Shown in pieces: positions 1 through 64,000 of a stretch of 64,000 bases of DNA. Each line of letters starts with the position of its first letter. Position 1 is the stretch's first letter. Location of the stretch: NCBI RefSeq assembly GCF_021233415.1, contig NZ_CP089466.1:1488001-1552000 (forward strand), read 5' to 3'. The notes beneath the pieces are model-generated. The model was not told the DNA's origin, did no database searches, and saw only the letters and a program-made list of their open reading frames with translations. Source of the DNA: Halobacterium litoreum (GTDB lineage Archaea > Halobacteriota > Halobacteria > Halobacteriales > Halobacteriaceae). A program made the position numbers and the translations under genes.

Positions 1-194
1 GCAGCCAACTCCTCCGCGAGTTGCGGAACCGCAAGCGCGTGCTCCGATACCTCACCGAACAGGACGTGACCGACTACCGGCGGTTCACGGCGCTCGTCAA
101 CGAGTACTACGCTCAGCCCGAACGCGTCGTCGAGCGCGTCCGCGAGGAACTGGACGAGGACGTGGTCGTGGACGCGCCCGGAGCCTCCGAGTGA
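1..194 (+). CDS. C-terminus of type II/IV secretion (archaeal pilus) ATPase, cut by window edge
   Basis: An open frame runs from base 3 to a TGA at 192-194 and encodes about 63 C-terminal residues that begin SQLLRELRNRKRVLRYL and end in an acidic tail. The LRELRNRKRVLRYLTEQD stretch resembles the tail of haloarchaeal GspE/TadA-like ATPases that power type IV pilus assembly. The next gene starts 1 nt after the stop and is the TadC-like membrane partner, which is the usual order. The Walker motifs lie outside the window, so the identity rests on the tail and the neighbour. This would be a second ATPase besides the one at 18254-21175. Confidence 0.7.
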   Translation, partial: SQLLRELRNRKRVLRYLTEQDVTDYRRFTALVNEYYAQPERVVERVREELDEDVVVDAPGASE

Positions 195-195
195 G

Positions 196-2307
196 ATGGT
201 TCTGCTCTACCTCCCGCTGGTGGTCGTGTTCGCGCTCGTCGCGCTGTTCACTGTCGCGCCGCTCGTGCCATCGTTCGACCGCGCGCTCTCACGCGTAGCA
301 GTCGCTCCCTTCGGTCGGTTCGCGAGCGAGCGCCAGCCCTCGAACCCGAAGCAAGTGAAGGCGCTTCGGGGCGCGCACGTCGCACAGACGTACCGCGTGT
401 ACGCGGCGCGAACCTACCTGTTCGCGTCCGTCGCGGCGTTCGCCGGGAGCATCCTCGGCGTCTACCTCGTCGCGGGCGTGCTGGTGTTCCTCGGGAACGC
501 CAGCGAGAGCGTGCAGGCGCAGTTCCCGGACGCGGTACAGGGCTTTTTCGCCACGTCCCCGGCGGACTTCTCGGTGCCCGAACTGTTCGTCTTCTTCCTC
601 GTGTCGGGCGCGACGCTCGGCGTGGTCGCGGGGTACGCGACGTACCGCGTGCGCTGGCTCCTGCCGTCGTACACCGCCGGGGAGCGCGCGCGCCGCATCG
701 ACGCGTCGATGGAGCGCACGGTGGCGTTCATGTACGCGCTCTCCCGGTCGGGGATGGCGCTCCCGGACGTGTTGCGCACGCTCGCGCAGAACCGCGAGGT
801 GTACGGGGAGAGCGCGCGCGAGATGTCCGTCGTCGTGAAGGACGTCGACCTGTTCGGGTCGGACATCCTACGGGCGCTCGAACGCCTCGGCCAGCGCACG
901 CCCAGCGAGGACCTCTCGGAGTTCTCTGAGAACCTCACGAGCGTCCTGCGGAGCGGCCGGAAACTCCCCGAGTTCCTGAAACAGGAGTACGAGTACTACG
1001 CCGAGGAGTCCGAAGCCAAACAGGAACAGTTCCTCGAACTGCTCGCGACGCTCGCCGAGGGGTACGTCACCGTGCTCGTCGCGGGGCCACTCTTCCTCAT
1101 CACCATCCTCGTCATCATCGGCCTGACCCTCGGCGGTACGCTGAACTTCCTCCGTCTCACGGGCTACCTCCTCATCCCGATGGCGACGGTGGCGTTCGTC
1201 GTCTACCTCGACTCCATCACGGAGATGGCGACCGGCGGCACCAAATCGGAACACGACGACGTGGACGCCGGCACGCGCTTCCAGTCCATCCGGCGCGCGC
1301 CCTCGCCGACCCAGACCGACGGCGGGACGGCTGTGTCTTCGGGCCCCGACTCCCGGCAAGCGAACCGCGAGCGCTTCGAAGCACACGAGACCCTGCGCCC
1401 GATTCTCTACCGCCTCCGCCACCCGTTCGCCGTCGTGCTGGAGACGCCCCGCGTGCTGTTCTGGGTGACGACGCCGATTGCGCTCCTCTACCTGCTCGTC
1501 GCGTGGTGGCCCCAGTTGTCGGCGGGCGTGACGAACCTCACGGCGTACGACGACGCGTTCGTCCACGCGGCGCTGTTCGTCCTCGGGACGTTCGCCGTCG
1601 CCTACGAGATTCACCGCCGCCGCCTGAAAGCCGTGGAGGCGGGCGTGCCGGACTTCCTCGACCGGTTCGCGTCCACGAACGAAGCCGGGATGTCCGTCGT
1701 GGAGAGTCTCGGGCGCACCGTCACGAGCAACCTCGGCGCGCTCACGAAGGAACTGCAGCGCACGTGGACCGACGTGCAGTGGGGGGCGCGCGTCGAACAC
1801 GCCTTCGAGCGGTTCCGCCAGCGCACCGACACGCCCGCCGTCTCCCGAGTCGTCACGCTGACGACGAACGCGATGAGCGCGAGCGGCGACCTCGGGCCGG
1901 TGTTGCGCATCGCCGCCGACGAGGCGAAGTCCACGCGTCGCCTCGAACGCGACCGGCGCAACGAGATGCTCACGTACCTCGTCGTCATCTACATCGCCTT
2001 CTTCGTGTTCCTCGCCATCGTCGTCGCGCTCGACGTCATCTTCATCCCGAACATCCCGTCGGCGGGGTCGGGCGCGGGCCTCCCCGAGAACCCGGCGGTC
2101 TCCACCGGGCCGTTCTCGCGAGCCACGCAACTCACGGAGTCCACGAAACAGGCCTACAGCACCGTGTTCTTCCACACGAGCATCGTCCAAGCGGTCTGCT
2201 CGGGACTCGTCGCCGGACAGATGGGCGAGTCGAGCGTGAAAGCCGGCGCGAAACACGCGACCGTGATGCTCTTGGTCGCGTACCTCACGTTCCTCGTCAT
2301 CGGATGA
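196..2307 (+). CDS. Type II secretion system F family (TadC-like) pilus platform protein
   Basis: This 703-residue integral membrane protein has two T2SSF domains, roughly residues 160-300 and 480-620. Each is followed by paired hydrophobic helices (about 85-110, 130-150, 290-345, 415-465, 590-620 and 680-703). The first domain carries the family pattern of a conserved helix (MERTVAFMYALSRSGMALPD) ahead of membrane segments. Such proteins form the cytoplasmic-membrane platform that couples the assembly ATPase to pilin polymerisation. It starts 1 nt after the ATPase stop, and its own stop overlaps the methyltransferase start (ATGA), so the three genes are probably one transcript. The linker at about residues 350-400 is polar and acidic. 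Confidence 0.9.
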   Translation: MVLLYLPLVVVFALVALFTVAPLVPSFDRALSRVAVAPFGRFASERQPSNPKQVKALRGAHVAQTYRVYAARTYLFASVAAFAGSILGVYLVAGVLVFLGNASESVQAQFPDAVQGFFATSPADFSVPELFVFFLVSGATLGVVAGYATYRVRWLLPSYTAGERARRIDASMERTVAFMYALSRSGMALPDVLRTLAQNREVYGESAREMSVVVKDVDLFGSDILRALERLGQRTPSEDLSEFSENLTSVLRSGRKLPEFLKQEYEYYAEESEAKQEQFLELLATLAEGYVTVLVAGPLFLITILVIIGLTLGGTLNFLRLTGYLLIPMATVAFVVYLDSITEMATGGTKSEHDDVDAGTRFQSIRRAPSPTQTDGGTAVSSGPDSRQANRERFEAHETLRPILYRLRHPFAVVLETPRVLFWVTTPIALLYLLVAWWPQLSAGVTNLTAYDDAFVHAALFVLGTFAVAYEIHRRRLKAVEAGVPDFLDRFASTNEAGMSVVESLGRTVTSNLGALTKELQRTWTDVQWGARVEHAFERFRQRTDTPAVSRVVTLTTNAMSASGDLGPVLRIAADEAKSTRRLERDRRNEMLTYLVVIYIAFFVFLAIVVALDVIFIPNIPSAGSGAGLPENPAVSTGPFSRATQLTESTKQAYSTVFFHTSIVQAVCSGLVAGQMGESSVKAGAKHATVMLLVAYLTFLVIG

Positions 2308-2942
2308 CCGGCGACGTCCACCGAACCTACGACCGCATCGCCGAGCACTTCTCCCAGACCCGCGAGTACCCGTGGCCGGAAGTCGAGGAATTCCTCGACG
2401 GCCGCGAGGCCAACACGGCCCTCGACCTCGGCTGTGGCAACGGCCGCCACGCGGAACTGCTCGCCGAGCGCGCCGCCCGCGTGCTCGGCGTCGACGCGAG
2501 CGTCGGCCTGCTCGCGGAGGCCCGTGACCGAGCGCGCGAACGCGACTTCGACCTCTCGCTCGTCGCCGGCGACGCCGCACGCCTCCCGCTCGCAGACGAC
2601 ACCGTCGACCTCGCGGTGTACGTCGCGACGCTCCACCACCTCCGAACGCGCGAGAGCCGCGTCGCCAGCCTCGACGAACTCAAACGCGTCCTCGCCCCGG
2701 GCGGCGTCGCGCTCGTCAGCGCGTGGAGCACCGAACACGACCGGTTCGATGCCGACGAAGGGTTCGACACCGACGTGGACTGGACGCTCCCCGGCGGCGA
2801 GACGGTGCCCCGGTTCTACCACGTCTACGCCCCCGACGAGTTCCGCGCCGACCTCGAAGCGAGCGCGCTCGCCGTCGACGACGCCTTCGTCTCCAGTGGC
2901 AACTGCTACGCTGCCGTCCACGCCGAAGGGAAACGCCCATAA
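2304..2942 (+). CDS. Class I SAM-dependent methyltransferase (Trm9/ALKBH8-like)
   Basis: A 212-residue Rossmann methyltransferase. Motif I is ALDLGCGNGRH near residue 40, the acidic residue ending strand 2 is in VLGVDAS, and post-motif elements include GDAARLPLADDTVDLAV and LAPGGVALVSAW. The N-terminal YDRIAEHFSQTREYPWPEV resembles the tRNA-wobble methyltransferase Trm9/ALKBH8 group, so a tRNA substrate is possible but unproven. The ATG at 2304 overlaps the TGA of the pilus platform gene. That suggests translational coupling rather than a shared function. Longer upstream readings of the frame run through the preceding gene and are not real. Confidence 0.82.
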   Translation: MTGDVHRTYDRIAEHFSQTREYPWPEVEEFLDGREANTALDLGCGNGRHAELLAERAARVLGVDASVGLLAEARDRARERDFDLSLVAGDAARLPLADDTVDLAVYVATLHHLRTRESRVASLDELKRVLAPGGVALVSAWSTEHDRFDADEGFDTDVDWTLPGGETVPRFYHVYAPDEFRADLEASALAVDDAFVSSGNCYAAVHAEGKRP

Positions 2943-3045
2943 ACGACGGCAGGGAAGGAAGAAATGGTTCCACCGACGGGGCGCGAGAGCGCACCGATGG
3001 TGAGCGAACCCGAAGGGTTCGCGAGCCACGGTGTGAACGAAGTGA

Positions 3046-3116
3046 GCACCGGTGGTCTAGTGGCAGGACCTGAGCCTTCCAAGCTCATGGCCCGGGTTCA
3101 AATCCCGGTCGGTGCA
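3046..3116 (+). tRNA. tRNA-Gly (TCC)
   Basis: The cloverleaf is clear. The acceptor GCACCGG (3046-3052) pairs with TCGGTGC (3109-3115, one G-U) and is followed by discriminator A. The anticodon stem TGAGC/GCTCA encloses the loop CTTCCAA, with anticodon TCC at 3078-3080. The T arm is CCGGG-TTCAAAT-CCCGG. No CCA is encoded. A second copy of the last 14 nt lies at 3168-3181. Confidence 0.95.
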
Positions 3117-3167
3117 CTCCCTGCGGTCGTTTACCGACCGAAGTTCGCAGTCCTCCGGACTGCTCAC

Positions 3168-3181
3168 TCCCGGTCGGTGCA
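3168..3181 (+). repeat. Direct copy of the tRNA-Gly 3' end
   Basis: The 14 nt TCCCGGTCGGTGCA at 3103-3116 (end of tRNA-Gly) recurs exactly at 3168-3181, 65 nt downstream. A partial inverted copy (ACCGACCG) lies near 3133-3140. No integrase or foreign gene lies between the copies. It may be a remnant of recombination at the tRNA or part of a tRNA-trailing palindromic element. Confidence 0.7.
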
Positions 3182-3223
3182 TTTCTGTCGAGCGAGTCAC
3201 CGCCTCTCCAGTTTTTCCTGCCG

Positions 3224-4006
3224 TCACGTTACGAGGTAGTAGGGGTCGTCGGGGAGGCGGTCGTCGAGCAGCGAGTCGATTGCGCCGGCGCGACAGCCCT
3301 GCACGCGGAGGCCGCCGACCGACCGGTCGCGGAAGGCGTCGCCGAGGTCGGCGGCGACCTTCTCGCGGGCGAAGCGCCGGTAGTGGTCGTCGGTGGGCGC
3401 GTAGTGCGTGACCGCGTGGGTGTCGCCGTCGCGTCGGACGACGCCCCGGTGGGCGGTAATCGAGACGTAGGGAGCGTCGTGGCGGAGTTCTGCGACGTGG
3501 AACGCCGAACACCGGAATCGACCGGTGCCGACGTTGAGGTAGAGGACGTCGCGGTCGTGGAGTTCCGTCCAGTAGCCGCCGGGGGCGTAACTGCACCGCG
3601 TGCCGTCGGCGTCGAATTCGAAGTCGCCGGCAGCAAGCAGGGAGAACACGGGGTCTGCGGTGCGGACGTCGGCGTCGGCGAGGAACCGCCGGCCGAACGT
3701 CCCGACTTCGGGTGGCGCTCGGTCGAGGTCGACGTAGCCGGTGTCCCGGAAGGAGAACGTGAACCCAGGCGTGAGTATCGCGTCGAAGGACGCGAACAGC
3801 GCGTCGGCGAGGCGCTCGTAGGGGTCGCCGCCGAACGCCGCCGCGACGTCCGAGAGGCCGGCGTAGACGACCGCGGTGTCGGCGTCGAAGCCAGCGAGCG
3901 CGTCCCGGAGCGCGCCGTCCGGGAGCGAGGTCACCGTCCCGGAGCGACCGAGTTTGTCGGCGGCGAGCGACCGGGCGGCGTGCGCGTACGCGCCGAGTCT
4001 ACCCAT
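3224..4006 (-). CDS. AAC(3)-fold N-acetyltransferase, probable glycan-modifying enzyme
   Basis: The 260 residues have the hallmarks of the aminoglycoside 3-N-acetyltransferase fold. DAILTPGFTFSF sits near residue 77, APPEVGTFGRRFL near 97 and DPVFSLLAAG near 117. In drug-acetylating relatives the last motif normally carries a His (HPxxS); here it reads ADPVFS, so antibiotic resistance is unlikely. It is the last gene of a nucleotide-sugar/glycosyltransferase operon and overlaps the upstream glycosyltransferase by 8 bp. The best inference is acetylation of an amino sugar in a surface glycan or its lipid-linked precursor, with acetyl-CoA as donor. Confidence 0.75.
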   Translation of the reverse strand: MGRLGAYAHAARSLAADKLGRSGTVTSLPDGALRDALAGFDADTAVVYAGLSDVAAAFGGDPYERLADALFASFDAILTPGFTFSFRDTGYVDLDRAPPEVGTFGRRFLADADVRTADPVFSLLAAGDFEFDADGTRCSYAPGGYWTELHDRDVLYLNVGTGRFRCSAFHVAELRHDAPYVSITAHRGVVRRDGDTHAVTHYAPTDDHYRRFAREKVAADLGDAFRDRSVGGLRVQGCRAGAIDSLLDDRLPDDPYYLVT

Positions 4007-4928
4007 CTGCGACCTCTCGGTAGAGGCGTTCGAGGCGGCGAGCGGTCCAGTCGCGGTCGAGGTGTGCGACGCGCTCGCGGCCGTTCGAGCGCTCGCGTTC
4101 CGAGAGCGCGTCGGCGAGCAGGCGCGCGAGGCCGCGGTCGGTGTCGGCGACGCCGCCGGGCGAGACGCCGTCGAGGCGCTCGGGCACGTCCCCGACCGGG
4201 GTGGCGACGACCGGAAGATTGCACGCGAGCGCCTCTTTGACGGCGTTGGGCGACCCCTCGTGGGTCGAGGTGAGGAGGAGGGCGTCGGCCGCGTTCAGGT
4301 ACGTCGGCATCTCGTCGTGGGACGCGTCGGTGAGGACCTGAAGCGCCACGTCGGCGTCGATTCGGCCGCGGGCGGCATCGACGACGCGGCGGGCGCGCGG
4401 GAAGTCCTTGGCGGGGCGCGCCGGCGAGTACGGGAAGAGGACGTGTCGCTCGTCGTCGCGCCAGCCGACCGCCGCGCGCGCCGCGGTCGGGTCTCGGGGG
4501 GAAAACGAGTCGGTGTCGACGCCGTGGGGGACGACGAGCGCGTCCGCGCCGAGGTCGCGGGCCATCCGTTCGGACATGACGACGGTCGCGGCGGCCCGCC
4601 TCGCACAGCCCCGGCTGACGGGGCCGAGTCGTCCGTAGAGGTCGGTTCCCCACAGCGAGACGACGGCCGGCAGGCCGGGGGTGGCGAGCGCGGTCGGCGC
4701 GACGATTCCCTGATTGGCGTGCACGAGGTCGAAGTCGTCGCCGGCGGCGCGGACGGCGCGAGCGGCGTGGACGAGGTAGTCGCGAGGCCGTCGCGTCCGT
4801 TCGCCGGGAACGTGGGCGCCGGGGACGGCGAGCGTCGCGCAGTCGACGCCGCGCTCGCGGAGCGCGCGGACCTGCCCGCGGTAGGCCGTGGAGTCGGCGC
4901 TCGGCACGAGGTGGAGGACGCGAGTCAT
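3999..4928 (-). CDS. Glycosyltransferase family 4
   Basis: A 309-residue GT-B type glycosyltransferase. The N-terminal acceptor domain includes DFDLVHANQG and the C-terminal donor domain has the GT4 block THEGSPNAVKEALACNLPVVATPVGDVPE in outline, with the E-x7-E type element near residue 235 that binds the nucleotide-sugar phosphates. It is cytoplasmic with no membrane segment. Its start overlaps the epimerase stop by 4 nt, placing it in the ManNAc/ManNAcA pathway operon. The sugar it transfers cannot be read from the sequence. Confidence 0.85.
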   Translation of the reverse strand: MTRVLHLVPSADSTAYRGQVRALRERGVDCATLAVPGAHVPGERTRRPRDYLVHAARAVRAAGDDFDLVHANQGIVAPTALATPGLPAVVSLWGTDLYGRLGPVSRGCARRAAATVVMSERMARDLGADALVVPHGVDTDSFSPRDPTAARAAVGWRDDERHVLFPYSPARPAKDFPRARRVVDAARGRIDADVALQVLTDASHDEMPTYLNAADALLLTSTHEGSPNAVKEALACNLPVVATPVGDVPERLDGVSPGGVADTDRGLARLLADALSERERSNGRERVAHLDRDWTARRLERLYREVADG

Positions 4929-6007
4929 GCTCGGTCGGGGAGCGGTCGGGCGGCGGGTTCGTCCGTCGCCCAGTCGGCGAGCGTTCGCGCGACCTCGTCG
5001 GCGGCGCCGGTGGGAGGCCGTGAGTCACCGGGTGTGGCGGCGACCGCGGCTTCGACGGCGTTCGTGACGGCGGCGGGGCGCGTTCCGGCGAGGACGTTCT
5101 GGCCGCGAGCGACCGTCTCCACCCACTCGGTCGTCTCGCGGAGCGTCACGCAGGGCGTCCCGAGGTAGGCGGCCTCGCGCTGGACGCCGCCCGAGTCGGT
5201 GGCGACGGCGCTGGCGCCCGCGAGCAGGTCGAGAAACGCCGGGTAGCCGGTCGGGTCGACGAGCGACACGCGGTCGGCCGCCCAGTCGTAGCAGCCGTAC
5301 GCGCGCAGGCGGTCCTCGGTTCGGGGGTGGAGCGGGAGGACGACGGGCAGCGAGACGCGAGCGAGCGCGTCGAGGACGCCGACGAGCGTCGCTTCGTCGT
5401 CGGTCGTCGCGGCGCGGTGGACGGTGGCGAGGACGTACTCGTCGGGCGTGTCGGGCGTCTCGGCCGGGAGGCCGCGCGCCGTCTCGACGGCGTCGGCGCG
5501 CAGGTCGCCGGTCCGGTGGACGCTCTCAGTCACGCCCTCGTCGGCGAGATTGGCGACGGCAGTCTGCGTCGGCGCGAACCGGGCGTCTGCGAGGTGGTCG
5601 ACGACGACGCGCGTGCGCTCCTCGGACATCGTCCAGTCGCCGCTCCGCAGGCCGGCCTCGACGTGCGCGAGCGGGCAGTCGGCGGCGACGGCGGCCAGCG
5701 CGCCCGCGAGCGTCGACGTGGTGTCGCCGTAGACGACCACGACGTCCGGCGACTCGGCGGCGAGAATCGGCCGGAGGCGGGCGACGGCGCGGGCCACCTG
5801 CTCGCCCCGGGGCGCCGACCCGACACCGAGGTGGTGGTCGGGCGCCGGGAGCGACAACTCCTCGAAGAACACCGCGGAGAGCGCGTCGTCGTGGTGCTGG
5901 CCGGTGTGGACGAGCGCGTGCGAGACGCCGCGGTCGGCGAGCGCGCGGGACAGCGGCGTCGCGAGCACGAACTCGGGGCGGACGCCGACGACGGAGCAGA
6001 CGGTCAC
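4925..6007 (-). CDS. wecB: UDP-N-acetylglucosamine 2-epimerase
   Basis: A 360-residue non-hydrolysing epimerase that converts UDP-GlcNAc to UDP-ManNAc. Visible family elements are GVRPEFVLATPLSRAL and HTGQHHD at the N-terminus, VYGDTTSTLAGALAA, LAHVEAGLRSGD, and the nucleotide-binding block ATDSGGVQREAAYLG followed by TEW. The GTG at 6005-6007 is chosen as start because VTVCSVVGVRPEF matches the family N-terminus and the GTG overlaps the TGA of the upstream gene (GTGA). With the dehydrogenase at 7901-9223 it would supply UDP-ManNAcA. The MSEER element replaces the more common MPEE. Confidence 0.92.
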   Translation of the reverse strand: MTVCSVVGVRPEFVLATPLSRALADRGVSHALVHTGQHHDDALSAVFFEELSLPAPDHHLGVGSAPRGEQVARAVARLRPILAAESPDVVVVYGDTTSTLAGALAAVAADCPLAHVEAGLRSGDWTMSEERTRVVVDHLADARFAPTQTAVANLADEGVTESVHRTGDLRADAVETARGLPAETPDTPDEYVLATVHRAATTDDEATLVGVLDALARVSLPVVLPLHPRTEDRLRAYGCYDWAADRVSLVDPTGYPAFLDLLAGASAVATDSGGVQREAAYLGTPCVTLRETTEWVETVARGQNVLAGTRPAAVTNAVEAAVAATPGDSRPPTGAADEVARTLADWATDEPAARPLPDRA

Positions 6008-7032
6008 GCAACCCCCTCCACAGTGTCGGCGACGAACGCGGCCACGTCGACCTTGTCGGCGACGAGTCGGGCGCGGCGGCGCGCCTGTCGCTCCCGGGGC
6101 GGGTCGCGGAACAGGTCGACGGCACGGGAGACGGCGGCGTCCTCGTCGGCGAACGACTCGAGGAGGCCGTAGTCGGCCTCGAGTTCGCGGAAGTTGCTCA
6201 TGTCGCCGTCGCCCGCGAAGGAGTTCGTGCGCACCGCGGGGACGCCGAGGACGGCCGCCTCGGTCGCCGTCGTCTGGGAGTCGCCGGCGTAGCAGTCGGC
6301 GCACGCGAGCAGGTCGTGGAAGCGCTCGGGCGGCACGGGGAGCGCGTCGGCGTTCGGCGGTGCGCCCGCCGCGTCCTCGCTGGTGACGTACACGTCACCG
6401 ATTTCGGCGAGTTCGTCCACGAGGCGGCGCTTCGCCGCGGGCGAGAGGCCGCCGCGCCCGAGGTCGTGGTGGGCCTCCCAGGAGACAAACCGCAGGACGG
6501 CGTACCGGCTCTCGGGGTCGACGCCGTGCTCGCAGAGCGCCGCGCGGTCCGGTTCGAAGCGCTCGGGGTGGAGGTACGCGAGTTCGTGGAAGCCGTCGTA
6601 GCGCCGCTGATTCGGCGTCTCTCGTCCGAAGCCGCGGGGCGTGCAGACCACGTCGGCGAAGCGATGCGTGGCGGCGGCCGCGACGCGCTCGGGCTCGCTG
6701 TCGTCGAAGACGACCGCGTTCGCGCCGGCGAGCCGGGCGGCGTAGACGGCGGCGGGGTCGACCTGACTCACGACGACCGTCGGTTCGAACTGCCGGGAGA
6801 GACGCGCGAGGCCGACGGTGCGGACGGCGAGTTCGCCGGCGCGAGCGAGCGGGCCGCCGCGAGCGCGCGAGACCACCGTGTACGGGATGTCGGTGGCGTC
6901 CAGCAGCTGCGTCGTCACGTCTTTCTCGCGGGCGGCGACGGCGACGGCGTGCCCGCGGTCGGCGAGTTCGCGGGCCGGGTTCTCGAACAGGTGGACGAGC
7001 GCCGGGTGGGTCACGTCGAACAGCACTCTCAT
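6004..7032 (-). CDS. DUF354 family GT-B fold protein (probable glycosyltransferase)
   Basis: The 342 residues match the archaeal DUF354 family: N-terminal MRVLFDVTHPALVHLFENP, central VVFDDSEPE and AVLRFVSWEAHHD, and C-terminal CYAGDSQTTATEAAVLGVPAVRTNSF. The last block resembles the donor-binding region of GT-B glycosyltransferases and epimerases. No membrane segment is seen. The gene overlaps both neighbours by 4 nt, inside the glycan operon. Function in the family is not firmly established. A transferase that extends the same oligosaccharide is the natural inference. Confidence 0.82.
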   Translation of the reverse strand: MRVLFDVTHPALVHLFENPARELADRGHAVAVAAREKDVTTQLLDATDIPYTVVSRARGGPLARAGELAVRTVGLARLSRQFEPTVVVSQVDPAAVYAARLAGANAVVFDDSEPERVAAAATHRFADVVCTPRGFGRETPNQRRYDGFHELAYLHPERFEPDRAALCEHGVDPESRYAVLRFVSWEAHHDLGRGGLSPAAKRRLVDELAEIGDVYVTSEDAAGAPPNADALPVPPERFHDLLACADCYAGDSQTTATEAAVLGVPAVRTNSFAGDGDMSNFRELEADYGLLESFADEDAAVSRAVDLFRDPPRERQARRRARLVADKVDVAAFVADTVEGVA

Positions 7033-7901
7033 CGCGACCACCGCCGTTCGAGGAGGCCAATCGTGAGGACGCCGGTGGCGACGCCCGCCGCCGCGACCGA
7101 TTTCGGCCGTTCGCGCGCGAGTCGGCGCGCGAGCGTGCGAGCGAGCAGTTCCGAAACGCGGGGGACGTAGGTGCCGTAGTCGATGCCGCTGGCCTCGTCG
7201 CCGTACGCGCTCTCGTGGGGGACGTCGACGACCCGGCGGTCGGCGGCGCGGAGCCTGCCGAGCACGTCGATGCCGTAGCCGTACCCCTCGTAGACGGTCG
7301 CGGGGTCGATTGCCTCGAGGGCGTCGCCGGTGATTGCGGTGTAGCCGTTCACGGGGTCCGAGACACCCCAGTACCCGGAAGCGACGCGACAGAGGGCGGT
7401 GAGGGCGGCGTTCCCGAACAGCCGGAACGCGGGCATCGGCTTGGTGTCCTCGACGGAATCGAGTCGAGACCCCTTCGCGTAGTCGGCGTCGCCGTCCGCG
7501 AGCGGGTCGAGGAAGCGAGCGAGGACGGTGGGGTCCATCTGGCCGTCGGCGTCTATCGTCGCGACGAGGTCGACGCTTTCGGCGACGGCGGCGAGGTAGC
7601 CGGTCACGACCGCGCCGCCCGCGCCTCGGTTCTCGTCGTGGCGGAACGCGAGCAACCGACCGCGCTCGTCCAGTTCGGCGACGCGGTCGGCGAGAGGGGA
7701 CGCGTCGACGGTCCCGTCGAGTCGGCAGCCCCGGTCCGGGTCCGCGGCGTCGAGCGCGACCGCTCGCGTGTCGTCGCCCGAGCAGTCGTCCACGAGGTAG
7801 ACGCGGTCCACGTAGTCGGGTATCGCGGCGACCACGCTCCCGACGAACGCGGCCTCGTCGTGGGCCGGCACCACGACGGCGACGGTTCGCTCCCGGTACA
7901 T
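7029..7901 (-). CDS. Glycosyltransferase family 2 (dolichyl-phosphate sugar synthase-like)
   Basis: A 290-residue GT-A enzyme that begins VAVVVPAHDEAAFVGSVV and has a divalent-metal DXD-like element in VATIDADGQMDP near residue 120. KGSRL and GNAALTALCRVASGY are typical of the DPM1/GtrB-like branch that loads sugars onto a polyprenyl phosphate. A single hydrophobic C-terminal segment (about 270-285) may be a membrane anchor. The start and stop overlap both flanking genes (TGATG and ATGA). In this operon it may charge or extend a dolichol-phosphate carrier, though the sugar is unknown. Confidence 0.87.
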   Translation of the reverse strand: MYRERTVAVVVPAHDEAAFVGSVVAAIPDYVDRVYLVDDCSGDDTRAVALDAADPDRGCRLDGTVDASPLADRVAELDERGRLLAFRHDENRGAGGAVVTGYLAAVAESVDLVATIDADGQMDPTVLARFLDPLADGDADYAKGSRLDSVEDTKPMPAFRLFGNAALTALCRVASGYWGVSDPVNGYTAITGDALEAIDPATVYEGYGYGIDVLGRLRAADRRVVDVPHESAYGDEASGIDYGTYVPRVSELLARTLARRLARERPKSVAAAGVATGVLTIGLLERRWSR

Positions 7902-9223
7902 CACGGACACCGGTAGGAGACACCGTGGTCCGCGGCGCGCGCCCGGTCGAACACCCGAGGCACGTCGACGACAGCCGGCGGGTCGGCCGTCGCGCCCGCG
8001 ACGTCGGCGAGCGTGAGGGAGTCGAACGCCTCGTGGCCGACGAGCACGGCGACGGCGTCCACGCCCCGGAACGAGCACTCCTCGGTGACGTCGAACGGCA
8101 GCGTTCGGTCCGCCCGGTCGGCCGAGACGAGCGGGTCGTAGCCGACCACGTCCGCCCCGCTGTCCGCGAGGCGCTCCGCGACGTCGACGCACCGAGACCC
8201 GGCGAGGTCGGCGACGTCGGCCTTGTACGCGAGGCCGAGCAGGAGCACCGTCGAATCGCCGGGGTCGCCGCGTTCGCCGAGTGCGGTCACCACTTCGTCC
8301 GCGACGCGCGCCGGCACCGCCTCGTTGACCGCGCGAGCAGTCCGCACGAGCGGTGTGGCCGCACCGGCGCGGGCCGCTCGGGCCGCGAACAACTCCGGGT
8401 CGACGGGCAGACACGTCCCGCCGACGAGGCCGGGGTCGAGACGGGGGACGTTCCACTTCGTCGCCGCGGCGTCGAGGACGGCGTCGGCGTCCAGTTCGAG
8501 CGCGTCGAGGGCCGCCGCGAGTTCGTTCACGAGCGCTATGGTGACGTCCCGGTAGACGTTCTCCACGCACTTCGCGGCGGCCGCGACGGCGGGGTCGTCG
8601 ACGACGTGGACCGAATCGTGGACGCGACCGTACAGGTCCGCGACGTCGCGTGCGACCGCCGGGTCGTCGGCGCCGACGAGTTTCGTGCGGACGTCGGTGC
8701 GACCGCCCGGTGAGAGGCGTTCCGGGGAGTGCGCGACCGCGAACTCGCGGCCCGCGTCGAGGCCCGACGCCCGCTCCAGCGCCGGCGCGAACACTCCCCG
8801 TACGCCTCCGGGGTGGACCGTCGACTCGAGGACGACGGTCGTTCCGGCGGTCAAGTGCTCGCCGACGGTCGCCGCGGCATCCCGCACCAGTTCGAGCGAG
8901 CGCCCGTCGCCGCCCCGCCCGGTCGGAACCGAGACGGTGACCACGTCGGCGTCCGCGACGCACGCCGGGTCCGCGGTGAACGAACAGTCACTCGCCGCGA
9001 GTCGGTCGTCGCCGACGGTCTCGGTTCCGTCCCGACCGCGGCGGTAGTCGGCGACTAGGGACTCGTCGACGTCGTAGCCGACGACGTCGAGGCCGGCGTC
9101 GTCGAACGCGAGCGCGCGGTGGAGGCCAACGGTCCCCACGCCGACGACCACCGCACGGCACGACCGCCGGAGCGTCGCGCCGGCGGCCGCTCGCGCGTTC
9201 GCGTCTCGGTCACGTTCGGACAT
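7901..9223 (-). CDS. wecC: UDP-N-acetyl-D-mannosamine (UDP-sugar) 6-dehydrogenase
   Basis: The 440 residues have three parts: an N-terminal NAD-binding Rossmann domain (VVVGVGTVGLHRALAF), a central domain containing the catalytic Cys in GLVGGTCLPVDPE near residue 270, and a C-terminal UDP-binding domain (LLLGLAYKADVADLAGSRC). The enzyme family oxidises C6 of a UDP-sugar twice. Next to a UDP-GlcNAc 2-epimerase, UDP-ManNAc to UDP-ManNAcA is the likely reaction; UDP-glucose or GDP-mannose cannot be excluded. It is first in the six-gene minus-strand operon. The region upstream (9224-9382) is shared with the divergent aminopeptidase and holds promoters for both. Confidence 0.9.
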   Translation of the reverse strand: MSERDRDANARAAAGATLRRSCRAVVVGVGTVGLHRALAFDDAGLDVVGYDVDESLVADYRRGRDGTETVGDDRLAASDCSFTADPACVADADVVTVSVPTGRGGDGRSLELVRDAAATVGEHLTAGTTVVLESTVHPGGVRGVFAPALERASGLDAGREFAVAHSPERLSPGGRTDVRTKLVGADDPAVARDVADLYGRVHDSVHVVDDPAVAAAAKCVENVYRDVTIALVNELAAALDALELDADAVLDAAATKWNVPRLDPGLVGGTCLPVDPELFAARAARAGAATPLVRTARAVNEAVPARVADEVVTALGERGDPGDSTVLLLGLAYKADVADLAGSRCVDVAERLADSGADVVGYDPLVSADRADRTLPFDVTEECSFRGVDAVAVLVGHEAFDSLTLADVAGATADPPAVVDVPRVFDRARAADHGVSYRCP

Positions 9224-9382
9224 CGCGTCGACAGTCGGCACCACCCCAAATTGGTAATCGGTCGGTAACGCCGCCGTGTCCGGGGTGGTGGCCCCGGCAG
9301 GCGACGCCGGACTGCGGCGCGGTAGCCGCGACGAAACACCCGGTACCCACATCCTTTTCTCGCGTCGTCGGCGTCTGGGCGT

Positions 9383-10480
9383 ATGGACGACAGAGTCCGC
9401 CGCCACGCGGAAATTCTCGTCGAGCAGTGCGCGGAAGTCGAGCAGGGAGACATGGTGCGCGTCGTCGCGCCGCCGGTCGCCGAAGACCTCGTCGTCGCCG
9501 TCTACGAGAAACTCGGCGAGGTCGGCGCGCGCCCGACGCTCTCGTGGCGGGGGTCGCGGGCGACCCGAGCGTACGACCGAGCGATGGACGCCGAGGGCTA
9601 CGAGCGGGCCGACCACACGCTCGCGATGCTGGAGGAGACGGACGCCTACATCGGCATCAACGGGTCGCGGAACCTCGCCGAACGCAGCGACGTGCCGGGC
9701 GAGAACGTCACCGCGAACCGGCGCGCGAACGAGGAACTGCAGGAGGCACTGCGTGACATCCGCTGGGTCGGCACCCAGTACCCCGCGCCGGGGAACGCCC
9801 AGAAGGCGGGGATGAGCACGGCGGCCTACGAGGACTTCGTCTATCGAGCGGTCGACCGCGACTGGGACGAACAGCGCGCGTTCCAGTCTCAGATGGTGGA
9901 CATCCTCCGGGACGCCAGCGAGGTACGCATCGTCTCCGGCGACCACACCGACCTCCGGATGTCCGTGGACGGCATGGTCGCGAAGAACGACGCCGACGAC
10001 AACAACATGCCCGGCGGCGAGGCGTTCACCGCGCCCGTCCCGGACACCGTCGAGGGCGAGGTGCTGTTCGACCAGCCGCGGATGTGGCGCGGCGAAGAGA
10101 TTCTGGACGCCCGCCTGACTTTCGAGGGCGGCGAGGTCGTCGAGTACAGCGCGCGACAGAACGAAGACGCCCTCGAAGAGATTCTGGAGACCGACGACGG
10201 CGCCAAGCGCCTCGGCGAACTCGGCGTCGGGATGAACCGCGGCATCGACCGGTTCACGTACAACATGCTGTTCGACGAGAAGATGGGCGACACAATCCAC
10301 CTCGCCGTCGGGAACGCGTACCCCGACACCGTCGGCGAGGACCGCGAGCGCAACGAGTCCGCCATCCACGTCGACTTCATCACGGACATGAGCGAGGACT
10401 CCTACATCGAAGTCGACGGGGAAATCGTGCAGCGGAACGGGACGTTCAGATTCGAGGACGGGTTCGAAGCAGAGGCCTAG
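9383..10480 (+). CDS. M29 family metallo-aminopeptidase
   Basis: A 365-residue aminopeptidase of the thermophilic M29 (AmpS/PepS) family. It begins with the family's RHAEILVEQCAEVEQGD and carries MPGGEAFTAPVPDTVEGEV near residue 210 and ELGVGMN near 280, regions that hold metal ligands (the Glu in GGE and His/Asp residues of HLAVGNAYPD). It is cytoplasmic and would release N-terminal residues from peptides. It is monocistronic and diverges from wecC. A TATA-like CCTTTTCTC lies near 9353-9361, about 27 nt before the ATG, which suggests a leaderless or short-leader transcript. Confidence 0.9.
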   Translation: MDDRVRRHAEILVEQCAEVEQGDMVRVVAPPVAEDLVVAVYEKLGEVGARPTLSWRGSRATRAYDRAMDAEGYERADHTLAMLEETDAYIGINGSRNLAERSDVPGENVTANRRANEELQEALRDIRWVGTQYPAPGNAQKAGMSTAAYEDFVYRAVDRDWDEQRAFQSQMVDILRDASEVRIVSGDHTDLRMSVDGMVAKNDADDNNMPGGEAFTAPVPDTVEGEVLFDQPRMWRGEEILDARLTFEGGEVVEYSARQNEDALEEILETDDGAKRLGELGVGMNRGIDRFTYNMLFDEKMGDTIHLAVGNAYPDTVGEDRERNESAIHVDFITDMSEDSYIEVDGEIVQRNGTFRFEDGFEAEA

Positions 10481-10496
10481 GAGGACTCAGTCCCCG

Positions 10497-10646
10497 GTTT
10501 GACGAGCATCCGCGAGCGCGGAGCGCTCGCGGTTCACAGCGCGCTTCGCGCGCTGGCGGCGAGGACCCCCGATAGGGGGTCCGACGCCGCTTTTTCCCCA
10601 AGTTTTTGCCGAGGGGGTGGCCTGCGGCCACCCCCGCAGCGCAAAA
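10497..10646. repeat. Cluster of four short inverted repeats
   Basis: Between the aminopeptidase stop and the HD gene stop (convergent), four GC-rich hairpins occur in succession: GCGAGCG/CGCTCGC near 10511-10530, AGCGCGC-TT-GCGCGCT near 10539-10554, GACCCCC-GATA-GGGGGTC near 10562-10579, and GGGGGTGGCC-TGC-GGCCACCCCC near 10614-10636. T-rich and A-rich runs flank the last ones. They could terminate transcription from both sides. No protein-coding frame is convincing. Confidence 0.7.
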
Positions 10647-10654
10647 AGTGGCTG

Positions 10655-11470
10655 CTAGAGCTCGATTCGTTCGACGAGCGCGTCGTTGCCGTCGCCGCTG
10701 GAGTTCAACGCGACGATGTGGACGTCGTCCTCGATGCCGGATTTGTGGAGTTTCTCCTTGAGGAGGTTGTCGACCTGGTAGACGCCGGCGGCGTTCCGCA
10801 TCTCGATTTCCACGAGAACGGGGGCGTCCTCGCCCTCTTGGAGGCGGACGGTGTCGATGGCTTGGCTGGAGAGGGTGTTGATGCCGCGGCCGCCGCGCTC
10901 GTAGGGGAGCCGGGAGCGCCCGTGTTCCATGTCGAGGCCGTCGGCGACGCGGATGACGCCGGCTTCGGTGGTGAGCGGGTCTTCCTCGGTGTGGTGACAG
11001 AGGATGGCGTGGAGGACTTCGCCCTTGACGCGGACGGCGTCTTCGGCGTCGTAGAACTCGGGGAGGATGCGGTCGAGGATGTCGGCGGCGAGCGGGATGG
11101 AGTAGTAGGCGTGGCTGTCGCGGTGGACGACGTGCCCGATGTCGTGGAGGGTGGCGGCGAGCGCGACGATGACCGACTCGTCGGCCTCGTCTAAGCCCTG
11201 GTCGGCGGCGCCGTTGAACTCGACGTCGCCGCGCTTGAGAAGTTCGTAGAGGCGTAGGGCGCGGTTACGGACGATTTCGATGTGCTTGGTGCCGTGGTCG
11301 TTGTACCCCTTGCGCGTGACGGGGTTGACGTTCTGGGCTTCGAGGTAGGTCGTGATTTCCGGGTCGTCGTCCACGAACGCGAGCACGCGGTTCAGTCGGT
11401 CGTCGGGGAAGGCGTGGCTCTCCCGCGGGTCGTACTCGTGGCTGGAGTCGGACTGCGTGGCGTCGCTCAT
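10655..11470 (-). CDS. HD domain metal-dependent phosphohydrolase
   Basis: A 271-residue cytoplasmic protein with an HD hydrolase fold. The first His is in NDHGTKHIEIVRNRALRL, the HD pair in ATLHDIGHVVHRDSH (about residue 115), further His in HAILCHHTEED, and a late Asp in VIRVADGLD. These are the metal ligands of the superfamily. The substrate (nucleotide or other phosphoester) is not evident. The ATG at 11468-11470 (MSDATQSD) is preferred over one 9 codons upstream because the extra residues are basic and unlike the acidic protein. It may be co-transcribed with the 126-residue gene upstream. Confidence 0.85.
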   Translation of the reverse strand: MSDATQSDSSHEYDPRESHAFPDDRLNRVLAFVDDDPEITTYLEAQNVNPVTRKGYNDHGTKHIEIVRNRALRLYELLKRGDVEFNGAADQGLDEADESVIVALAATLHDIGHVVHRDSHAYYSIPLAADILDRILPEFYDAEDAVRVKGEVLHAILCHHTEEDPLTTEAGVIRVADGLDMEHGRSRLPYERGGRGINTLSSQAIDTVRLQEGEDAPVLVEIEMRNAAGVYQVDNLLKEKLHKSGIEDDVHIVALNSSGDGNDALVERIEL

Positions 11471-11512
11471 GTCCCGTGAGTTCGCGCGGCGAGACAAAAA
11501 GCCGTGTGCCCG

Positions 11513-11893
11513 TCACGCCGCCGGGTCGGGAAGCGGGAACACGTCCTCGGTCGCGTCGATGGCGTCGAGGATGAGGTCGCGGTCGCGGTCGAGTCCGAGG
11601 AACAGCGCCTGTGACCCGGCCTCGTTCCACCGCACGACGTTCAGGCCGTGGTCGAACACCTGCACCGTCACCCGGAAGTCGCCGAGCGGTTCGTACAGTT
11701 CGTCCTGTATCTGTTTCGCGAACCCGCCGATGCCGAGGTCCTGGTAGATGCGCTCCATGTCGGCTTTCGAGTACTGCTGGCCGATGTCCTCGCGCATGTA
11801 CCGAATCTCGTACTCTGACTCCGCGAACCACGCCAACCCGACCGTGCGAACGCCGTCGCCGAGCGCGTCCCGGATTCGTGCTTCGAGGGACAT
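11513..11893 (-). CDS. Conserved haloarchaeal protein of unknown function (126 aa)
   Basis: I do not recognise a named family. The protein is soluble and acidic. It starts MSLEARIRDALGDGVRTVG, contains a Tyr-rich region (YEIRYMREDIGQQY) and ends EDVFPLPDPAA. The alternation FRVTVQVFDHGLNVVRWNEAG suggests a mixed alpha/beta fold of the kind seen in small sensor-like proteins, but that is inference only. It lies 42 bp upstream of the HD phosphohydrolase on the same strand. The frame stays open upstream of the ATG, but that extension is shadow sequence with poor codon use. Confidence 0.65.
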   Translation of the reverse strand: MSLEARIRDALGDGVRTVGLAWFAESEYEIRYMREDIGQQYSKADMERIYQDLGIGGFAKQIQDELYEPLGDFRVTVQVFDHGLNVVRWNEAGSQALFLGLDRDRDLILDAIDATEDVFPLPDPAA

Positions 11894-12114
11894 ATCGAGA
11901 CGTGAGAACGAAGCAACTTGGTAGTTGCTGTCACGACAAGTGGTATCGTCTGGTTGTGGAACCCGAAAACGAGCGTTTCGGCCCGTCAGCCCAGCGACTC
12001 TCCGCGCCGCGCCGACTGACACCGGAACGCCCCCTCGAGAGCGCCGGAAGCGAGGATTCGAGCGGATAGAGCGCAATACGACCCGGATTTCCACGTTCCC
12101 GATGCGAGCATAAA

Positions 12115-12126
12115 GCCTATAATTGA
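12115..12126 (+). promoter_or_regulatory. Promoter of tatA
   Basis: The AT-rich element GCCTATAATTG is centred about 28 nt upstream of the ATG at 12150, in an otherwise GC-rich region. This fits an archaeal TATA box driving a near-leaderless tatA transcript and supports the 12150 start over the ATG at 12123, which would overlap the box. Confidence 0.6.
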
Positions 12127-12149
12127 GAGAAGGCAAGCATCGGGTAGCG

Positions 12150-12422
12150 ATGTTCACCAGTACCCCACTGTTCGTCGGCGGGCTCCCGGGCGGCATGGAG
12201 TGGGCAGTCATCCTGCTCATCGCCGTCCTCCTGTTCGGCGCCAACAAGATCCCGAAACTCGCCCGCTCCAGCGGCGAAGCCATCGGCGAGTTCCAGAAGG
12301 GCCGCGAGGAAGTCGAAGCCGAACTCGAGGAGATGCGCGACGGCGCGGACCCCACCACGGACTCCGACTCCGACACCACGGACGCCAGCACCGACTCCAC
12401 GGACTCCGCGTCCAGCAACTAA
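12150..12422 (+). CDS. tatA: Twin-arginine translocase subunit TatA
   Basis: A 90-residue TatA/E protein: a short N-terminal segment, GGMEWAVILLIAVLLFGANKIPKLARSS in outline (membrane helix about residues 15-32 with the FGxxKIP hinge), an amphipathic helix ending in KGREEVEAELEEM, and a disordered tail rich in Asp, Ser and Thr. It would form the pore-forming oligomer of the Tat pathway in the cytoplasmic membrane. Several Tat-signal proteins are encoded in this window. It is a single gene with its own promoter, followed by tRNA-Arg. Confidence 0.93.
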   Translation: MFTSTPLFVGGLPGGMEWAVILLIAVLLFGANKIPKLARSSGEAIGEFQKGREEVEAELEEMRDGADPTTDSDSDTTDASTDSTDSASSN

Positions 12423-12462
12423 CGCAACCGTTTTTTCGCCGACCCGCCCTCTCCCCGAACGA

Positions 12463-12535
12463 GGGCGTGTGGCCAAGCGGACACGGCGAGAGGTTCCTAA
12501 CCTCTAGATCGCGGGTTCGAATCCCGTCACGCCCG
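12463..12535 (+). tRNA. tRNA-Arg (CCT)
   Basis: The acceptor GGGCGTG (12463-12469) pairs with CACGCCC (12528-12534), followed by discriminator G. The anticodon stem AGAGG/CCTCT encloses the loop TTCCTAA, with anticodon CCT (reads AGG). The T arm is GCGGG-TTCGAAT-CCCGT. No CCA is encoded. A 13-nt copy of its 3' end is at 12597-12609. Confidence 0.95.
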
Positions 12536-12596
12536 CTCACTCGCTTCGCTCGTTCGCGGGCGTGACGAACCTCGCGAACGCTACGCGTTCGCTCGG

Positions 12597-12609
12597 TCCC
12601 GTCACGCCC
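12597..12609 (+). repeat. Direct copy of the tRNA-Arg 3' end
   Basis: TCCCGTCACGCCC at the end of tRNA-Arg (12522-12534) recurs at 12597-12609, 75 nt downstream. An inverted partial copy (GGGCGTGACG) lies at 12558-12567. The arrangement matches that at tRNA-Gly. From here to 12739 nothing further is evident. Confidence 0.7.
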
Positions 12610-12739
12610 TTCATGCTCTGTTCGTCGCGGCAGTCACAAGATAGTGTTTCGTGTCGCCTAGGGCGTCTGTCGGTGGTCGTGTCCAACTACAGACGTTTCA
12701 CCACCAGTTTCTTGCGTGTTAGGTGCCAACGAAGCGAGC

Positions 12740-14077
12740 ATGGACGTTCGCGGTCAGTCCGAGACAATCGGGCTGGTGTTGTTGCTCGCGATCTCCGTCA
12801 TCGGGGTGGCAGTGGTGGTCGCTGCCGCGGGGACGGCACTCGACAGCGCGGAGCACGCCGCGTCAGTCGAGCGCGCCGAGCAGTCGCTGAGCGTGTTCGA
12901 CGCGCGCGCCGCGATGGTCGCGCTCGGGCGCTCGGACGGTCAGTCGGTGTCGCTGTCCGGCGCGTCCGGCGGGAGTTACGAGGTGCGACCGGACGCCGGC
13001 CGGATGACACTCGTGCGCGAGGACGAGAACGGCACGCAGATCGGTGACCCTATCGTGAACGCGACGCTCGGGTCCGTCGTCTACGAGAACGGGGACGCGA
13101 CGGTGGCGTACCAGGGCGGCGGCGTGTGGCAGTCGCCGGGTGAGGGCCAGGGGTCGACGCTGGTGTCGCCCCCCGAGTTCAACTACCAGGGCGCGACGCT
13201 GACGCTCCCGCTGATTCGCGTGACCGGCGGCGAGTCGTCGGCGGCGGGCGCGCCGAGAGCGCGCGTGAGTCAGGCGGACGTGCGGAACGCGAAGTTCCCG
13301 ACCGAGAACCGGTCGAACCCGCTGTCCGGCGGGACCGTCGTGGTTCGCGTCCACAGCGAGTACTACCGCGGGTGGGCGCAGTACTTCCGGCAACGCACCG
13401 CGGGGAACGTCAGCGTCTACCCGGACGAAAAGCGCGTGGACTTGGAACTCATCGCGCGCGGGTCGGGCGGCCTCTACTCGCTGGACGAGACGCCGATCGA
13501 GTTGCGCGGGCTCAGCGACGGCCAGCCGATTCGGGAACTCTCGTTCACGATGTACCCGAACAAGGCGTCGAGTTTCAACGACCTGCACTGGGCGCTCGTC
13601 GCCGACGACGGCGGCTCGGACCGCTTCGAGGTGGAGATAGACGGCGGCAACCCCTGCAAGGGGAAGCAACCGCTGGTGTCGGTGACCTACGACAACGGCA
13701 GCGCGGTCCACGAGTGGGAGAACACGTCGGCGTGGGCGACGTCCGGGTCGTCGTTCACGTACGCGTGCGGCGGCAAGAACGGGAAGGAGCCGACGCTGTT
13801 CTTCGACCTGACGGGGGAGACGAACGTGACGTATCAGGGCGGGACGTCGCCGCTCGCGAACGACTCGGTCGGCTACGTCGTGAACAACTACCTCGCGGAG
13901 ATGGGGCCAAACGTCGAACTGGAGGTGACCTCGAAGGGGAAGAACCGTCCGCCGGGGAACTCCGCGAGCACCGACCTCGACGCGTCGACGGTCGACGTCC
14001 AGTACAACTCCTCCGGGGCGCGAGTGGTGACGTTCCTGCACGTCACCGAGAACGCGGTGAACGTCTCGGTCACGTGA
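12740..14077 (+). CDS. Large pilin-like exported protein (DUF7289-like)
   Basis: A 445-residue protein with an archaeal type III (pilin) signal: RGQSETIG followed directly by the hydrophobic helix LVLLLAISVIGVAVVVAAAG. A prepilin peptidase could cleave just before the helix. The rest is a beta-rich extracellular domain with several N-x-S/T sites and a few Cys (NPCKGKQ, YACGGKN) that could form disulphides. The ATG at 12740 puts the signal at the extreme N-terminus. The gene converges with the second pilus operon and its end overlaps that operon's last gene by 8 bp. A minor pilin or tip component is likely; the DUF assignment is from memory. Confidence 0.7.
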   Translation: MDVRGQSETIGLVLLLAISVIGVAVVVAAAGTALDSAEHAASVERAEQSLSVFDARAAMVALGRSDGQSVSLSGASGGSYEVRPDAGRMTLVREDENGTQIGDPIVNATLGSVVYENGDATVAYQGGGVWQSPGEGQGSTLVSPPEFNYQGATLTLPLIRVTGGESSAAGAPRARVSQADVRNAKFPTENRSNPLSGGTVVVRVHSEYYRGWAQYFRQRTAGNVSVYPDEKRVDLELIARGSGGLYSLDETPIELRGLSDGQPIRELSFTMYPNKASSFNDLHWALVADDGGSDRFEVEIDGGNPCKGKQPLVSVTYDNGSAVHEWENTSAWATSGSSFTYACGGKNGKEPTLFFDLTGETNVTYQGGTSPLANDSVGYVVNNYLAEMGPNVELEVTSKGKNRPPGNSASTDLDASTVDVQYNSSGARVVTFLHVTENAVNVSVT

Positions 14078-14792
14078 ACGCGACGTCGACGCCGACGGCC
14101 TGCACGTAGACGGCGTCGGCGTCGAGCGGACAGCGCACGCGGTCGGCGCTCGGGCGCGTACACGAGACGTTCAGTTCCGGTTCGAGGTAGCGCTCCCACG
14201 CGTTCGCCCGCGGCGACGTGACCGTGAGGTCGACGCTGTCGTTCTCGAACGTCCTGACTTCGCGCCCGTTGACAGTAGTGCGGACGAGCAGGCGGCGGGC
14301 GTCGTTCGCGCTGACGCCGTCGCTGGCGGCGCGCGTGACGACGTACGGGACGAGCGTGCGATTTCCGCTCGCGAACCGCGGTTCGTCGAACATCACGGCG
14401 TCGTCGCCGTACTGCCGGAACAGCGCGCCGTTCGCGTAGACGAGGCGGTCGCCGTCGTTCGCGCGGTACACCACCGGTCGTATCGTCGCGGCGTAGTAGT
14501 TCGTGTCGTTCGCCGTGACGTTGAACGTCACTGCGGGGCCGAACGAGAGTTCGCCGTCGGCGAGCAACACCTCGGTGGTGCGACGGGGGGCGCCGCGCAC
14601 GGCGAGGTCTTCGACGTTCGCGTCGAGGACGTCGAGTGCGCGCTCGGTGTTCGAGAACTGCTGGGTGTCGCGGGCGTCCGTGAGCACGTCGAAGCCGCCG
14701 ACGTAGACCACGGAGATGGTCGACAGGACGAGTCCGAACACGAGGACGAATCCGAGCGTGTCGCTGACCGCTCGGCGCGCGCCCTCACGCAT
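14070..14792 (-). CDS. Pilin-like membrane-anchored protein (DUF7289-like)
   Basis: A 240-residue protein with an N-terminal RRAVSDTLGFVLVFGLVLSTISVVYVGG helix (outline, residues 7-35) typical of haloarchaeal pilin-like proteins. It continues as an extracellular, beta-rich domain with N-x-T/S sites (VTANDT, ELNVS) and a Cys pair near the C-terminus (SCTRP, RCPLD). It is the last gene of the minus-strand pilus operon and overlaps the preceding gene by 8 bp. It probably acts as a minor pilin or assembly factor for the ATPase/TadC machine upstream. Confidence 0.72.
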   Translation of the reverse strand: MREGARRAVSDTLGFVLVFGLVLSTISVVYVGGFDVLTDARDTQQFSNTERALDVLDANVEDLAVRGAPRRTTEVLLADGELSFGPAVTFNVTANDTNYYAATIRPVVYRANDGDRLVYANGALFRQYGDDAVMFDEPRFASGNRTLVPYVVTRAASDGVSANDARRLLVRTTVNGREVRTFENDSVDLTVTSPRANAWERYLEPELNVSCTRPSADRVRCPLDADAVYVQAVGVDVAFT

Positions 14793-15231
14793 CGTCGACC
14801 ACCAGCGTGTCGTTTTTCGCGTCGTAGACCGCGACGAGCCGGCCGCCGTCGTGTACGCTCGCGTTCAGCGTCGTCTCGACGTCGACCGCGACCGCGACTT
14901 CCTCGCGCGGCAGGTCGGATTCGAGGACGACCGTGTCGTTGCCGCCGGGGTTCACGCGCACCTCGTAGGCCGACCCGGCGACCCGGGGCGGCATCTCGAT
15001 TACGTATCGGACGGTGCCGCCGTCGCTCGCTCGCGCGAGCCGGTCGGCGGCTTCGAGGTCGCTGGCGACGCGCTCTCCCACCACGTCGAGTTGGGTGTCG
15101 ACGGCGCGTTCGCGCTGGTCTTCGACGAGCGTCCCCGCGGATATCATCAGCGTCGTGACGAGGATGGCGGCGACGCCGAGGTTGAGGACGTAGCCGAGGG
15201 TGGTGGAGACGCCGCGGCTCAGATCCGCCAC
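14785..15231 (-). CDS. Small pilin-like protein (DUF7266-like)
   Basis: The 148 residues begin with RGVSTTLGYVLNLGVAAIL, a pilin-type N-terminal helix (about residues 6-32), and continue into a small beta-rich extracytoplasmic domain (VRYVIEMPPRVAGSAYEVRV). The gene overlaps the next gene by 8 bp and the previous one by 13 bp. It belongs to the conserved set of small proteins that follow ATPase/TadC pairs in haloarchaea. Its individual role is unknown. Confidence 0.72.
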   Translation of the reverse strand: MADLSRGVSTTLGYVLNLGVAAILVTTLMISAGTLVEDQRERAVDTQLDVVGERVASDLEAADRLARASDGGTVRYVIEMPPRVAGSAYEVRVNPGGNDTVVLESDLPREEVAVAVDVETTLNASVHDGGRLVAVYDAKNDTLVVDDA

Positions 15232-15788
15232 AGCACCACCTCCACGTCCACGACGGCGTACACCGGACCGGGGGCGTCCGGCCCGAAGTAGGTCGCGTTC
15301 TCCAGCGTCGGCCCGTCCGGGACGCCGGTGACGCGCTGCCGGTCGTACAGCGTCACCGTGCGCGTCGCGGCGACGGCGTCGGCGCTCGGTTCCCCCTGGA
15401 AGACGACGCGTCGCTGTCGCCGCTCGCCGTCGGCCGTGATGTAGTACGCGTTCACGTTGTACGCGATGGTCCGGTCGCCGAACGCGGCCGCGAGCGCGTC
15501 CCCGAACGCCGTGTCCGGCGGGCCGCCGACGTAGTAGCCGCGCTGGCCGGCGTCGCGGAACGTCGCGTTCGAGGCGTTCCAGTGCCGGAGCGTGGCGGAC
15601 AGCGACCCGTCCTCGCGGGCGGTCGCGAGCAGGCCGCTGGCGGCGCGCTCGTGTTGAGTCTCGATGTGCTGGCTGGCGGTGCTCGCGGTGAGCGGCGTGA
15701 CCGCGGTCGCCTGGAGCGTGAACGCCACCGCGAGGATGACGACGAGCGCGGCGGAGACGCCCTCGAGGGTGTGTGCTTGCGCCCGCAT
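15219..15788 (-). CDS. Small pilin-like protein (DUF7288-like)
   Basis: The 189 residues start MRAQAHTLEGVSAALVVILAVAF, an atypical pilin-like helix (AHTLEG in place of the SxxIG motif) that ends near residue 30. The extracellular part has Asn-linked sites (WNASNATF) and a Tyr-rich strand region (YNVNAYYI). It lies 1 nt after the upstream small gene and overlaps the downstream one. It is part of the same pilus or secretion operon. Family placement is by position and N-terminus only. Confidence 0.7.
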   Translation of the reverse strand: MRAQAHTLEGVSAALVVILAVAFTLQATAVTPLTASTASQHIETQHERAASGLLATAREDGSLSATLRHWNASNATFRDAGQRGYYVGGPPDTAFGDALAAAFGDRTIAYNVNAYYITADGERRQRRVVFQGEPSADAVAATRTVTLYDRQRVTGVPDGPTLENATYFGPDAPGPVYAVVDVEVVLWRI

Positions 15789-15789
15789 G

Positions 15790-16230
15790 CTACCACACCC
15801 TCACGACGAGTTCGAGAGTGCGGTCGTCGACGTCGACGATGCGCCACGCGACGGTGACGTCGCCGTCCTGGGGGACGGCGTCGCCCGCCGCAGCGGTCGT
15901 CCCGTTCACCACGGCGACCGCGCCATCGGGCGTTTCGAGCGTGGCGTTCACGTTCCGGTAGGACTCGATGGGGAGGCGGGCCGCGGGGTCGGTCCCGTCG
16001 GCGAAGAACGACGACACCTGCTCGGCGTCGAGTCGGTACGGGTCCTCTGGGGCGCCGAGGCTGTCGGTCGCGAGGTCGTCGGCGATGCGGTTCGCGGACA
16101 CCGGGTCGCCCGCGCCGGCGCCCGTGAACGGCGTGGTGATGCCGGGAACGAACGCGAACGCGAACGCGACGGTGACGAGGAAGACGCTGACGCCCGCGGC
16201 GAAGTCCATGGTGGTCTGTGCGCGAGTCAT
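15790..16230 (-). CDS. Small pilin-like protein (DUF7287-like)
   Basis: A 146-residue protein starting MTRAQTTMDFAAGVSVFLVTVAFAF, a pilin-type N-terminal helix, with a short extracellular domain that ends LELVVRVW. The ATG at 16230 overlaps the TGA of the TadC-like gene by one base (TGATG), so it is preferred to the GTG one codon upstream. It is first of four small pilin-like proteins in the operon. A minor pilin role is inferred. Confidence 0.72.
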   Translation of the reverse strand: MTRAQTTMDFAAGVSVFLVTVAFAFAFVPGITTPFTGAGAGDPVSANRIADDLATDSLGAPEDPYRLDAEQVSSFFADGTDPAARLPIESYRNVNATLETPDGAVAVVNGTTAAAGDAVPQDGDVTVAWRIVDVDDRTLELVVRVW

Positions 16231-18257
16231 CACGTGAAGGCGAACGCTATCAGTGCGACCGTCGGGAGGACGACGGCGAACTTCACGCCCGAGAGCAGGT
16301 CGGCGTCCCGGATGTACCCCGCGATGAATCCGGAGATGACCCCCTGCATCGTGACGGCGTGGAAGAACATCGCGCCGAGTTCCTGCGTGTCGATGTTCCC
16401 GCCGAAGCTCAGTTCGTTGGCGCCCGCTTCGGCCGCCGCGCTCCCCGACCCGGCGGCGGACGTGGAGAGGCCGCTCATCGTCCCGAGGAACTTCACCTTC
16501 AGGATGACCATCACCGCGAGCAGCGTGAGGTACGTCATCACGATGATGACGACCTGCATCCGGGCGCGGGAGCGGCGCTCGCGCTCGATGTCGTCCTGGT
16601 TCTCGCTGGCCTGCGCGGCGGTCGTGAGGACGGCCGTGATGCGACTCGACGCCTCCTGTGCCTTCGCGACGAGTTTCACGGTGCGCGCGAGCCGCGGGAT
16701 GTGGTACTTGTTGTTGAACTCGACGAGCGCGCGCCGCAGGCTCGTGCCGTAGTTCACCTTCGCGTACATCACTTCGAACTCCTGGCCGAGTTTCCCGCTG
16801 GTGGTGTCAGAGACGGTCTTCACGGATTCGAGGAGCGTCATTCCGGTGTCGTTGGCCGACGAGAGTTTCCGGAGGTTGTCCGAGAGTTTGTCCGTGATGC
16901 GGCGCCGCGAGCGCACGTTCCACTCGCGGAACACCGCCAGCGGCACGCCGATGACGTACAGCGGGAGGTAGGCGTAGACGAACGTCCCCCAAATCGGGGA
17001 CGCTATCATGGCGTCCAGTGAGGTCGGCGCCACCCCGCCGAACACCGCGGACCCGACGGCGACGAGCGTCACGGGGACGGTGAACGCGAGCGTGAACAGG
17101 GGGTTGTCCCGGAAGAACCGCACCGGGTGCCGGACGACCTGAATCGTCTCGTAGTTGCCCTCGCGGCTCTTCACGCGGTCGAAGAGGCTGTAGTCGCCGA
17201 CGAAACGCTCGACGAGCCCCAAATCCAGCAGTCCGGGCTCGCGTCCGGCGTCGTCGCCGTCGCCGACCTCGAGGTAGCCGTCGCCGGGTTCGTCCTGTTT
17301 GACCGTGGAGACGAGCACGAGGAAGCCGACGCCGACCAGCGGCGTGAGCACGTAGACGGTGGCGTACAGCAGGAACATCTGGGCCTGCCCGAGCATGCTC
17401 ATGATGACGAGGATGATGATGAGGAGCAGCGGGAACAGCGACAGCGTCATGTACATCTCGCCGAACAGTTCGAGGGTCTCCAGCGTGAGTTCCTGTTGCT
17501 GTTTGGCGGTGCGCATGTGTTTGTCCTTCTTGTCCGCGAGGAACTCCGTCATGTCACCCCCGGAGTTGATGATGGAGAGCATGTCCGTCAGAAACTGGCT
17601 GAGTTCGTCACTCGGCGTCTCCATCGAGCGGTTCCGCACCGCCGTCCGGTAGTCCGTGTCGAAGTACTCCGTCTCCTGGACGATGCTCCGGAACTCCATG
17701 GCGACCTCGCCGTAGGTGTCGTCGGCCTTCGCCATCGCCTCCAGAATCTCCAGTTGGTTCATGCCGCCGATGGACAGCGCGTACATGAACGAGACCGAGT
17801 CCGCGAGGAGCATGTTTATCTCGCGCTCTCTGGAGTTCGAGCGCATGTAGGGGACGGCGAGCAGCGTGCCGAACCCGAGCGTGAACCCCAAGAACCCGAA
17901 CACGAGGCCGGTGACGACGACGAGCGCGGGCACCTTCAGCGCGTTCACGATGGCGAGCAGCGTCGGGTTCGGCACCGGGACGCCGATGATGACGTCGGTG
18001 GCGACGACGCCCGTGTAGAACAACACGTACCCGAGGCCGAGGCCGACCAACCAAAGCAGCGCGCCGACGAGGACGCCGACGCCGATGGCGCGCGAGACGA
18101 ATAACTCGACGGGGTCGTCCATGCGGGCTTCCGCGAGTTTCGTCTCGACGTCCGCGACGAAGTCGCTGCGCTCGTCGAACGCCCACTGGTAGACCGGGTA
18201 AAAGCGGTCCGCGAGGACGTCCGCGCCCTCCCCGAAACTACGGGACTCGGTGCTCAT
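16230..18257 (-). CDS. Type II secretion system F family (TadC-like) pilus platform protein
   Basis: A 675-residue polytopic membrane protein with two T2SSF domains (about 145-290 and 460-600) and membrane helices near 60-80, 100-140, 280-330, 375-425, 570-590 and 655-675. The MLLADSVSFMYALSIGGMNQLEILE and LSSANDTGMTLLESVKTV segments mark the two domains. It is the second TadC-like protein in this window and shares only general architecture with 196-2307. Its start overlaps the ATPase stop (ATGA) and its stop overlaps the first small pilin-like gene, which shows a compact operon. Confidence 0.9.
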   Translation of the reverse strand: MSTESRSFGEGADVLADRFYPVYQWAFDERSDFVADVETKLAEARMDDPVELFVSRAIGVGVLVGALLWLVGLGLGYVLFYTGVVATDVIIGVPVPNPTLLAIVNALKVPALVVVTGLVFGFLGFTLGFGTLLAVPYMRSNSREREINMLLADSVSFMYALSIGGMNQLEILEAMAKADDTYGEVAMEFRSIVQETEYFDTDYRTAVRNRSMETPSDELSQFLTDMLSIINSGGDMTEFLADKKDKHMRTAKQQQELTLETLELFGEMYMTLSLFPLLLIIILVIMSMLGQAQMFLLYATVYVLTPLVGVGFLVLVSTVKQDEPGDGYLEVGDGDDAGREPGLLDLGLVERFVGDYSLFDRVKSREGNYETIQVVRHPVRFFRDNPLFTLAFTVPVTLVAVGSAVFGGVAPTSLDAMIASPIWGTFVYAYLPLYVIGVPLAVFREWNVRSRRRITDKLSDNLRKLSSANDTGMTLLESVKTVSDTTSGKLGQEFEVMYAKVNYGTSLRRALVEFNNKYHIPRLARTVKLVAKAQEASSRITAVLTTAAQASENQDDIERERRSRARMQVVIIVMTYLTLLAVMVILKVKFLGTMSGLSTSAAGSGSAAAEAGANELSFGGNIDTQELGAMFFHAVTMQGVISGFIAGYIRDADLLSGVKFAVVLPTVALIAFAFT

Positions 18258-21175
18258 TCCGCATCGTCCTCCGACGGTGCGTCGTCGCCGAGGACGCCGT
18301 CGTCCGCGAGCGCCGTGCCGCCGTCGGCGGCCTCGTCGGCGCCGTCAGCGTCGAACTCGTCGAAGCCGTCGCCGTGAGCGACGCGCTCTATCGCGGACTC
18401 GAGGTCGCCGTCGCTCGTGCGCTCGGCGACCACGTCGTCGGCGGGGTCGGTCGTGAGCGCGGACGCCAGCGAGTCCGGCGTCTCGCCCTCGAACTCGGCG
18501 AGCACGCCGCCGTCCTCGCGGGCGGTTTCGAGGATGCCCTCGGCCTCTTCGAGGACGCCCTCCGAGGGGTCGGGGCGGGGCACCATCTCCTCCTTCTCGG
18601 GGTCCACGTCGATGAGCACGCTCTCCATCCCGCGGAGGTCCTCGAGGGCCTCCTGGAGTTGGTCGTTCGCGACGAGCGTCAGGATGGTGTCGGGGTCGTT
18701 GATGTACGCCTGGGCTGTCGCCGCGACCTGCGCGTACTCGTTGAGGCCCTCGACGATGAGGTACGCGAGCAGCACGCGGCGCTCGTCGAGTTGGCGTTCG
18801 AGTTCGCGGTGGGTCCACCCGCGGTCGAACCGAATCTCGTCGAGCGTCGAGGAGTCCGCGGTCTGCCGGTAGGAGTCGTCCTCGGGCTCCCACTGGAACA
18901 CGTCGTTGACGTTAATCTCGTCGTTCTCGGCGTCGTAGCGGTTGATTTCCGTGATGGAGCGGTTGCGCCGAACCTTCTGTCCCCGGACTCGCGTCTGGGA
19001 CTGCACGCTCACGAGGTCGAGCGCCGTGAACAGCGTCTTCGAGACGTTGATGGGTTCGGTGGTGAACCGCTTGAGCACCTCGCCGACGTTGTCCGCGTGG
19101 AACGTCGTGTACGTCGTGTGGCCCGTCGACATCACCTGGAACAGCGTCCGGCCCTCCTCGCCGCGCACCTCGCCCATCACGATGTAGTCGGGGCGCTGGC
19201 GGAGCGCGGCCTCCAGCAGGTCGAACTCGTCGATGTCGCCGGACTCGTCCTCGCCGAAACTCGGCCGGGTGACGCTGGCGATCCAGTTGCGCTGCGGGAG
19301 TTCGACCTCGCGGGTGTCCTCGATGGAGACGATTTTCGTGTTGCTCGGGATGAAAAGCGAGACTGCGTTCAGGCTCGTCGTCTTCCCAGAGGCGGTGCCG
19401 CCCGCGAACACGATGCTCTTGTGGGACTCGATGGCGAGCCAGAGGAACGCCATCTCGTCCAGCGAGAACGTCTGCCAGTTCACGAGGTCGACCGGCGTGA
19501 ACGGCACGTCCTTGAACTGGCGGATGGTGTAGTTCGTGCCGTGGTCCGAGACCTCCTGCCCGAGCGTGAGTTGGGCGCGCGAGCCGTCCGGGAGCGTCGC
19601 GTCGACCTGCGGCTGGCGCTTCGAGATGCCCTTCCCGGAGCGCTGGGCGAGTTTCACGACGAAGTCGTCGAGGCTCTCGCGGCCGTGCTGGACGTTCGTG
19701 ATGAGGTTCTCGTAGTCGGTGTGGTAGACGAACACCGGCGAGTCGTAGCCGTCACAGGAGACGTCCTCGACGTTGATGTCGTGTTTCACGCCGTCGATGC
19801 GCTCGTAGCCGACGAAGTCTCGCTGGAGCGTGTACAGCAGCGTCTCGACCTGGTACTCGGTGAGCGTGTCCGGGTCCTCGTCGAGTACGGCGGGTTCGGG
19901 GCGCGCGGCGAGGCCTTCGAGTCGGTCGCCGTCTGACGCCGCTTCCTCGGGCGGGTCGCGGCCGCCGAGCGCCACCAGCACGCGGTCCAAAAGCGACTGC
20001 TCGGTCGCCGTCGGGTCGTCGAAGAGGTCGTAGCGGTCGAGCAGTTTCCGGGTCTCGCGTTCGATGACCTGCCGGCGCTGTGGCTGGTCGGCGGCCGCCG
20101 CCACGTCGTCGCTCGCGTACTTGATTGCGGTGCGGAGTTTCCCCGTGAGGAACTCCTGTAAGTCCCGCTCGATGGGGTTGCGGTACGGCTCCACGAGGTA
20201 GTACTTCTTCTCGTTCTCGCGGTCGGAGTGGAAGATGACGACGAACGCGTAGGGCTTGTTCACCCAGTAGCGCTCGACCTCCCGGAAGTGGGCTTTCTTC
20301 GGTATCGGCACCGCTTTCTCCAGGTCGTAGCGGTTGGCGAGCGTGGTGCGGCCGTCCACCGTCGAGAAGAACGCGTCCTCGTCGACGTCCTCGCGCACGT
20401 CGACCGTGCGCTCGTCAACCAGTTCGCGCGTCTCGGTGGCGGCGTCCTCCTTCAGCGACAGCCACCCGGCCGCGTCGTCGGGGTCGAATCCGAGGTACTT
20501 CGCGGGGTCGAACGGGATTACCTCGCCGTCGTCGTCGCGGGGATGCGTCCAGTCGTTCTCGCCGACGTAGTAATGTTCGCGCTTGAAGTGCTCCCAGAGC
20601 CACTCGTCTTTGACGACGGGCGTCGTCGCGGGGTCGGTGAACGCGTCGAAGTAGGCGTGGAGGTCGCTCGCGCGCTCGACGGCGTCGCCCACGACGTCGT
20701 GTCGTGCTTCCGGTTCGAACCCGAGGTCGTCGGCCGGGTCGGCGTCGACGGCGTCCCAGTCCGGCTGTGGCGGGTCGGCGTCGAGTTCGTCCCACGCCGG
20801 GTACGGCGGCGTGACTTCGACGCGCTCGTCGTCGGCGGCCTCGGCTTCGCGTTTCGCTTCCTCGCGGCGGGCGCGCTCGCGGTTCTCCTGTACGCGCTCG
20901 GCCGCGCCGTCGGGGCCGTACTCGTCGAGGTAGTCCACCCACGTGTACTCGCCGACGCCCGGCGAGTCGTCCGTCGGGCCGTCGTCGACGCGCCGGACCG
21001 CGGGTTCGAGGTCGCCGGCCAGCGGCGCGCGCGCGTCGACCGCGTCGCTGTCGACGTCGCCTACCGTCACCCCGTCGTCGGGCGTCGCCGGGTCTGTCGG
21101 GGGTTCGCCGGCGTCTGTGTCGTCACTGCCGCCGGCGACGGGTTCCCCGTCCGCCTCGGCGTCGTCCCCTGCCAT
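18254..21175 (-). CDS. Type II/IV secretion system ATPase (GspE/TadA-like) with long acidic tails
   Basis: At 973 residues it is much longer than a typical archaeal secretion ATPase. About 110 acidic N-terminal residues and about 110 acidic C-terminal residues flank the core. The Walker A (FAGGTASGKTTSLN) is near residue 595, followed by the Asp box (SIEDTREVELPQRNW), the Walker B (DYIVMGEVRGEE, near 668) and the His box (STGHTTYTTFHADN). It would power assembly of the pilus encoded downstream. It is first in the minus-strand operon. The 80-bp gap to the ABC transporter permease stop (21256) holds its promoter. The long tails may be adaptation to high salt or partner-binding segments. Confidence 0.9.
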   Translation of the reverse strand: MAGDDAEADGEPVAGGSDDTDAGEPPTDPATPDDGVTVGDVDSDAVDARAPLAGDLEPAVRRVDDGPTDDSPGVGEYTWVDYLDEYGPDGAAERVQENRERARREEAKREAEAADDERVEVTPPYPAWDELDADPPQPDWDAVDADPADDLGFEPEARHDVVGDAVERASDLHAYFDAFTDPATTPVVKDEWLWEHFKREHYYVGENDWTHPRDDDGEVIPFDPAKYLGFDPDDAAGWLSLKEDAATETRELVDERTVDVREDVDEDAFFSTVDGRTTLANRYDLEKAVPIPKKAHFREVERYWVNKPYAFVVIFHSDRENEKKYYLVEPYRNPIERDLQEFLTGKLRTAIKYASDDVAAAADQPQRRQVIERETRKLLDRYDLFDDPTATEQSLLDRVLVALGGRDPPEEAASDGDRLEGLAARPEPAVLDEDPDTLTEYQVETLLYTLQRDFVGYERIDGVKHDINVEDVSCDGYDSPVFVYHTDYENLITNVQHGRESLDDFVVKLAQRSGKGISKRQPQVDATLPDGSRAQLTLGQEVSDHGTNYTIRQFKDVPFTPVDLVNWQTFSLDEMAFLWLAIESHKSIVFAGGTASGKTTSLNAVSLFIPSNTKIVSIEDTREVELPQRNWIASVTRPSFGEDESGDIDEFDLLEAALRQRPDYIVMGEVRGEEGRTLFQVMSTGHTTYTTFHADNVGEVLKRFTTEPINVSKTLFTALDLVSVQSQTRVRGQKVRRNRSITEINRYDAENDEINVNDVFQWEPEDDSYRQTADSSTLDEIRFDRGWTHRELERQLDERRVLLAYLIVEGLNEYAQVAATAQAYINDPDTILTLVANDQLQEALEDLRGMESVLIDVDPEKEEMVPRPDPSEGVLEEAEGILETAREDGGVLAEFEGETPDSLASALTTDPADDVVAERTSDGDLESAIERVAHGDGFDEFDADGADEAADGGTALADDGVLGDDAPSEDDAE

Positions 21176-21255
21176 TGCCGGGTACTGTCCCTACACCGTG
21201 AAAAACCCTTGCGACAACGTGCCATGATGTTGCACGATTGATGTGCGCGCCGAAG

Positions 21256-22493
21256 TCACTCGTACCGGAGCGCGTCGATGGGGTCGGTGCGCGCGGCGTC
21301 CCACGCGGGGTAGAGGCCGGCGACGACGCCGACGAGCAGGCCGACGGCGACGGCGATGGCCGCCCACTCGACGGGGAACGTCATCGGCAGGCCGACGTAC
21401 CGGGTCGCCGCGAACGCACCGAGCAGTCCGAGCACGACGCCGAGGACGGCACCGAGGACGCCCAACACGACGGCTTCGGCGAGGAACAGTTGGAGGACGT
21501 CGCGGTTCTGCGCGCCGACGGCTTTCATGATGCCGATTTCGCGGGTGCGTTCGGTGACGGAGACGAGCATGATGTTCGCGATGCCGATAGAGCCCACCAC
21601 GAGGGAGATGACCGCGACGCCCGTGACGAACGCGGTGAACGTGTCGAGCAGGCTCCGAATCTGGTTCACGAGGTCCTGGGCGGTCTGCGCGCGGAACTCG
21701 TAGGTCGCGGGCTTGAGGCTGCTCGCGTCGGAGTCGCCGTCGAGGTAGGCGAGGACGCGCTCGCGGGTCGGGTCGACGGACTGGAAGTCCTCTGCGACGA
21801 CCGTGAGCGTCGGGTAGACGCGCTGGGGGACGCCCTGCGTCGGACTCTCCAGTCGCGTGTCGTAGAACGGGTCGGTCGGCACGTACACCTGTGGAACGGC
21901 GAACCCGGCGAACGGCCCGGCGTCCGCCGAGAGAATCCCCGAGACGGTCGCGTTCACGCGCGAGCCGTCCGGCCGGACGACGACGACGCTGTCGCCGACG
22001 GAGACGTTCGCGTCGAAGAGGTCGACCGCCGGTTCGTTCAACACGACCTCGGGAGCGCCCTGCGCGTAGGGGCCGCCCGCGACGAACTCCTGTGGCGCGC
22101 CGTACTCGAAGAACGCGGGCGTGCTGGCGGTGAGGCGGTTGTACGCGAGCGTCTGCCCGCCGACCGACAGCCCCGCGACCGGCACGTCGCCCGAGGGCAC
22201 GACGGCGTTCACCCCCGTCAGGTTCCGAATCTCGCTCACGTCGTGTTCGGTGAACACAGCCTGCCGGGGACCGGGCGGGCCGGGCTGGGCGTCGGCGGGC
22301 GCGGCGCTCACGGACATCGACGGCGACTGGCCGCCCGCGACCTCGCCGAGCACGTCTGCCTGCAGGCTCGCGCCGAGCGTGACGAACGTGATGACGGCGG
22401 CGACGCCGATAGCGACGCCGAGCGTCGTCAGCACCGACCGGAGGCGGTGCCCGCGGATGGCGCGTACGCTCATTCGCAGGCTCTCGACCGGGT

Positions 22494-22497
<4 letters not shown>
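21256..22497 (-). CDS. MacB-like ABC transporter permease
   Basis: A 413-residue permease. A first helix follows [23 protein letters not shown] (outline, residues 18-42), then a large extracellular MacB-type domain (about 45-285), then three C-terminal FtsX helices (about 290-320, 340-370, 380-400) with [22 protein letters not shown]. Such permeases act with an ATPase in lipoprotein handling, peptide export or envelope stress rather than in bulk import. It overlaps the ATPase gene by 4 bp, and DALRYE is the usual family C-terminus. Confidence 0.88.
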
Positions 22498-23222
<725 letters not shown>

Positions 23223-23307
23223 CGCCGCCCCCGGCGGTCGGCGCGCTGGCTCGCGGACATGTCAGGACAGACGCGCTCCAGCGAGGTAACGTTGCGGGGC
23301 GGTCGGC

Positions 23308-23874
23308 CTACTGGTACTCCTCGACGACCGTCACGTCGCCGTCCTCGACCTCGATGTCGACGAGCGGCGTGACCTCGTGGGGTGAGTCGGCCATCGCGGA
23401 GTCCGACCCGACCTTCCGGATGACGACGACGGTGTCCGCGATTTCGGCGCCGATGTCGTCCAGCGAGTCGGTGAGCGCGCGGAGCGTCCCGCCCGTCGAG
23501 AGCAGGTCGTCGAGGACGAGCACGCGGTCGCCCTCGTCGACGTCGTTGATGTACATCTCGCTCTCGGAGTAGCCGGTCTCCTGGTGGAGGGACACCTCGC
23601 CGGGGAGGCCGTACTCGCGCTTGCGGACGACGGTCAGCGGGATGTCGGTCTGGAGGCTGACCGCGGTGGCGATGTGGATACCCATCGCTTCCGGGGTGAC
23701 GATTTTGTCGACGCCTTCGAGGTCGGCGACGCGCGTGACGCCGACGACGACCTCGCGGAGGAGCGCGGGTTCGAGCATCGGGACGCCGTTGCTGATGGGG
23801 AGCACGACGTACTCGTAGCCGCCGTCTTTCTCGATGACGGGCGCTTCGTCGAAGGACTCGCGGAGTAACTCCAT
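23308..23874 (-). CDS. hpt: Hypoxanthine/guanine phosphoribosyltransferase
   Basis: A 188-residue purine salvage enzyme of the archaeal HGPRTase group. The PRPP-binding loop [14 protein letters not shown] is near residue 115, with [17 protein letters not shown] upstream and the hood-region [18 protein letters not shown]. It converts hypoxanthine or guanine plus PRPP to IMP or GMP in the cytoplasm. It stands alone; 85 bp separate it from the ABC transporter genes on the same strand. Confidence 0.88.
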
Positions 23875-23939
23875 ACGCAGTGTTCAAGAACGACGACTAA
23901 AGACTGCCGGAACCAGATTCGCTGGGCACGTTCGTGGTG

Positions 23940-24989
23940 TCAGAACGTCGCGCCGTCGAACCCGAAGAAGGCCGTCTCGTACCCCTCGTGGCGCGACAGT
24001 TGGGTCGGCGACGTGACGCCCACCTGCAGGTCGTCGCCCTCGCTCACGCCCGAGACGGCGGCCGCGTAGTGGTAGCCGAGTTCGGGGTCGAGCGTCGGCA
24101 CGAGCGGCACCGACTCGCCGGAGTCGCCGACAGTCACGTCGAGCGTCGACGCGGCCAGTGGGAAGCGATTGTAGGCCGAGCGCAGGGACGCCGCGACGTA
24201 CGTCTCGTCGCTCCCCGTGGCGAGGTTCCCGCGCGATTCGGCGGTGCCGACGACGAGTTCAGCGCCCGCACCCGACTCGGTGCCGCGCACGTCGACCGGG
24301 AGCGAGTCCGCGGGCGGCGACTGCCCCATCGACACGAACCCCATCCCCATCGGGTCGACCGTTCCGGGAGTGCCCTCGCGGTCGGCGGCGATGTCCGTGA
24401 ACGCGAGGTCGTCGAGCGCGGCCGACTCGAAGGTGAACGAGAAGGAGAACGGAATCGGGCCGTCCGGCGCCTCGACGCCGTCCGTCCGCCGGGTGCCGCC
24501 GGGCGCCACGCTGACCGTCGCCTCGTAGTCGCCGTCCGGGCCGAGTTCGACGTTGTCGCCGTAGTGGACGCCCATCCGCTGGGAGAGCATCTGCCACGGG
24601 CTGAGCGTGCTCGTCTCGCCGTCCGGGTCGGTGAGTTCGACCCGCGGGCTGGCGGCGGGGAGCGCGACGCCCGCCTCGGCGTCCCAGACGGACACCATCA
24701 GGTGGACGTCCTCGGCGGATTCCGCGTTCACGCGCTCGGTCTCGGAGCCGCGAGTCAGCCAGAAGCGGTGCGGGAACGTGTACGTGAGCGCGGCGCGGTA
24801 CCGGCCGTTCGCGCCCTTCCCCGCCATCGTCATCCCCTCGTAGTGCGTCGGAACGTAGGGCTCGTCCGGGCGGTTCTCGGGGAGCGGCGGCTCCCGGTTG
24901 GCCTTCTGGGTCTCCAAGAGGCCGAAACAGCCCGCCGTCGCCGCGAGCCCCGACACGCCGGTCGCCGCGAGGAACGAGCGCCTACGCAT
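23940..24989 (-). CDS. P19-like (iron/copper-binding) Tat lipoprotein
   Basis: A 349-residue exported lipoprotein: RRRSFLAATGVSGLAATAGCFG gives a twin-arginine signal and lipobox (Cys near residue 21). The following region resembles the P19/Tp34 iron-transport fold: VPTHYEGMTMAGKG, YTFPHRFWLTRG, and repeated YEATVSVAPGG-type strands. Met and His residues in these blocks are plausible copper/iron ligands. It would sit outside the cell membrane, delivering Fe2+ or handling redox-active metal. It overlaps the DyP-like gene by 8 bp. The divergent membrane protein (26359) is the likely partner. Function is by family and context. Confidence 0.75.
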   Translation of the reverse strand: MRRRSFLAATGVSGLAATAGCFGLLETQKANREPPLPENRPDEPYVPTHYEGMTMAGKGANGRYRAALTYTFPHRFWLTRGSETERVNAESAEDVHLMVSVWDAEAGVALPAASPRVELTDPDGETSTLSPWQMLSQRMGVHYGDNVELGPDGDYEATVSVAPGGTRRTDGVEAPDGPIPFSFSFTFESAALDDLAFTDIAADREGTPGTVDPMGMGFVSMGQSPPADSLPVDVRGTESGAGAELVVGTAESRGNLATGSDETYVAASLRSAYNRFPLAASTLDVTVGDSGESVPLVPTLDPELGYHYAAAVSGVSEGDDLQVGVTSPTQLSRHEGYETAFFGFDGATF

Positions 24990-26256
24990 CGTTGCCCTCC
25001 GGCGTCGGGAGCGACCGACTGCTCCGGGGCGGCAGGAGGTAGTTCCCGCGCCGCGTCACCGACAGGTACTGCCGGATGCCGTTGTTCGTGCGCCGACCCA
25101 CCGCCGACTGCTGTGAGATGTCGTCTGCGTTCATGGCGTCTCTGGTGGCTTCGAAGTCAGCGATTTCGCGCTGGAGCGCGAGGAAGTGGACGCCCGCGCG
25201 TCCGCCGTCCGTCGAGTCGAAGTCCCGCCGCAGAATGACGGGGCGCCCGTCCTCGCGGACGGACTGGAGTTTCTGTCCGTGGCCGACGACGCCCTCCTCG
25301 CGGGCCGTCTCGGTCGGGTCGCCGCAGTCGTCTAACTGCGGGGTCGCGCCGAGGTTCTCGCCGGTGCCCTCCACGGCACCGGACTCGGCGTGCGCGGGAC
25401 AGAACATCTTCGCGACGCGCTCCTCGCGGCCGTCCTGCTCGTACCACTGCTGGAGGTTCAGGTCGATGTGGGAGACGTGCTGGGTGGTGCCGCCCGCGAA
25501 CGGCCCGGACTGAATCGTCACGCGGTCCTCGGTCGCCTGGCTCTTCTCGAAGTCCGACTTGAACCCCATGTAGAGGGGTGCGTCGTCGGGCACGGGTTCC
25601 GAGTCGGGGACGCCGCCGGTGTCCTGATTCTCCGCCGGCAGGCCCTCGCCGACGAAGCCGGTGCGGCGCTCGGTCACCGAGAACGCTTCGGTGAGCGCCG
25701 ACCGCATCGAATCGCCGTTGACGTCCTCGCGGTTCCCGCGCAGCCCCTCCTCGGCCTCGAGGACGACCTCGGCCCGGTCGCTCGCGAGGTGGACGAGGGC
25801 GTCCGAGTCGTCGAACGCGGGGGATTCGAGGTCCGAGAGCGCGCGCGGTTCGGGCAGGCCGACGCCCTCGGGCGACCCGCCGAGCGACTCGAAGTACGCC
25901 GGCGAGTAGCCGACGGTGAACAGCAGGCCCTCGTTCGACCACTCGTAGGCGGTCTCCAGCGACCGGAGCGAGGCCTCGACGGCGTCCCGGTCGTCGTCGG
26001 TCGGTTCGCTCCCGTCGAAGTCGAGGTGCAGGAGGACGTGGTGGCGCGGCGGGCGCACGTTCGCGTGGTCGTCGCGCGCCGAGTGTGCGTTCCACGCGTG
26101 CTGGCGGTCGGGGAGGGAAGCGGGGTCGTCGGTCCCTGTCGGAACCGGTTCCTCGCTCCCGCGGTCCATACACGCCGCGAGCGCGCTCGCGCCGCCGATG
26201 GCGACGGCCGACTTGAGGAACGCGCGACGCGGAACGCCGCGCTCGTCGGGGGACAT
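24982..26256 (-). CDS. DyP-type peroxidase-like Tat-exported protein (DUF7405-like)
   Basis: The 424 residues carry a Tat signal (RRAFLKSAVAIGGASALAAC, possibly a lipoprotein). The body resembles dye-decolorising peroxidases of the EfeB type: HVLLHLDFDGSEPT, FTVGYSPAYFES, DALVHLASDRAEVV and HIDLNLQQWYEQD. The usual GxxDG heme motif is not intact and reads GFKSD, so peroxidase activity is uncertain. A P19-like lipoprotein follows with an 8-bp overlap, echoing EfeOB-type iron systems. It is probably transcribed from the promoter region that contains the 42-bp dyad at 26287-26328. Confidence 0.75.
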   Translation of the reverse strand: MSPDERGVPRRAFLKSAVAIGGASALAACMDRGSEEPVPTGTDDPASLPDRQHAWNAHSARDDHANVRPPRHHVLLHLDFDGSEPTDDDRDAVEASLRSLETAYEWSNEGLLFTVGYSPAYFESLGGSPEGVGLPEPRALSDLESPAFDDSDALVHLASDRAEVVLEAEEGLRGNREDVNGDSMRSALTEAFSVTERRTGFVGEGLPAENQDTGGVPDSEPVPDDAPLYMGFKSDFEKSQATEDRVTIQSGPFAGGTTQHVSHIDLNLQQWYEQDGREERVAKMFCPAHAESGAVEGTGENLGATPQLDDCGDPTETAREEGVVGHGQKLQSVREDGRPVILRRDFDSTDGGRAGVHFLALQREIADFEATRDAMNADDISQQSAVGRRTNNGIRQYLSVTRRGNYLLPPRSSRSLPTPEGNDA

Positions 26257-26286
26257 AGTCGAGAGTTACGGACGCGACTGAAAAGG

Positions 26287-26328
26287 GATTCTGGTGCGGG
26301 CGTCGAATTCGACGCGCGAACCAGAATC
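26287..26328. promoter_or_regulatory. 42-bp dyad operator between divergent metal/redox genes
   Basis: The left arm GATTCTGGT (26287-26295) and right arm ACCAGAATC (26320-26328) are exact inverted repeats around the 14-bp palindrome CGTCGAATTCGACG (26301-26314). All elements share one centre between 26307 and 26308. The dyad lies between the DyP-like start (26256, minus) and the membrane-protein start (26359, plus), about where an operator controlling both promoters would be. The binding protein is unknown. Confidence 0.75.
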
Positions 26329-26358
26329 AGTTAAGGCACGGAATCGCTACGCCGGAGT

Positions 26359-27468
26359 ATGCAGACGATACGGCGCGCCGCGCGCGCCACCGGCGGAACG
26401 GTCGCAGCGACGGCAGTCGCCGGCACCGCGGCGGCGCACTCGGGAACGACGCACGCCGGCACGCCGCACTGGCTGTTGTTCGTGCTCGCCATCGCGGGCG
26501 CACTCGGCACCGCGGGCGCCGTCGCGGCGTACCGTCGCGGCGCCCTCGACGGCACGGTCGGCGCGCTCGCGGCGCTCTCGGCGGCGCTCCTCGCGGCGTT
26601 CGGTCTCGTCGGCCTCGTCGAACTCCAGGTCGTCTCCGAGACGCCGCCGTCGCTCACCGACATCTACCCCGGCCTGAGCCTCGCCGTCGCGGGCGCGATG
26701 GCAGTCGGGAGTCTCGTCGTCGGCCGCTGGAAGTTCCCCCAGCGCCCCCGGTACACCGCGCTCGGCGTGCTGCTCGCGGCGTGGGTCGTCTACCCCGTCG
26801 CGATGCCGAACGGCGGCGTCTACCACCCGCTCGGCTACGTGCTCGTGGCGACCGTCGCGTTCGCCGTCGGGTACGTCGTGTGGCGGGACACGCGGGCCGT
26901 CGTCCAGAGCCTGCGGCGCGACCGCCGACCGCTCGCGGGCGGCCTGCTCGCCGGCACCATGTTCGTCGTGTTCCTCGCGTTCTCAGCGGGCACGCTCACG
27001 CTCAACCCCGACGCAGGCGTCGGCGCGCCAACCGAGACGCTCGTGTTGTTCATCCCGGTCGCCGACCCCCTCGTCGCGTGGCCCGCCGTCGAGTTCGTGT
27101 TCCCCTCCGTCCCGCTCGCCGGGTTCGTCTCCGTCGGCACCGTCCTCCTCTTCGGCCTGCTCGGGGGGCTCGTCACCCTGAACGTCGGCGTGCTCGTCCA
27201 GCAGTGGCGCGCCGGCGCCGCCGCCGACTCCAGTACCTCGGTTCTCGGGATGGCCGCGAGCACCGGCGCGACGGCGTGCTGTTGCTGTGCGCCCGCGTTC
27301 TACGGCGTGATTTCGGTGATTTTCGGCGCCGCCGCGACGCCCGCGTACTGGGCGTTCATGAACCCCGCGTCGCCCGTCGGCGGCGTCTTCTTCGCGTCCA
27401 GCGTCCTGTTGTTGCTCGGGAGCCTCGTGCGGTCGACGGGCGGCGGACAGAGCGCGGTCCCGCAGTGA
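26359..27468 (+). CDS. Polytopic membrane protein with a four-Cys cluster
   Basis: A 369-residue protein with an N-terminal signal-like segment (TVAATAVAGTAAAHSG), then about eight hydrophobic helices (near 35-55, 60-80, 105-125, 135-155, 160-180, 200-220, 240-285, 300-325 and 335-355). A striking ATACCCCAPAFYG motif near residue 312 sits at the start of a late helix. His residues near the N-terminus (AAHSGTTHAGTPH) could bind metal. I do not recognise the family with certainty. The context with P19-like and DyP-like proteins across a shared operator suggests metal transport or electron transfer at the membrane. No REXXE iron-permease motif is present. Confidence 0.7.
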   Translation: MQTIRRAARATGGTVAATAVAGTAAAHSGTTHAGTPHWLLFVLAIAGALGTAGAVAAYRRGALDGTVGALAALSAALLAAFGLVGLVELQVVSETPPSLTDIYPGLSLAVAGAMAVGSLVVGRWKFPQRPRYTALGVLLAAWVVYPVAMPNGGVYHPLGYVLVATVAFAVGYVVWRDTRAVVQSLRRDRRPLAGGLLAGTMFVVFLAFSAGTLTLNPDAGVGAPTETLVLFIPVADPLVAWPAVEFVFPSVPLAGFVSVGTVLLFGLLGGLVTLNVGVLVQQWRAGAAADSSTSVLGMAASTGATACCCCAPAFYGVISVIFGAAATPAYWAFMNPASPVGGVFFASSVLLLLGSLVRSTGGGQSAVPQ

Positions 27469-27469
27469 C

Positions 27470-28429
27470 TCACTCGGGGCACGCCAGCAGCGTCGACACC
27501 GTCGCCGCGTCGACCGTCCCGTCCTCGCCGACCGTCGCCGCGGTCGTGCGCTGATTGCAGTCGAAGGACGACGCCGCCACCGTCTCGGTCGCCGCGTCCC
27601 CGGACTCGACGACGGTCGCGGACAGCGCGTAGTCGGCCGGCTCCGGAATCGACACCGACGCCGAGGCGCCGGGTTCGAGCGCGTAGACGCCGTCGAACGG
27701 GTACTGGCCGTCTCGCTCGACGAGCAAGCGCACGGTCCACGTCTCGTCGGTCGGATTCTCGGCGACGAGCGCGTGCGGAGCCGGCTCGTCGGGCTCCGGT
27801 TCGGTGGTCGCCGTCGGGCCACCGACCGTCGCCGTCGTCGCGTCCCCGGCGGGAACGTGTTCGGTAACGACGCCCGGGCACGCCATCAGCGTGGACGCCG
27901 TCTGTGCGGTGAGGTCGCCGTTCCGGAGCGCGAACGACGTGCGCTGGACGTTACAGGTGAACGCGTCCGGGCCGAGCGCGACGGACTCGCTGGCGTTCCG
28001 CTCGGGGAGTTCGCAGGTCGCGTCGAAGCGCGCGAGGTCGGTCAGCGAGACGCGGACCGCGGCGCCGGGCGCGAGCGCGAACGCCCGGTCGAACGACGCT
28101 TCGCCGTCGCGTTCGACGGCGAGCGAGGCGACCAGTTCGCCGTCGCCGCGGTTCGGTACCACGAGCAGGTGTTCGCGCCGACTGCCCGCGTCGGCGAGCG
28201 ACCCGTCACCGACCGCGAACGACACCGTCTCGCCGGCCGCGACGCGCGTTCGCTCGGTTTCCGGCGACGCCTCGTTCGCGTCGCCGTCTGTCGTCTCGGT
28301 GCGCGTCGTCTCGTCGGACGTCGGCCCGCGAGTCGTCGAGTCGTCGGCGCTCGGCGCGCGCGACGCACAGCCCGCGGCGAGTGTGGAGAGGGCGATACCG
28401 GCGGTTCCCAGAAACGCTCTGCGTTCCAT
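27470..28429 (-). CDS. Tat lipoprotein with two Cys-containing repeats
   Basis: A 319-residue protein that begins MERRAFLGTAGIALSTLAAGC, a Tat lipoprotein signal. A Ser/Thr/Asp-rich linker follows, then two related domains of about 120 residues. The first ends FTCNVQRTSFA...TASTLMACPG and the second SFDCNQRTTAA...TVSTLLACPE, so each has a Cys pair around a similar segment. Both contain a DR-type beta sandwich pattern (LVVPNRGDGELVASLAVERDG and LVAENPTDETWTVRLLVERDG in outline). The function is unknown. The upstream dyad at 28469-28488 matches one before the adjacent regulator, so the two genes are likely co-regulated. The gene converges with the membrane-protein gene 1 nt away. Confidence 0.72.
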   Translation of the reverse strand: MERRAFLGTAGIALSTLAAGCASRAPSADDSTTRGPTSDETTRTETTDGDANEASPETERTRVAAGETVSFAVGDGSLADAGSRREHLLVVPNRGDGELVASLAVERDGEASFDRAFALAPGAAVRVSLTDLARFDATCELPERNASESVALGPDAFTCNVQRTSFALRNGDLTAQTASTLMACPGVVTEHVPAGDATTATVGGPTATTEPEPDEPAPHALVAENPTDETWTVRLLVERDGQYPFDGVYALEPGASASVSIPEPADYALSATVVESGDAATETVAASSFDCNQRTTAATVGEDGTVDAATVSTLLACPE

Positions 28430-28468
28430 ACCACGACTACAGCGAGGGACACCATCCCCGTATCCCAG

Positions 28469-28488
28469 ATTCAAAGACGCGTTTGAAT
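28469..28488. promoter_or_regulatory. Dyad operator upstream of the repeat lipoprotein
   Basis: ATTCAAAGACGCGTTTGAAT is an inverted repeat (with CCAG/CTGG flanks it extends to 28465-28492). Its centre is about 50 bp before the ATG at 28429. It matches the dyad at 29171-29190 in 17 of 20 positions. Confidence 0.75.
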
Positions 28489-28503
28489 CTGGTAGCCCGT
28501 CGG

Positions 28504-29130
28504 TCACCGACTCGGCGGCGCGTAGCGGTACTGCCAGAACGCGAACGCGCCCGCGATGACGAACAGGCCGGTGGCGAAGACGGCGCCGCCCGGACCAGTG
28601 GCGTAGGCGGCGACGGCGTCGAGGAGCGAGGGGTCGGTTGGCTGGACGGGTGCGTCGCGGGGCGCCGCTATCGGCGTCGGCGACGGCGACGACTGCGAGA
28701 GCGCCCGGAAGTGGACGACGAGGCTGGCGAGCGCGACGAACACGACGCCGGAGAGCGCGCGACGGAGCGCCCGCGACACCGACGGGCGGGCGCGCTCGGC
28801 GCCCGCGAACAGGACGAGCGAGCCGTTCGCCGGCGCGTACACGTCCATCTCGCGGCCCTGCTCGGAGTACCACGTCTCCACGACTTCGATGAGGCCGGCG
28901 TCCCGGAGGCGTTCGAGGTGGTAACTGACGTTCTGCACGGACGAGTCGACGGCGTCGGCGACGTCCGAGGCGGTCTGAGGGTCGTCGTAGAGCGAGACGA
29001 GAATCGAGCGCGCGGTCTCGGAGGATGCCACGCGGAACACGTCGTCGGCGGCCGCGTCGTCGAACGCGACCAGTTCCGGGTCGAGGTCGCGGTCGTCGAC
29101 GGACGGCTTCAGCGGCAGGAGCGTCGACAT
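28504..29130 (-). CDS. ArsR-type winged-helix regulator with C-terminal membrane segments
   Basis: A 208-residue protein. Residues about 25-100 form a winged helix (FRVASSETARSILVSLYDD, then QTASDVADAVDSSVQNVSYHLERLRDAGLIE, in outline). Two hydrophobic helices follow (about 128-148 and 180-198). This is a membrane-tethered haloarchaeal ArsR-like regulator. The ATG at 29128-29130 (MSTLLPLKPSV) is preferred because a longer reading would run into the dyad region. A 16-bp perfect palindrome lies 50 bp upstream and a near copy lies before the next gene. Autoregulation together with control of the lipoprotein is therefore the simplest model. Confidence 0.82.
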   Translation of the reverse strand: MSTLLPLKPSVDDRDLDPELVAFDDAAADDVFRVASSETARSILVSLYDDPQTASDVADAVDSSVQNVSYHLERLRDAGLIEVVETWYSEQGREMDVYAPANGSLVLFAGAERARPSVSRALRRALSGVVFVALASLVVHFRALSQSSPSPTPIAAPRDAPVQPTDPSLLDAVAAYATGPGGAVFATGLFVIAGAFAFWQYRYAPPSR

Positions 29131-29170
29131 ACCGACTCGTTTCTCGCAGGGGGACTTAGGCACGGCCGAC

Positions 29171-29190
29171 ACTCAAAGGCGCCTTTGAAT
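29171..29190. promoter_or_regulatory. Dyad operator upstream of the membrane-tethered regulator
   Basis: ACTCAAAGGCGCCTTTGAAT contains the perfect 16-bp palindrome TCAAAGGCGCCTTTGA (29173-29188). Its centre is about 50 bp before the ATG at 29130, the same distance as the related dyad upstream of the lipoprotein gene. Confidence 0.78.
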
Positions 29191-29198
29191 CCCGCGAG

Positions 29199-29708
29199 TC
29201 AGTCCAGTAGCGAGTCCACGAGGCGCTCGAAGCGGTCGACGAAGCGCTCGGGCGCGGACGGCCGGACCGCTTCGAGGACGGCCACCGTCTCGTCGGGGCG
29301 AGTCAGCGCGAGCGTCACGCGGTTCCGCGAGTCGCGGCGCTTCTCCACGACCCCGCAGTCTTCGAGGTTCGAGACGTGGTGTTCGAGCGTGCTGCGCGCG
29401 ACGCCGACGCTCTCGGCGACGTCGCCCGGCGACGACGGGCCGTTCTCTAGCAGACTGACGAGCACGTCGCGGGCCGTCTCGCGGCGGGCGAGCGCGAGCG
29501 CGCCGCGCTCCCACTCGTCGGTCTCCGGCGGGAAGTAGTGAGTGCGCCCGTAGAAGCCGTCGGCGTCGAGGGCGTCCTCGTCGCGGAGGCGCCGGACGTG
29601 GTGTTGGACTTGGCCGGCGGCGAGGTCCAACTCCCGGACGAGCGCGTTGAAGTGGACGCCCGGGTTCGCGTCGACGTGGTCGCGGATGTCTTCGCGCACG
29701 TCGGTCAT
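29199..29708 (-). CDS. Tandem winged-helix transcriptional regulator
   Basis: A 169-residue soluble protein with two winged-helix domains: one near residues 1-65 (VHFNALVRELDLAAGQVQHHVRRL) and another near 75-140 (ARDVLVSLLENGPSSPGDVAESVGVARSTLEHHVSNLEDCGVVEKR, in outline). The doubled architecture is common in haloarchaeal regulators that may bind DNA without needing a dimer partner. It overlaps the small membrane gene upstream by 4 bp and could be a two-gene unit with it. The target is unknown. Confidence 0.82.
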   Translation of the reverse strand: MTDVREDIRDHVDANPGVHFNALVRELDLAAGQVQHHVRRLRDEDALDADGFYGRTHYFPPETDEWERGALALARRETARDVLVSLLENGPSSPGDVAESVGVARSTLEHHVSNLEDCGVVEKRRDSRNRVTLALTRPDETVAVLEAVRPSAPERFVDRFERLVDSLLD

Positions 29709-30034
29709 CGCGTTCCACCTCCGGCGGCGTCCGCGGAGCGCGCGTAGTACACCGCCGCGACGACGAGCGCCGCCATCACCACGTCCAGCGAGTGCTCGAC
29801 GAGGTGGTGGCTGTCGAGCGCGACGGCGCCCGCGAGGCTCGCGCCCGCGACGACGGTGCGCGCGAGCAGCGCGCCGAGCGCGAGCGCGACCAGCAGGTGA
29901 GAGCGGGAGCGCCGCCGCAGGAACACGGCGAGCGCCGCGCCCGTGAGCAGGGCGGCAGCGACGCCGGCGAGCGCGAGCGCCCCCACGAGAGGGAGACTCA
30001 TGCCCGTGGCCTGTGCGTGCGCGATGGGTATCAC
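29705..30034 (-). CDS. Small polytopic membrane protein (haloarchaeal, unknown function)
   Basis: About 109 residues with three hydrophobic helices (near 13-35, 43-62 and 75-98) and a His-containing loop DSHHLVEHSLD before the last one. The GTG at 30032-30034 is chosen because it follows a purine-rich AGGGGGAG by a few bases; a GTG 16 codons upstream is the alternative. The gene overlaps the winged-helix regulator start by 4 bp. It may be a membrane sensor that feeds that regulator, which is inference from the pairing alone. Confidence 0.6.
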   Translation of the reverse strand: MIPIAHAQATGMSLPLVGALALAGVAAALLTGAALAVFLRRRSRSHLLVALALGALLARTVVAGASLAGAVALDSHHLVEHSLDVVMAALVVAAVYYARSADAAGGGTR

Positions 30035-30116
30035 GGCTCCCCCTAGCGCCCGAAGCGTGCTAAGCGCTCGGGTTCGCGTCACGACCCGCCGTGTGGTCGC
30101 GCTGAGCGCGTCCTGA

Positions 30117-31769
30117 CTACCGGTCGACGTCGCCCATGATGGTGTCGAGGCTGCCGAGCGTGGCGATGAGGTCGGGGACGTAGCCGCCCTCGGTCATCTC
30201 GTGGAGCGCCGAGAGGTTCGAGAACGACGGGCCGCGAATCTTGAACCGCGCCGGCTTCTCGGTGCCGTCGGCGCGGATGTAGATGCCGAGTTCGCCCTTC
30301 GCGGACTCGACGGCGCGGTAGAGTTCGGTGTCGGCCTCGGGCTTGAGGGTGCGGGGGACGTTGGCCTGAATCTCGCGGTCCTCTTCGGGCCAGTCCTCGA
30401 GCAGGTCGACGCACTGCTCGACGATTTTCGCGGATTCCGCGACCTCCTGGAGGCGGACGAGCAGGCGCGTGAAGTTGTCGCCCTCGTCCTGAGTGACGAC
30501 GCTCCAGTCGAGTTCGTCGTAGTAGCCGTAGGGGTCGTCGCGGCGCAGGTCGTAATCTACGCCCGACCCGCGGGCCGATGGGCCGGTAACGCCGTAGTCC
30601 TTGGCGACGTCGGGGTCGAGGTAGCCGGTGTCGACGGTGCGCGCCTGGATGATTTCGTTCTCCGTGAGGAGGTTCCGGTACTCGTGGAGGCGCTCGGGCA
30701 CCTCGTCGACGAAGTCACGGACGTCCTCGAAGAACTCCGCGCGGGGCTCGGGGACGTCCCAGACGACGCCGCCGAGGCGGAAGTAGTTGAACATCAGCCG
30801 CTGGCCCGTGAGGTCTTCGAGGAGGTCTTGGACCTTCTCGCGGTCGGTGATGGCGTACATGAACGTCGCGGTGAAGTCGCCGATGATGTCGAGGGCGTAC
30901 GCGCCGACGGCGAGCAGGTGCGCGAGGATGCGGGAGAGTTCGCCGCTCATCGTGCGCAGGACTTGGGCGTACTCGGGGACCTCGATGTCCGCGAGGTCCT
31001 CGGCGACGCGGGCGTACGCCCACTCGTTCAGGAGGCCCGCGCCCGACCAGTCCCAGCGGTCGGGGTACGGCATAATCTGGTAGCGATACGTGCCCTGCTG
31101 GCACATCTGCTCCTCGCAGCGGTGGATGTAGCCGATGTCGGGGTCCACGTCCGCGACGACTTCGCCGTCCAGCACGACTTCGAGGTGGAGGACGCCGTGC
31201 GTGGCGGGGTGGTGGGGACCGATGTTGAGGAGCATCGTGTCCGTGTCGTCGGGGTTCTGGTGGCCTTCGAGGGGGTTGGCGTGCTCCTCGAACGTGACAA
31301 TCTGGGGCTTGTCCTGGTTGTAGTCCCGGCCGAGCGGGTGGCCCTGCCACGTCTCCGGGAGCAGAATCCGGCGGTGGTCGGGGTGGTCGTCGTAGTGAAT
31401 CCCGACGAGGTCGTAGGCCTCGCGCTCGTGCCAGTTCGCGCCCGAAAAGACCGGCGCCCCGCTCTCCGAGACGGGGTCATCGCGGCTGGTCGGGACGACG
31501 ACGCTGACCTCCTCGGTCGGGTCGTCGTACTGCCGGAGGTGGTAGATGCTCTCGAAGCGGTCCTCGTACTCCTGGGCGGTGACGCAGGCGAGGTGGTCGA
31601 AGCCGGCGTCCTCGCGGAGCGCGGAGAGGGCGTCCTGCACGTCGTCGGCGCGGACGACAGCGGCGGGCGCGTTCTCGTGGTCGTCCCAGTCGACGGCGTG
31701 CGGTTCGAGGGCGTCGAGGACGGAATCCGGCGCGTCGGCGACTCGCTCGTCGTGGCGTTGGAGCGGCAT
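30117..31769 (-). CDS. nuoCD: Fused NADH-quinone oxidoreductase subunits C and D (NuoCD)
   Basis: A 550-residue fusion. The NuoC part (about 1-165) includes ERFESIYHLRQY-like strands and ANWHEREAYDLVGIHYDDHPDHRRIL in outline. NuoD follows from LLNIGPHHPATHGVLHLEVVLDGE and ends GYVPDLIATLGSLDTIMGDVDR. The His of HHPATHG near the quinone site is present, so it looks functional. NuoCD belongs to the peripheral arm of complex I (in haloarchaea probably ferredoxin- or F420-like donor rather than NADH). No other nuo gene is adjacent, which is unusual because haloarchaeal nuo genes normally form one operon. The ATG at 31769 matches the family N-terminus. Confidence 0.93.
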   Translation of the reverse strand: MPLQRHDERVADAPDSVLDALEPHAVDWDDHENAPAAVVRADDVQDALSALREDAGFDHLACVTAQEYEDRFESIYHLRQYDDPTEEVSVVVPTSRDDPVSESGAPVFSGANWHEREAYDLVGIHYDDHPDHRRILLPETWQGHPLGRDYNQDKPQIVTFEEHANPLEGHQNPDDTDTMLLNIGPHHPATHGVLHLEVVLDGEVVADVDPDIGYIHRCEEQMCQQGTYRYQIMPYPDRWDWSGAGLLNEWAYARVAEDLADIEVPEYAQVLRTMSGELSRILAHLLAVGAYALDIIGDFTATFMYAITDREKVQDLLEDLTGQRLMFNYFRLGGVVWDVPEPRAEFFEDVRDFVDEVPERLHEYRNLLTENEIIQARTVDTGYLDPDVAKDYGVTGPSARGSGVDYDLRRDDPYGYYDELDWSVVTQDEGDNFTRLLVRLQEVAESAKIVEQCVDLLEDWPEEDREIQANVPRTLKPEADTELYRAVESAKGELGIYIRADGTEKPARFKIRGPSFSNLSALHEMTEGGYVPDLIATLGSLDTIMGDVDR

Positions 31770-31860
31770 TCGTAGGGGGACTGTTTCGGCGCCACCGCCC
31801 AACAGATTCTGCCTCACAGGTGAAGGGGAATTAAGTAGTCGGGCGGGCGAGTCGGCGCCG

Positions 31861-32535
31861 ATGAAACACGTCCGCGTGACCGTGGCGTTCCCGCCGGCCT
31901 ACCGCCACCCGATGCACCAGTTCGCGGTGGAGCGCGACGACGTCTCGGACTACCGCATCGTGGAGTGGTATCCGGTGGGGGACGGCTCGACGACGCTCCT
32001 CCTCCAGTTCTCGGGGGACGCCGACGCCTACCGGGAGCGCATCGCGACCGTCGACTCGGTGGAGGCCCACCACGTCGCCGACGGCCCCGGCGACTCGGTG
32101 TTCGTGTACGCGAAGGACACGCAGGCCGACGCGAGCGGGCAGGCGGCGACGGACTTCTTCGTGCCCGGCATCGCGGTGGTCCCGCCCGTGGCGTTCAACG
32201 ACGACGGCACGGTGACAGCCGCGCTCGTCGGCCCCGGGGAGGACGTGCAGGCGGGGCTCTCCGCGCTCCCCGACGAGATGGACGTGACCGTCGAGTCGGT
32301 GACGGCGTACCGCGGTCACGCCACCGGCCTGGGCGCGTCGCTGACGGACGCCCAACTGGAGGCCGTCGCCGCCGCCGTCGAGTGTGGCTACTACGAACCG
32401 ACGCGCTCGGGGAGCGTGGCCGAGGTCGGCGAGAAACTGGGGTGTTCGGGGAGCGCGGCGGCCGAGCGACTGCGGCGCGCGGAAGCCGGCGTGATGGCGG
32501 CCGTCGCGGAGCGCGCGGGCGGCGTCAGTGACTGA
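31861..32535 (+). CDS. HTH-10 (bacterio-opsin activator-like) transcriptional regulator
   Basis: A 224-residue regulator. The C-terminal HTH-10 domain (about 165-215) has LTDAQLEAVAAAVECGYYEP and then VAEVGEKLGCSGSAAAERLRRAE. The N-terminal part is a sensor-like domain related to other haloarchaeal HTH-10 proteins. The ATG at 31861 is chosen because upstream readings run through nuoCD on the opposite strand. Its 3' end overlaps the convergent trans-sulfuration gene by 11 bp. The target genes are not indicated. Confidence 0.85.
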   Translation: MKHVRVTVAFPPAYRHPMHQFAVERDDVSDYRIVEWYPVGDGSTTLLLQFSGDADAYRERIATVDSVEAHHVADGPGDSVFVYAKDTQADASGQAATDFFVPGIAVVPPVAFNDDGTVTAALVGPGEDVQAGLSALPDEMDVTVESVTAYRGHATGLGASLTDAQLEAVAAAVECGYYEPTRSGSVAEVGEKLGCSGSAAAERLRRAEAGVMAAVAERAGGVSD

Positions 32536-33739
32536 CCGACTGGCCGCGCATCGCCGCGAAGCCGCGTTCGAGGTCCTCGACGAGGTCCTCGGGGTGTTCG
32601 ATGCCGACGGACATCCGAACCAGCGTGTCCGTGATGCCGTGGGCCTCGCGTTCCGCCTTCGGAATCGGCTCGTGAGTCATCCCAGCGGGGAGTTCCACGA
32701 GGCTCTCGACGCCGCCGACGCTCACCGCGAGCGCGAACTCCTCTAGGGCCTCGAGGAAGCGCTTGGCGTCGTCGAACTCGCCCGCGAGTTCGAAGGAGAG
32801 GATGCCGCCGTAGCCCGACGTCTGCTCCCGTGCGAGTTCGTGCTGGGGGTGGGACTCCAGTCCGGGGTAGTGGACCGCCTCCACGAGGTCGTGGTCTTCG
32901 AGGTACTCGGCGATGGCGAGCGCGTTCGCCTCGTGGTCGCGCATCCGCGAGGCGAGCGTCTTCGTGCCCCGGAGGACGAGGTAGGCGTCGAAGGGGGCGA
33001 GCACGTTCCCGAGGCCGACCTGCTGGAGGAACTGGAGTTCCTCGGCGAGTTCGTCGTCGTCCGTGACGAGCGCGCCGCCAACCGAGTCGCTGTGGCCGTT
33101 GAGGTACTTCGTGGTGGAGTGGGCGACCACGTCGGCGCCGAGCTCGAGGGGGTTCTGGAAGTACGGGCTGAGGAAGGTGTTGTCGACGCCGAGGCGGGCG
33201 TCCGCGTCGTCGGCGATGTCCGCGATGGCGGCGACGTCACAGAGCTTGATGAGGGGGTTCGTCGGCGTCTCCATCCAGACGAGCGTGGTCTCCGGGCGCA
33301 CCGCGTCGGCGACGTTGTCCGGGTCGGTGGCGTCCACGAACGAGACGTCGACGTCGAGGCGGTCGCGGAACAGCGTCTCGAACATCCGGCGCGTGCCGGC
33401 GTAGAGGTCGTCGAACGCGACGACGTGGTCGCCGGGTTCGACGGAGGCCATCGCGACGGTTGCGATGGCGGCGGTGCCCGACCCGAACGCGAAGCCGTGG
33501 TCGCCGCCCTCCAGTGCGGCGAGGCGTCGTTCCAGCGCGAAGCGTGTCGGATTGTTTAGACGAGAGTAGAGGAAGTCGCCTTCAGCGGGGTCGACGTCCT
33601 CCAGGCTCATCTCCGGGTCGAGGCCGGGAAGTGCGAACGTCGACGCGAGGTGAATCGGCGATACCACGTCGCCGCGATGCGTTTCTCCGGGGTCTTCGCC
33701 GTGGCCGACGGCGAGCGTCTCCAGTCGGCGGTCGTCCAT
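32525..33739 (-). CDS. PLP-dependent trans-sulfuration enzyme (cystathionine gamma-synthase/lyase family)
   Basis: A 404-residue Cys/Met-metabolism PLP enzyme. FLYSRLNNPTRFALERRLAALEGG, FGSGTAAIATVAMA, WMETPTNPLIKLCD and the PLP-Lys motif VAHSTTKYLNGHSDSVGG (Lys near residue 205) are all visible (in outline), as is the C-terminal SVGGVESLVELPAGMTH. It could be a cystathionine gamma-synthase, gamma-lyase or O-acetylhomoserine sulfhydrylase; the sequence alone does not decide. It is monocistronic and diverges from the CBS gene; a 10-bp palindrome GATAATTATC at 33783-33792 lies in its promoter region. Confidence 0.9.
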   Translation of the reverse strand: MDDRRLETLAVGHGEDPGETHRGDVVSPIHLASTFALPGLDPEMSLEDVDPAEGDFLYSRLNNPTRFALERRLAALEGGDHGFAFGSGTAAIATVAMASVEPGDHVVAFDDLYAGTRRMFETLFRDRLDVDVSFVDATDPDNVADAVRPETTLVWMETPTNPLIKLCDVAAIADIADDADARLGVDNTFLSPYFQNPLELGADVVAHSTTKYLNGHSDSVGGALVTDDDELAEELQFLQQVGLGNVLAPFDAYLVLRGTKTLASRMRDHEANALAIAEYLEDHDLVEAVHYPGLESHPQHELAREQTSGYGGILSFELAGEFDDAKRFLEALEEFALAVSVGGVESLVELPAGMTHEPIPKAEREAHGITDTLVRMSVGIEHPEDLVEDLERGFAAMRGQSVSH

Positions 33740-33782
33740 ACCGGAGGGTCGGCAGTCGTCGTGAAGTACCTTTCGCAGATGT

Positions 33783-33792
33783 GATAATTATC
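33783..33792. promoter_or_regulatory. AT-rich palindrome in the divergent promoter region
   Basis: GATAATTATC is a perfect 10-bp palindrome about 45 bp upstream of the trans-sulfuration gene. An additional inverted repeat, CGCCGCG/CGCGGCG, lies just beyond it near 33796-33818. It may be the TATA/BRE region of the minus-strand gene or a repressor site. Confidence 0.4.
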
Positions 33793-33850
33793 CTCGCCGC
33801 GGAGATTATCGCGGCGAATATTGCGGGCGTCTCGGGCGGCCCGGACAACG

Positions 33851-33856
33851 CTTATC
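33851..33856 (+). promoter_or_regulatory. TATA-like element of the CBS gene
   Basis: CTTATC lies 25-30 nt before the ATG at 33881, consistent with a leaderless transcript. Confidence 0.5.
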
Positions 33857-33880
33857 ACCCGTCCGGAGACACGTGTAGAC

Positions 33881-34282
33881 ATGGACGATATTTTCGTCGG
33901 CCAACTGATGTCGGACGACGTCTACACCGCCACGAAGGACACCCTCGTCGAGGACGCCGCCGAGACGATGCTCAGCGAGGGCATCGGCTCCCTCGTCGTC
34001 GTGGACGACGACGGCCACCTCGAAGGCATCCTCACCACCACCGACTTCGTCGACATCGTCGCGAAGAGCAAGCCGAAGGCACAGACGACGGTCGAACGCT
34101 ACATGACCACGGACGTCATCACCGCCGGCGCGCAGGACTCCATCCGCGACGTGGCGGACGCCATGATAGAACACGGCTTCCACCACATGCCGGTCGTGGA
34201 CGACGACACCGTCATCGGCGTCGTCACCACGAAAGACCTCACCTCCTACATCTCCACGGTCCAGACGCCGAGTCCGGCCTAA
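33881..34282 (+). CDS. Two-CBS-domain protein
   Basis: A 133-residue protein made of two CBS domains (about 1-60 and 70-130) with the paired motifs GIGSLVVVDDDGHLEGILTTTDFV and GFHHMPVVDDDTVIGVVTTKDLT in outline. CBS pairs bind adenosyl nucleotides (AMP, ATP, SAM) and regulate partner enzymes or transporters. It has no other domain, so its partner is unknown. The ATG at 33881 follows a TATA-like element by about 27 nt. Confidence 0.9.
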   Translation: MDDIFVGQLMSDDVYTATKDTLVEDAAETMLSEGIGSLVVVDDDGHLEGILTTTDFVDIVAKSKPKAQTTVERYMTTDVITAGAQDSIRDVADAMIEHGFHHMPVVDDDTVIGVVTTKDLTSYISTVQTPSPA

Positions 34283-34320
34283 TTCGGGGCGTTCTCGCGG
34301 CCCGAAGCGATTCTCACAGA

Positions 34321-34326
34321 TTTATG
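34321..34326 (+). promoter_or_regulatory. TATA-like element of the sulfatase-like gene
   Basis: TTTATG lies 24-29 nt before the ATG at 34350 in a GC-rich setting, as expected for an archaeal promoter. Confidence 0.5.
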
Positions 34327-34349
34327 AGTGTCGTCGCTCATCCACACGT

Positions 34350-35315
34350 ATGAGTCAACTCCGCCGAACGATCGAGGAGTTCCGCGCGAACTGGCGGGAC
34401 CCCTCGTTCTGGCGCGAGGGACCCGAGTTCCTCTGGCGCAACGTCCTCACGCGCCCGCTCCGGCGAGCGCGGTGGGCGTACAAGCGCCGCGGGGACGTCG
34501 AGCAGTTCACCGTCGCGGAGGCCGACTGGGACAACTGCATCGTCCTCGACGCCTGCCGCTTCGACACCTTCGAGTCGGTCGCCGACCCCGACTGGGACCT
34601 CGAACCGCGGCTCGCGTCCGGGTCGGACACGGGCGACTTCCTCGCCGCGAACTACCCGCCCGAAGTCGAGGAAGACGACCTCGTGTACGTGAACGCGAAC
34701 CCCCGCGTCGCCAAGGAACCGACCGGGGAGTTCACCGACATCGTCCACGTCTGGAAGGACCGCTGGAACGACGAGTACGACACCGTCCTCCCTGAGGACG
34801 CCAAGGCCGCGGCGCTCGACGCGGCCGAGGAGTACCCCCACAAGCGCCTGCTCGTCCACATGGTCCAGCCCCACATCCCGTACATCGGGCCGACCGCCGA
34901 CGACCTCCCGAGTGGCGCGTCCATCCAGTCGATGCGTCCGGACGCCGAGATGGACGAGTCCAAGCCCTACGCCGCCGTGAAGGAGGGGCTCGTGGAACCG
35001 GAGACGATTCGGCGCGCGTACCGCGAGTCACTCGAACTCGCGATGGAACACGTCGAGGAACTGGTCGAAGCGCTCGACGGAAAGACCGTCGTCACCGCCG
35101 ACCACGGCGACCTGCTCGGCGAGCGCGACGGCCGCGTCGTCGGCGAGTTCTCCGAGTGGGGCCACCCCGAGAACACGCCCGTCGACCCGCTCGTGAAGGT
35201 GCCGTGGGCGGTGGTGCCGTACGACGAACGGAAAGACATTCGAGCCGGCAGCCTCAGAGACACCAATCAGACCGACCCCAACCGTGAACAGCTCGAAGCC
35301 CTCGGCTACACGTAG
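34350..35315 (+). CDS. Sulfatase/alkaline phosphatase superfamily hydrolase
   Basis: A 321-residue protein related to the alkaline-phosphatase superfamily. The metal-binding Asp lies in CIVLDACRFDTFESV (about residue 65), the mid region has VHMVQPHIPYIGP, and the C-terminal pair is KTVVTADHGDLLGE with WGHPENTP. This haloarchaeal group is often found in glycan clusters. It could hydrolyse or transfer phosphate or sulfate esters of surface sugars or lipids. No signal peptide is apparent. A UPF0104 membrane protein follows, possibly as a functional partner. Confidence 0.8.
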   Translation: MSQLRRTIEEFRANWRDPSFWREGPEFLWRNVLTRPLRRARWAYKRRGDVEQFTVAEADWDNCIVLDACRFDTFESVADPDWDLEPRLASGSDTGDFLAANYPPEVEEDDLVYVNANPRVAKEPTGEFTDIVHVWKDRWNDEYDTVLPEDAKAAALDAAEEYPHKRLLVHMVQPHIPYIGPTADDLPSGASIQSMRPDAEMDESKPYAAVKEGLVEPETIRRAYRESLELAMEHVEELVEALDGKTVVTADHGDLLGERDGRVVGEFSEWGHPENTPVDPLVKVPWAVVPYDERKDIRAGSLRDTNQTDPNREQLEALGYT

Positions 35316-35390
35316 CCCGACAGCGCCGACGCGTCGCCGCCCGACCGCCGGGCGTGTCTCACGTCCCCAGTCTCGACCACGCCACGCCTC

Positions 35391-36413
35391 ATGGTGAGCG
35401 CGAAACGCCTCTGGTCGACGGCCGTCGGGTTCGCCGCCGCCGGCGTCGTGTTCGCGGCGATGTTCTGGTTCATCGGCGTGCAGGACATCCTCGACGCGCT
35501 CTCGCGCGCGGACCTCTCGCTGGTGGGCGTCGTCGCCGCGCTCATGCTCGGGTGGATTGTCGTGCAGGGACTCGCGCTCTGGGTGGTGTGGCAGAGCCTC
35601 GACATCCGCGTGTCGAGTTGGGCGGCCGTCCTCGTGTTCGCGGGCGCCGCGTTCGCGAACAACATCACGCCGTTCGGACAGGCGGGCGGCGAACCGGTCG
35701 CCGCGCTCCTCACCACGGACGTCTCGGACGCCGACTACGAGACCGCGCTCGCCGCCATCGCCGGCGCGGACGCGCTGAACTTCGTGCCGTCCACGAGCCT
35801 CGCGCTCGTCGGGAGCGCGACGTACGCCGTCCTCAGCGCCGTCAGTCCGCGCCTCCGCTCGGTCGTCGGCGTGGTCGCCGTCTTCGGCGTCACCATCTCG
35901 GTCCTCGCGCTCGCGATATGGTACAAGCGGAGCGCGGTGAAAGCGACCGTCGTCCGCCTCGCGACGCCGCCGCTGCGCGCCGGCGCGAAGTTCCTCCCGC
36001 GCATCCCCGTCCCGTCCCCGGAACGCATCGAACAGGGGTTCCAGCAGTTCTTCGCGTCCATCGAACGCATCGCGACCGACCGGCGCAACCTCGCCGCCGC
36101 GCTCGCGCTGTCGACGCTCGGCCTCGCGCTGCAGGCGACCGCGATGTGGATGACGTTCCAGGCGCTCGGCTCCGCGATTCCCTTCTACGTCCCCTTCTTC
36201 GTCATCCCGGTCGGCACGATGGCGGCGGTCGGCCCGACGCCCGGCGGCCTCGGCAGCATCGAGTCGGTTCACGTCCTCCTCCTCACGTCGATGACCGGCG
36301 CCGCGCTCCCGACGGTGGCCGCGGCCGTCGTCATCCACAGCATCGGCGGGTTCTGGCTGACGATGACCGTCGGCGGCGGGTCGATGGCCGTCCTCCGGGC
36401 GAGCGCGCGCTGA
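35391..36413 (+). CDS. UPF0104 / lysylphosphatidylglycerol synthase-like membrane protein
   Basis: A 340-residue protein with about eight membrane helices and the UPF0104 landmarks: NNITPFGQAGGEPVA near residue 88, and the late GTMAAVGPTPGGLGSIESV near 270. The family includes AglD-related and flippase-like proteins; many lie in polysaccharide or lipid-modification loci. The neighbouring sulfatase-like hydrolase supports a role in glycolipid or surface-glycan handling. The ATG at 35391 is in GC-rich sequence without an obvious Shine-Dalgarno. Confidence 0.87.
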   Translation: MVSAKRLWSTAVGFAAAGVVFAAMFWFIGVQDILDALSRADLSLVGVVAALMLGWIVVQGLALWVVWQSLDIRVSSWAAVLVFAGAAFANNITPFGQAGGEPVAALLTTDVSDADYETALAAIAGADALNFVPSTSLALVGSATYAVLSAVSPRLRSVVGVVAVFGVTISVLALAIWYKRSAVKATVVRLATPPLRAGAKFLPRIPVPSPERIEQGFQQFFASIERIATDRRNLAAALALSTLGLALQATAMWMTFQALGSAIPFYVPFFVIPVGTMAAVGPTPGGLGSIESVHVLLLTSMTGAALPTVAAAVVIHSIGGFWLTMTVGGGSMAVLRASAR

Positions 36414-36479
36414 CCCGCGCCCGCCCCGGCGCCGAGTAATCCGTTCGTAACAATCACCGCCGGAGCGACTACCGCCCGT

Positions 36480-37205
36480 ATGGCGGGGGTGGCATACTAC
36501 GAGGACGACGACGTCGTCGAACAGTACGCGGCGTACGCCGACGACGGTCTCACGGACGCGGAACGCGACGTCGTCGACCGGTTCTTCGCCGAGCGACGCG
36601 GGCGCGTCCTCGACGTGGGGTGTGGCACCGGCCGCACCACCGGTCCGCTCGCCGACCGCGGATTCGACGTCGTCGGCGTCGACGCCAGCGCCCCGTTGCT
36701 CGACGTGGCGCGCGACAGCCACCCCGGCGTCCCCTTCGAGCGCGGGGACGCAACTGACCTCGACTTCGCCGAGGAGTCGTTCCGGTGCGTGCTGTTCGCG
36801 GGCCTCGGCATCGACGACGTCCGGCCGGCAGCCCGGCGCCTCCGAGCGATTCTCGAAGCCCACCGCGTCCTCGAACCCGGCGGCGTGTTCGCGTTCGACG
36901 CGAACAACCTCGCGAACCGCTTTCTCTTCGACCCGCTGTCACCGGACGGCTGGCGCGAGATGGCGCGGTTCGTCGCGCGGAACCGCCGGCGCGGGACGCT
37001 GACCTCGCGGTACGCGAGCGTGGCGTTCGCACACGGCGTCGACGTCACGCACGCCATCACACCGTGCGCCCAGCAGCGACAACTGCGGGACGCCGTCTTC
37101 GACGTGGCCGCGGTCGTGAAGTCCGTCGCCGACCGCCGTCCCGTCCACCTCGACCCGCGGCCGTACTACGTCGCTCGGAAGCCCGACGTCGAAGCGCGCC
37201 CGTGA
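36480..37205 (+). CDS. Class I SAM-dependent methyltransferase
   Basis: A 241-residue methyltransferase: motif I VLDVGCGTGRTTGPLA near residue 44, then VVGVDASAPLLDVARD, GDATDLDFAEESFRCVLF, and VLEPGGVFAFDANNL. The Arg-rich C-terminal half (RNRRRGTLTSRY) may bind a nucleic acid or anionic substrate. The substrate is unknown. It is transcribed in the same direction as the two genes before it, 66 bp downstream. Confidence 0.82.
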   Translation: MAGVAYYEDDDVVEQYAAYADDGLTDAERDVVDRFFAERRGRVLDVGCGTGRTTGPLADRGFDVVGVDASAPLLDVARDSHPGVPFERGDATDLDFAEESFRCVLFAGLGIDDVRPAARRLRAILEAHRVLEPGGVFAFDANNLANRFLFDPLSPDGWREMARFVARNRRRGTLTSRYASVAFAHGVDVTHAITPCAQQRQLRDAVFDVAAVVKSVADRRPVHLDPRPYYVARKPDVEARP

Positions 37206-37207
37206 CC

Positions 37208-37522
37208 CTACAGGTCGGTCCGGATGTCGACGACCGTCTTCGCCGTCTCGAAGATGTCGTCCGCGTCGAGGAACGCCTCGACGGAGTCGAACTCCGCGGG
37301 CTCGGTCGGAATCTGGAACGCGAGTTCGTCGTCGTCCACGCCGCCCGTGATGCGCGCGAGCGACTGCGTACCGCCCGCCTGCACGTGGACGACGGCTTTC
37401 ACCACGTCCCCGTCGACCTGTACGTGTTGAATCTCCAGCGGGCCGTCCTGGCCGCCGTCCGCGTAGTGAATCGTCGCTGGCACCGCGTCCATCCCCACGA
37501 GTTTCGCGCCGAGCGTCGCCAT
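37208..37522 (-). CDS. Small conserved haloarchaeal protein (104 aa)
   Basis: An acidic, soluble protein that I do not recognise. It is rich in beta strands (IHYADGGQDGPLEIQHVQVDGDVVKAVVHV in outline) and ends AKTVVDIRTDL. No metal-binding or catalytic motif stands out. Its end lies 3 nt from the methyltransferase stop (convergent), and 73 bp separate its start from the exported protein's stop upstream. Confidence 0.6.
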   Translation of the reverse strand: MATLGAKLVGMDAVPATIHYADGGQDGPLEIQHVQVDGDVVKAVVHVQAGGTQSLARITGGVDDDELAFQIPTEPAEFDSVEAFLDADDIFETAKTVVDIRTDL

Positions 37523-37595
37523 ACCGGAACGACGACGGTACGCCCGGATAAACGACGCGGCCCGCGGCGGGGCAGAGGGGCACGGCCGCCCGTTC

Positions 37596-38378
37596 TCACG
37601 CGGTGGCGTTCACCGCGGCGTTCGCGTCCGCCACGACGCGAATGTACTCGATGCGCCCGATGGGGACGCTGCTCTCGCCGCGAGCCTGAACCTCCACGAT
37701 GCCGTCGGCCTCCTCGGCGAGGTAGTCACTCGGCGTGAACGTGAACGTCCCCTCGAAGTAGTTGCTGGTCACCGAGACGTCGCGGTACCGAATCTGTTCG
37801 TCCTCCCCGACCAGTTCGACGTTGGTCGGCGGGTCGTCCTCGTCGAGGTAGACGGACGCCGTCGGGTCTTCGGTCCACCCGTAGAACGTTACCGTGATTT
37901 CCTCGTTCGGCGCGACGCGGTCGGGCACGCCGCGCAGGTAGGTCGCCTGCGAGACGCGAGTGAGGCGGTGGGTTTCGGACTGGAGGTCGCCGGTGCGCGC
38001 GACCACGTCGAACGTCCGCTCGACGTCGCCGCCGAGGACGTTCCAGAGGCGCTCGCGACTCAGCGTGACCGTCGTCGTGCCGCTGCTCCCGGTGACGGTG
38101 GTGGTGAGGAGCGCGTCGTCGAACAGCACGTCGTCCTCGACGATTTCGATTCGGTGCGTGCCAGCGCCGAGGTCCGTGTACGCGATTTCGAGTTCGAGGG
38201 GCTGGCCGCCCTCGGCGATTTCCTCGACCGGTTCGTCGGTCTGCGGCGTGGTGATTTCGAGGTCGAGACCAGCGCGCTCGGCGGGCGCGCTGTCGGCGAC
38301 CCCCGCCGTCGCCGCGGGGACGGCCAGCGCGACGGCGACGGCCACGGCCGCGACGGACGCGGTGCGGATTCGTGCCAT
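37596..38378 (-). CDS. Exported beta-rich protein with Sec signal
   Basis: A 260-residue protein with a Sec-type signal (RTASVAAVAVAVALAVPAATAG, residues 5-26). The mature part is acidic and made of repeated strand pairs (LELEIAYTDLGAGTHRIEIVED; VTVTLSRERLWNVL), resembling the immunoglobulin-like domains of haloarchaeal surface proteins. There is no C-terminal anchor or PGF motif. A secreted or cell-surface role is likely but not specific. Confidence 0.68.
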   Translation of the reverse strand: MARIRTASVAAVAVAVALAVPAATAGVADSAPAERAGLDLEITTPQTDEPVEEIAEGGQPLELEIAYTDLGAGTHRIEIVEDDVLFDDALLTTTVTGSSGTTTVTLSRERLWNVLGGDVERTFDVVARTGDLQSETHRLTRVSQATYLRGVPDRVAPNEEITVTFYGWTEDPTASVYLDEDDPPTNVELVGEDEQIRYRDVSVTSNYFEGTFTFTPSDYLAEEADGIVEVQARGESSVPIGRIEYIRVVADANAAVNATA

Positions 38379-38529
38379 ATGCTAGCAAACGCCACGATTC
38401 GGTTTAGATATGCGCGGCGTATCGACGCCCGGGAGAACCGCCGCGAGGCAGTAAGGTCGTCCGAGATTCGGGAAACCTCAGCGGACCACTCGACAACCCG
38501 AGTCTACCGGCCGGGCGCGCCGGCCTACC

Positions 38530-38889
38530 TCAGGGGAGCCGCAAGTAGTTGCGGCCATCCTGCTGGGCGCGCACCACCTCGGCCACCCCGGAGTTCACCA
38601 GCGCCACCCCGTCCACGAGGTCCTCGCGAGCGTACTCGAATCGCTCCAGGGAGTTCGCGCACGCGCCGATTGTCACGCCCGCACGCAGCATCTGTGCCAC
38701 CTTCTCGGACTCCGCTGACGACGCCAGCAGGAATCGCACGGCCGGCCCGTTCACCACCACCTTCACTCGCTCCGGCGGCATCGACACCGACTCCTCTCGG
38801 ACCAGATTCACGAGATTCCGCACCGCCATCTGCCACTCGCTCGCCTCCCCGGTCGTGACGTGAACCACGATACCTCCCGAACTGGTCAT
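38530..38889 (-). CDS. DsrE family protein
   Basis: A 119-residue protein of the DsrE/DsrF-like fold: GGIVVHVTTGEASEWQMAVRN at the N-terminus, VKVVVNGPAVRFLL in the middle, and a single Cys in GVTIGACANSLERF near residue 77, the position of the persulfide-carrying Cys in active relatives. It may take part in sulfur relay or sensing. The ATG at 38887-38889 is used; a GTG four codons upstream is possible. It borders the lower-GC McrBC island. Confidence 0.8.
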   Translation of the reverse strand: MTSSGGIVVHVTTGEASEWQMAVRNLVNLVREESVSMPPERVKVVVNGPAVRFLLASSAESEKVAQMLRAGVTIGACANSLERFEYAREDLVDGVALVNSGVAEVVRAQQDGRNYLRLP

Positions 38890-38976
38890 GTCGTCGGCCA
38901 CTTGCGAGCGACAGAGGATAACGCTACGGGTGGACGCAACTCGGCGCGTCGCCGCGCAGCGCCCGGACGCCCGTTC

Positions 38977-39030
38977 TCACTCGGCGACCGTCTCCTCGAC
39001 AATCTCGATGAATCGAGTTGACGAAATCGC
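38977..39030 (-). other. In-frame 17-codon stretch directly after the McrC-like stop
   Basis: Immediately beyond the TAA of the McrC-like gene (39031-39033), the same frame reads 17 sense codons, AISSTRFIEIVEETVAE, and then TGA at 38977-38979. The peptide looks like an authentic acidic haloarchaeal C-terminus. It could be the tail of a gene interrupted by arrival of the McrBC pair, or chance. From here to 38889 nothing else is evident. Confidence 0.35.
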
Positions 39031-40374
39031 TTACAGTATCTCTCGGATTACGGACTGGAGTTCCTGATCTAACTCCGACGCTTGGAGAATCCGAATCGAC
39101 TGCTGGTCGGAAGGTGGCGTTGTCGCTGTTTCCTCCAAGTCCTGAATGACCAGGACACCGTTTCTCCCCGACCCGAACACGTCTGGTTCTTCGAACACCA
39201 AGTCGCCGTCGTCACGGAGAAATGCCAAGTACTCCAACGTCTCTTTCACACCCGTTCGTATCGTCTCCGGCCGAGTGGAGTGCTTGACTTCTGTAATCAA
39301 ATATTCCGTTCGCTCACCCCGATCGATTTCGAGTACGATGACGTCCGGGCGTCCCGTAGCAGTTCGGAACTCGACGTTCTGGAAGTAATTGTTCGAAACT
39401 CGCCTCGCCTCACGCTGTATTTTCTCTGTTCTGGACAACGTATCGGCGTCCTTCTCCTCGACGTCCGACACGAACGAGAGCGAGCGATCTCGCGCCGAAC
39501 TGTCGTGGTAAAGCACGAGTTCTTCGCCGGCATCGTTTTCGAGGCGCGCGACCTCCTGTGATCCGCTTCGAATCGTTCGGAGCGTGAATTCGTCTCCAGA
39601 GATGTCCTCGATGGCGTCGATGTAGCGAAACAGAACGTACAACTCGAAAAGGGTCTCGTCGTCGTCCGGTGTGATCGCAGTCTTCTCTAGCAGTTCCCGA
39701 ACTGCGTGTGACTCACCGTTCAACGTCTCTCGGTACAGTACGAGTAAGCGACTCGCCTCCCGATAAATCGCCTGTCGTGACTCTGACGCCCTCTCAATCA
39801 TCCGATCTGTCGGCTCGTACGACTCCGGCGAACGAATCCGTCGAACGTGGACATTTCGTTCGAACAACTGTTCCATCGAATCGACGAGTTCGGCGTTTTC
39901 GTGCCACCGGTCCGTGACCCACTCGTACTCTCGCTCGAAGTACTCCCGACACTCTCCCAGCGTTCGATAGAGAACCGAGAGCAGTTTCTTCAGAACGACG
40001 TTCTCGTCGATATCGTAGTTCTCCGACCGATGCTCACAGACGAACAGCGATCGGTCACTCGGGTTTCTCGTGTGTCGCCGTTGGACAGTTTTCCCCCAAT
40101 CGATTCGGCCGTCGACAGTTCCACGCGAGACCGAAGCGACGTTCTTCGTCTGTGTCTTCACACTACGGATCCGGGATGGGAGTTTCTCGACAAAGTCGAC
40201 GACATCGGGGCGAAGAATGAAATGCAGGCGAACCAGAGATTCGAAGTCGTCGAAACGTTCGTCGAGACCCCGTGGCTTGATCTCTGCTGCGAGATGCTCC
40301 TCCGGGATACGGCCGTGCATGACGTAGGTCAGTACGTCGGACGTCAGCGAATCGAGGAGGTCTTCCCTATTCAT
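39031..40374 (-). CDS. McrC-like component with C-terminal PD-(D/E)XK nuclease
   Basis: A 447-residue protein. The N-terminal half has the McrC/DUF2357 layout: GTVDGRIDWGKT near residue 86, and NYDIDENVVLKKLLSVLY near 120 (the ENxxLK feature). The C-terminal nuclease contains TGRPDVIVLEIDRG and then YLITEVKHSTRPE (Asp, Glu-x-Lys) near residues 340-385. It would cut DNA after recruitment by the McrB-like translocase upstream, whose stop overlaps this start by 8 bp. Lower GC than the surroundings points to transfer. The ATG at 40374 is preferred over one 10 codons upstream that lies inside the McrB-like gene. Confidence 0.8.
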   Translation of the reverse strand: MNREDLLDSLTSDVLTYVMHGRIPEEHLAAEIKPRGLDERFDDFESLVRLHFILRPDVVDFVEKLPSRIRSVKTQTKNVASVSRGTVDGRIDWGKTVQRRHTRNPSDRSLFVCEHRSENYDIDENVVLKKLLSVLYRTLGECREYFEREYEWVTDRWHENAELVDSMEQLFERNVHVRRIRSPESYEPTDRMIERASESRQAIYREASRLLVLYRETLNGESHAVRELLEKTAITPDDDETLFELYVLFRYIDAIEDISGDEFTLRTIRSGSQEVARLENDAGEELVLYHDSSARDRSLSFVSDVEEKDADTLSRTEKIQREARRVSNNYFQNVEFRTATGRPDVIVLEIDRGERTEYLITEVKHSTRPETIRTGVKETLEYLAFLRDDGDLVFEEPDVFGSGRNGVLVIQDLEETATTPPSDQQSIRILQASELDQELQSVIREIL

Positions 40375-41938
40375 CGAGGTCCACTCGAAGCATATCGTCC
40401 GCAAACTGTCGGAGTCGGTGGGTTTCTATCGACGGGATTGCCGCGATTTCAGAAGCAATCTGTTCCCTTCCACGAACACCCTCTAACTGAGGGAAGACGT
40501 AACTGGCTACTGCTCGCGTGATTGCCTGGTCGAGGTTAGCGCTGCTGTTCGAAACGTGTGAAAGTAAGTCCTTGACGATTGCCGGGCCGACTTTCCGATG
40601 GTCGACAGAACTGTTCGTCACGTACCAGACATCTCCGGCAGCGTCCAGCGTATCTGGACTGGTCTCTAAGCCCCACACATTCTGGTACTTTTCGAGTAGC
40701 GCTCGACGTTCGCGGTCCTTTTCTGGGACAGTAGGTGCATCGACGTGGATGAACGCGAATCGCCGCATGAAGGCGTAAGACATCTCGTAGAGTGACGTCT
40801 TGTCGTAACTGTTCATCGTCGCCAGCAGACGCCAAGACGAAGGTACGACGTACTGGTGTGTCTGGAGTGGCCAAGTCCCACCCTCGCTCGCAGGTGTGAC
40901 TTCGACTGACTTGCCATCGCGAGTGAACGGCAACTGGATCGATTGACCAGACAACATCGTGAACAGTTGTCCGAACGACTTGTCGATATCAGACCGGTTT
41001 ATTTCGTCGATGACGAGCACGTCGTTCCGCTGCTCTTCCTGTCGTTTGAAGCAACGGAGGACCTGCCCAGGCCGGAAGCTGAGTTCGTCTCCACCGTCTA
41101 CTTCAGGCATATATCCACCGACGGTGTCGAACGTCGACCAGTCAGCCGTAGCAGTTGTCGTACTCCAGCCAGTGTACACCTCGGGATACGACTCGGCCAG
41201 ATACTGAGCGATTCGCTGTGCGATTTCGGTCTTCCCGGTCCCTGGTGGGCCGGTGAAGATTACGTTCTTCCCGGCGTTCAGAGCCGATTCTGCCTGATCA
41301 AGCAGGTCTGTTTTCGTAGTGTCTCCTGATTCCGGGAAGTAGAGCCCATCGAGTATTGAATTCGGGAGGGCGACATCTGGCTGTGTGTCGAGTTCGATAT
41401 CGGCGGCACGACTCCGGCCAGATTCCTCTACACTATGTTCTTCTCCACCGTACACCAGATCTGCGACTGAACCGTACCGACCACGAATCCCACCGACGCC
41501 CATCTCGTTGAGTGGAGAGAAGCCCATCGGGTAGTCGATGTCGTAGCCAGCGAGTTCGTGGATCTCACTCGAATCAACATCAATCTCCACTGGTTCGTCG
41601 AGATAAATCACGCACAGCCACGGTGCGTCCTCCTCGTGGTTCGGCCAAATGTCTCGGCCGAGAGCCTCGTTTTGCTCTGTCTCTATGACTTCGGCAGCGT
41701 GGGTGTACGATCCGTCACGGTAGAAAAACAGGAAGTCACCCTCCTCGACACTCGACCAGGAACCCGATACCGTCTCTTTCGTTCCCCACATTCGAACGTT
41801 GTCCTTCCCAGATCCGAATGAGGAGTGCGCGGCGACCGTCTCACCGGGGATGCCATCGATGACTGTTCGCTGAAAGTTTTCGTACGCAGCGTCGTTCCCG
41901 TACGGTGCTCTGAAGACGTTGGGGCCGTCGTACGTCAT
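40367..41938 (-). CDS. McrB-like AAA+ GTPase/ATPase with N-terminal EVE-like domain
   Basis: A 523-residue protein. Residues about 40-165 look like an EVE/PUA-type reader of modified bases (MWGTKETVSGSWSSVEEGDFLFFYRDG in outline). A McrB-type AAA+ domain follows: Walker A GPPGTGKT at 230-237, Walker B VLVIDEINR at 307-315, and ATMNSYDK at 373-380, which corresponds to the MNxxD motif linked to GTP use in McrB. It would recognise modified DNA and translocate, activating the nuclease downstream. A purine run (GGGGGGAAAG) precedes the ATG and a TATA-like CAAAATAG lies about 50 nt upstream. Confidence 0.87.
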   Translation of the reverse strand: MTYDGPNVFRAPYGNDAAYENFQRTVIDGIPGETVAAHSSFGSGKDNVRMWGTKETVSGSWSSVEEGDFLFFYRDGSYTHAAEVIETEQNEALGRDIWPNHEEDAPWLCVIYLDEPVEIDVDSSEIHELAGYDIDYPMGFSPLNEMGVGGIRGRYGSVADLVYGGEEHSVEESGRSRAADIELDTQPDVALPNSILDGLYFPESGDTTKTDLLDQAESALNAGKNVIFTGPPGTGKTEIAQRIAQYLAESYPEVYTGWSTTTATADWSTFDTVGGYMPEVDGGDELSFRPGQVLRCFKRQEEQRNDVLVIDEINRSDIDKSFGQLFTMLSGQSIQLPFTRDGKSVEVTPASEGGTWPLQTHQYVVPSSWRLLATMNSYDKTSLYEMSYAFMRRFAFIHVDAPTVPEKDRERRALLEKYQNVWGLETSPDTLDAAGDVWYVTNSSVDHRKVGPAIVKDLLSHVSNSSANLDQAITRAVASYVFPQLEGVRGREQIASEIAAIPSIETHRLRQFADDMLRVDLDE

Positions 41939-42030
41939 CTTTCCCCCCGAGTTTCGGTATCAGCATGGTCCACAGCGCGCCCACTATTTTGTCCTTGATT
42001 ACTTGACCGAGGACGGGAGGACGGACCGGT

Positions 42031-42255
42031 GTGAACTATCGACGTCATCCCGACGCGGTTTGTCCGGCCTGTGGCTCGTCGGTTTGGTACGCCGTGAAGC
42101 GAGAGCCGACGTGCTGGAAACCGGTCGTAATCTGTCTGGCTAACGACCAGTGTGCTTGGGAGACGACTCTCGCACCGATTCGACGGAGTGAGGCCCCACG
42201 CCCGGATACCGCGTACTCGTGTGCCGAGGAGCGAATCGTTACGCGCCTCGAATAG
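42031..42255 (+). CDS. Small CPxCG zinc-binding-type protein
   Basis: A 74-residue protein from a GTG start. CPACGSSVWY (Cys11, Cys14) and a second cluster (Cys28, Cys35, Cys41) could form a zinc site. It diverges from the McrB-like gene with 92 bp between the two starts, and a TATA-like GATTACTT lies about 28 nt before the GTG. It may be an accessory of the restriction locus or an independent small zinc protein. The stretch from 42256 to 42459 shows no gene. Confidence 0.5.
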   Translation: MNYRRHPDAVCPACGSSVWYAVKREPTCWKPVVICLANDQCAWETTLAPIRRSEAPRPDTAYSCAEERIVTRLE

Positions 42256-42459
42256 TCGACAACCGACTCTAGAGGCCGACACAGAATCCGACTGTGTCGC
42301 CGATGAGGAACGAGAGTTCTGGTAGGGAGTAGAACCGAGTGTCGCTTGACTCATCGTGAATGCCGTACAGCGGGAGCGTCACGCTATTGAAACTAGGGGG
42401 AACGGAACTGGAAACTATCGACCGCCAGACCGCTGGCGGGCACTCGGCCCGGCGGGCCG

Positions 42460-45312
42460 TCAGTCGTCGGTCGCGACGCCGCGAACGACCTCGGCCAGCG
42501 CCTCCCGAGACATCGGTTCGACCGCTCGGAGCGAGCCGTCTTCGGTGTAGAGTATCCGGGCGGACACGTCCCGGTCCGGGTAGACGGCGTCGACGACGTG
42601 GTAGTAGACGCTCACTTGTTTCCGGTACTCGGGTTCGCCGTGTCGGCCACGGTCGGTCTTGTAGTCGACGACCACCGCCTCGTCGTCGGTGACGTGAACC
42701 AAGTCGACGACGCCCGAAATCGACACGTCGTCGCCGTCGACGGTGAGCGGAAGGCGTGCGTCCACCTCGACCGACAGTTCGCCGTCGAGGCCGTCGAGGA
42801 ACGCCGCGACGTGCCGTTGGTCGTCGTTCGACGGCGTCACGTCCTCACCGTCGGCGTACGCTTCCGCGAAGTCGTGGACTTGGGTTCCGAACTCGGTGCC
42901 GCGTCCCGCGTCGACGTCCTCGAAGACGTCGTCTCGCATGAGCGTGTGCGGGTCGTAGCCGGTCGGGCCGTCCGCGTCGGGGAGCGTCACGGAGAACGTC
43001 GACTGACTCGTGTCTTCGGCGTCGACGAAATCCGGGTCGGGCTCCACTGTTTCGACGTCGACGGGGAGTTCCTCGATGAAGGTGTTGGGGCGGTCGCTGG
43101 CCGTGAAGACGACGTGGCTCTCGGCACGCGTGACGGCGACGTACAGGAGGCGGCGTTCCTCGTCGTAGTTCCGCTGGAGGCAGGCCTGCAGGATGTCGGT
43201 TCGCCAGTTGTCGTAGACGTGCGGGTAGTCGTACGCATCGGCGTCGTACACGTCGTGTTGGCGGAGGCCGACTGGCTCGTCGTAGGTGATGGTGCCGTCG
43301 CTGCCGCCACGCGGCGGGAACGCGCCCTGATTCATGTTCGCCAGCACGACGATGGGGTATTCGAGTCCCTTCGTCGCGTGGATGGTCTGGACGGTCACGG
43401 AGTCCGTGCCTTCGCCGGCGTGCACTTCGTGAGTGCTGCCCGCGTCGATGCTGTCTTCGACGAACCGAATGAGGTCGCCCCGAGTCAACGTAGTCGTGTC
43501 GTGGACGGACTGAACGGTCTGGAGGACGACGTCGGCGGTGGCGTCGTCGTAGCCGTAGTGGTCGAAGACGCGTTGCGCGACCCCAGCGAGGGTGTCCATG
43601 TCCGCCAGCGAGTCGCGGAACGCCGCCATGTCCTCTGGGTACGTCGCTTCGTCGAGGATGGTATCGACGGTGTCCAGCGTGTAGCCGGCGTCTTCGAGAA
43701 CGACCGCCCAGCCGCGGTCAGAGTCGTCTTCGAGGATGCGGAGCCACGCGAGGAGGAGTTTCGCTTGGTCTGTTCGGAACAACTCGATGCCGCCCTCGTA
43801 CGCCATCGGGAGGCCGTACTCGCGGGCGGTCGCGAGTAACTCACGCCCGAAGTCTCGCGTCCGCGTCACCACCGCGATGTCCCCGTACTCGGGCGTCCGA
43901 AGGTTCCCGTCGTCGTCCTCGACCTGATAGGCGTCGTTCCCGACGATAGATTGGACTTTCTCTAGAATCGCTTCCTCTTCGTCGGAGCTCTGGATGGCTT
44001 CGATTCGGGTGTGGTCGTGGTCGGTGGCCGCGTCGAGGGAAACGACGTTCTCGCGAACGCTGTCGGTATCGACGCTGTCGCGACTGGCCGCGGGCGTGAG
44101 GAGAGTCTCCTCGGAGAAGTCGAGAATCTGCTGGGTGGACCGATAGTTCTCGGTCAACTCGACGGTCTCCACTGGCTCGGTCGACCAGGTCACGCGCTCG
44201 TGGTCGCGATTCAAGCTGTCGGCGAACGCGTCGATGCGGTCGGCGAACTCGACGATGTTGTCGACGTCGGCGTACTGGAAGCTGTAGATGCTCTGCTTCC
44301 AGTCGCCGACCACGCAGAGATTGTTGGTGCCGGCGAGGAGTAACGCGAGCTCGAATTGAATCTCGCTGGTGTCCTGGAACTCGTCGATCATCACGTACTC
44401 GAAGTCGACTGCCTCACGGACGGTGTGATTCTCACAGAGGAGGACGAACGCGAACAACTGGAGGAAGCCGAAGGTGAGGTAGTTCCGGCGGAGCGCGAAC
44501 GCCAAGTACTCGAAGTAGACGTCGTGGACGAACGCCTTCAGGTCGCTGCGGTCCGATTCGAAGGCAGTGTTCGCGACCACGCTGGGGACCTGTTTCCCGC
44601 TCCCCCGAAGGTCGCTGCGACTCGGGGCGTCCGGTCGGTACGTGCTGTTCTTGCCGTACTCGACGAGTTCCGCGCGGAGTTCGGACTGCTTGTTGCCGTC
44701 GTTTCGTGGTTCGTTTTGCGTCTCGAAGATGTCCTGAAAGGCGTCGAAGTCACCGTCGAGGTGTTCCTCGCCGTCGCGGTACCAGCCGTCTGCTTCGGGG
44801 AAGACGCCTTTCGCGGCGAGCTGGCGAATCAACTCCAGTAGCTCCACGGGGTCGTCGACGGCGCGCAGCGTGTCGTGGTACTCGGGGTGGGCGTCGGTGA
44901 ACTGGTTGGCGAACTCTCGGAAGAGTGCTTCCTCGCCGACGTCGTTCTCGACGAGGCGAGTGGTGCCCGTGATGTGGTCGTCGAGCCCGAGGTGACGAGG
45001 GGCGTCGTGGCCGTGTTCTTCGAGGAGGTCGTGGCACAGCGAGTGGAACGTCTGGATGGGTGCGTCGGCGAGCGCGCGCATCCCGTAGTCGGAGTGGGAG
45101 ACGATGCGGTCTTTCATCTCGCTGGCGGCGTTGTCGGTGAACGTCGCCAACAACACGTCGTCGGGCTCGACGCCGTCTTGGTCGACGATTCGGGCGTAGC
45201 GACGCGTGACGGTGAACGTCTTGCCCGTACCGGCGCCGGCGTCGACGCGATACAGACCGTCGATGTGGTCGATGAGATACTGCTGTTCGGGGTTCGGAGA
45301 TGGCTCAGTCAT
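42460..45312 (-). CDS. AddA-like UvrD-family helicase fused to RecB-type nuclease
   Basis: A 950-residue protein. SF1 helicase motifs: Walker A AGAGTGKT at 25-32, motif Ia LLATFTDNAASEMKDRI, motif II VMIDEFQDTSEIQFEL, motif III VVGDWKQSIYSFQYAD, motif IV VELTENYRSTQQIL, motif V TVQTIHATKGLEYPIVVL and motif VI EERRLLYVAVTRAESHVV. The C-terminal RecB-family nuclease has GVVDLVHVTDDEAVVVDYKT and QVSVYYHVV near residues 880-925. It would unwind and degrade DNA ends together with the AddB-like protein, whose stop overlaps this start by 8 bp. Codon use is less GC-extreme than in core genes. The ATG at 45312 fits the motif spacing. Confidence 0.9.
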   Translation of the reverse strand: MTEPSPNPEQQYLIDHIDGLYRVDAGAGTGKTFTVTRRYARIVDQDGVEPDDVLLATFTDNAASEMKDRIVSHSDYGMRALADAPIQTFHSLCHDLLEEHGHDAPRHLGLDDHITGTTRLVENDVGEEALFREFANQFTDAHPEYHDTLRAVDDPVELLELIRQLAAKGVFPEADGWYRDGEEHLDGDFDAFQDIFETQNEPRNDGNKQSELRAELVEYGKNSTYRPDAPSRSDLRGSGKQVPSVVANTAFESDRSDLKAFVHDVYFEYLAFALRRNYLTFGFLQLFAFVLLCENHTVREAVDFEYVMIDEFQDTSEIQFELALLLAGTNNLCVVGDWKQSIYSFQYADVDNIVEFADRIDAFADSLNRDHERVTWSTEPVETVELTENYRSTQQILDFSEETLLTPAASRDSVDTDSVRENVVSLDAATDHDHTRIEAIQSSDEEEAILEKVQSIVGNDAYQVEDDDGNLRTPEYGDIAVVTRTRDFGRELLATAREYGLPMAYEGGIELFRTDQAKLLLAWLRILEDDSDRGWAVVLEDAGYTLDTVDTILDEATYPEDMAAFRDSLADMDTLAGVAQRVFDHYGYDDATADVVLQTVQSVHDTTTLTRGDLIRFVEDSIDAGSTHEVHAGEGTDSVTVQTIHATKGLEYPIVVLANMNQGAFPPRGGSDGTITYDEPVGLRQHDVYDADAYDYPHVYDNWRTDILQACLQRNYDEERRLLYVAVTRAESHVVFTASDRPNTFIEELPVDVETVEPDPDFVDAEDTSQSTFSVTLPDADGPTGYDPHTLMRDDVFEDVDAGRGTEFGTQVHDFAEAYADGEDVTPSNDDQRHVAAFLDGLDGELSVEVDARLPLTVDGDDVSISGVVDLVHVTDDEAVVVDYKTDRGRHGEPEYRKQVSVYYHVVDAVYPDRDVSARILYTEDGSLRAVEPMSREALAEVVRGVATDD

Positions 45313-47896
45313 GGTGGCCCTCCAGGAGGAGGTCGCGGTGGTCGACGCGGCGATAGCTCGGTTCACCTGCTGGTCCCTCGATGGGGAAGCGCTCCTCGCC
45401 CCTCCGGCGAGCGTTCAGCACGTCGAGTTGGGTCTCGACGAACGATTCGAACGCGTCGACGTCGCCCGCGAAAAAGTTCCGTCGGTGGATGCGGTCGAGC
45501 TGTCGGAGCAGTTGCTTACAGCCGTTCCTGACGTACTTGAAGTCGCCGACGGCATCCTCCATGATACTCGTGAGTTCGTCCGCGAACTCGCTCTCCAAGA
45601 GTTCGTTCTTGTCTCGGGTATTCGGGAAGTCCGTGGTGTCGAAGGCTTCGAAGTAGTCGTCGTAACTCGCTTTCGAGAGCGTCTTCCTGCCATCACCGCC
45701 CGCCTCGTCGGAGAGCCGGGCGTAGGCTTCCTGGGACTGTGCGAAGACCGGGAAGGAGTACGGGTAGTACGTGACCGTGGTGAGACACTCCTCGAGGTCG
45801 GACTCACCGGTGATGGCGTCGTCGAGGGTGGCGAGGAACTGGAACAGCGTGAAGTCGAGGCGTTCGCCGGGGTTCTCCGAGCGCCAGTGTGTGAGGTAGA
45901 GCAGCGCCTGGAAGTTCGGCGTGTCACTCAGGTCGTCGACGCTCGCGTTCCGCACGACCTTCGCGGGTCGGTTCCGCGAGCTTCGGCTCTTGTGGTCGAC
46001 CAGCTCGTGTGGACCGGCGACGAGGTCGATCTTCCCCTCGATGTGGAGGTCGTGGTTCTCGAACCAGCGCTCCGTCGTCGGCGCGTCCGCGGGTCGACCG
46101 TACCGTTCCGCGAACGTGTTCTCACCCCAGTTGGACGTCGGTGAGAGGAACGTATCCGTCTCTGGCATCGTCTCGTCGAGGTACTCGACGACAGTCTCGA
46201 CGCCGACGCGATACCGCGTGCGCCGTGTCGCCTCGTCGATTGAACTGGCGAGCGCGCCAGTTTCTTCGACCATGTGGTCGACGACGTCCGCGACGGTGTC
46301 GTCGTCCACGAACTCGGGGTGATTGACGTAGAACTCGGCGAAGTCGTGGAACAGCGTCCCCTCGCGGAATCGCTCTTGGTCGGGCGAGTCGAGGAGGCGG
46401 TCGAAGTAGTAGTCGCGAGGACTGTTGACGTAGGTGTTCAGACTGGACTGACTGACCGTCGCGATTTCTTCGGTGTTCTGGGAGCGACCGTCGGTCTCGA
46501 AGCCGGCCTTCTCGCTGGACGTTTGCCGGGTGTGCCGTTCGGAGTCGAGGTCACTGAATTGGTCGAAGTCCTCGTCGAGGAGTTCCTCGAAGTAGAGACA
46601 CGGCGTGACCGGCGTCCCGCCCTCGGTGTCGGTCACGAGGTAGTGCCGGCTGGCGCCGCTCTGGAGGAGCAACTGGAAGTCGTCGATGGTTCGCGTGTAC
46701 TGTGCGGTCTCGTCGACCCACGGGCGTTGTGGCGGGGTCTGGGTCCAGCTGTCGTCGAGTCCGAGGTGAAAAACGAGCGGGCGGTCGACGTACGCGGCGG
46801 CGGTCGCATCCGCGAGGAGGACGCCGTCGTTGTCCCGGTCGACTGGGACCTCGTACGCGTCGAGGTAGAAGGTGAGGTTATCGACGCTCCGTTCGGTGAC
46901 TGGTTCGTCGTGGATACCGAGTTCTTCCAGTTCCTCCCGGAACGCGGTCAGTTCTTGGTCGGCTTCACGCTCGTAGACAGACAGTGCGTCGCCGAACGTT
47001 CCCTCGACGACCGTGTCAGCGAGGTCCCTGAGCCACGCGACAGCGTCTTCGGAGGTATCGCGGAAGCGTTTCTGGTCGTGTTCGACGCTCGGCGCGCGGT
47101 CGAAACGCGTGAGTAGCGGTCGAATGTCGCGAACGCGAGTGTCGGTGCCAGCGTGCGCGGTGCGGAGGAGTTGGATGAACGCGCGGTGGTCGGGGTCGTC
47201 AGTGAACCCGGGACCGCCGTAGAAGGGGATGTCGGCGGCTTCGAGTGCTGATTCGACGAGCGTGGAGTACTGGCTCTGCGCGTCCAGGACGACCGCGACC
47301 TCGTCTGCAGTAGTGGCGTCGATGTTGTCGACGACTGTGTCGACGATGTCGGTGGGAGAGTTGAAGATCTGGAACGGGGGATAGTCGAAGGTGTCGTCGA
47401 CGAATGGGCTGTACGTGTCGTAGTCGTCGGGGAGAATCGAGCGTTCGAGGGCGGTGAGTTGGTCGATACCGACGACCGCGACCTCCTGACTGTCGTCGAT
47501 TCGATAGTCGGTGAGTGCGCTTGAGGTAGTGTCGAGGTCCCGGATGTAGTCGACTGCTTCCCGCGTGGTGGCGTCCGCGTACGCTGGGTAGTCGAGGATA
47601 CTCTCGATGCTGGCCTGGTGTTCCCAGCACTGGAGGATGTTCCCGATGGCGTACGCGCTGGCTTTCCAGCCGAGGTCGGTGTGCTCGACGAGTTCGAGGA
47701 AGGCGAGGCGGTCCTCGGCGGTCTCTTTTCGGCCGGCTGCGATGCGGCGTGGTGTAGTGGCGAAGGTTCCGAGGTGGGGGTGTTCGAGCCGACGGTTCAG
47801 GGCGCTCGCGAGTGGCGCGTCAGGGACGACGACGAGGTCGTAGTCGGCGACGTCGTCGTAGAGGTCGTCGATAGGTTTAGCGCGCTGAAATGACAC
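45305..47896 (-). CDS. AddB-like PD-(D/E)XK nuclease / helicase-like partner
   Basis: About 863 residues. The N-terminal two thirds resemble the inactive-helicase scaffold of AddB: VPDAPLASALNRRLEH, VAVVLDAQSQYSTLVESALEAADIPFYGGPG (outline), RAFIQLLRTA and LVFHLGLDDSWTQ. There is no Walker A. The C-terminal nuclease has SSLNTYVNSPRDYYFDRLL, then LHIEGKIDLVAGPHELVDHKS and FQALLYLTHW (Asp, Asp-x-Lys, Gln). The four Cys that hold the Fe-S cluster in bacterial AddB are not seen. The GTG at 47896 follows a TTTTTACTC element by about 28 nt; an ATG at 47968 is an alternative start. With the AddA-like protein it would form a dual-nuclease end-processing complex. Confidence 0.78.
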   Translation of the reverse strand: MSFQRAKPIDDLYDDVADYDLVVVPDAPLASALNRRLEHPHLGTFATTPRRIAAGRKETAEDRLAFLELVEHTDLGWKASAYAIGNILQCWEHQASIESILDYPAYADATTREAVDYIRDLDTTSSALTDYRIDDSQEVAVVGIDQLTALERSILPDDYDTYSPFVDDTFDYPPFQIFNSPTDIVDTVVDNIDATTADEVAVVLDAQSQYSTLVESALEAADIPFYGGPGFTDDPDHRAFIQLLRTAHAGTDTRVRDIRPLLTRFDRAPSVEHDQKRFRDTSEDAVAWLRDLADTVVEGTFGDALSVYEREADQELTAFREELEELGIHDEPVTERSVDNLTFYLDAYEVPVDRDNDGVLLADATAAAYVDRPLVFHLGLDDSWTQTPPQRPWVDETAQYTRTIDDFQLLLQSGASRHYLVTDTEGGTPVTPCLYFEELLDEDFDQFSDLDSERHTRQTSSEKAGFETDGRSQNTEEIATVSQSSLNTYVNSPRDYYFDRLLDSPDQERFREGTLFHDFAEFYVNHPEFVDDDTVADVVDHMVEETGALASSIDEATRRTRYRVGVETVVEYLDETMPETDTFLSPTSNWGENTFAERYGRPADAPTTERWFENHDLHIEGKIDLVAGPHELVDHKSRSSRNRPAKVVRNASVDDLSDTPNFQALLYLTHWRSENPGERLDFTLFQFLATLDDAITGESDLEECLTTVTYYPYSFPVFAQSQEAYARLSDEAGGDGRKTLSKASYDDYFEAFDTTDFPNTRDKNELLESEFADELTSIMEDAVGDFKYVRNGCKQLLRQLDRIHRRNFFAGDVDAFESFVETQLDVLNARRRGEERFPIEGPAGEPSYRRVDHRDLLLEGHHD

Positions 47897-48144
47897 GCCG
47901 GAGTCATCGACAGTCGAGAGTAAAAACACGTGGGTCGCGGGAAACGACGGGCAGCCGAGAGCCCACAAACGGTATCGGAAACACCGCGAGAAGTTGCAGT
48001 TCGAGGGGGAAGAAAGGTGTTCGCGGTGTTACGGATTCGAGAGGGAATCGCCCGGTTCGCGCTGGCGAGCACGATGGGCGGGCGAACGTACACACGACCT
48101 CGCGCGTCTCGCGTGCGTATCTCGGAACCGAATTCTCAGCGCGC

Positions 48145-48159
48145 AAAACCCCGGGGGTT
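48145..48159 (-). terminator. Hairpin terminator after the HalOD1 gene
   Basis: Read on the minus strand, AACCCCCGGGGTTTT directly follows the HalOD1 stop and forms a compact GC stem ending in a T run. From here to 47897 no gene is evident. Confidence 0.5.
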
Positions 48160-48167
48160 CGCGAGCG

Positions 48168-48524
48168 TCAGGACTGGCTGGTGGCGTAGACTTGCACCCA
48201 GCCGTCGCTACTCACTGTCACGCGAAACTCCTCGTAGGTGAACTCGACGCTGCCCATCGCTTTCTCGGCCTGTTCGTGACTGTGCGATTTGAACAGGGCT
48301 TGCTCGATGCCCGCCACGTCGACCACCTCGTACAGTGGTGGGTGCTTGAGTTCCGTCGGGTCGATGTCGCGTGCCTCCGCGAGCGCGTACACGAGCGTAG
48401 TCGTCAAATCGCTGTCCTCAACCGGATTGTAATGGCGTTGTGCAACCTGCATCTGTGGAGTGATCGCCGACTCTTGGACGTTGTCGTCGCTGGCGCCGCC
48501 GTTGCTCTGTTCGTGTTCGGTCAT
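48168..48524 (-). CDS. HalOD1 (halobacterial output domain 1) protein
   Basis: A 118-residue protein whose C-terminal 80 residues match HalOD1: TTTLVYALAEARDIDPTELKHPPLYEVVD, IEQALFK, VEFTYEEFRVTVSSDGWVQVY (in outline). HalOD1 proteins are small haloarchaeal output/regulatory modules. The ATG overlaps the TGA of the upstream DUF7344-type gene (ATGA), so the two were made together. The upstream gene carries a frameshift, which may reduce translation of this one. Confidence 0.85.
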   Translation of the reverse strand: MTEHEQSNGGASDDNVQESAITPQMQVAQRHYNPVEDSDLTTTLVYALAEARDIDPTELKHPPLYEVVDVAGIEQALFKSHSHEQAEKAMGSVEFTYEEFRVTVSSDGWVQVYATSQS

Positions 48525-48960
48525 TCCATGTCTCTCCGCGCGTGGTCTTCCTGGTAGGCGTCGAGGCTGGCGCCGATGCCTTCGAGCGCGGCTAAGACCT
48601 GCTCGGCGTTCGGACCGGCGACAATCGTTTCGGTATCCGCGTCGAACTCGATGATGTCGTCCGCGACGAGTTTCGGGATGTGGGCGTGGAACAGCGAGAC
48701 GTAGACGCGGCTACGCTGGTCGTCGCTTACCTTGCTCTCGGAAATGTCGTGCTCCCACGCGGCCAGTTTCGTCGCCAGTTCGGTGAGCGTCCACTCGGTG
48801 GCTTCGAGCAGCGTGTAACAGAGGTACCGGCGTCGGGGGTGGCCAACGCCTCGAACACGTAATCGGTTTCCAGGAGACCGGTCGAGAAGGTTGGACCGGC
48901 GCCACTGTGTGTGGACTCAGGGTTCGCCTGCCGGTCGCCGTCGCCAGAATCCTCGGTCAT
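48521..48960 (-). pseudogene. DUF7344-type winged-helix-like gene with a frameshift
   Basis: From the ATG at 48960, 42 codons (MTEDSGDGDRQANPE... to LLETDYVFEALATPD) are in one frame. From about 48832 the family-like sequence continues in another frame: RRYLCYTLLEATEWTLTE, WEHDISESKVSDDQRSR, VYVSLFHAHIPKLVADDIIEFD (in outline), ending at the TGA 48521-48523. Adding one C at the GACGCCGG site (48828-48834) would restore a single frame of about 146 codons with a DRRY junction typical of the family. The open frame that continues past the site without the repair is not family-like. It is either a real null mutation, an assembly error or programmed frameshifting. It overlaps HalOD1 by 4 bp. Confidence 0.75.
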
Positions 48961-49175
48961 GCCAATGACTGTCACCGCCGCCGGATAAGTGTTAGCTTCA
49001 CTGTAGGACGGTGGTGGTGATTCCGTGTCAACGTGGTACCTACGAGACCGGATGAGTGGCTATTTGAGGGGAATCTGGTCGCCGAACCTCGGCGTGATTG
49101 TGGTACTGAACCGGGGACGTTCGTGTGCTGACTGAGCGCGGTGCGTTTTGAATTAGTGGCCTTATCACACCCCGA

Positions 49176-49208
49176 AGGGAGAACCGAACGGCCCCTCCGG
49201 TTCTCCCT
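49176..49208. other. Strong hairpin in a 378-bp intergenic region
   Basis: AGGGAGAACC (49176-49185) and GGTTCTCCCT (49199-49208) are exact inverted repeats around a 13-nt loop. A promoter-like AATTAGTGG...CTTATCA lies just upstream (49151-49167). The region 48961-49338 has no convincing coding frame. The hairpin could be a terminator, the start of a small RNA, or a protein-binding site. Confidence 0.45.
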
Positions 49209-49312
49209 CTGAGTGCGACGAGGGGCGCAACGACCGAACGGGAGGCCGCGACCCTCGTCGCGGGCTCGTACCCGTACCCCGTCGAGACAGCCGATTGCCT
49301 AATTCATCGACT

Positions 49313-49331
49313 GAGCGAACGAAGTGAGCGA
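49313..49331. repeat. Short dispersed palindromic motif
   Basis: GAGCGAACGAAGTGAGCGA at 49313-49331 lies just beyond the 3' end of tRNA-Ala (minus strand). A copy with one change is at 63221-63239, and related pieces occur near 3002-3045 and 12536-12560. It probably acts as a 3'-end hairpin or is a haloarchaeal intergenic repeat. Confidence 0.5.
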
Positions 49332-49338
49332 AAGGAAG

Positions 49339-49410
49339 TGGACTCGTCGGGATTTGAACCCGAGGCCTTCCCCGTGCCAGGGGGATGATCTACCACTGAT
49401 CTACGAGCCC
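49339..49410 (-). tRNA. tRNA-Ala (GGC)
   Basis: On the minus strand the acceptor GGGCTCG pairs with CGAGTCC (one G-U), with discriminator A. The anticodon stem TCCCC/GGGGA encloses the loop CTGGCAC, with anticodon GGC. The T arm is CTCGGG-TTCAAAT-CCCGA. The first base pairs lie at 49404-49410 and the 3' end at 49339. No CCA is encoded. Confidence 0.95.
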
Positions 49411-49599
49411 TCGAACGCATCCATTCGTTGCCCGGGGTCGTTGATAAACCCCGCGATTCGCGGGCAGTCGATATGCAAACGTTTTAGCCGGCGACGCGCC
49501 TTCGCGTTCGTAGGGAGCCACACGGCCGTAGATCTGACTCGTCGCGCTTTCGGCGGCTCGCGCCGCGTTTCTCGCGCGACTCGGGACTGCGGTAGTGTC

Positions 49600-49617
49600 G
49601 CGACGCAGCTGCGTCGC
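49600..49617. promoter_or_regulatory. 18-bp perfect palindrome upstream of the uS15 gene
   Basis: GCGACGCAGCTGCGTCGC is perfectly self-complementary and ends 29 nt before the uS15 ATG at 49647. It may be a regulatory hairpin in the leader or an operator for the ribosomal-protein transcript. Confidence 0.5.
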
Positions 49618-49646
49618 TAGCGTTTCGTGTTGTTCCAATCCGAACA

Positions 49647-50111
49647 ATGGCACGAATGCACACGCGCCGTCGCGGTTCGAGCGGTTCGGACCGCCCGACG
49701 GCAGACGAACCGCCGGAGTGGAGCGACGTAGACGAAGACGCAGTCGAGGACCGCGTCGTGGAGCTCGCCGAGCAGGGGCACGACCCCTCGCAGATCGGCT
49801 TGAAGCTTCGCGACGAGGGCGTGCAGGGCACGCCGATTCCGGACGTCAAGCTGGCGACCGGGAAGAAGGTCACCGAGATTCTGGAGGAGAACGACGCCGC
49901 CTCGGACCTCCCGGAGGACTTCCGTAACCTCCTGGAGAAGGCCGTCCGCCTGCAGGAGCACGTCGACGAGAACGGGCAGGACCACCAGAACAAGCGCGCG
50001 CTGCAGAACGTCCAGTCGAAGATTCGCCGCCTCGCGGACTACTACCGCGGCGACGAACTCGACGCGGACTTCACGTACTCGTACGAGCGCGCGGTCGAGC
50101 TGCTCGAATAG
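49647..50111 (+). CDS. rps15: 30S ribosomal protein uS15
   Basis: A 154-residue archaeal S15 with the archaeal/eukaryotic N-terminal extension (MARMHTRRRGSSGSDRP) before the S15 core. Core markers are VKLATGKKVTEILEEN, DLPEDFRNLLEKAVRLQEHVDEN and SKIRRLADYYRGDELDADFTYSYERA (in outline). It binds 16S rRNA in the small subunit platform. It starts the conserved haloarchaeal cluster uS15, RecJ-like, Pcc1, eS1, with no gap to the next gene (stop 50111, start 50112). Confidence 0.97.
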   Translation: MARMHTRRRGSSGSDRPTADEPPEWSDVDEDAVEDRVVELAEQGHDPSQIGLKLRDEGVQGTPIPDVKLATGKKVTEILEENDAASDLPEDFRNLLEKAVRLQEHVDENGQDHQNKRALQNVQSKIRRLADYYRGDELDADFTYSYERAVELLE

Positions 50112-51170
50112 ATGGCGACGACGGGTCGCAGCGCTGCATCGACTGAGCCGGACGCCGTTTCGGCGCTGGTGGACGCGGAGTTCGTCCGCGTGACCGCCGC
50201 GCCGACCGGCGGGAGCGTCGCGGCCGCCGCGCTGGTGGCCGGGGCGTGCGGACAGCGCGACGTGCCGTACCAGGTGCGCGTCGCGCGGTCCGCGCCGGCG
50301 CCGGATGCAGTGGACGCGACCCACGTCGCCGTCGGGTTCGACGCGCCGGCCGCGGACGCGGTGTTCGCGGGCGACGCGCCGAACGAGGCGTTCGAGGTTG
50401 CGACGGAGGCAGGAAGCGACCCGAGTGCGGTGTTGGCGTTCGCCGGCGCGCTCGCCGACGGCGGCGAGCCGTCGAGTGCGGTGCGTTCGGCCGCCGACCT
50501 GTCGCGGCGTCCGGGGGCCGGGATTCCGACCGCGGACCTCGCGGCGGGGCTGGCGCACTCCACGCTCGTCCACGCGTCGTTCTCCGGGGACGAACAGGCG
50601 GCGGGCGCGACGCTCTCCGAACTGGCGTTGCCGCCGGAACTCGACGAGAGCGCGCGCCGCCGACTTGCGTCCGCCGTGGCGCTGGACGCCACCGGGGACG
50701 CGACGGAGCGCGCGGCCGACGCCGTGAGCGACGTGCTGCGCCCGCACGAGACCCCGGACGGTCCGTTCGAGACCGTCGAGGGGTACGCGGACGTGCTCGG
50801 CGCGCTGGCGTTCGACGCCCCCGGACTCGGGGTCGCGCTCGCGCTCGGTGCCGCCGACGCGCCCGCCGCGCTGGACGCGTGGAAAGTCCACGCCAGCGAG
50901 GCACACCGCGTCGTCCGCGCGGCCGACCCGGCGCGCCACAGCGGCGTCGTCGCGGTCGACGCGGACGCCGCACAGCCGACCGTCGCGCGACTCGTCAGAG
51001 ACTACCGTTCGGTCGAGCCGGCCGTCCTCGCAGTCGGCGAGGACGCGGCAGCGCTCGCGACCACGGACGCGGACGCACGCGACGTGCTTCCGGGTGGCGT
51101 GGGCACCGAGACGCTCGCCGTCGCCGACGCGACCAACGACCTACTGGAGACAGTGCGGGGTGAACTGTGA
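50112..51170 (+). CDS. RecJ/Cdc45-like protein lacking DHH catalytic motifs
   Basis: A 352-residue protein encoded between uS15 and Pcc1, the place where haloarchaea carry a RecJ-like gene. Where active DHH nucleases have a DxDG motif, this reads APTGGSVAAAALVAGAC, and no DHH triad is visible, so it is probably inactive. Archaeal RecJ/Cdc45 homologues associate with GINS and MCM at forks, and this is a reasonable role here. The protein is Ala/Asp-rich. Its TGA overlaps the Pcc1 start by 4 bp. The assignment is by synteny and fold pattern rather than motif. Confidence 0.7.
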   Translation: MATTGRSAASTEPDAVSALVDAEFVRVTAAPTGGSVAAAALVAGACGQRDVPYQVRVARSAPAPDAVDATHVAVGFDAPAADAVFAGDAPNEAFEVATEAGSDPSAVLAFAGALADGGEPSSAVRSAADLSRRPGAGIPTADLAAGLAHSTLVHASFSGDEQAAGATLSELALPPELDESARRRLASAVALDATGDATERAADAVSDVLRPHETPDGPFETVEGYADVLGALAFDAPGLGVALALGAADAPAALDAWKVHASEAHRVVRAADPARHSGVVAVDADAAQPTVARLVRDYRSVEPAVLAVGEDAAALATTDADARDVLPGGVGTETLAVADATNDLLETVRGEL

Positions 51171-51406
51171 CCCGCACCGCCACCGTCCGTACCGAGGTCG
51201 CGGACCCCGAGTTGGTCGCGGCCTGCGTCCGCCCGGACAACACCGACGAGATGCAGACCGGCGTGGAGGACGGTGCCGTCGTGACGCGCATCGAGCGCGA
51301 CGACACCGGCGGCCTCCAGTCCACGCTCGACGACTACGTCGTCAACCTCACCGTCGCTTCGGAAGTCGCACAGCACGCACACCGACACACCACACACCAA
51401 TCATGA
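51167..51406 (+). CDS. pcc1: KEOPS complex subunit Pcc1
   Basis: A 79-residue protein with the Pcc1 pattern: a beta strand (TATVRTEVADP), a helix (ELVAACVRPDNTDEM), and IERDDTGGLQSTLDDYVVNLTVASEVAQ. Pcc1 dimerises the KEOPS complex, which makes t6A at position 37 of ANN-decoding tRNAs. It overlaps the RecJ-like gene by 4 bp and the eS1 gene by 4 bp, so the cluster is translationally coupled. Confidence 0.87.
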   Translation: MTRTATVRTEVADPELVAACVRPDNTDEMQTGVEDGAVVTRIERDDTGGLQSTLDDYVVNLTVASEVAQHAHRHTTHQS

Positions 51407-52032
51407 GCGAACGTTCCGTATCCAAGCAGAACCAGGAGAAGCGGTGGTACACCGTCCTCGCGCCGGAGGAGTTCGACCGGCAAGAGCTCGGTGAGACCCT
51501 CGCTGAAGAACCCGAACAGGTCTACGACCGAACCATCCAGACGACGCTCTCGGAACTCACCGACGGCGGCGAGAACAACATCAAGCTCACGTTCCAGATT
51601 ACGGACGTGGGCAGCGACACCGCGTCGACCGAGTTCGTGAAGTCCGAGCTGACGCGTGACTACAAGCGCAGTCTCGTGCGCCGCGGCTCTTCGAAGATCG
51701 AGTGCGCAATCACGGTGCTGACGACGGACGACTACCGCGTCCAGATTCAGCCCGTCGCGTACACGACCAAGCAGGCCGACCAGAGCCAGCAGAAGGCCAT
51801 CCGCCGCACGATGATCGACCTCGTCGAGGAAGCCGGCGAGGAGCGCACGTTCGAGTCGCTCGTCGACTCCGCGCTCGAGGGCCGTCTGTCCTCGGCGATT
51901 TACGGCGAAGCGAACACCATCTACCCGCTGCGCCGCGTCGAGGTCCAGAAGACGACGCTCGTCGCGCACCCCGAGGAGGTCCACGAGGAAGAGGAGACCT
52001 CCGTGGACGTCGAGGAAGAGGACGAGGCGTAA
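51403..52032 (+). CDS. rps3ae: 30S ribosomal protein eS1 (S3Ae)
   Basis: A 209-residue eS1 protein: KRWYTVLAPEEFDRQELGET near residue 13, then NNIKLTFQITDVG, FVKSELTRDYKRSLVRRGSSKIE, and IYPLRRVEVQKTTLVAHPEEV (in outline). It binds near the mRNA exit site of the small subunit. The tail is acidic (EEEETSVDVEEEDEA). The ATG at 51403 overlaps the Pcc1 stop. Confidence 0.96.
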   Translation: MSERSVSKQNQEKRWYTVLAPEEFDRQELGETLAEEPEQVYDRTIQTTLSELTDGGENNIKLTFQITDVGSDTASTEFVKSELTRDYKRSLVRRGSSKIECAITVLTTDDYRVQIQPVAYTTKQADQSQQKAIRRTMIDLVEEAGEERTFESLVDSALEGRLSSAIYGEANTIYPLRRVEVQKTTLVAHPEEVHEEEETSVDVEEEDEA

Positions 52033-52121
52033 CGACGCCACTCGATTCCGGACTTTCTATTCGCGCTCACCGGCCAGCGGTGGCACCGTCCCGAGCGGCG
52101 AGTCGGTGACGGCGACGCGGC

Positions 52122-52571
52122 TCACTCGGTGACGAGGACGCGACCGCGCATCCCCGCGCTCTCGTGGGGGATACAGAAGTAGTAGTAGTCGCCGGGCACC
52201 TCGAAGGTGTGTTCGTAGGTCTCGCCGGGGGCGACGATGCCGCCGCCGCCGAGGCTGTTCTCCCAGGCGTTCCGCGCGCTCTGTTCGTCCTCGAAGCCGC
52301 CGGAGGCGAAGTAGTCGGCGCCGTCGGGGATGCCGGAGTCGTATCCGGTGACCGTGTGGTTCCGAGACCCGGAGTTCGCCCAGACGACGGTGTCGCCGAC
52401 CGACGCCTCGAACGTCGGCTGGCTCGTGTCGTCGACGGCGGGCTTGGGGACGAACGCGTTGGACTGCATGCCGATGTCGTACTCGGAGGACGCGAGCGAC
52501 GGGCCGAGACAGCCGGCGAGCGCAGTGGTCGCGAGTGCGGCACCCGAAGCGAGGAACGCCCGGCGTTGCAT
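52122..52571 (-). CDS. Halocyanin-like blue copper Tat lipoprotein
   Basis: A 149-residue protein with a Tat lipoprotein signal (RRAFLASGAALATTALAGC) and one cupredoxin domain. Copper ligands are visible: His in SRNHTVTGYD near residue 80, and Cys, His and Met in YFCIPHESAGM near 130-142. It would carry electrons outside the cell membrane. The ATG at 52569-52571 puts the RR signal at the N-terminus. A TATA-like CCTAAATG lies about 28 nt upstream. It diverges from the archaetidylserine synthase gene. Confidence 0.92.
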   Translation of the reverse strand: MQRRAFLASGAALATTALAGCLGPSLASSEYDIGMQSNAFVPKPAVDDTSQPTFEASVGDTVVWANSGSRNHTVTGYDSGIPDGADYFASGGFEDEQSARNAWENSLGGGGIVAPGETYEHTFEVPGDYYYFCIPHESAGMRGRVLVTE

Positions 52572-52694
52572 ACGAGACACTCGGTGGGTCGGGCATTTAG
52601 GCGGCTTGGTACGGGCGTCGAATCCGGCGCGGGCCGGGGGACGGCCCGGTCGCGGATGTAAACACGTAAGGACGCCTGCCGAGTTTGGCGTGAC

Positions 52695-53384
52695 ATGCGC
52701 CCCCGCTTCGTGGGCCGGTTGGGCGTCGCGGACGTCGTGACGGCGGCGAACGCGGCGCTGGGGTTCGTTGCGGTGGTGGCGGCGACGGTGGACGTCGGGC
52801 TGGCGGCCCGGCTCGTGTTGCTCGCGGCCATCGCTGACGGACTCGACGGCCTGCTCGCGCGCCGGTACGGGTCGACGCCCGCCGGACAGCACCTCGACTC
52901 GCTGGCGGACGTGGCGTCGTTCGGCGTCGCGCCCGCGGCGCTGGTCGCCGTCGTCGCCCGCGACGCGTGGGGATTCGAGAGCGCGTGGGGCGCGCTCGCC
53001 GTCGCGGCGGGCGCGCTATTCGTCGCCGCGGGCGTGATTCGCCTCGGCCTCTACACCGCCTACGACACGGGGAACGCCCACACCGAGGGCGTGCCGACGA
53101 CGCTCGCGGCGACCCTGCTCGCGGCGGGCGTGCTCGCGGGCGTCGGCGACCCGCGCGTCGTCGTGGGCGCCACACTGCTTCTGACGCCGCTGATGGTCTC
53201 TACCGTCGAGTACCCGGACTTGCTCCCGCGGGACGCGCTCGCGATGGGTGTCGTGCAGGCCGCCGCAGTTCTGGTGCCGGCGCTCGCAGGTCGCGTGTTC
53301 CCGCGTGCCCTGTTGGCGTGGGCGCTGGCGTATCTCGCGCTCGCGCCGCGGTTCTACTGGCGGAGCGAAGGGAAACGCTCATAG
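52695..53384 (+). CDS. assA: Archaetidylserine synthase (CDP-alcohol phosphatidyltransferase)
   Basis: A 229-residue membrane enzyme with about six hydrophobic helices and the CDP-alcohol phosphotransferase signature DG-x2-AR-x8-G-x3-D-x3-D, seen as ADGLDGLLARRYGS and then GQHLDSLADVAS near residues 50-75. It joins L-serine to CDP-archaeol; the product feeds archaetidylethanolamine and the lipid attachment of archaeosortase substrates. It probably shares a transcript with the HEAT-repeat gene 23 bp downstream. Confidence 0.87.
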   Translation: MRPRFVGRLGVADVVTAANAALGFVAVVAATVDVGLAARLVLLAAIADGLDGLLARRYGSTPAGQHLDSLADVASFGVAPAALVAVVARDAWGFESAWGALAVAAGALFVAAGVIRLGLYTAYDTGNAHTEGVPTTLAATLLAAGVLAGVGDPRVVVGATLLLTPLMVSTVEYPDLLPRDALAMGVVQAAAVLVPALAGRVFPRALLAWALAYLALAPRFYWRSEGKRS

Positions 53385-53407
53385 GCGCGCTGGCGGAAGC
53401 CATTGGT

Positions 53408-54712
53408 ATGAGCGACGGGGACGAGGAACCCGAAGACGCACCCGAGGAGTCGGCCGACGAGTCGACGACGGAACTCGACGCCGACACGCTGGAATCGCGG
53501 CTCGACGACGCCGGCGAGGCGCTCGAAGCCGCCGAGACGGAGGCCGACCTCGACGACGTCGAGGCGACACTCGACGGCGTGGAGAGCGACGTCGAGGCCG
53601 CCGACCTGCCGGAGCCCGACGACGAGGACGAGGAGAGCCGCGAGGAGGCCCTCCAGTCCCGAATCGACGAACTCCGCAGTGACCTCGACGAGCAGCGCGG
53701 TCCGTACGCCGCCGACGCCGTCGAAACCGTCGAGGACGCCCAGTCTACCATCGAGAGCACGCGCTGGACCGAACAGGGCGAAGACGAACTCGCCGATGCC
53801 GTGAGCGCGTTCCTCGACGACGCGGGCGACGTGCTCGACGAGTCCTTCGACGCGACCGCGGACGCGTCGCCGGAGGACCTCGCGGGCGACCTCGACGGCG
53901 TCGTGGACGCAATCGAGACCGCGGACCTCGACGCAGACGAGGACGCCGACGACATCGCGGCGCTCGTCGAGGCCGCCGACGGCCTCGCCGACGGCGTGGA
54001 GGACGCCCAGGCGTGGGACGACCTCTCCGTCCGCCAGAAGCTCCGCGCCGAGGGCTACTACGACGTGATGGGGCAGAAGCACAAGGACTTCCCGCCGGAG
54101 TGGACCGCCCTGAAGGAGTGGGAGAAACGCGGGAACGTCGAGATGATTCTGCTCTGCATGGAGCACATGGGCGACTCCGAGTTCATGGAGCGCCACTGCC
54201 TCGACGCGCTCCTCCACGTCGCCAAGGAGGAGGCCCTCGACGAGGTCGGCCAGCGCGCCGCGCGCCGCGACGAGAAGGCCGTCGAAATCGTCGGGAAAAT
54301 CGGGAGCGAGGACGGTCTCGAACACATCGAGGACTACGCCGACGACGACGGCAGCAACGTCACGCTCCAGACGACCGCGCTGAAGGCGGTCGGCGAAATC
54401 GGGAGCGAGGACTCCACCCAACTCGTCGCGAACCAACTCGACGTGGACGTCGCTGACGTACGCAGTCAGGCCGCGCGCTCGCTCGGTCTCATCGGCGACA
54501 CGCGCGCCATCGACCCGCTCGCGGACGCGCTCGCCGACGACGAGTCGGACACCGTGCGCGCCTCGGCGGCGTGGGCGCTCGTCCAAATCGGCACCGAGAG
54601 CGCGCTCGAAGCCGCCGCTGAGTACGCCGACGACGAGTCGTACATCGTCGAACAGGAGGCCGCGAAGGCCGACGACGCGCTCGACAGCGACACCGCGGAA
54701 GCCGCCGCGTAA
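53408..54712 (+). CDS. HEAT-repeat protein with acidic N-terminal half
   Basis: A 434-residue soluble protein. Residues about 1-200 are highly acidic and predicted helical (many Glu/Asp with Ala: LESRLDDAGEALEAAETEADLDDVEATL in outline), possibly coiled. A conserved middle (KLRAEGYYDVMGQKHKDFPPEWTALKEWEKRGNVE) precedes HEAT repeats in the C-terminal half (TTALKAVGEIGSEDSTQLV, AARSLGLIGDTRAIDPLADAL, ASAAWALVQIGTESALEAAAEY). Such repeats bind other proteins. The ATG at 53408 is preferred over upstream readings that overlap assA out of frame. The partner is unknown. Confidence 0.8.
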   Translation: MSDGDEEPEDAPEESADESTTELDADTLESRLDDAGEALEAAETEADLDDVEATLDGVESDVEAADLPEPDDEDEESREEALQSRIDELRSDLDEQRGPYAADAVETVEDAQSTIESTRWTEQGEDELADAVSAFLDDAGDVLDESFDATADASPEDLAGDLDGVVDAIETADLDADEDADDIAALVEAADGLADGVEDAQAWDDLSVRQKLRAEGYYDVMGQKHKDFPPEWTALKEWEKRGNVEMILLCMEHMGDSEFMERHCLDALLHVAKEEALDEVGQRAARRDEKAVEIVGKIGSEDGLEHIEDYADDDGSNVTLQTTALKAVGEIGSEDSTQLVANQLDVDVADVRSQAARSLGLIGDTRAIDPLADALADDESDTVRASAAWALVQIGTESALEAAAEYADDESYIVEQEAAKADDALDSDTAEAAA

Positions 54713-54787
54713 TCTCGAACTCTCCCCCGTTTTCCCGTCCGGTAGCGTCGCGTAGGTTCAAGTGCGAGGACGGGACCACCCGGTGGC

Positions 54788-56323
54788 GTGCTCGCGAGAG
54801 TCGCGGTCGCCGTCCTGCTCGCGTCGGCGACCATCACCGCTGTCGCGCCGAACCCGGCGAGCGACGGCGACCGCGGGGAGTTCGTCGCCGTCACCTTCGA
54901 CGAGCCGACGAACACGACCGGGTGGACGCTCACCGACGGCGACACCGCGGTCGCGCTCCCGAACCGCACGCTTTCGGGGACGGTCGCGCTCTCCACGGCC
55001 CCGTCCGCGGCCCGAAATCGAACCGACCTCCCGGCCGTCGCGCTCAGCGGCGACCTGTCGCTGGCGAACGGGGGCGAGCGCGTCGAACTCCGCGCTGACG
55101 GCGACCGCGTGGACGCGCTGGCGTACCCGGACGCGCCGACCGCCGAGTCGTGGAACGGCACCGAGTGGACGCCCCTGGGCGCGACCGACTTCCCCGTGTT
55201 TTCCGCGCGTGACGTCTCGGTCACCGGGTTCGTGCTCCCAGACAATCCGGGGCCGCCGCTGTCGGTCGTGGAGAGCGCCGACGCCCGACTCTACCTCGCC
55301 GGATACACGCTCACGTCCGAGCGCGTGACGCGAGCGCTCGCCGCCGCGGAGCGCCGGGGCGTGGACGTGCGCGTGCTCGTGGAAGGCGGCGTGGCGGGCG
55401 GGATGCCGCGCTCGGAGGGCGCACGTCTCGACGCCCTCGCCGAGGTCGGCGTCGACGTGCGAGTCGTGGACGGCGAGCGCGCGCGGTACAGTTTCCACCA
55501 CGCGAAGTACGCCGTCGCCGACGACCGCGCCGTCGTGCTCTCGGAGAACTGGAAGCCGGCCGGTACGGGGGGTCACGCCAGCCGAGGGTGGGGCGTGACG
55601 CTCCGCGACGGCGGCGTCGCCGACTACCTCGCTCGCGTGTTCCGCGCGGACACCGGCTGGCCGGACGCCAAACCGTGGGCGGACATCCGCGAGAACACCA
55701 CGCTCGTCGGCGACGACCCCGCGACCGAGTCGTATCCGACGCGATTCCCGGCAATGAGCGCGCGGGCCGACGAAGTGCGCGTCCTCCTAGCACCGGACAA
55801 CGCGCGCCGGGGCGTCCGCGAGTTCGTGGCGGCCGCCGACGACTCGCTGGTCGTCCAACAGGTATCCTTAGACCCGCAGAGCGCGTTCGTGAACTGGACG
55901 ATAGCCGCGGCGCGACGCGGCGTCAGCGTGCGCGTGTTGCTGTCCGGGACGTGGTACTCGCAGGAAGAAAATCGGAACGTTACGGAGCGCCTGCGTTCGG
56001 TCGCCGACCGCGAGAACCTGGACTTGCGGGCGCGCCTCGTGGAACCGCGCTCGCGGTTCGACAAGATTCACGTGAAGGGCGCGGTCGCCGACGGGGAGCG
56101 CGCGCTCGTCGGGAGCCTGAACTGGAACGACCACGCGGCCACGGAGAACCGCGAAGTCGTCGCGGTCGTGGACGACGACCGAATCGCGGGCTACTACGAG
56201 CGCGCGTTCACCGCGGACTGGCGGGGCGGCGCGTGGCGGTTGCCGGTCGGCCTGGGCGGACTGGTCGCGGCCGCGGGGCTGGCCGGTGCGCTGGCCGCGA
56301 GAAGAATCGAGTTCGCCGAGTGA
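54788..56323 (+). CDS. Surface phospholipase D-like protein with lamin-tail-like N-terminus
   Basis: A 511-residue exported protein: signal peptide (RVAVAVLLASATITAVA), then a lamin-tail-like domain (about 25-150, PASDGDRGEFVAVTFDEPTN...WTLTDGDTAVALPN). Two PLD repeats carry HxKxxxxD motifs: HHAKYAVADDRAVVLSENW near 238 and IHVKGAVADGERALVGSLNWN near 425. A C-terminal membrane helix (about 485-505) and short basic tail anchor it. Both catalytic His-Lys pairs are intact, so it may cleave phosphodiesters in lipid or DNA outside the cell. The GTG start at 54788 sits directly before the signal. Confidence 0.82.
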   Translation: MLARVAVAVLLASATITAVAPNPASDGDRGEFVAVTFDEPTNTTGWTLTDGDTAVALPNRTLSGTVALSTAPSAARNRTDLPAVALSGDLSLANGGERVELRADGDRVDALAYPDAPTAESWNGTEWTPLGATDFPVFSARDVSVTGFVLPDNPGPPLSVVESADARLYLAGYTLTSERVTRALAAAERRGVDVRVLVEGGVAGGMPRSEGARLDALAEVGVDVRVVDGERARYSFHHAKYAVADDRAVVLSENWKPAGTGGHASRGWGVTLRDGGVADYLARVFRADTGWPDAKPWADIRENTTLVGDDPATESYPTRFPAMSARADEVRVLLAPDNARRGVREFVAAADDSLVVQQVSLDPQSAFVNWTIAAARRGVSVRVLLSGTWYSQEENRNVTERLRSVADRENLDLRARLVEPRSRFDKIHVKGAVADGERALVGSLNWNDHAATENREVVAVVDDDRIAGYYERAFTADWRGGAWRLPVGLGGLVAAAGLAGALAARRIEFAE

Positions 56324-58216
56324 CTACCGCTGGGGGGCGCTCCGGAGTTCCTCGTCGAGTTCGGCTTCCGCCATCTTCTCGATGAGCGCGTCGAGGACCT
56401 CCTCGCGCATCCCCGGCACGAACCGAATCGAGCCGACGACGAGGTGGCCGCCGCCGGAGACGCCGGCGCCGGGCAGTTCGTCGTTCAGGTCCTCGACCAT
56501 CGTCGGGATGTCGAGGCGCACGCCGTCCGACCGGAGCACGGCGAAGTCGGGGCCGTAGCCGATGGTGATGACGGGTTCACCCGTCTCCTCGACCTTGCGG
56601 TCGTGAATCTCGCCCGTCGTCTTGCCGGGCGCGGGGTACGTGAACCGGTGGGCGTGGTTCTCCACGTCGATGCGGTAGAGGTTCGCGCCGTTCGCGACGC
56701 GCTCGTGTTCGACGTGGCTCTCGGCGGCGTCTAACTGCTCGGCGACGTCCTCGTCGGCGCGCTCCGCGAGGAACGGCACGAGTTCGCGGTGGCGCTCGTC
56801 GTCGCCGTTCACGTTCAACACGTCGTTGATGAGTTGCGTGCCGGGGTCGTAGCGGAGCATGTACGCCTCGTAGTCCAGCGCCTCGCTAATCTGCTGGAGG
56901 AACTCCTCGTCGTAGCCGGCGTCGCGCGCGAGGTCGAGGTAGTCGGTCATCGCGTCGGCCTTCGAGCGGTCCGAGAGGCCGGCGACCGCCGGGACGTGTT
57001 CGAGTTCGTCGGTGAGGCCCGGGTAAATCATGCGCGCGAGTTCGACGCAGAGCATCCCCGTCGTGATGCGGTAGTCCTCGCCGTGGAGGTAGGGGTTGAC
57101 GTGCTCGTCGACGAGCGGGTCGACCGCCTCGGGGTCGGGGTGGTGGTGGTCGACGACGACGATGGGGATGTCGTAGTGGTCGAGGGTCTTGTACGCGGGC
57201 GTGTCCTCCTCGGTGCTGCCGTTGTCAAGCATCAGGAGGAGCGGGAGTTTCTGGCCGTGGCGCGCGCGGTCCTCCAGCGCGAAGTTCAGGTCCCGGGTGG
57301 CGTCTTCCATCTCGTAGTACGGCGCCTTGCTCGGGAGGCGCTTGAGGAGGTGGCGAGCGGCGTCCTCGTCGTGGTGGGCGTCCTCAATGAACTGCGTGAG
57401 CGCGTACTGGACGGGGACGCTCGCGCACATGCCGTCGCCGTCGGCGTGGTGGCGCATCCGAATCGGGCGGCCTTCGAGGACGGCGCGGCGGAGCGTGCGC
57501 GCCACGTCGCGGAGGCCCGGAATCATCTGTTCGAGCGCCGGCCACTCGACGAGCGGTTCGGTGTCGACGGGTTCGGCCTGCTCGGCGAACGCGGCGTCGA
57601 GGCGGCGAGCGACGTCGGCGCTCTCGTCGCCGTCGAGCACGTCCAGCGAACCGACTTCTATCTGGTAGGTGCCCTCGCGTTCCTCGACCTCGCCGTTGAC
57701 GTGGACGAAGTCACCGACCTCGACGTCGGGGTGGGCGCGGACGCCGGCGTCCTCGAAGGCGGTACACGGCACCGCGTTGGTCTCGTCTCGCACCCGGAAG
57801 ATGGTGGGGCCGGCGGTCTGCTTGATTTGGACGACTTCGCCCTCGACGTGGACGGTGTCGCCGACCCGGTCGCCGACCGAGGCCGCGGCGGTGCGCTCGT
57901 AGTCGTGGGCGCGGTCGACCGTCTCGGGGTCGTCGGGGTCCGCGAGTTCGAAACTCAGGTCGCCGTTGTCCCGAATCTCGGTGAGGTGGACGACGGTCTC
58001 GTCGCCGACGTCGAAGTCCTCGTCGCCGTCGAACGTGGACTCGTGGACGAGTCCGGAGACGTTCTCGGAGAGGTCGACGAAGACGCCGTACTCGACGACG
58101 CCGTTGACCGTCGCGCGGTAGCGTTCACCCGTGGCGACGTCCTGCGTGGTACAAGAAGAGTGGAGGTCGACGACGACCGGGCCGTCGGCCCCGTCGTCGG
58201 CGGTCGCGTCAGTCAT
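56324..58216 (-). CDS. DHH family phosphoesterase with S1 and OB domains
   Basis: A 630-residue cytoplasmic protein. An S1-type RNA-binding domain (about 25-90; [28 protein letters not shown]), an OB domain (about 115-200) and a DHH domain follow in order. DHH motifs: [13 protein letters not shown] near 255, LLLMLDNGS near 325, [11 protein letters not shown] near 350, and the DHHA1 element [17 protein letters not shown] near 590. It is probably a nuclease or nanoRNase acting on RNA or DNA, and unlike the RecJ-like protein at 50112 it keeps all motifs. The TATA-like AGTTAAAAAC lies about 30 nt upstream of the ATG at 58216. Confidence 0.9.
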
Positions 58217-58314
58217 CTTGGAGTGTCTTAGCCCGCGCGCGTTTTTAACTCTTTACAGGCCGGGACGACGGGTGTTTCGGAAGCCTCAACAGTCGCGGGC
58301 GTCGAAACTGGGGT

Positions 58315-58797
58315 ATGGTGTTCGGTGGGCGTCCGACCGTCCGCGGTATCGCGGCGGACGCACTGGAGTTCGCGATGGAGGCCGCCGAGGACTCCCACCC
58401 CGACGAGTACCTCGGCTTGCTCCGCGCGACGCCCGCGAAGGACCTCGGTGTCGCCGACGACGGCTACGTCGTGACCGACGTGCTCGTCGTGCCCGGAACG
58501 GAGACCAACCCCGTGAGCGCGACGTTCGGGTCGACGCAAGTCCCGAACGACATGCGGAACGTCGGGAGCGTCCACTCCCACCCGAACGGCGTGCTCGCGC
58601 CGTCGGACGCCGACCGGGCGACGTTCGGCAAGGGACAGGTCCACATCATCCTCGGGCACCCGTACCGCCGGAACGACTGGCGGGCGTTCGACAGCGAGGG
58701 CGAGCCGACGACGCTGGACGTACTGGACGTCGACCTCGAAGACCCGGAATCGTTTTTCGACTTCACGCAGGCAGACATCGACGAGGAACTGGAATGA
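58315..58797 (+). CDS. JAMM/MPN+ metalloprotease (desampylase-like)
   Basis: A 160-residue protein with the JAMM zinc motif: a Glu in [11 protein letters not shown] near residue 30 and [18 protein letters not shown] near 80-97 (HxH-x10-D). Archaeal JAMM enzymes cleave ubiquitin-like SAMP conjugates. The next gene, FAD synthase, overlaps by 4 bp (ATGA), so the pair is translated together. From memory, a similar JAMM-RibL neighbourhood exists in Haloferax; that would be worth comparing. The ATG at 58315 follows a GC-rich leader shared with the divergent DHH gene. Confidence 0.85.
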
Positions 58798-59225
58798 GAC
58801 GAGTCGTCGCGCAGGGAACGTTCGACCTGATTCACCCCGGCCACGTCCACTATCTGGAGGACGCCGCCGCGATGGGGGACGAACTCCACGTCATCGTGGC
58901 GCGCCGGGAGAACGTCACGCACAAGGAACCGCCGGTTCTCCCGAACCGCCAGCGCCGCGACGTCGTCGGCGCGCTCGACGTGGTGGACGAGGCGCGCGTC
59001 GGCCACCCCGACGACATCTTCGCGCCAATCGAGGAGATAGAGCCGTCGGTCATCGCGCTCGGCTTCGACCAGCACCACGACCCGGAAGCCATCGAGGCGG
59101 AACTCGCGGACCGGGGCGTGGACTGCGAGGTCAGGCGGGCGTCGCCCCGCGAGAAGGGTTACGAGGGGGAACTGCTGTCGACGGGCAACATCATCGATCG
59201 GATTCTCGACCTGCGCGGCGACTGA
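58794..59225 (+). CDS. ribL: FAD synthase RibL (archaeal cytidylyltransferase-type)
   Basis: A 143-residue nucleotidyltransferase: [17 protein letters not shown] with the HxGH motif near residue 15, [29 protein letters not shown], and the late [13 protein letters not shown]. It transfers AMP (or CMP) to FMN to make FAD in archaea. The ATG overlaps the JAMM stop. It is soluble and the length matches RibL proteins. Confidence 0.9.
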
Positions 59226-59408
59226 CTACGAGTCGTCGGCGCGCTCCTTGGCCTTCTGTTCGGCGGTGTCCACGAGGTCTTTCGCTTCGTCGAGCGCGGA
59301 TTCCTTCTTGTCGTTTTCCGTCTCGGACTGTTTCGCGTCGATGGCGTCTCTGGCGGCGTCGGCGGCCGATTCGATGGCGTCGCTGGTCGAATCGTCGTCA
59401 CCAGACAT
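59226..59408 (-). CDS. Small acidic helical protein (60 aa)
   Basis: A 60-residue, highly charged protein (MSGDDDSTSDAIESAADAARDAIDAKQSE in outline, then KKESALDEAKDLVDTAEQKAKERADDS) that resembles short coiled-coil or CsbD-like stress proteins. An ATG 10 codons upstream is also open. It ends 1 nt after the ribL stop (convergent). The function is unknown. Confidence 0.55.
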   Translation of the reverse strand: MSGDDDSTSDAIESAADAARDAIDAKQSETENDKKESALDEAKDLVDTAEQKAKERADDS

Positions 59409-59477
59409 CGTAGTCGATGCGTCGTCTGCCAGCGCCAAGAATCTCGTGGCCGACGAGCGGTCGCGGACCGGTCCGCC

Positions 59478-60620
59478 TTACAGGCCGAGTTCGCGGCCGA
59501 TGACGAGATGCTGAATCTCGCTGGTGCCCTCGCCGATTTCCATCAGTTTCGCGTCGCGGAAGAACCGCTGGGGCGCGAAGTCCGTGGTGTAGCCGTAACC
59601 GCCGAGCGTCTGGACGGCGTCCTCGGCGACCTCGCGGGCGGCCTCGCTGGCGTCGAGTTTCGCGAGCGCGGACTCGCGGCCGACGGACTCGCCGTCGTCG
59701 TACTTCGAGGCGGCCCGGTGGGTGAGGAGGCGGGCGCGCTCGGTCTTCCGGTGCATGTCCACGAGTTTGTTCCGGATGGCGTCGAACTCCGAAATCGGCT
59801 GGCCGAACTGCTCGCGCTCGGTGGCGTACTCCTTCGCGGCGGAGAACGCGCCCTGCGCGAGCCCGGTGGAGAGCGCGGCGATGGAGATGCGGCCGCCGTC
59901 GAGGGTCTTTTTGGTCTGCTCCCAGCCCTCGCCCTCCTCGCCGAGCAGGCGGTCCTCGGGGATGCGGCAGTCGGTGAGTTGAATCTCGCAGGTCGGAGAG
60001 GCGTTCAGCCCCATCTTGTCCCACTCGGTCGTGACCTCGAAGCCGTCGTCGTTGCGCGGGTCGACGATGAACGTGGAGATGCCGCCGTAGCCCGCGTCCG
60101 GGTCGGTGACGGCCTTCACGAGGACGCTTCCGGCGACCGAGGCGTTGGTGATGAACTGCTTGGTGCCGTTCAGGACGTACTCGTCGCCGTCCTTCTCGGC
60201 CGTGGTGTCCATGTCGCTGGCGTCGCTCCCGCTGGACGGCTCGGTGAGCGCCCACGACCCGAGGTACTCGCCCTCCGCGAGCGGGCGGAGCCACTCCTCT
60301 TTCTGCTCCTCGGTACCGAACAGTTCGATGGGTTTCGACGCGAGCGAGATGTGCGCGGCGTACGAGAGGCCGATGGACCCGGAGACGCGCCCGAGTTCCT
60401 CGGTGACCAGCGAGTACATCAGTTGGTCGCCGCCGAGCCCGCCGTACTCCTCGCTGATGGGGACGCCCATCATGTCGAGGTCCGCGAGTTCGTCGAAGAC
60501 CTCCTCGGGGAAGCGGTGTTCCTCCTCGATGTCCCACGCGATGGGCTCGATTTCCTCCTCGCAGAACTCCCGAACGGTGTCCCGAATCATCCGGTGTTCG
60601 TCGGGAAGGTTGAAGTCCAT
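59478..60620 (-). CDS. acd: Acyl-CoA dehydrogenase
   Basis: A 380-residue FAD-linked dehydrogenase. LTEPSSGSDASDMDT (FAD/substrate contact), LNGTKQFITNASVA, CEIQLTDCRIPEDRLLGEEGEGW, and LGGYGYTTDFAPQRFFRDAKLMEIGEGTSEIQH (in outline) with the catalytic Glu in GEGTSEIQ near residue 366. It introduces the alpha-beta double bond in an acyl-CoA, passing electrons to ETF. The start at 60620 is 26 nt from a TTTATG box (60644-60649). A tandem 22-bp repeat lies just beyond that box. Confidence 0.94.
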   Translation of the reverse strand: MDFNLPDEHRMIRDTVREFCEEEIEPIAWDIEEEHRFPEEVFDELADLDMMGVPISEEYGGLGGDQLMYSLVTEELGRVSGSIGLSYAAHISLASKPIELFGTEEQKEEWLRPLAEGEYLGSWALTEPSSGSDASDMDTTAEKDGDEYVLNGTKQFITNASVAGSVLVKAVTDPDAGYGGISTFIVDPRNDDGFEVTTEWDKMGLNASPTCEIQLTDCRIPEDRLLGEEGEGWEQTKKTLDGGRISIAALSTGLAQGAFSAAKEYATEREQFGQPISEFDAIRNKLVDMHRKTERARLLTHRAASKYDDGESVGRESALAKLDASEAAREVAEDAVQTLGGYGYTTDFAPQRFFRDAKLMEIGEGTSEIQHLVIGRELGL

Positions 60621-60650
60621 GATTCAAAATTTGCCACCGACCGCATAAAC

Positions 60651-60694
60651 ACACCGGAACCGCCACTCCGAGACACCGGAACCGCCGCTCCGAG
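60651..60694. repeat. Two tandem 22-bp repeats upstream of the acd promoter
   Basis: A 22-bp unit starting ACACCGGAACCGCC at 60651-60672 is repeated at 60673-60694 with one substitution. It abuts the TATA-like box of the acyl-CoA dehydrogenase (60644-60649) and lies between that gene and the divergent RIO-like gene. It may be a pair of binding sites for a regulator. Confidence 0.6.
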
Positions 60695-60733
60695 CGCCGC
60701 CGGACATTTACCCCGGCGTCGTCTCTTTCGGTT

Positions 60734-61582
60734 GTGAGCATCCGCCGGTTCGTCCGCGGCACCGTGCCGTGGGAGTCACTGGAAGCGGTCGCGCGAGAGG
60801 TCGGCAGGCGGTACGGCGAGGAGACGGTGCGCGTGTCGTTTCTGGACGCGGACAACTGGCTGTCGACGCCCTGTGTGGTGAACGACCGGTGGTTCGTGAA
60901 GGTCGTCAGCGGACAGAACGCGCTCGTTCACGCGCTGTTCACGAGCGCCCGGAACCTCGGCGCGTTCTCCTCGGGGACGGAGGGATTCTTCGAGCCGTTC
61001 GACGGCCCGGTGGAGATGGCCGAACACGAACTCGAAGCGACGCGGAAACTCCGGGACGTCGGCGTGAACGCCCCGGAGCCCGTGGAGGCGTTCGAAGTCG
61101 ACGGACTCGGCGTCCTCGTCCTCGAGTACCTCCCCGACTTCACGCCGCTCGACCGGCTCCCCGCCGAGGAAGTCGAGCGCTACGCCCCGGAGTTGTTCGA
61201 GGCGCTCGCGACGATGCACGCGAACGACGTGGCCCACGGCGACCTGCGCGGCGAGAACGTCCTCGTCTACGAGGGCGAACTCCACTTCATCGACGCGACG
61301 AACGTCGCCGAAGACGGGATGCCGAGCGCCCGCGCCTACGACCTCGCGTGCGCGCTCTCCGCGCTCGAACCGCTCATCGGCGCGCAAGCGACCGTCCGGG
61401 CGGCGCTCGACCACTACTCGGTCGGCGACGACAGCGACGTCGACGGCCCCGCGGACGCCCTCCTGCGCGCACAGGACTTCCTCGGGTTCGTGCAGATGCG
61501 GCCCGACCACGCGTTCGACGCCGCCGCGCTGAACGGCGAAATCGGGAAGGCGGCGACCGCCGAGAACGACGCGACGCGGTGA
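60734..61582 (+). CDS. RIO-like atypical serine/threonine kinase
   Basis: A 282-residue protein of the RIO1/RIO-like kinase fold. The ATP-binding Lys is in VNDRWFVKVVSG near residue 55, the hinge in GLGVLVLEYLPD, the catalytic loop HGDLRGENVLVYEGE near 168 and the metal-binding Asp in LHFIDATNVAEDG near 184. The sequence differs from canonical archaeal Rio1, which also occurs elsewhere in haloarchaea. It starts with GTG at 60734. Targets are unknown. It diverges from acd and is followed by the aldehyde dehydrogenase. Confidence 0.78.
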   Translation: MSIRRFVRGTVPWESLEAVAREVGRRYGEETVRVSFLDADNWLSTPCVVNDRWFVKVVSGQNALVHALFTSARNLGAFSSGTEGFFEPFDGPVEMAEHELEATRKLRDVGVNAPEPVEAFEVDGLGVLVLEYLPDFTPLDRLPAEEVERYAPELFEALATMHANDVAHGDLRGENVLVYEGELHFIDATNVAEDGMPSARAYDLACALSALEPLIGAQATVRAALDHYSVGDDSDVDGPADALLRAQDFLGFVQMRPDHAFDAAALNGEIGKAATAENDATR

Positions 61583-61628
61583 CCGACGAGGGGGTCGGTG
61601 ACACCCACACCGCCCATGGAAGGTGTAC

Positions 61629-61634
61629 CTTTTT
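61629..61634 (+). promoter_or_regulatory. TATA-like element of the aldehyde dehydrogenase gene
   Basis: CTTTTT lies 27-32 nt before the ATG at 61661, fitting a leaderless or short-leader transcript. Confidence 0.4.
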
Positions 61635-61660
61635 CACCGTCCTTCCCCCACTTTTTGCCG

Positions 61661-63175
61661 ATGACGTACGAACACTACATCGACGGCGAGTGGGTCGAGG
61701 GCACCGGCTCCGAGACCTTCGAGAGCACGAACCCCGCGACCGGCGAGTCGCTGGGCGAGTTCCACCGCGGCACCGAAGCGGACGTCGACACCGCTGTCGC
61801 CGCCGCCGACGACGCCGAAGACGAGTGGCAGTCCATGTCCCGCATCGACCGCGCGGAGTACCTCTGGGACATCTACCACGAGTTGAAGGAGCGACACCAG
61901 GAACTCGGCGAGGTCGTCACCAAGGAGTGCGGGAAGGAGATCTCCGAGGGGAAAGCCGACGTGGCCGAGGCGTGGCACATGGTCGAGTGGGCAGCGGGCG
62001 ACGCCCGCCACCCGAAAGGCGACATCGTACCCTCGGAAATCGCGGCGAAAGACGCCTACATGCGCCGAAAGCCCCGCGGCGTCGTCGGCTGTATCACGCC
62101 GTGGAACTTCCCGGTCGCCATCCCGTTCTGGCACATGGCCGTCGCGCTGGTCGAGGGCAACACCGTCGTCTGGAAGCCCGCCGAGCAGACGCCGTGGTGC
62201 GGTCAGATTATCGCCGAGATGTTCGAGGACGCCGGCATCCCGGACGGCGTGTTCAACATGGTCCAGGGCTTCGGCGACGCCGGCGCCCGCATCGTCGACG
62301 ACGAGCGCGTCGACACCGTGCTGTTCACCGGCTCCGCGGAGGTCGGCCACGAGGTCGCCCAGAAGGTCGCGGAGGACCCCGGCAAGCTCGCGGCGTGTGA
62401 GATGGGCGGGAAGAACGGCATCGTCGTCACCGAGGAAGCGGACCTCGACATCGCCGTCCACTCCGCCGTGATGTCTTCGTTCAAGACGACGGGTCAGCGC
62501 TGTGTCTCCAGCGAGCGCCTCATCGTCCACGAGGACGTTTACGACGAGTTCAAGGAGCGCTACGTCGAGATTGCGAAGGACGTCGCCGTCGGCGACCCGC
62601 TCGACGAGGGGACGTTCATGGGCCCGGCCATCGAGCCCGAGCACGTCGAGAAGATTCGGAAGTACAACGAACTCGCTCGCGAGGAGTCGAAGAACGTGCT
62701 CGTCGACCGCACGGACCTCGACGACAGCGAGATTCCCGACGGCCACGACGCCGGTAACTGGGTCGGCCCGTTCGTCTACGAGGTCGACTACAGCCCGGAC
62801 CTGCGCTGCATCAAGGAGGAGGTCTTCGGGCCGCACGTCGCGCTCATCGAGTACTCCGGCGACATCGAGCGCGCCGTCGAGATTCACAACGACACGCCCT
62901 ACGGCCTCGCCGGCGCGGTCATCAGCGAGGACTACCGCCAGGTCAACTACTACCGCGACAACGCCGAAGTCGGCCTCGCGTACGGCAACCTCCCGTGTAT
63001 CGGCGCGGAGGTCCAGCTGCCGTTCGGCGGCGTGAAGAAGTCCGGCAACGGCTACCCGAGCGCCCGCGAGGTCATCGAAGCCGTCACCGAGCGCACCGCG
63101 TGGACGCTCAACAACTCGAAGGAAATCGAGATGGCCCAAGGGCTGTCTGCGGACATCAAGACCCAGGACGACTGA
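61661..63175 (+). CDS. Aldehyde dehydrogenase (NAD(P)-dependent)
   Basis: A 504-residue ALDH superfamily enzyme. N-terminal [22 protein letters not shown] site [18 protein letters not shown] and [13 protein letters not shown], the catalytic Glu in [11 protein letters not shown] near residue 248 and the catalytic Cys in [14 protein letters not shown] near 288. It is cytoplasmic and oxidises an aldehyde to an acid; the substrate is not clear (semialdehyde and betaine-aldehyde relatives are possible). The ATG at 61661 follows a TATA-like CTTTTT. Its last 62 bp recur at 63251-63312. Confidence 0.94.
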
Positions 63176-63220
63176 ACCAGTCCGCCATCTCGGCGTCCTG
63201 GTGGAATCTCCAAGGGCGAC

Positions 63221-63239
63221 GAGCGAACGTAGTGAGCGA
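63221..63239. repeat. Copy of the dispersed palindromic motif
   Basis: GAGCGAACGTAGTGAGCGA matches the copy at 49313-49331 except at one base. It sits between the aldehyde dehydrogenase and its duplicated tail. Confidence 0.5.
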
Positions 63240-63250
63240 GGAGGGCTTGG

Positions 63251-63312
63251 ACTCGAAGGAAATCGAGATGGCCCAGGGCCTCTCTGCGGACATCAAGACC
63301 CAGGACGACTGA
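63251..63312 (+). pseudogene. Duplicated 3' end of the aldehyde dehydrogenase gene
   Basis: Bases 63251-63312 repeat 63114-63175, including the TGA. Within the shared coding part ([18 protein letters not shown] and the stop), the only changes are three third-position ones (CAA/CAG, GGG/GGC, CTG/CTC), all silent. That pattern fits a remnant of a second, once-functional paralogue rather than a fresh local duplication. No start or upstream coding sequence remains. A dispersed palindrome (63221-63239) separates it from the intact gene. Confidence 0.75.
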
Positions 63313-63363
63313 CTGTCCGGTAGCAGTTTCACATTTTTCGGCGACGGGGACGGTCAGCGACGG

Positions 63364-63792
63364 CTACGATTCGTCGAGCGGGCAGGCGGCCTCGCTCGGT
63401 GTCGTGCCGAGCAGACTCCCGCCCTCCAGTACGTCGAGTTCGAAGGTGGTGCAGTCCTCGTCGGTGATGTCGGTGAACGCCTCCCAGTTCCGGTGGTCGT
63501 CGGTGCGAGCGCGAATCGTGTAGTGCCCGGGGTCGTCGGGCCAGTCGTAGTCGACGGTCACCTCGCTCGGGCGCTCGCCGTCCGGAGGGCCGAGGTCGAG
63601 GGTCCGCCAGACCATCGGGTCGTGGTCGTCGTACTCGACGTACAGGTGGACGGTGTGTGCGCGGATGTCACGGTTGGCGACGTGGAGGCGCTCCAGCGTG
63701 GCTGTCGTTCGACTGCCGCCGGGGAGCGCGCTACACCCCGAGACGGCGATGGCGGCGCTGGCGAGGAACGCGCGGCGGGAGGGCTCGTTCAC
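63364..63792 (-). CDS. Tat lipoprotein of unknown function (142 aa)
   Basis: The protein begins MNEPSRRAFLASAAIAVSGCSA, a Tat lipoprotein signal with Cys near residue 20. A single beta-rich domain follows (LERLHVANRDIRAHTVHLYVEYDDHDPMVWRTL; GHYTIRARTDDHRNWEAFTD in outline). Two further Cys (DEDCTTF, SEAACPL) could form a disulphide. Such proteins are common haloarchaeal surface lipoproteins without assigned roles. The GTG at 63792 is the start. The gene faces the aldehyde dehydrogenase remnant. Confidence 0.72.
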   Translation of the reverse strand: MNEPSRRAFLASAAIAVSGCSALPGGSRTTATLERLHVANRDIRAHTVHLYVEYDDHDPMVWRTLDLGPPDGERPSEVTVDYDWPDDPGHYTIRARTDDHRNWEAFTDITDEDCTTFELDVLEGGSLLGTTPSEAACPLDES

Positions 63793-64000
63793 GGTCGAAC
63801 GTCAACACAATCGCGTGAAAGTCTTCTGGACGGTTCGAGAACGGAAGGGGCAGAAGGGGGAAGGTGGACGCGGACGAGCGTGTGGCCGCGGTCCCGGAAC
63901 GCGGCCACGGTGGTGGCGGATGGCGCGGGTGCGGAGCGTTGGTTTGCCGTCACGACGAGAAAAGCGTCGCTTCCGGCGATTACGGCTACGTCTCGCCGCC
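63793..64000. other. Unassigned right edge
   Basis: No gene can be supported in these 208 bases. On the minus strand one frame is open from the window edge to a TGA that overlaps the lipoprotein's GTG, and could be the end of an upstream gene. Its codon use is less GC-biased than in the surrounding genes and it has no recognisable motif, so I leave it unassigned. Confidence 0.4.

Follow-up and report, generated by a model that had tools for sequence, protein, structure and literature searches.

A membrane-tethered ArsR-like regulator and a Tat lipoprotein of Halobacteriales form an apparently mobile two-gene cassette with a shared candidate operator

Archaeal regulators with a defined operator are few, and little is understood of how archaea relay signals from their surface to transcription. 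The membrane-bound one-component activators ArnR and ArnR1 reportedly go back to Lassak et al. 2013. These archaellum activators of Sulfolobus acidocaldarius comprise an N-terminal HTH domain and two C-terminal transmembrane (TM) segments, and the inverted-repeat boxes of ArnR, found within positions -43 to -84, immediately precede the BRE/TATA elements of its target promoter, which belongs to a surface protein gene (PMC6396743). The transmembrane transcription regulators (TTRs), in which a DNA-binding domain and a TM region are combined in one chain, are a class widespread in bacteria and archaea; the main text of the TTR survey nowhere refers to Halobacteria, to ArsR, to partner lipoproteins or to autoregulation (PMC10269533). 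In haloarchaea, the soluble leucine-zipper-like activator GvpE binds an 8-4-8 UAS adjacent to the BRE of its target genes (PMC4390858).

The 64-kb stretch of Halobacterium litoreum DNA analysed here (the window) encodes a regulator that shares with ArnR and ArnR1 the N-terminal HTH followed by two C-terminal TM segments, and with the TTRs the union of DNA-binding and TM regions in one chain. As in the ArnR system, inverted repeats directly precede the BRE/TATA elements of a surface protein gene, and, like the GvpE UAS, the dyad is an element of about 20 nt with two half-sites adjoining the BRE, although GvpE belongs to a different protein family. The ArnR box reads TCGAC-N5-GTCGA, whereas the site of the cassette is GAYTCAAA-N6-TTTGARTC. 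ArnR, a phosphorylation target of ArnC, has a putative HAMP domain and a putative sensory domain (PMC6396743), while in the window regulator a HAMP domain gave no match at E values up to 0.1. Membership in the ArnR group is not claimed, because HAMP was not found and the box sequence differs. The target of ArnR is flaB and not an adjoining partner lipoprotein gene, whereas here a site precedes each gene of a two-gene cassette. The sequence-only reading had known of no described system of this composition, which holds for the composition itself, since neither this pair nor its operator was found described in the open literature; as a class, membrane-tethered HTH regulators are known from ArnR/ArnR1 (PMC6396743), there with inverted-repeat operators, and from the TTRs (PMC10269533).

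The regulator gene (28504..29130, minus strand) codes for a protein of 208 amino acids whose N-terminal ArsR-like winged helix matches HTH_20 (E 4e-14, 52.7 bits against a cut-off of 27) and also HTH_5, and whose C-terminal part, residues 108-202, matches PF24267 (HVO_1552_C) with 30 bits against a cut-off of 27. The winged helix-turn-helix domain, located by Pfam and the structure model, occupies residues 36-84 (28879..29025), and is followed after only about 40 residues by the first of two predicted TM helices, about residues 126-144 (28699..28755) and 181-199 (28534..28590), all on the minus strand. These helices are based on the model and on two hydrophobic segments near residues 121-144 and 181-199, which recur in most orthologues; residues of about 147-178 between them form the predicted external loop. 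The model, of moderate confidence (mean pLDDT 68.5), consists of an ArsR-type winged helix that matches solved structures of ArsR-type regulators, and two long C-terminal helices. The protein thus has the architecture of the HVO_1552-type regulators, namely an HTH_20-like N-terminal winged helix combined with HVO_1552_C and its TM helices, but its orthologue group is set apart from the other members by a score gap, a dyad of its own and a lipoprotein partner. A defence role of the pair was considered and set aside, as PADLOC returned only generic winged-helix similarity of the regulator to Csa3/CARF and no match for the lipoprotein.

The adjoining gene (27470..28429, minus strand) encodes a Tat lipoprotein of 319 amino acids, with a twin-arginine motif followed by a lipobox cysteine (MERRAFLGTAGIALSTLAAGC), in which R3, R4, G20 and C21 are invariant among 19-21 homologues. 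The model, with pLDDT mostly above 90, consists of two beta-sandwich domains in tandem. Each contains a conserved cysteine pair in an FxCN...STxxAC motif, and this pair flanks the last beta-hairpin. The pair of domain 1 (C159-C184, 27878..27955, minus strand), assigned by Pfam and homologue alignment, is META-like, and that of domain 2 (C291-C317, 27479..27559, minus strand) was assigned by homologue alignment. Since one conserved pair per domain flanks a hairpin, the cysteines look structural, and we infer that they form one disulfide in each domain. The motif FxCN...STxMAC resembles that of the META/HslJ lipoproteins (PF03724), which share CN...ST(R)MAC with the window protein. Matches to PF03724 were obtained for 17 of 21 homologues, all partial and covering about 31-37 of its 109 positions (best 5e-9); homologue L149 reaches 27.8 bits, while the window lipoprotein, at 18 bits, stays below the cut-off of 24. 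Unlike META/HslJ proteins, it is predicted to fold into two tandem transthyretin-like sandwiches. No significant sequence relatives were found in the PDB, and structural resemblance is confined to the beta-sandwich (TssJ with Z 7.9, the PepT2 extracellular domain, transthyretin), a likeness which is uninformative on function and was not used for family assignment.

Both genes are preceded by a dyad, as the sequence-only reading had claimed. In the window, ATTCAAAGACGCGTTTGAAT at 28469-28488 and ACTCAAAGGCGCCTTTGAAT at 29171-29190 are inverted repeats identical at 17 of 20 positions, the former centred 49.5 bp before the ATG of the lipoprotein gene (28429, minus strand) and the latter 50.5 bp before that of the regulator gene (29130, minus strand). 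The positions, the 17/20 agreement and the spacing of about 50 bp were all confirmed, and so was the nature of the two proteins, a Tat lipoprotein with duplicated cysteine domains (twin-Arg and lipobox) and a membrane-tethered ArsR-like regulator (HTH_20/HTH_5 and two hydrophobic segments). The first dyad forms the central part of a longer inverted repeat of 28 bp (28465..28492; CCAGATTCAAACGCGTCTTTGAATCTGG on the minus strand) with perfect 11-bp arms, the longest in the window among those with a spacer of 4-8 bp; the arms GATTCAAA-N6-TTTGAATC extend over 28468-28489. The second occupies 29170..29191 (GATTCAAAGGCGCCTTTGAGTG on the minus strand). Their assignment as candidate operators is based on the sequence, a genome scan and the comparison of orthologues.

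Scanning of the whole 2.71-Mb genome for WYTCAAA-N6-TTTGAAT with at most two mismatches, and with the reversed pattern as a control, recovered with 0-1 mismatch only these two dyads, while the five remaining matches all had two mismatches, the level of the control. A strict scan of 392 Halobacteriales genomes yielded 43 rows in 24 genomes, of which 38 are located at cassette genes, at copies of the lipoprotein or, in G109, at a remnant of it, and none with the reversed control. The five strict dyads outside cassettes, in G001, G013, G042, G043 and G130, have neither an adjoining cassette gene nor a clear start about 50 bp away, and were treated as unrelated.

The prediction that the dyad would recur near regulator orthologues in other haloarchaeal genomes was borne out: the loci do not lack it, and in nearly every cassette the palindrome GAYTCAAA-N6-TTTGARTC stands before both genes, about 50 bp from the start. 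Among the best 30 lipoprotein loci, 27 match at least 13 of the 16 arm bases at 49.5-52.5 bp. Before all 25 adjacent regulators, 11/16 or more of the arm bases match, the sites being located at 49.5-51.5 bp in 21 cases, at 54.5 bp in one and at 57.5 bp in three, all from Natrialba. The lipoprotein site of G049, by contrast, scores only 10/16. The site is retained despite divergence of the proteins, whose identity to those of the window is 51-54% for the regulator and 35-43% for the lipoprotein, 35-55% overall. In non-redundant alignments the arms contain 1.60 bits per base before the lipoprotein (n=22) and 1.43 before the regulator (n=32), against 0.21 and 0.05 bits per base, respectively, in the 25 bases upstream of the dyads, and a second, weaker conserved block is found at the TATA position. 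It has next to no probability that the likeness of the two dyads is due to chance or is a functionless leftover of a promoter duplication. Short palindromes fitting a loose pattern do occur in the 64-kb window, but the dyads are unique genome-wide and conserved across genera, with arms conserved over flanks and 0 control matches in 392 genomes; this explanation was rejected as refuted by the orthologous loci.

The dyads might also be terminators or RNA hairpins of the upstream genes, since each dyad of the window is located shortly downstream of a co-oriented gene, within 8-40 bp after its stop codon. Across 15 cassettes, however, the distance from dyad centre to start codon varies only from 49.5 to 52.5 bp (sd 0.9), whereas that from the upstream stop to the dyad centre ranges between 19.5 and 150.5 bp (sd 33). 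The spacing to the start is also retained in orphan lipoproteins whose upstream genes are unrelated, and a T-run after the dyad is absent. The fixed spacing on one side and the variable spacing on the other indicate that the dyad belongs to the promoter, and the terminator explanation, now very improbable, was rejected.

The distribution of the two genes was determined in the same 392 genomes. A profile of three lipoproteins (E at most 1e-50) identified two-domain homologues in 44 genomes, and a profile of 18 regulators, with orthologues at E of at most 1e-75 and paralogues at 1e-57 or above, identified regulator orthologues in 38, clearly separated from the paralogues by score. The lipoprotein is present in 38 of the 38 regulator genomes, as compared with 6 of the 354 others (Fisher p 7e-47, uncorrected for phylogeny). 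One of these six genomes without the orthologous regulator, G283, has a disrupted copy. In 25 of the best 30 lipoprotein loci the regulator gene is directly upstream, in the same strand and order, and carriers of the pair include species of Halorubrum, Halomicrobium, Halorhabdus, Halobellus, Haloprofundus, Halovenus and Natrialba. The carriers are partly cultured species (Halorubrum, Halomicrobium, Natrialba and others), so that operator, regulator and partner are directly testable with existing haloarchaeal genetics.

The genes that flank the cassette differ almost everywhere. A conserved third gene or transport locus was sought and discarded, as metal, siderophore and cobalamin neighbours are single cases and no flanking family is common to most cassettes. 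In G003, which belongs to the genus of the window, the cassette (L011/L040) is 87-91% identical to Halorubrum copies (L145, L151), while its regulator has only 54% identity to that of the window. Since this copy is closer to Halorubrum than to the window, the cassette apparently moves between lineages as a unit, and the gene pair, judged from these comparisons, appears to be a conserved mobile two-gene cassette across Halobacteriales. No match to the cassette was found in phages or viral contigs.

The site and the regulator are linked further by orphan lipoproteins, which have no adjacent regulator and retain the dyad. In four genomes (G172, G378, G191 and G069) the orthologous regulator is encoded elsewhere, in G069 on a separate contig, where it is preceded by a dyad of its own at 50.5 bp; this suggests action in trans. 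Another protein might bind the dyads, for example the HVO_0163-type regulator encoded at 29199-29708 or a paralogue encoded in the genome. Paralogues with similar recognition helices do exist, and the genus has related dyads before other genes. Moreover, the lipoprotein gene of Hbt. salinarum DSM 3754 (G006; L156/L102) has a 14/16 dyad (AACTCAAACGCGCGTTTGAACC) at 50.5 bp, and no orthologous regulator above the score gap was found in this genome; a paralogue may bind there, which makes Hbt. salinarum a natural test of cross-regulation. Against a different binder, the gene at 29199-29708 is outside the conserved neighbourhood in other genomes, 19 of the 24 genomes with strict dyads encode the orthologous regulator, and in G389, where the lipoprotein is present without the orthologous regulator, the dyad is absent as well. 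The variable flanks likewise leave no third gene as a better candidate. A different binder is thus quite improbable, and the regulator of the cassette is the favoured one. The earlier proposal of a shared operator of an autoregulated pair is strongly supported at the level of sequence, by the same site before the regulator gene and its putative target, as in an autoregulated regulon, by phylogenetic footprinting across many genera, by co-inheritance, by orphan sites and by start-tied spacing.

A TATA-like element (GCCTAAGT on the minus strand, 29154..29161) lies about 27 bp before the ATG of the regulator gene at a position conserved in orthologues, and a weak TATA-like position (28450..28457, minus strand; orthologue consensus CGATAC) precedes that of the lipoprotein gene; both are putative assignments from sequence and orthologues. 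Since 72% of the protein-coding transcripts of Hfx. volcanii are leaderless (PMC4983044), leaderless transcription was assumed for both genes. If this is so, the dyad would span about -61 to -39 and abut the BRE.

The pair may therefore be viewed as a self-contained regulatory cassette. The regulator, with its winged helix in the cytoplasm at the N-terminus and anchored by two C-terminal TM helices joined by a short external loop, would bind as a homodimer to the 22-bp GAYTCAAA-N6-TTTGARTC immediately upstream of the BRE/TATA region, and through this same dyad would control both its own promoter and that of the lipoprotein gene. By helping TFB/TBP it could activate them, resulting in positive autoregulation and co-induction of the lipoprotein upon a membrane signal. 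From the site and its distribution we infer the cassette regulator as binder, its dimeric binding and activation. Taken as a whole, the account in which the regulator binds both dyads as a dimer and activates its own gene and the lipoprotein gene is probably correct.

The sign of regulation, read from the position of the site, is likely to be activation, as the site ends just before the BRE and is not placed over the TATA element or the start site. Alternatively, the same regulator could bind the same sites as a repressor, keeping TFB/TBP from being recruited to either promoter until it is released by a signal at the membrane. Many soluble proteins of the ArsR fold are repressors, and the dyad ends a few bases before the BRE position, near enough for steric exclusion; archaeal repressor sites, however, are usually located over the BRE, TATA or transcription start site. 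Sites just upstream of the BRE, as here, are known for the activators GvpE and ArnR, whose UAS and boxes occupy like positions, and the TATA-like elements of several lipoprotein promoters are weak (CGATAC), as expected of activated promoters. Repression therefore seems unlikely, and activation is favoured.

The regulator had also been suggested to sense something at the membrane, possibly the state of the lipoprotein. The topology, in which the external loop is conserved and the partner protein is exported, is compatible with sensing of the lipoprotein, which we nevertheless regard as rather doubtful. Orphan lipoprotein L101 (G069) is encoded beside a Fe3+-siderophore-type ABC transporter and orphan L107 (G172) close to a P-type ATPase that carries a metal-binding domain; this could point to a signal connected with metals, although neighbours of this kind are missing from other copies. 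In all, sequence evidence from 38 genomes links one short site with a membrane-anchored regulator and a lipoprotein of the cell surface.

At about 52.5 bp before their genes, paralogous membrane-tethered regulators of the genus have a related but distinct dyad, GACTCAAA-N6-YTTTAG. The paralogue of G042 has a perfect dyad (AACTAAAACAGCGATTTTAGTT) 58 bp before its gene, which fits a regulator family whose members may each bind a dyad of one geometry. The pattern RCTMAAA-N6-TTTKAG is far commoner in the genus than its reversed control. Dyads of the CTMAAA-N6-TTTKAG class, such as those at G000:C1:816350, 1797369, 1960085 and 2356982, are found in several genomes of the genus about 49.5-52.5 bp before paralogous membrane-tethered regulators and families of exported proteins, namely, at about 50 bp, a short lipoprotein family (L243, L257, L271 and L272), a Tat-secreted family (L245, L248 and L259) and a second secreted family (L273 and L274). 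L275 and L239 are also among the loci with dyads of this class. This arrangement suggests that HVO_1552-type regulators might control envelope-protein genes more generally. It also points to a rule by which the regulons of a whole family of membrane regulators, so far uncharacterised, could be read.

A broader and tentative possibility is that these regulators serve a general haloarchaeal envelope surveillance, in which each paralogue would sense something on the outer side of the membrane and drive its own gene and a few genes for exported proteins or lipoproteins through diverged dyads of a common geometry (the CTMAAA-N6-TTTKAG class) at about 50 bp before the start, the present cassette being a mobile, self-contained form whose lipoprotein is both target and sensor partner. 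If so, the cassette lipoprotein would close a feedback loop through the membrane.

In paralogues of the MSGLLPS type (L030, L036 and L037) a dyad, AACGACAA-N6-TTGTAGTT, is centred 29 bp before their own start. It thereby overlies the TATA position, where the site of a self-repressor would be expected. In several genomes a CTAAAA-N6-TTTGAG-like dyad also coincides with the stop codon of MSGLLPS-type paralogues, the second paralogous regulator, or follows shortly behind it (L242, L256, L262, L267, L270 and L286); it is probably a 3'-end or terminator element and not an operator. Some TCAAA/TTTTA dyads located where the gene of a second paralogue ends were likewise dismissed as operators, since they look like 3'-end elements.

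In the window, the cassette is preceded on the minus strand by genes for an HTH protein with an HVO_0163 N-terminal domain and a second winged helix (29199-29708) and for a DUF7471 membrane protein (29705-30010). On the other side, the region 23940-27468 encodes a DUF7350/Fe2+-transport-like Tat lipoprotein, a DUF7405 Dyp-peroxidase-like Tat protein and, on the opposite strand, a membrane protein with a CCCC motif, and looks like an iron- or metal-related locus.
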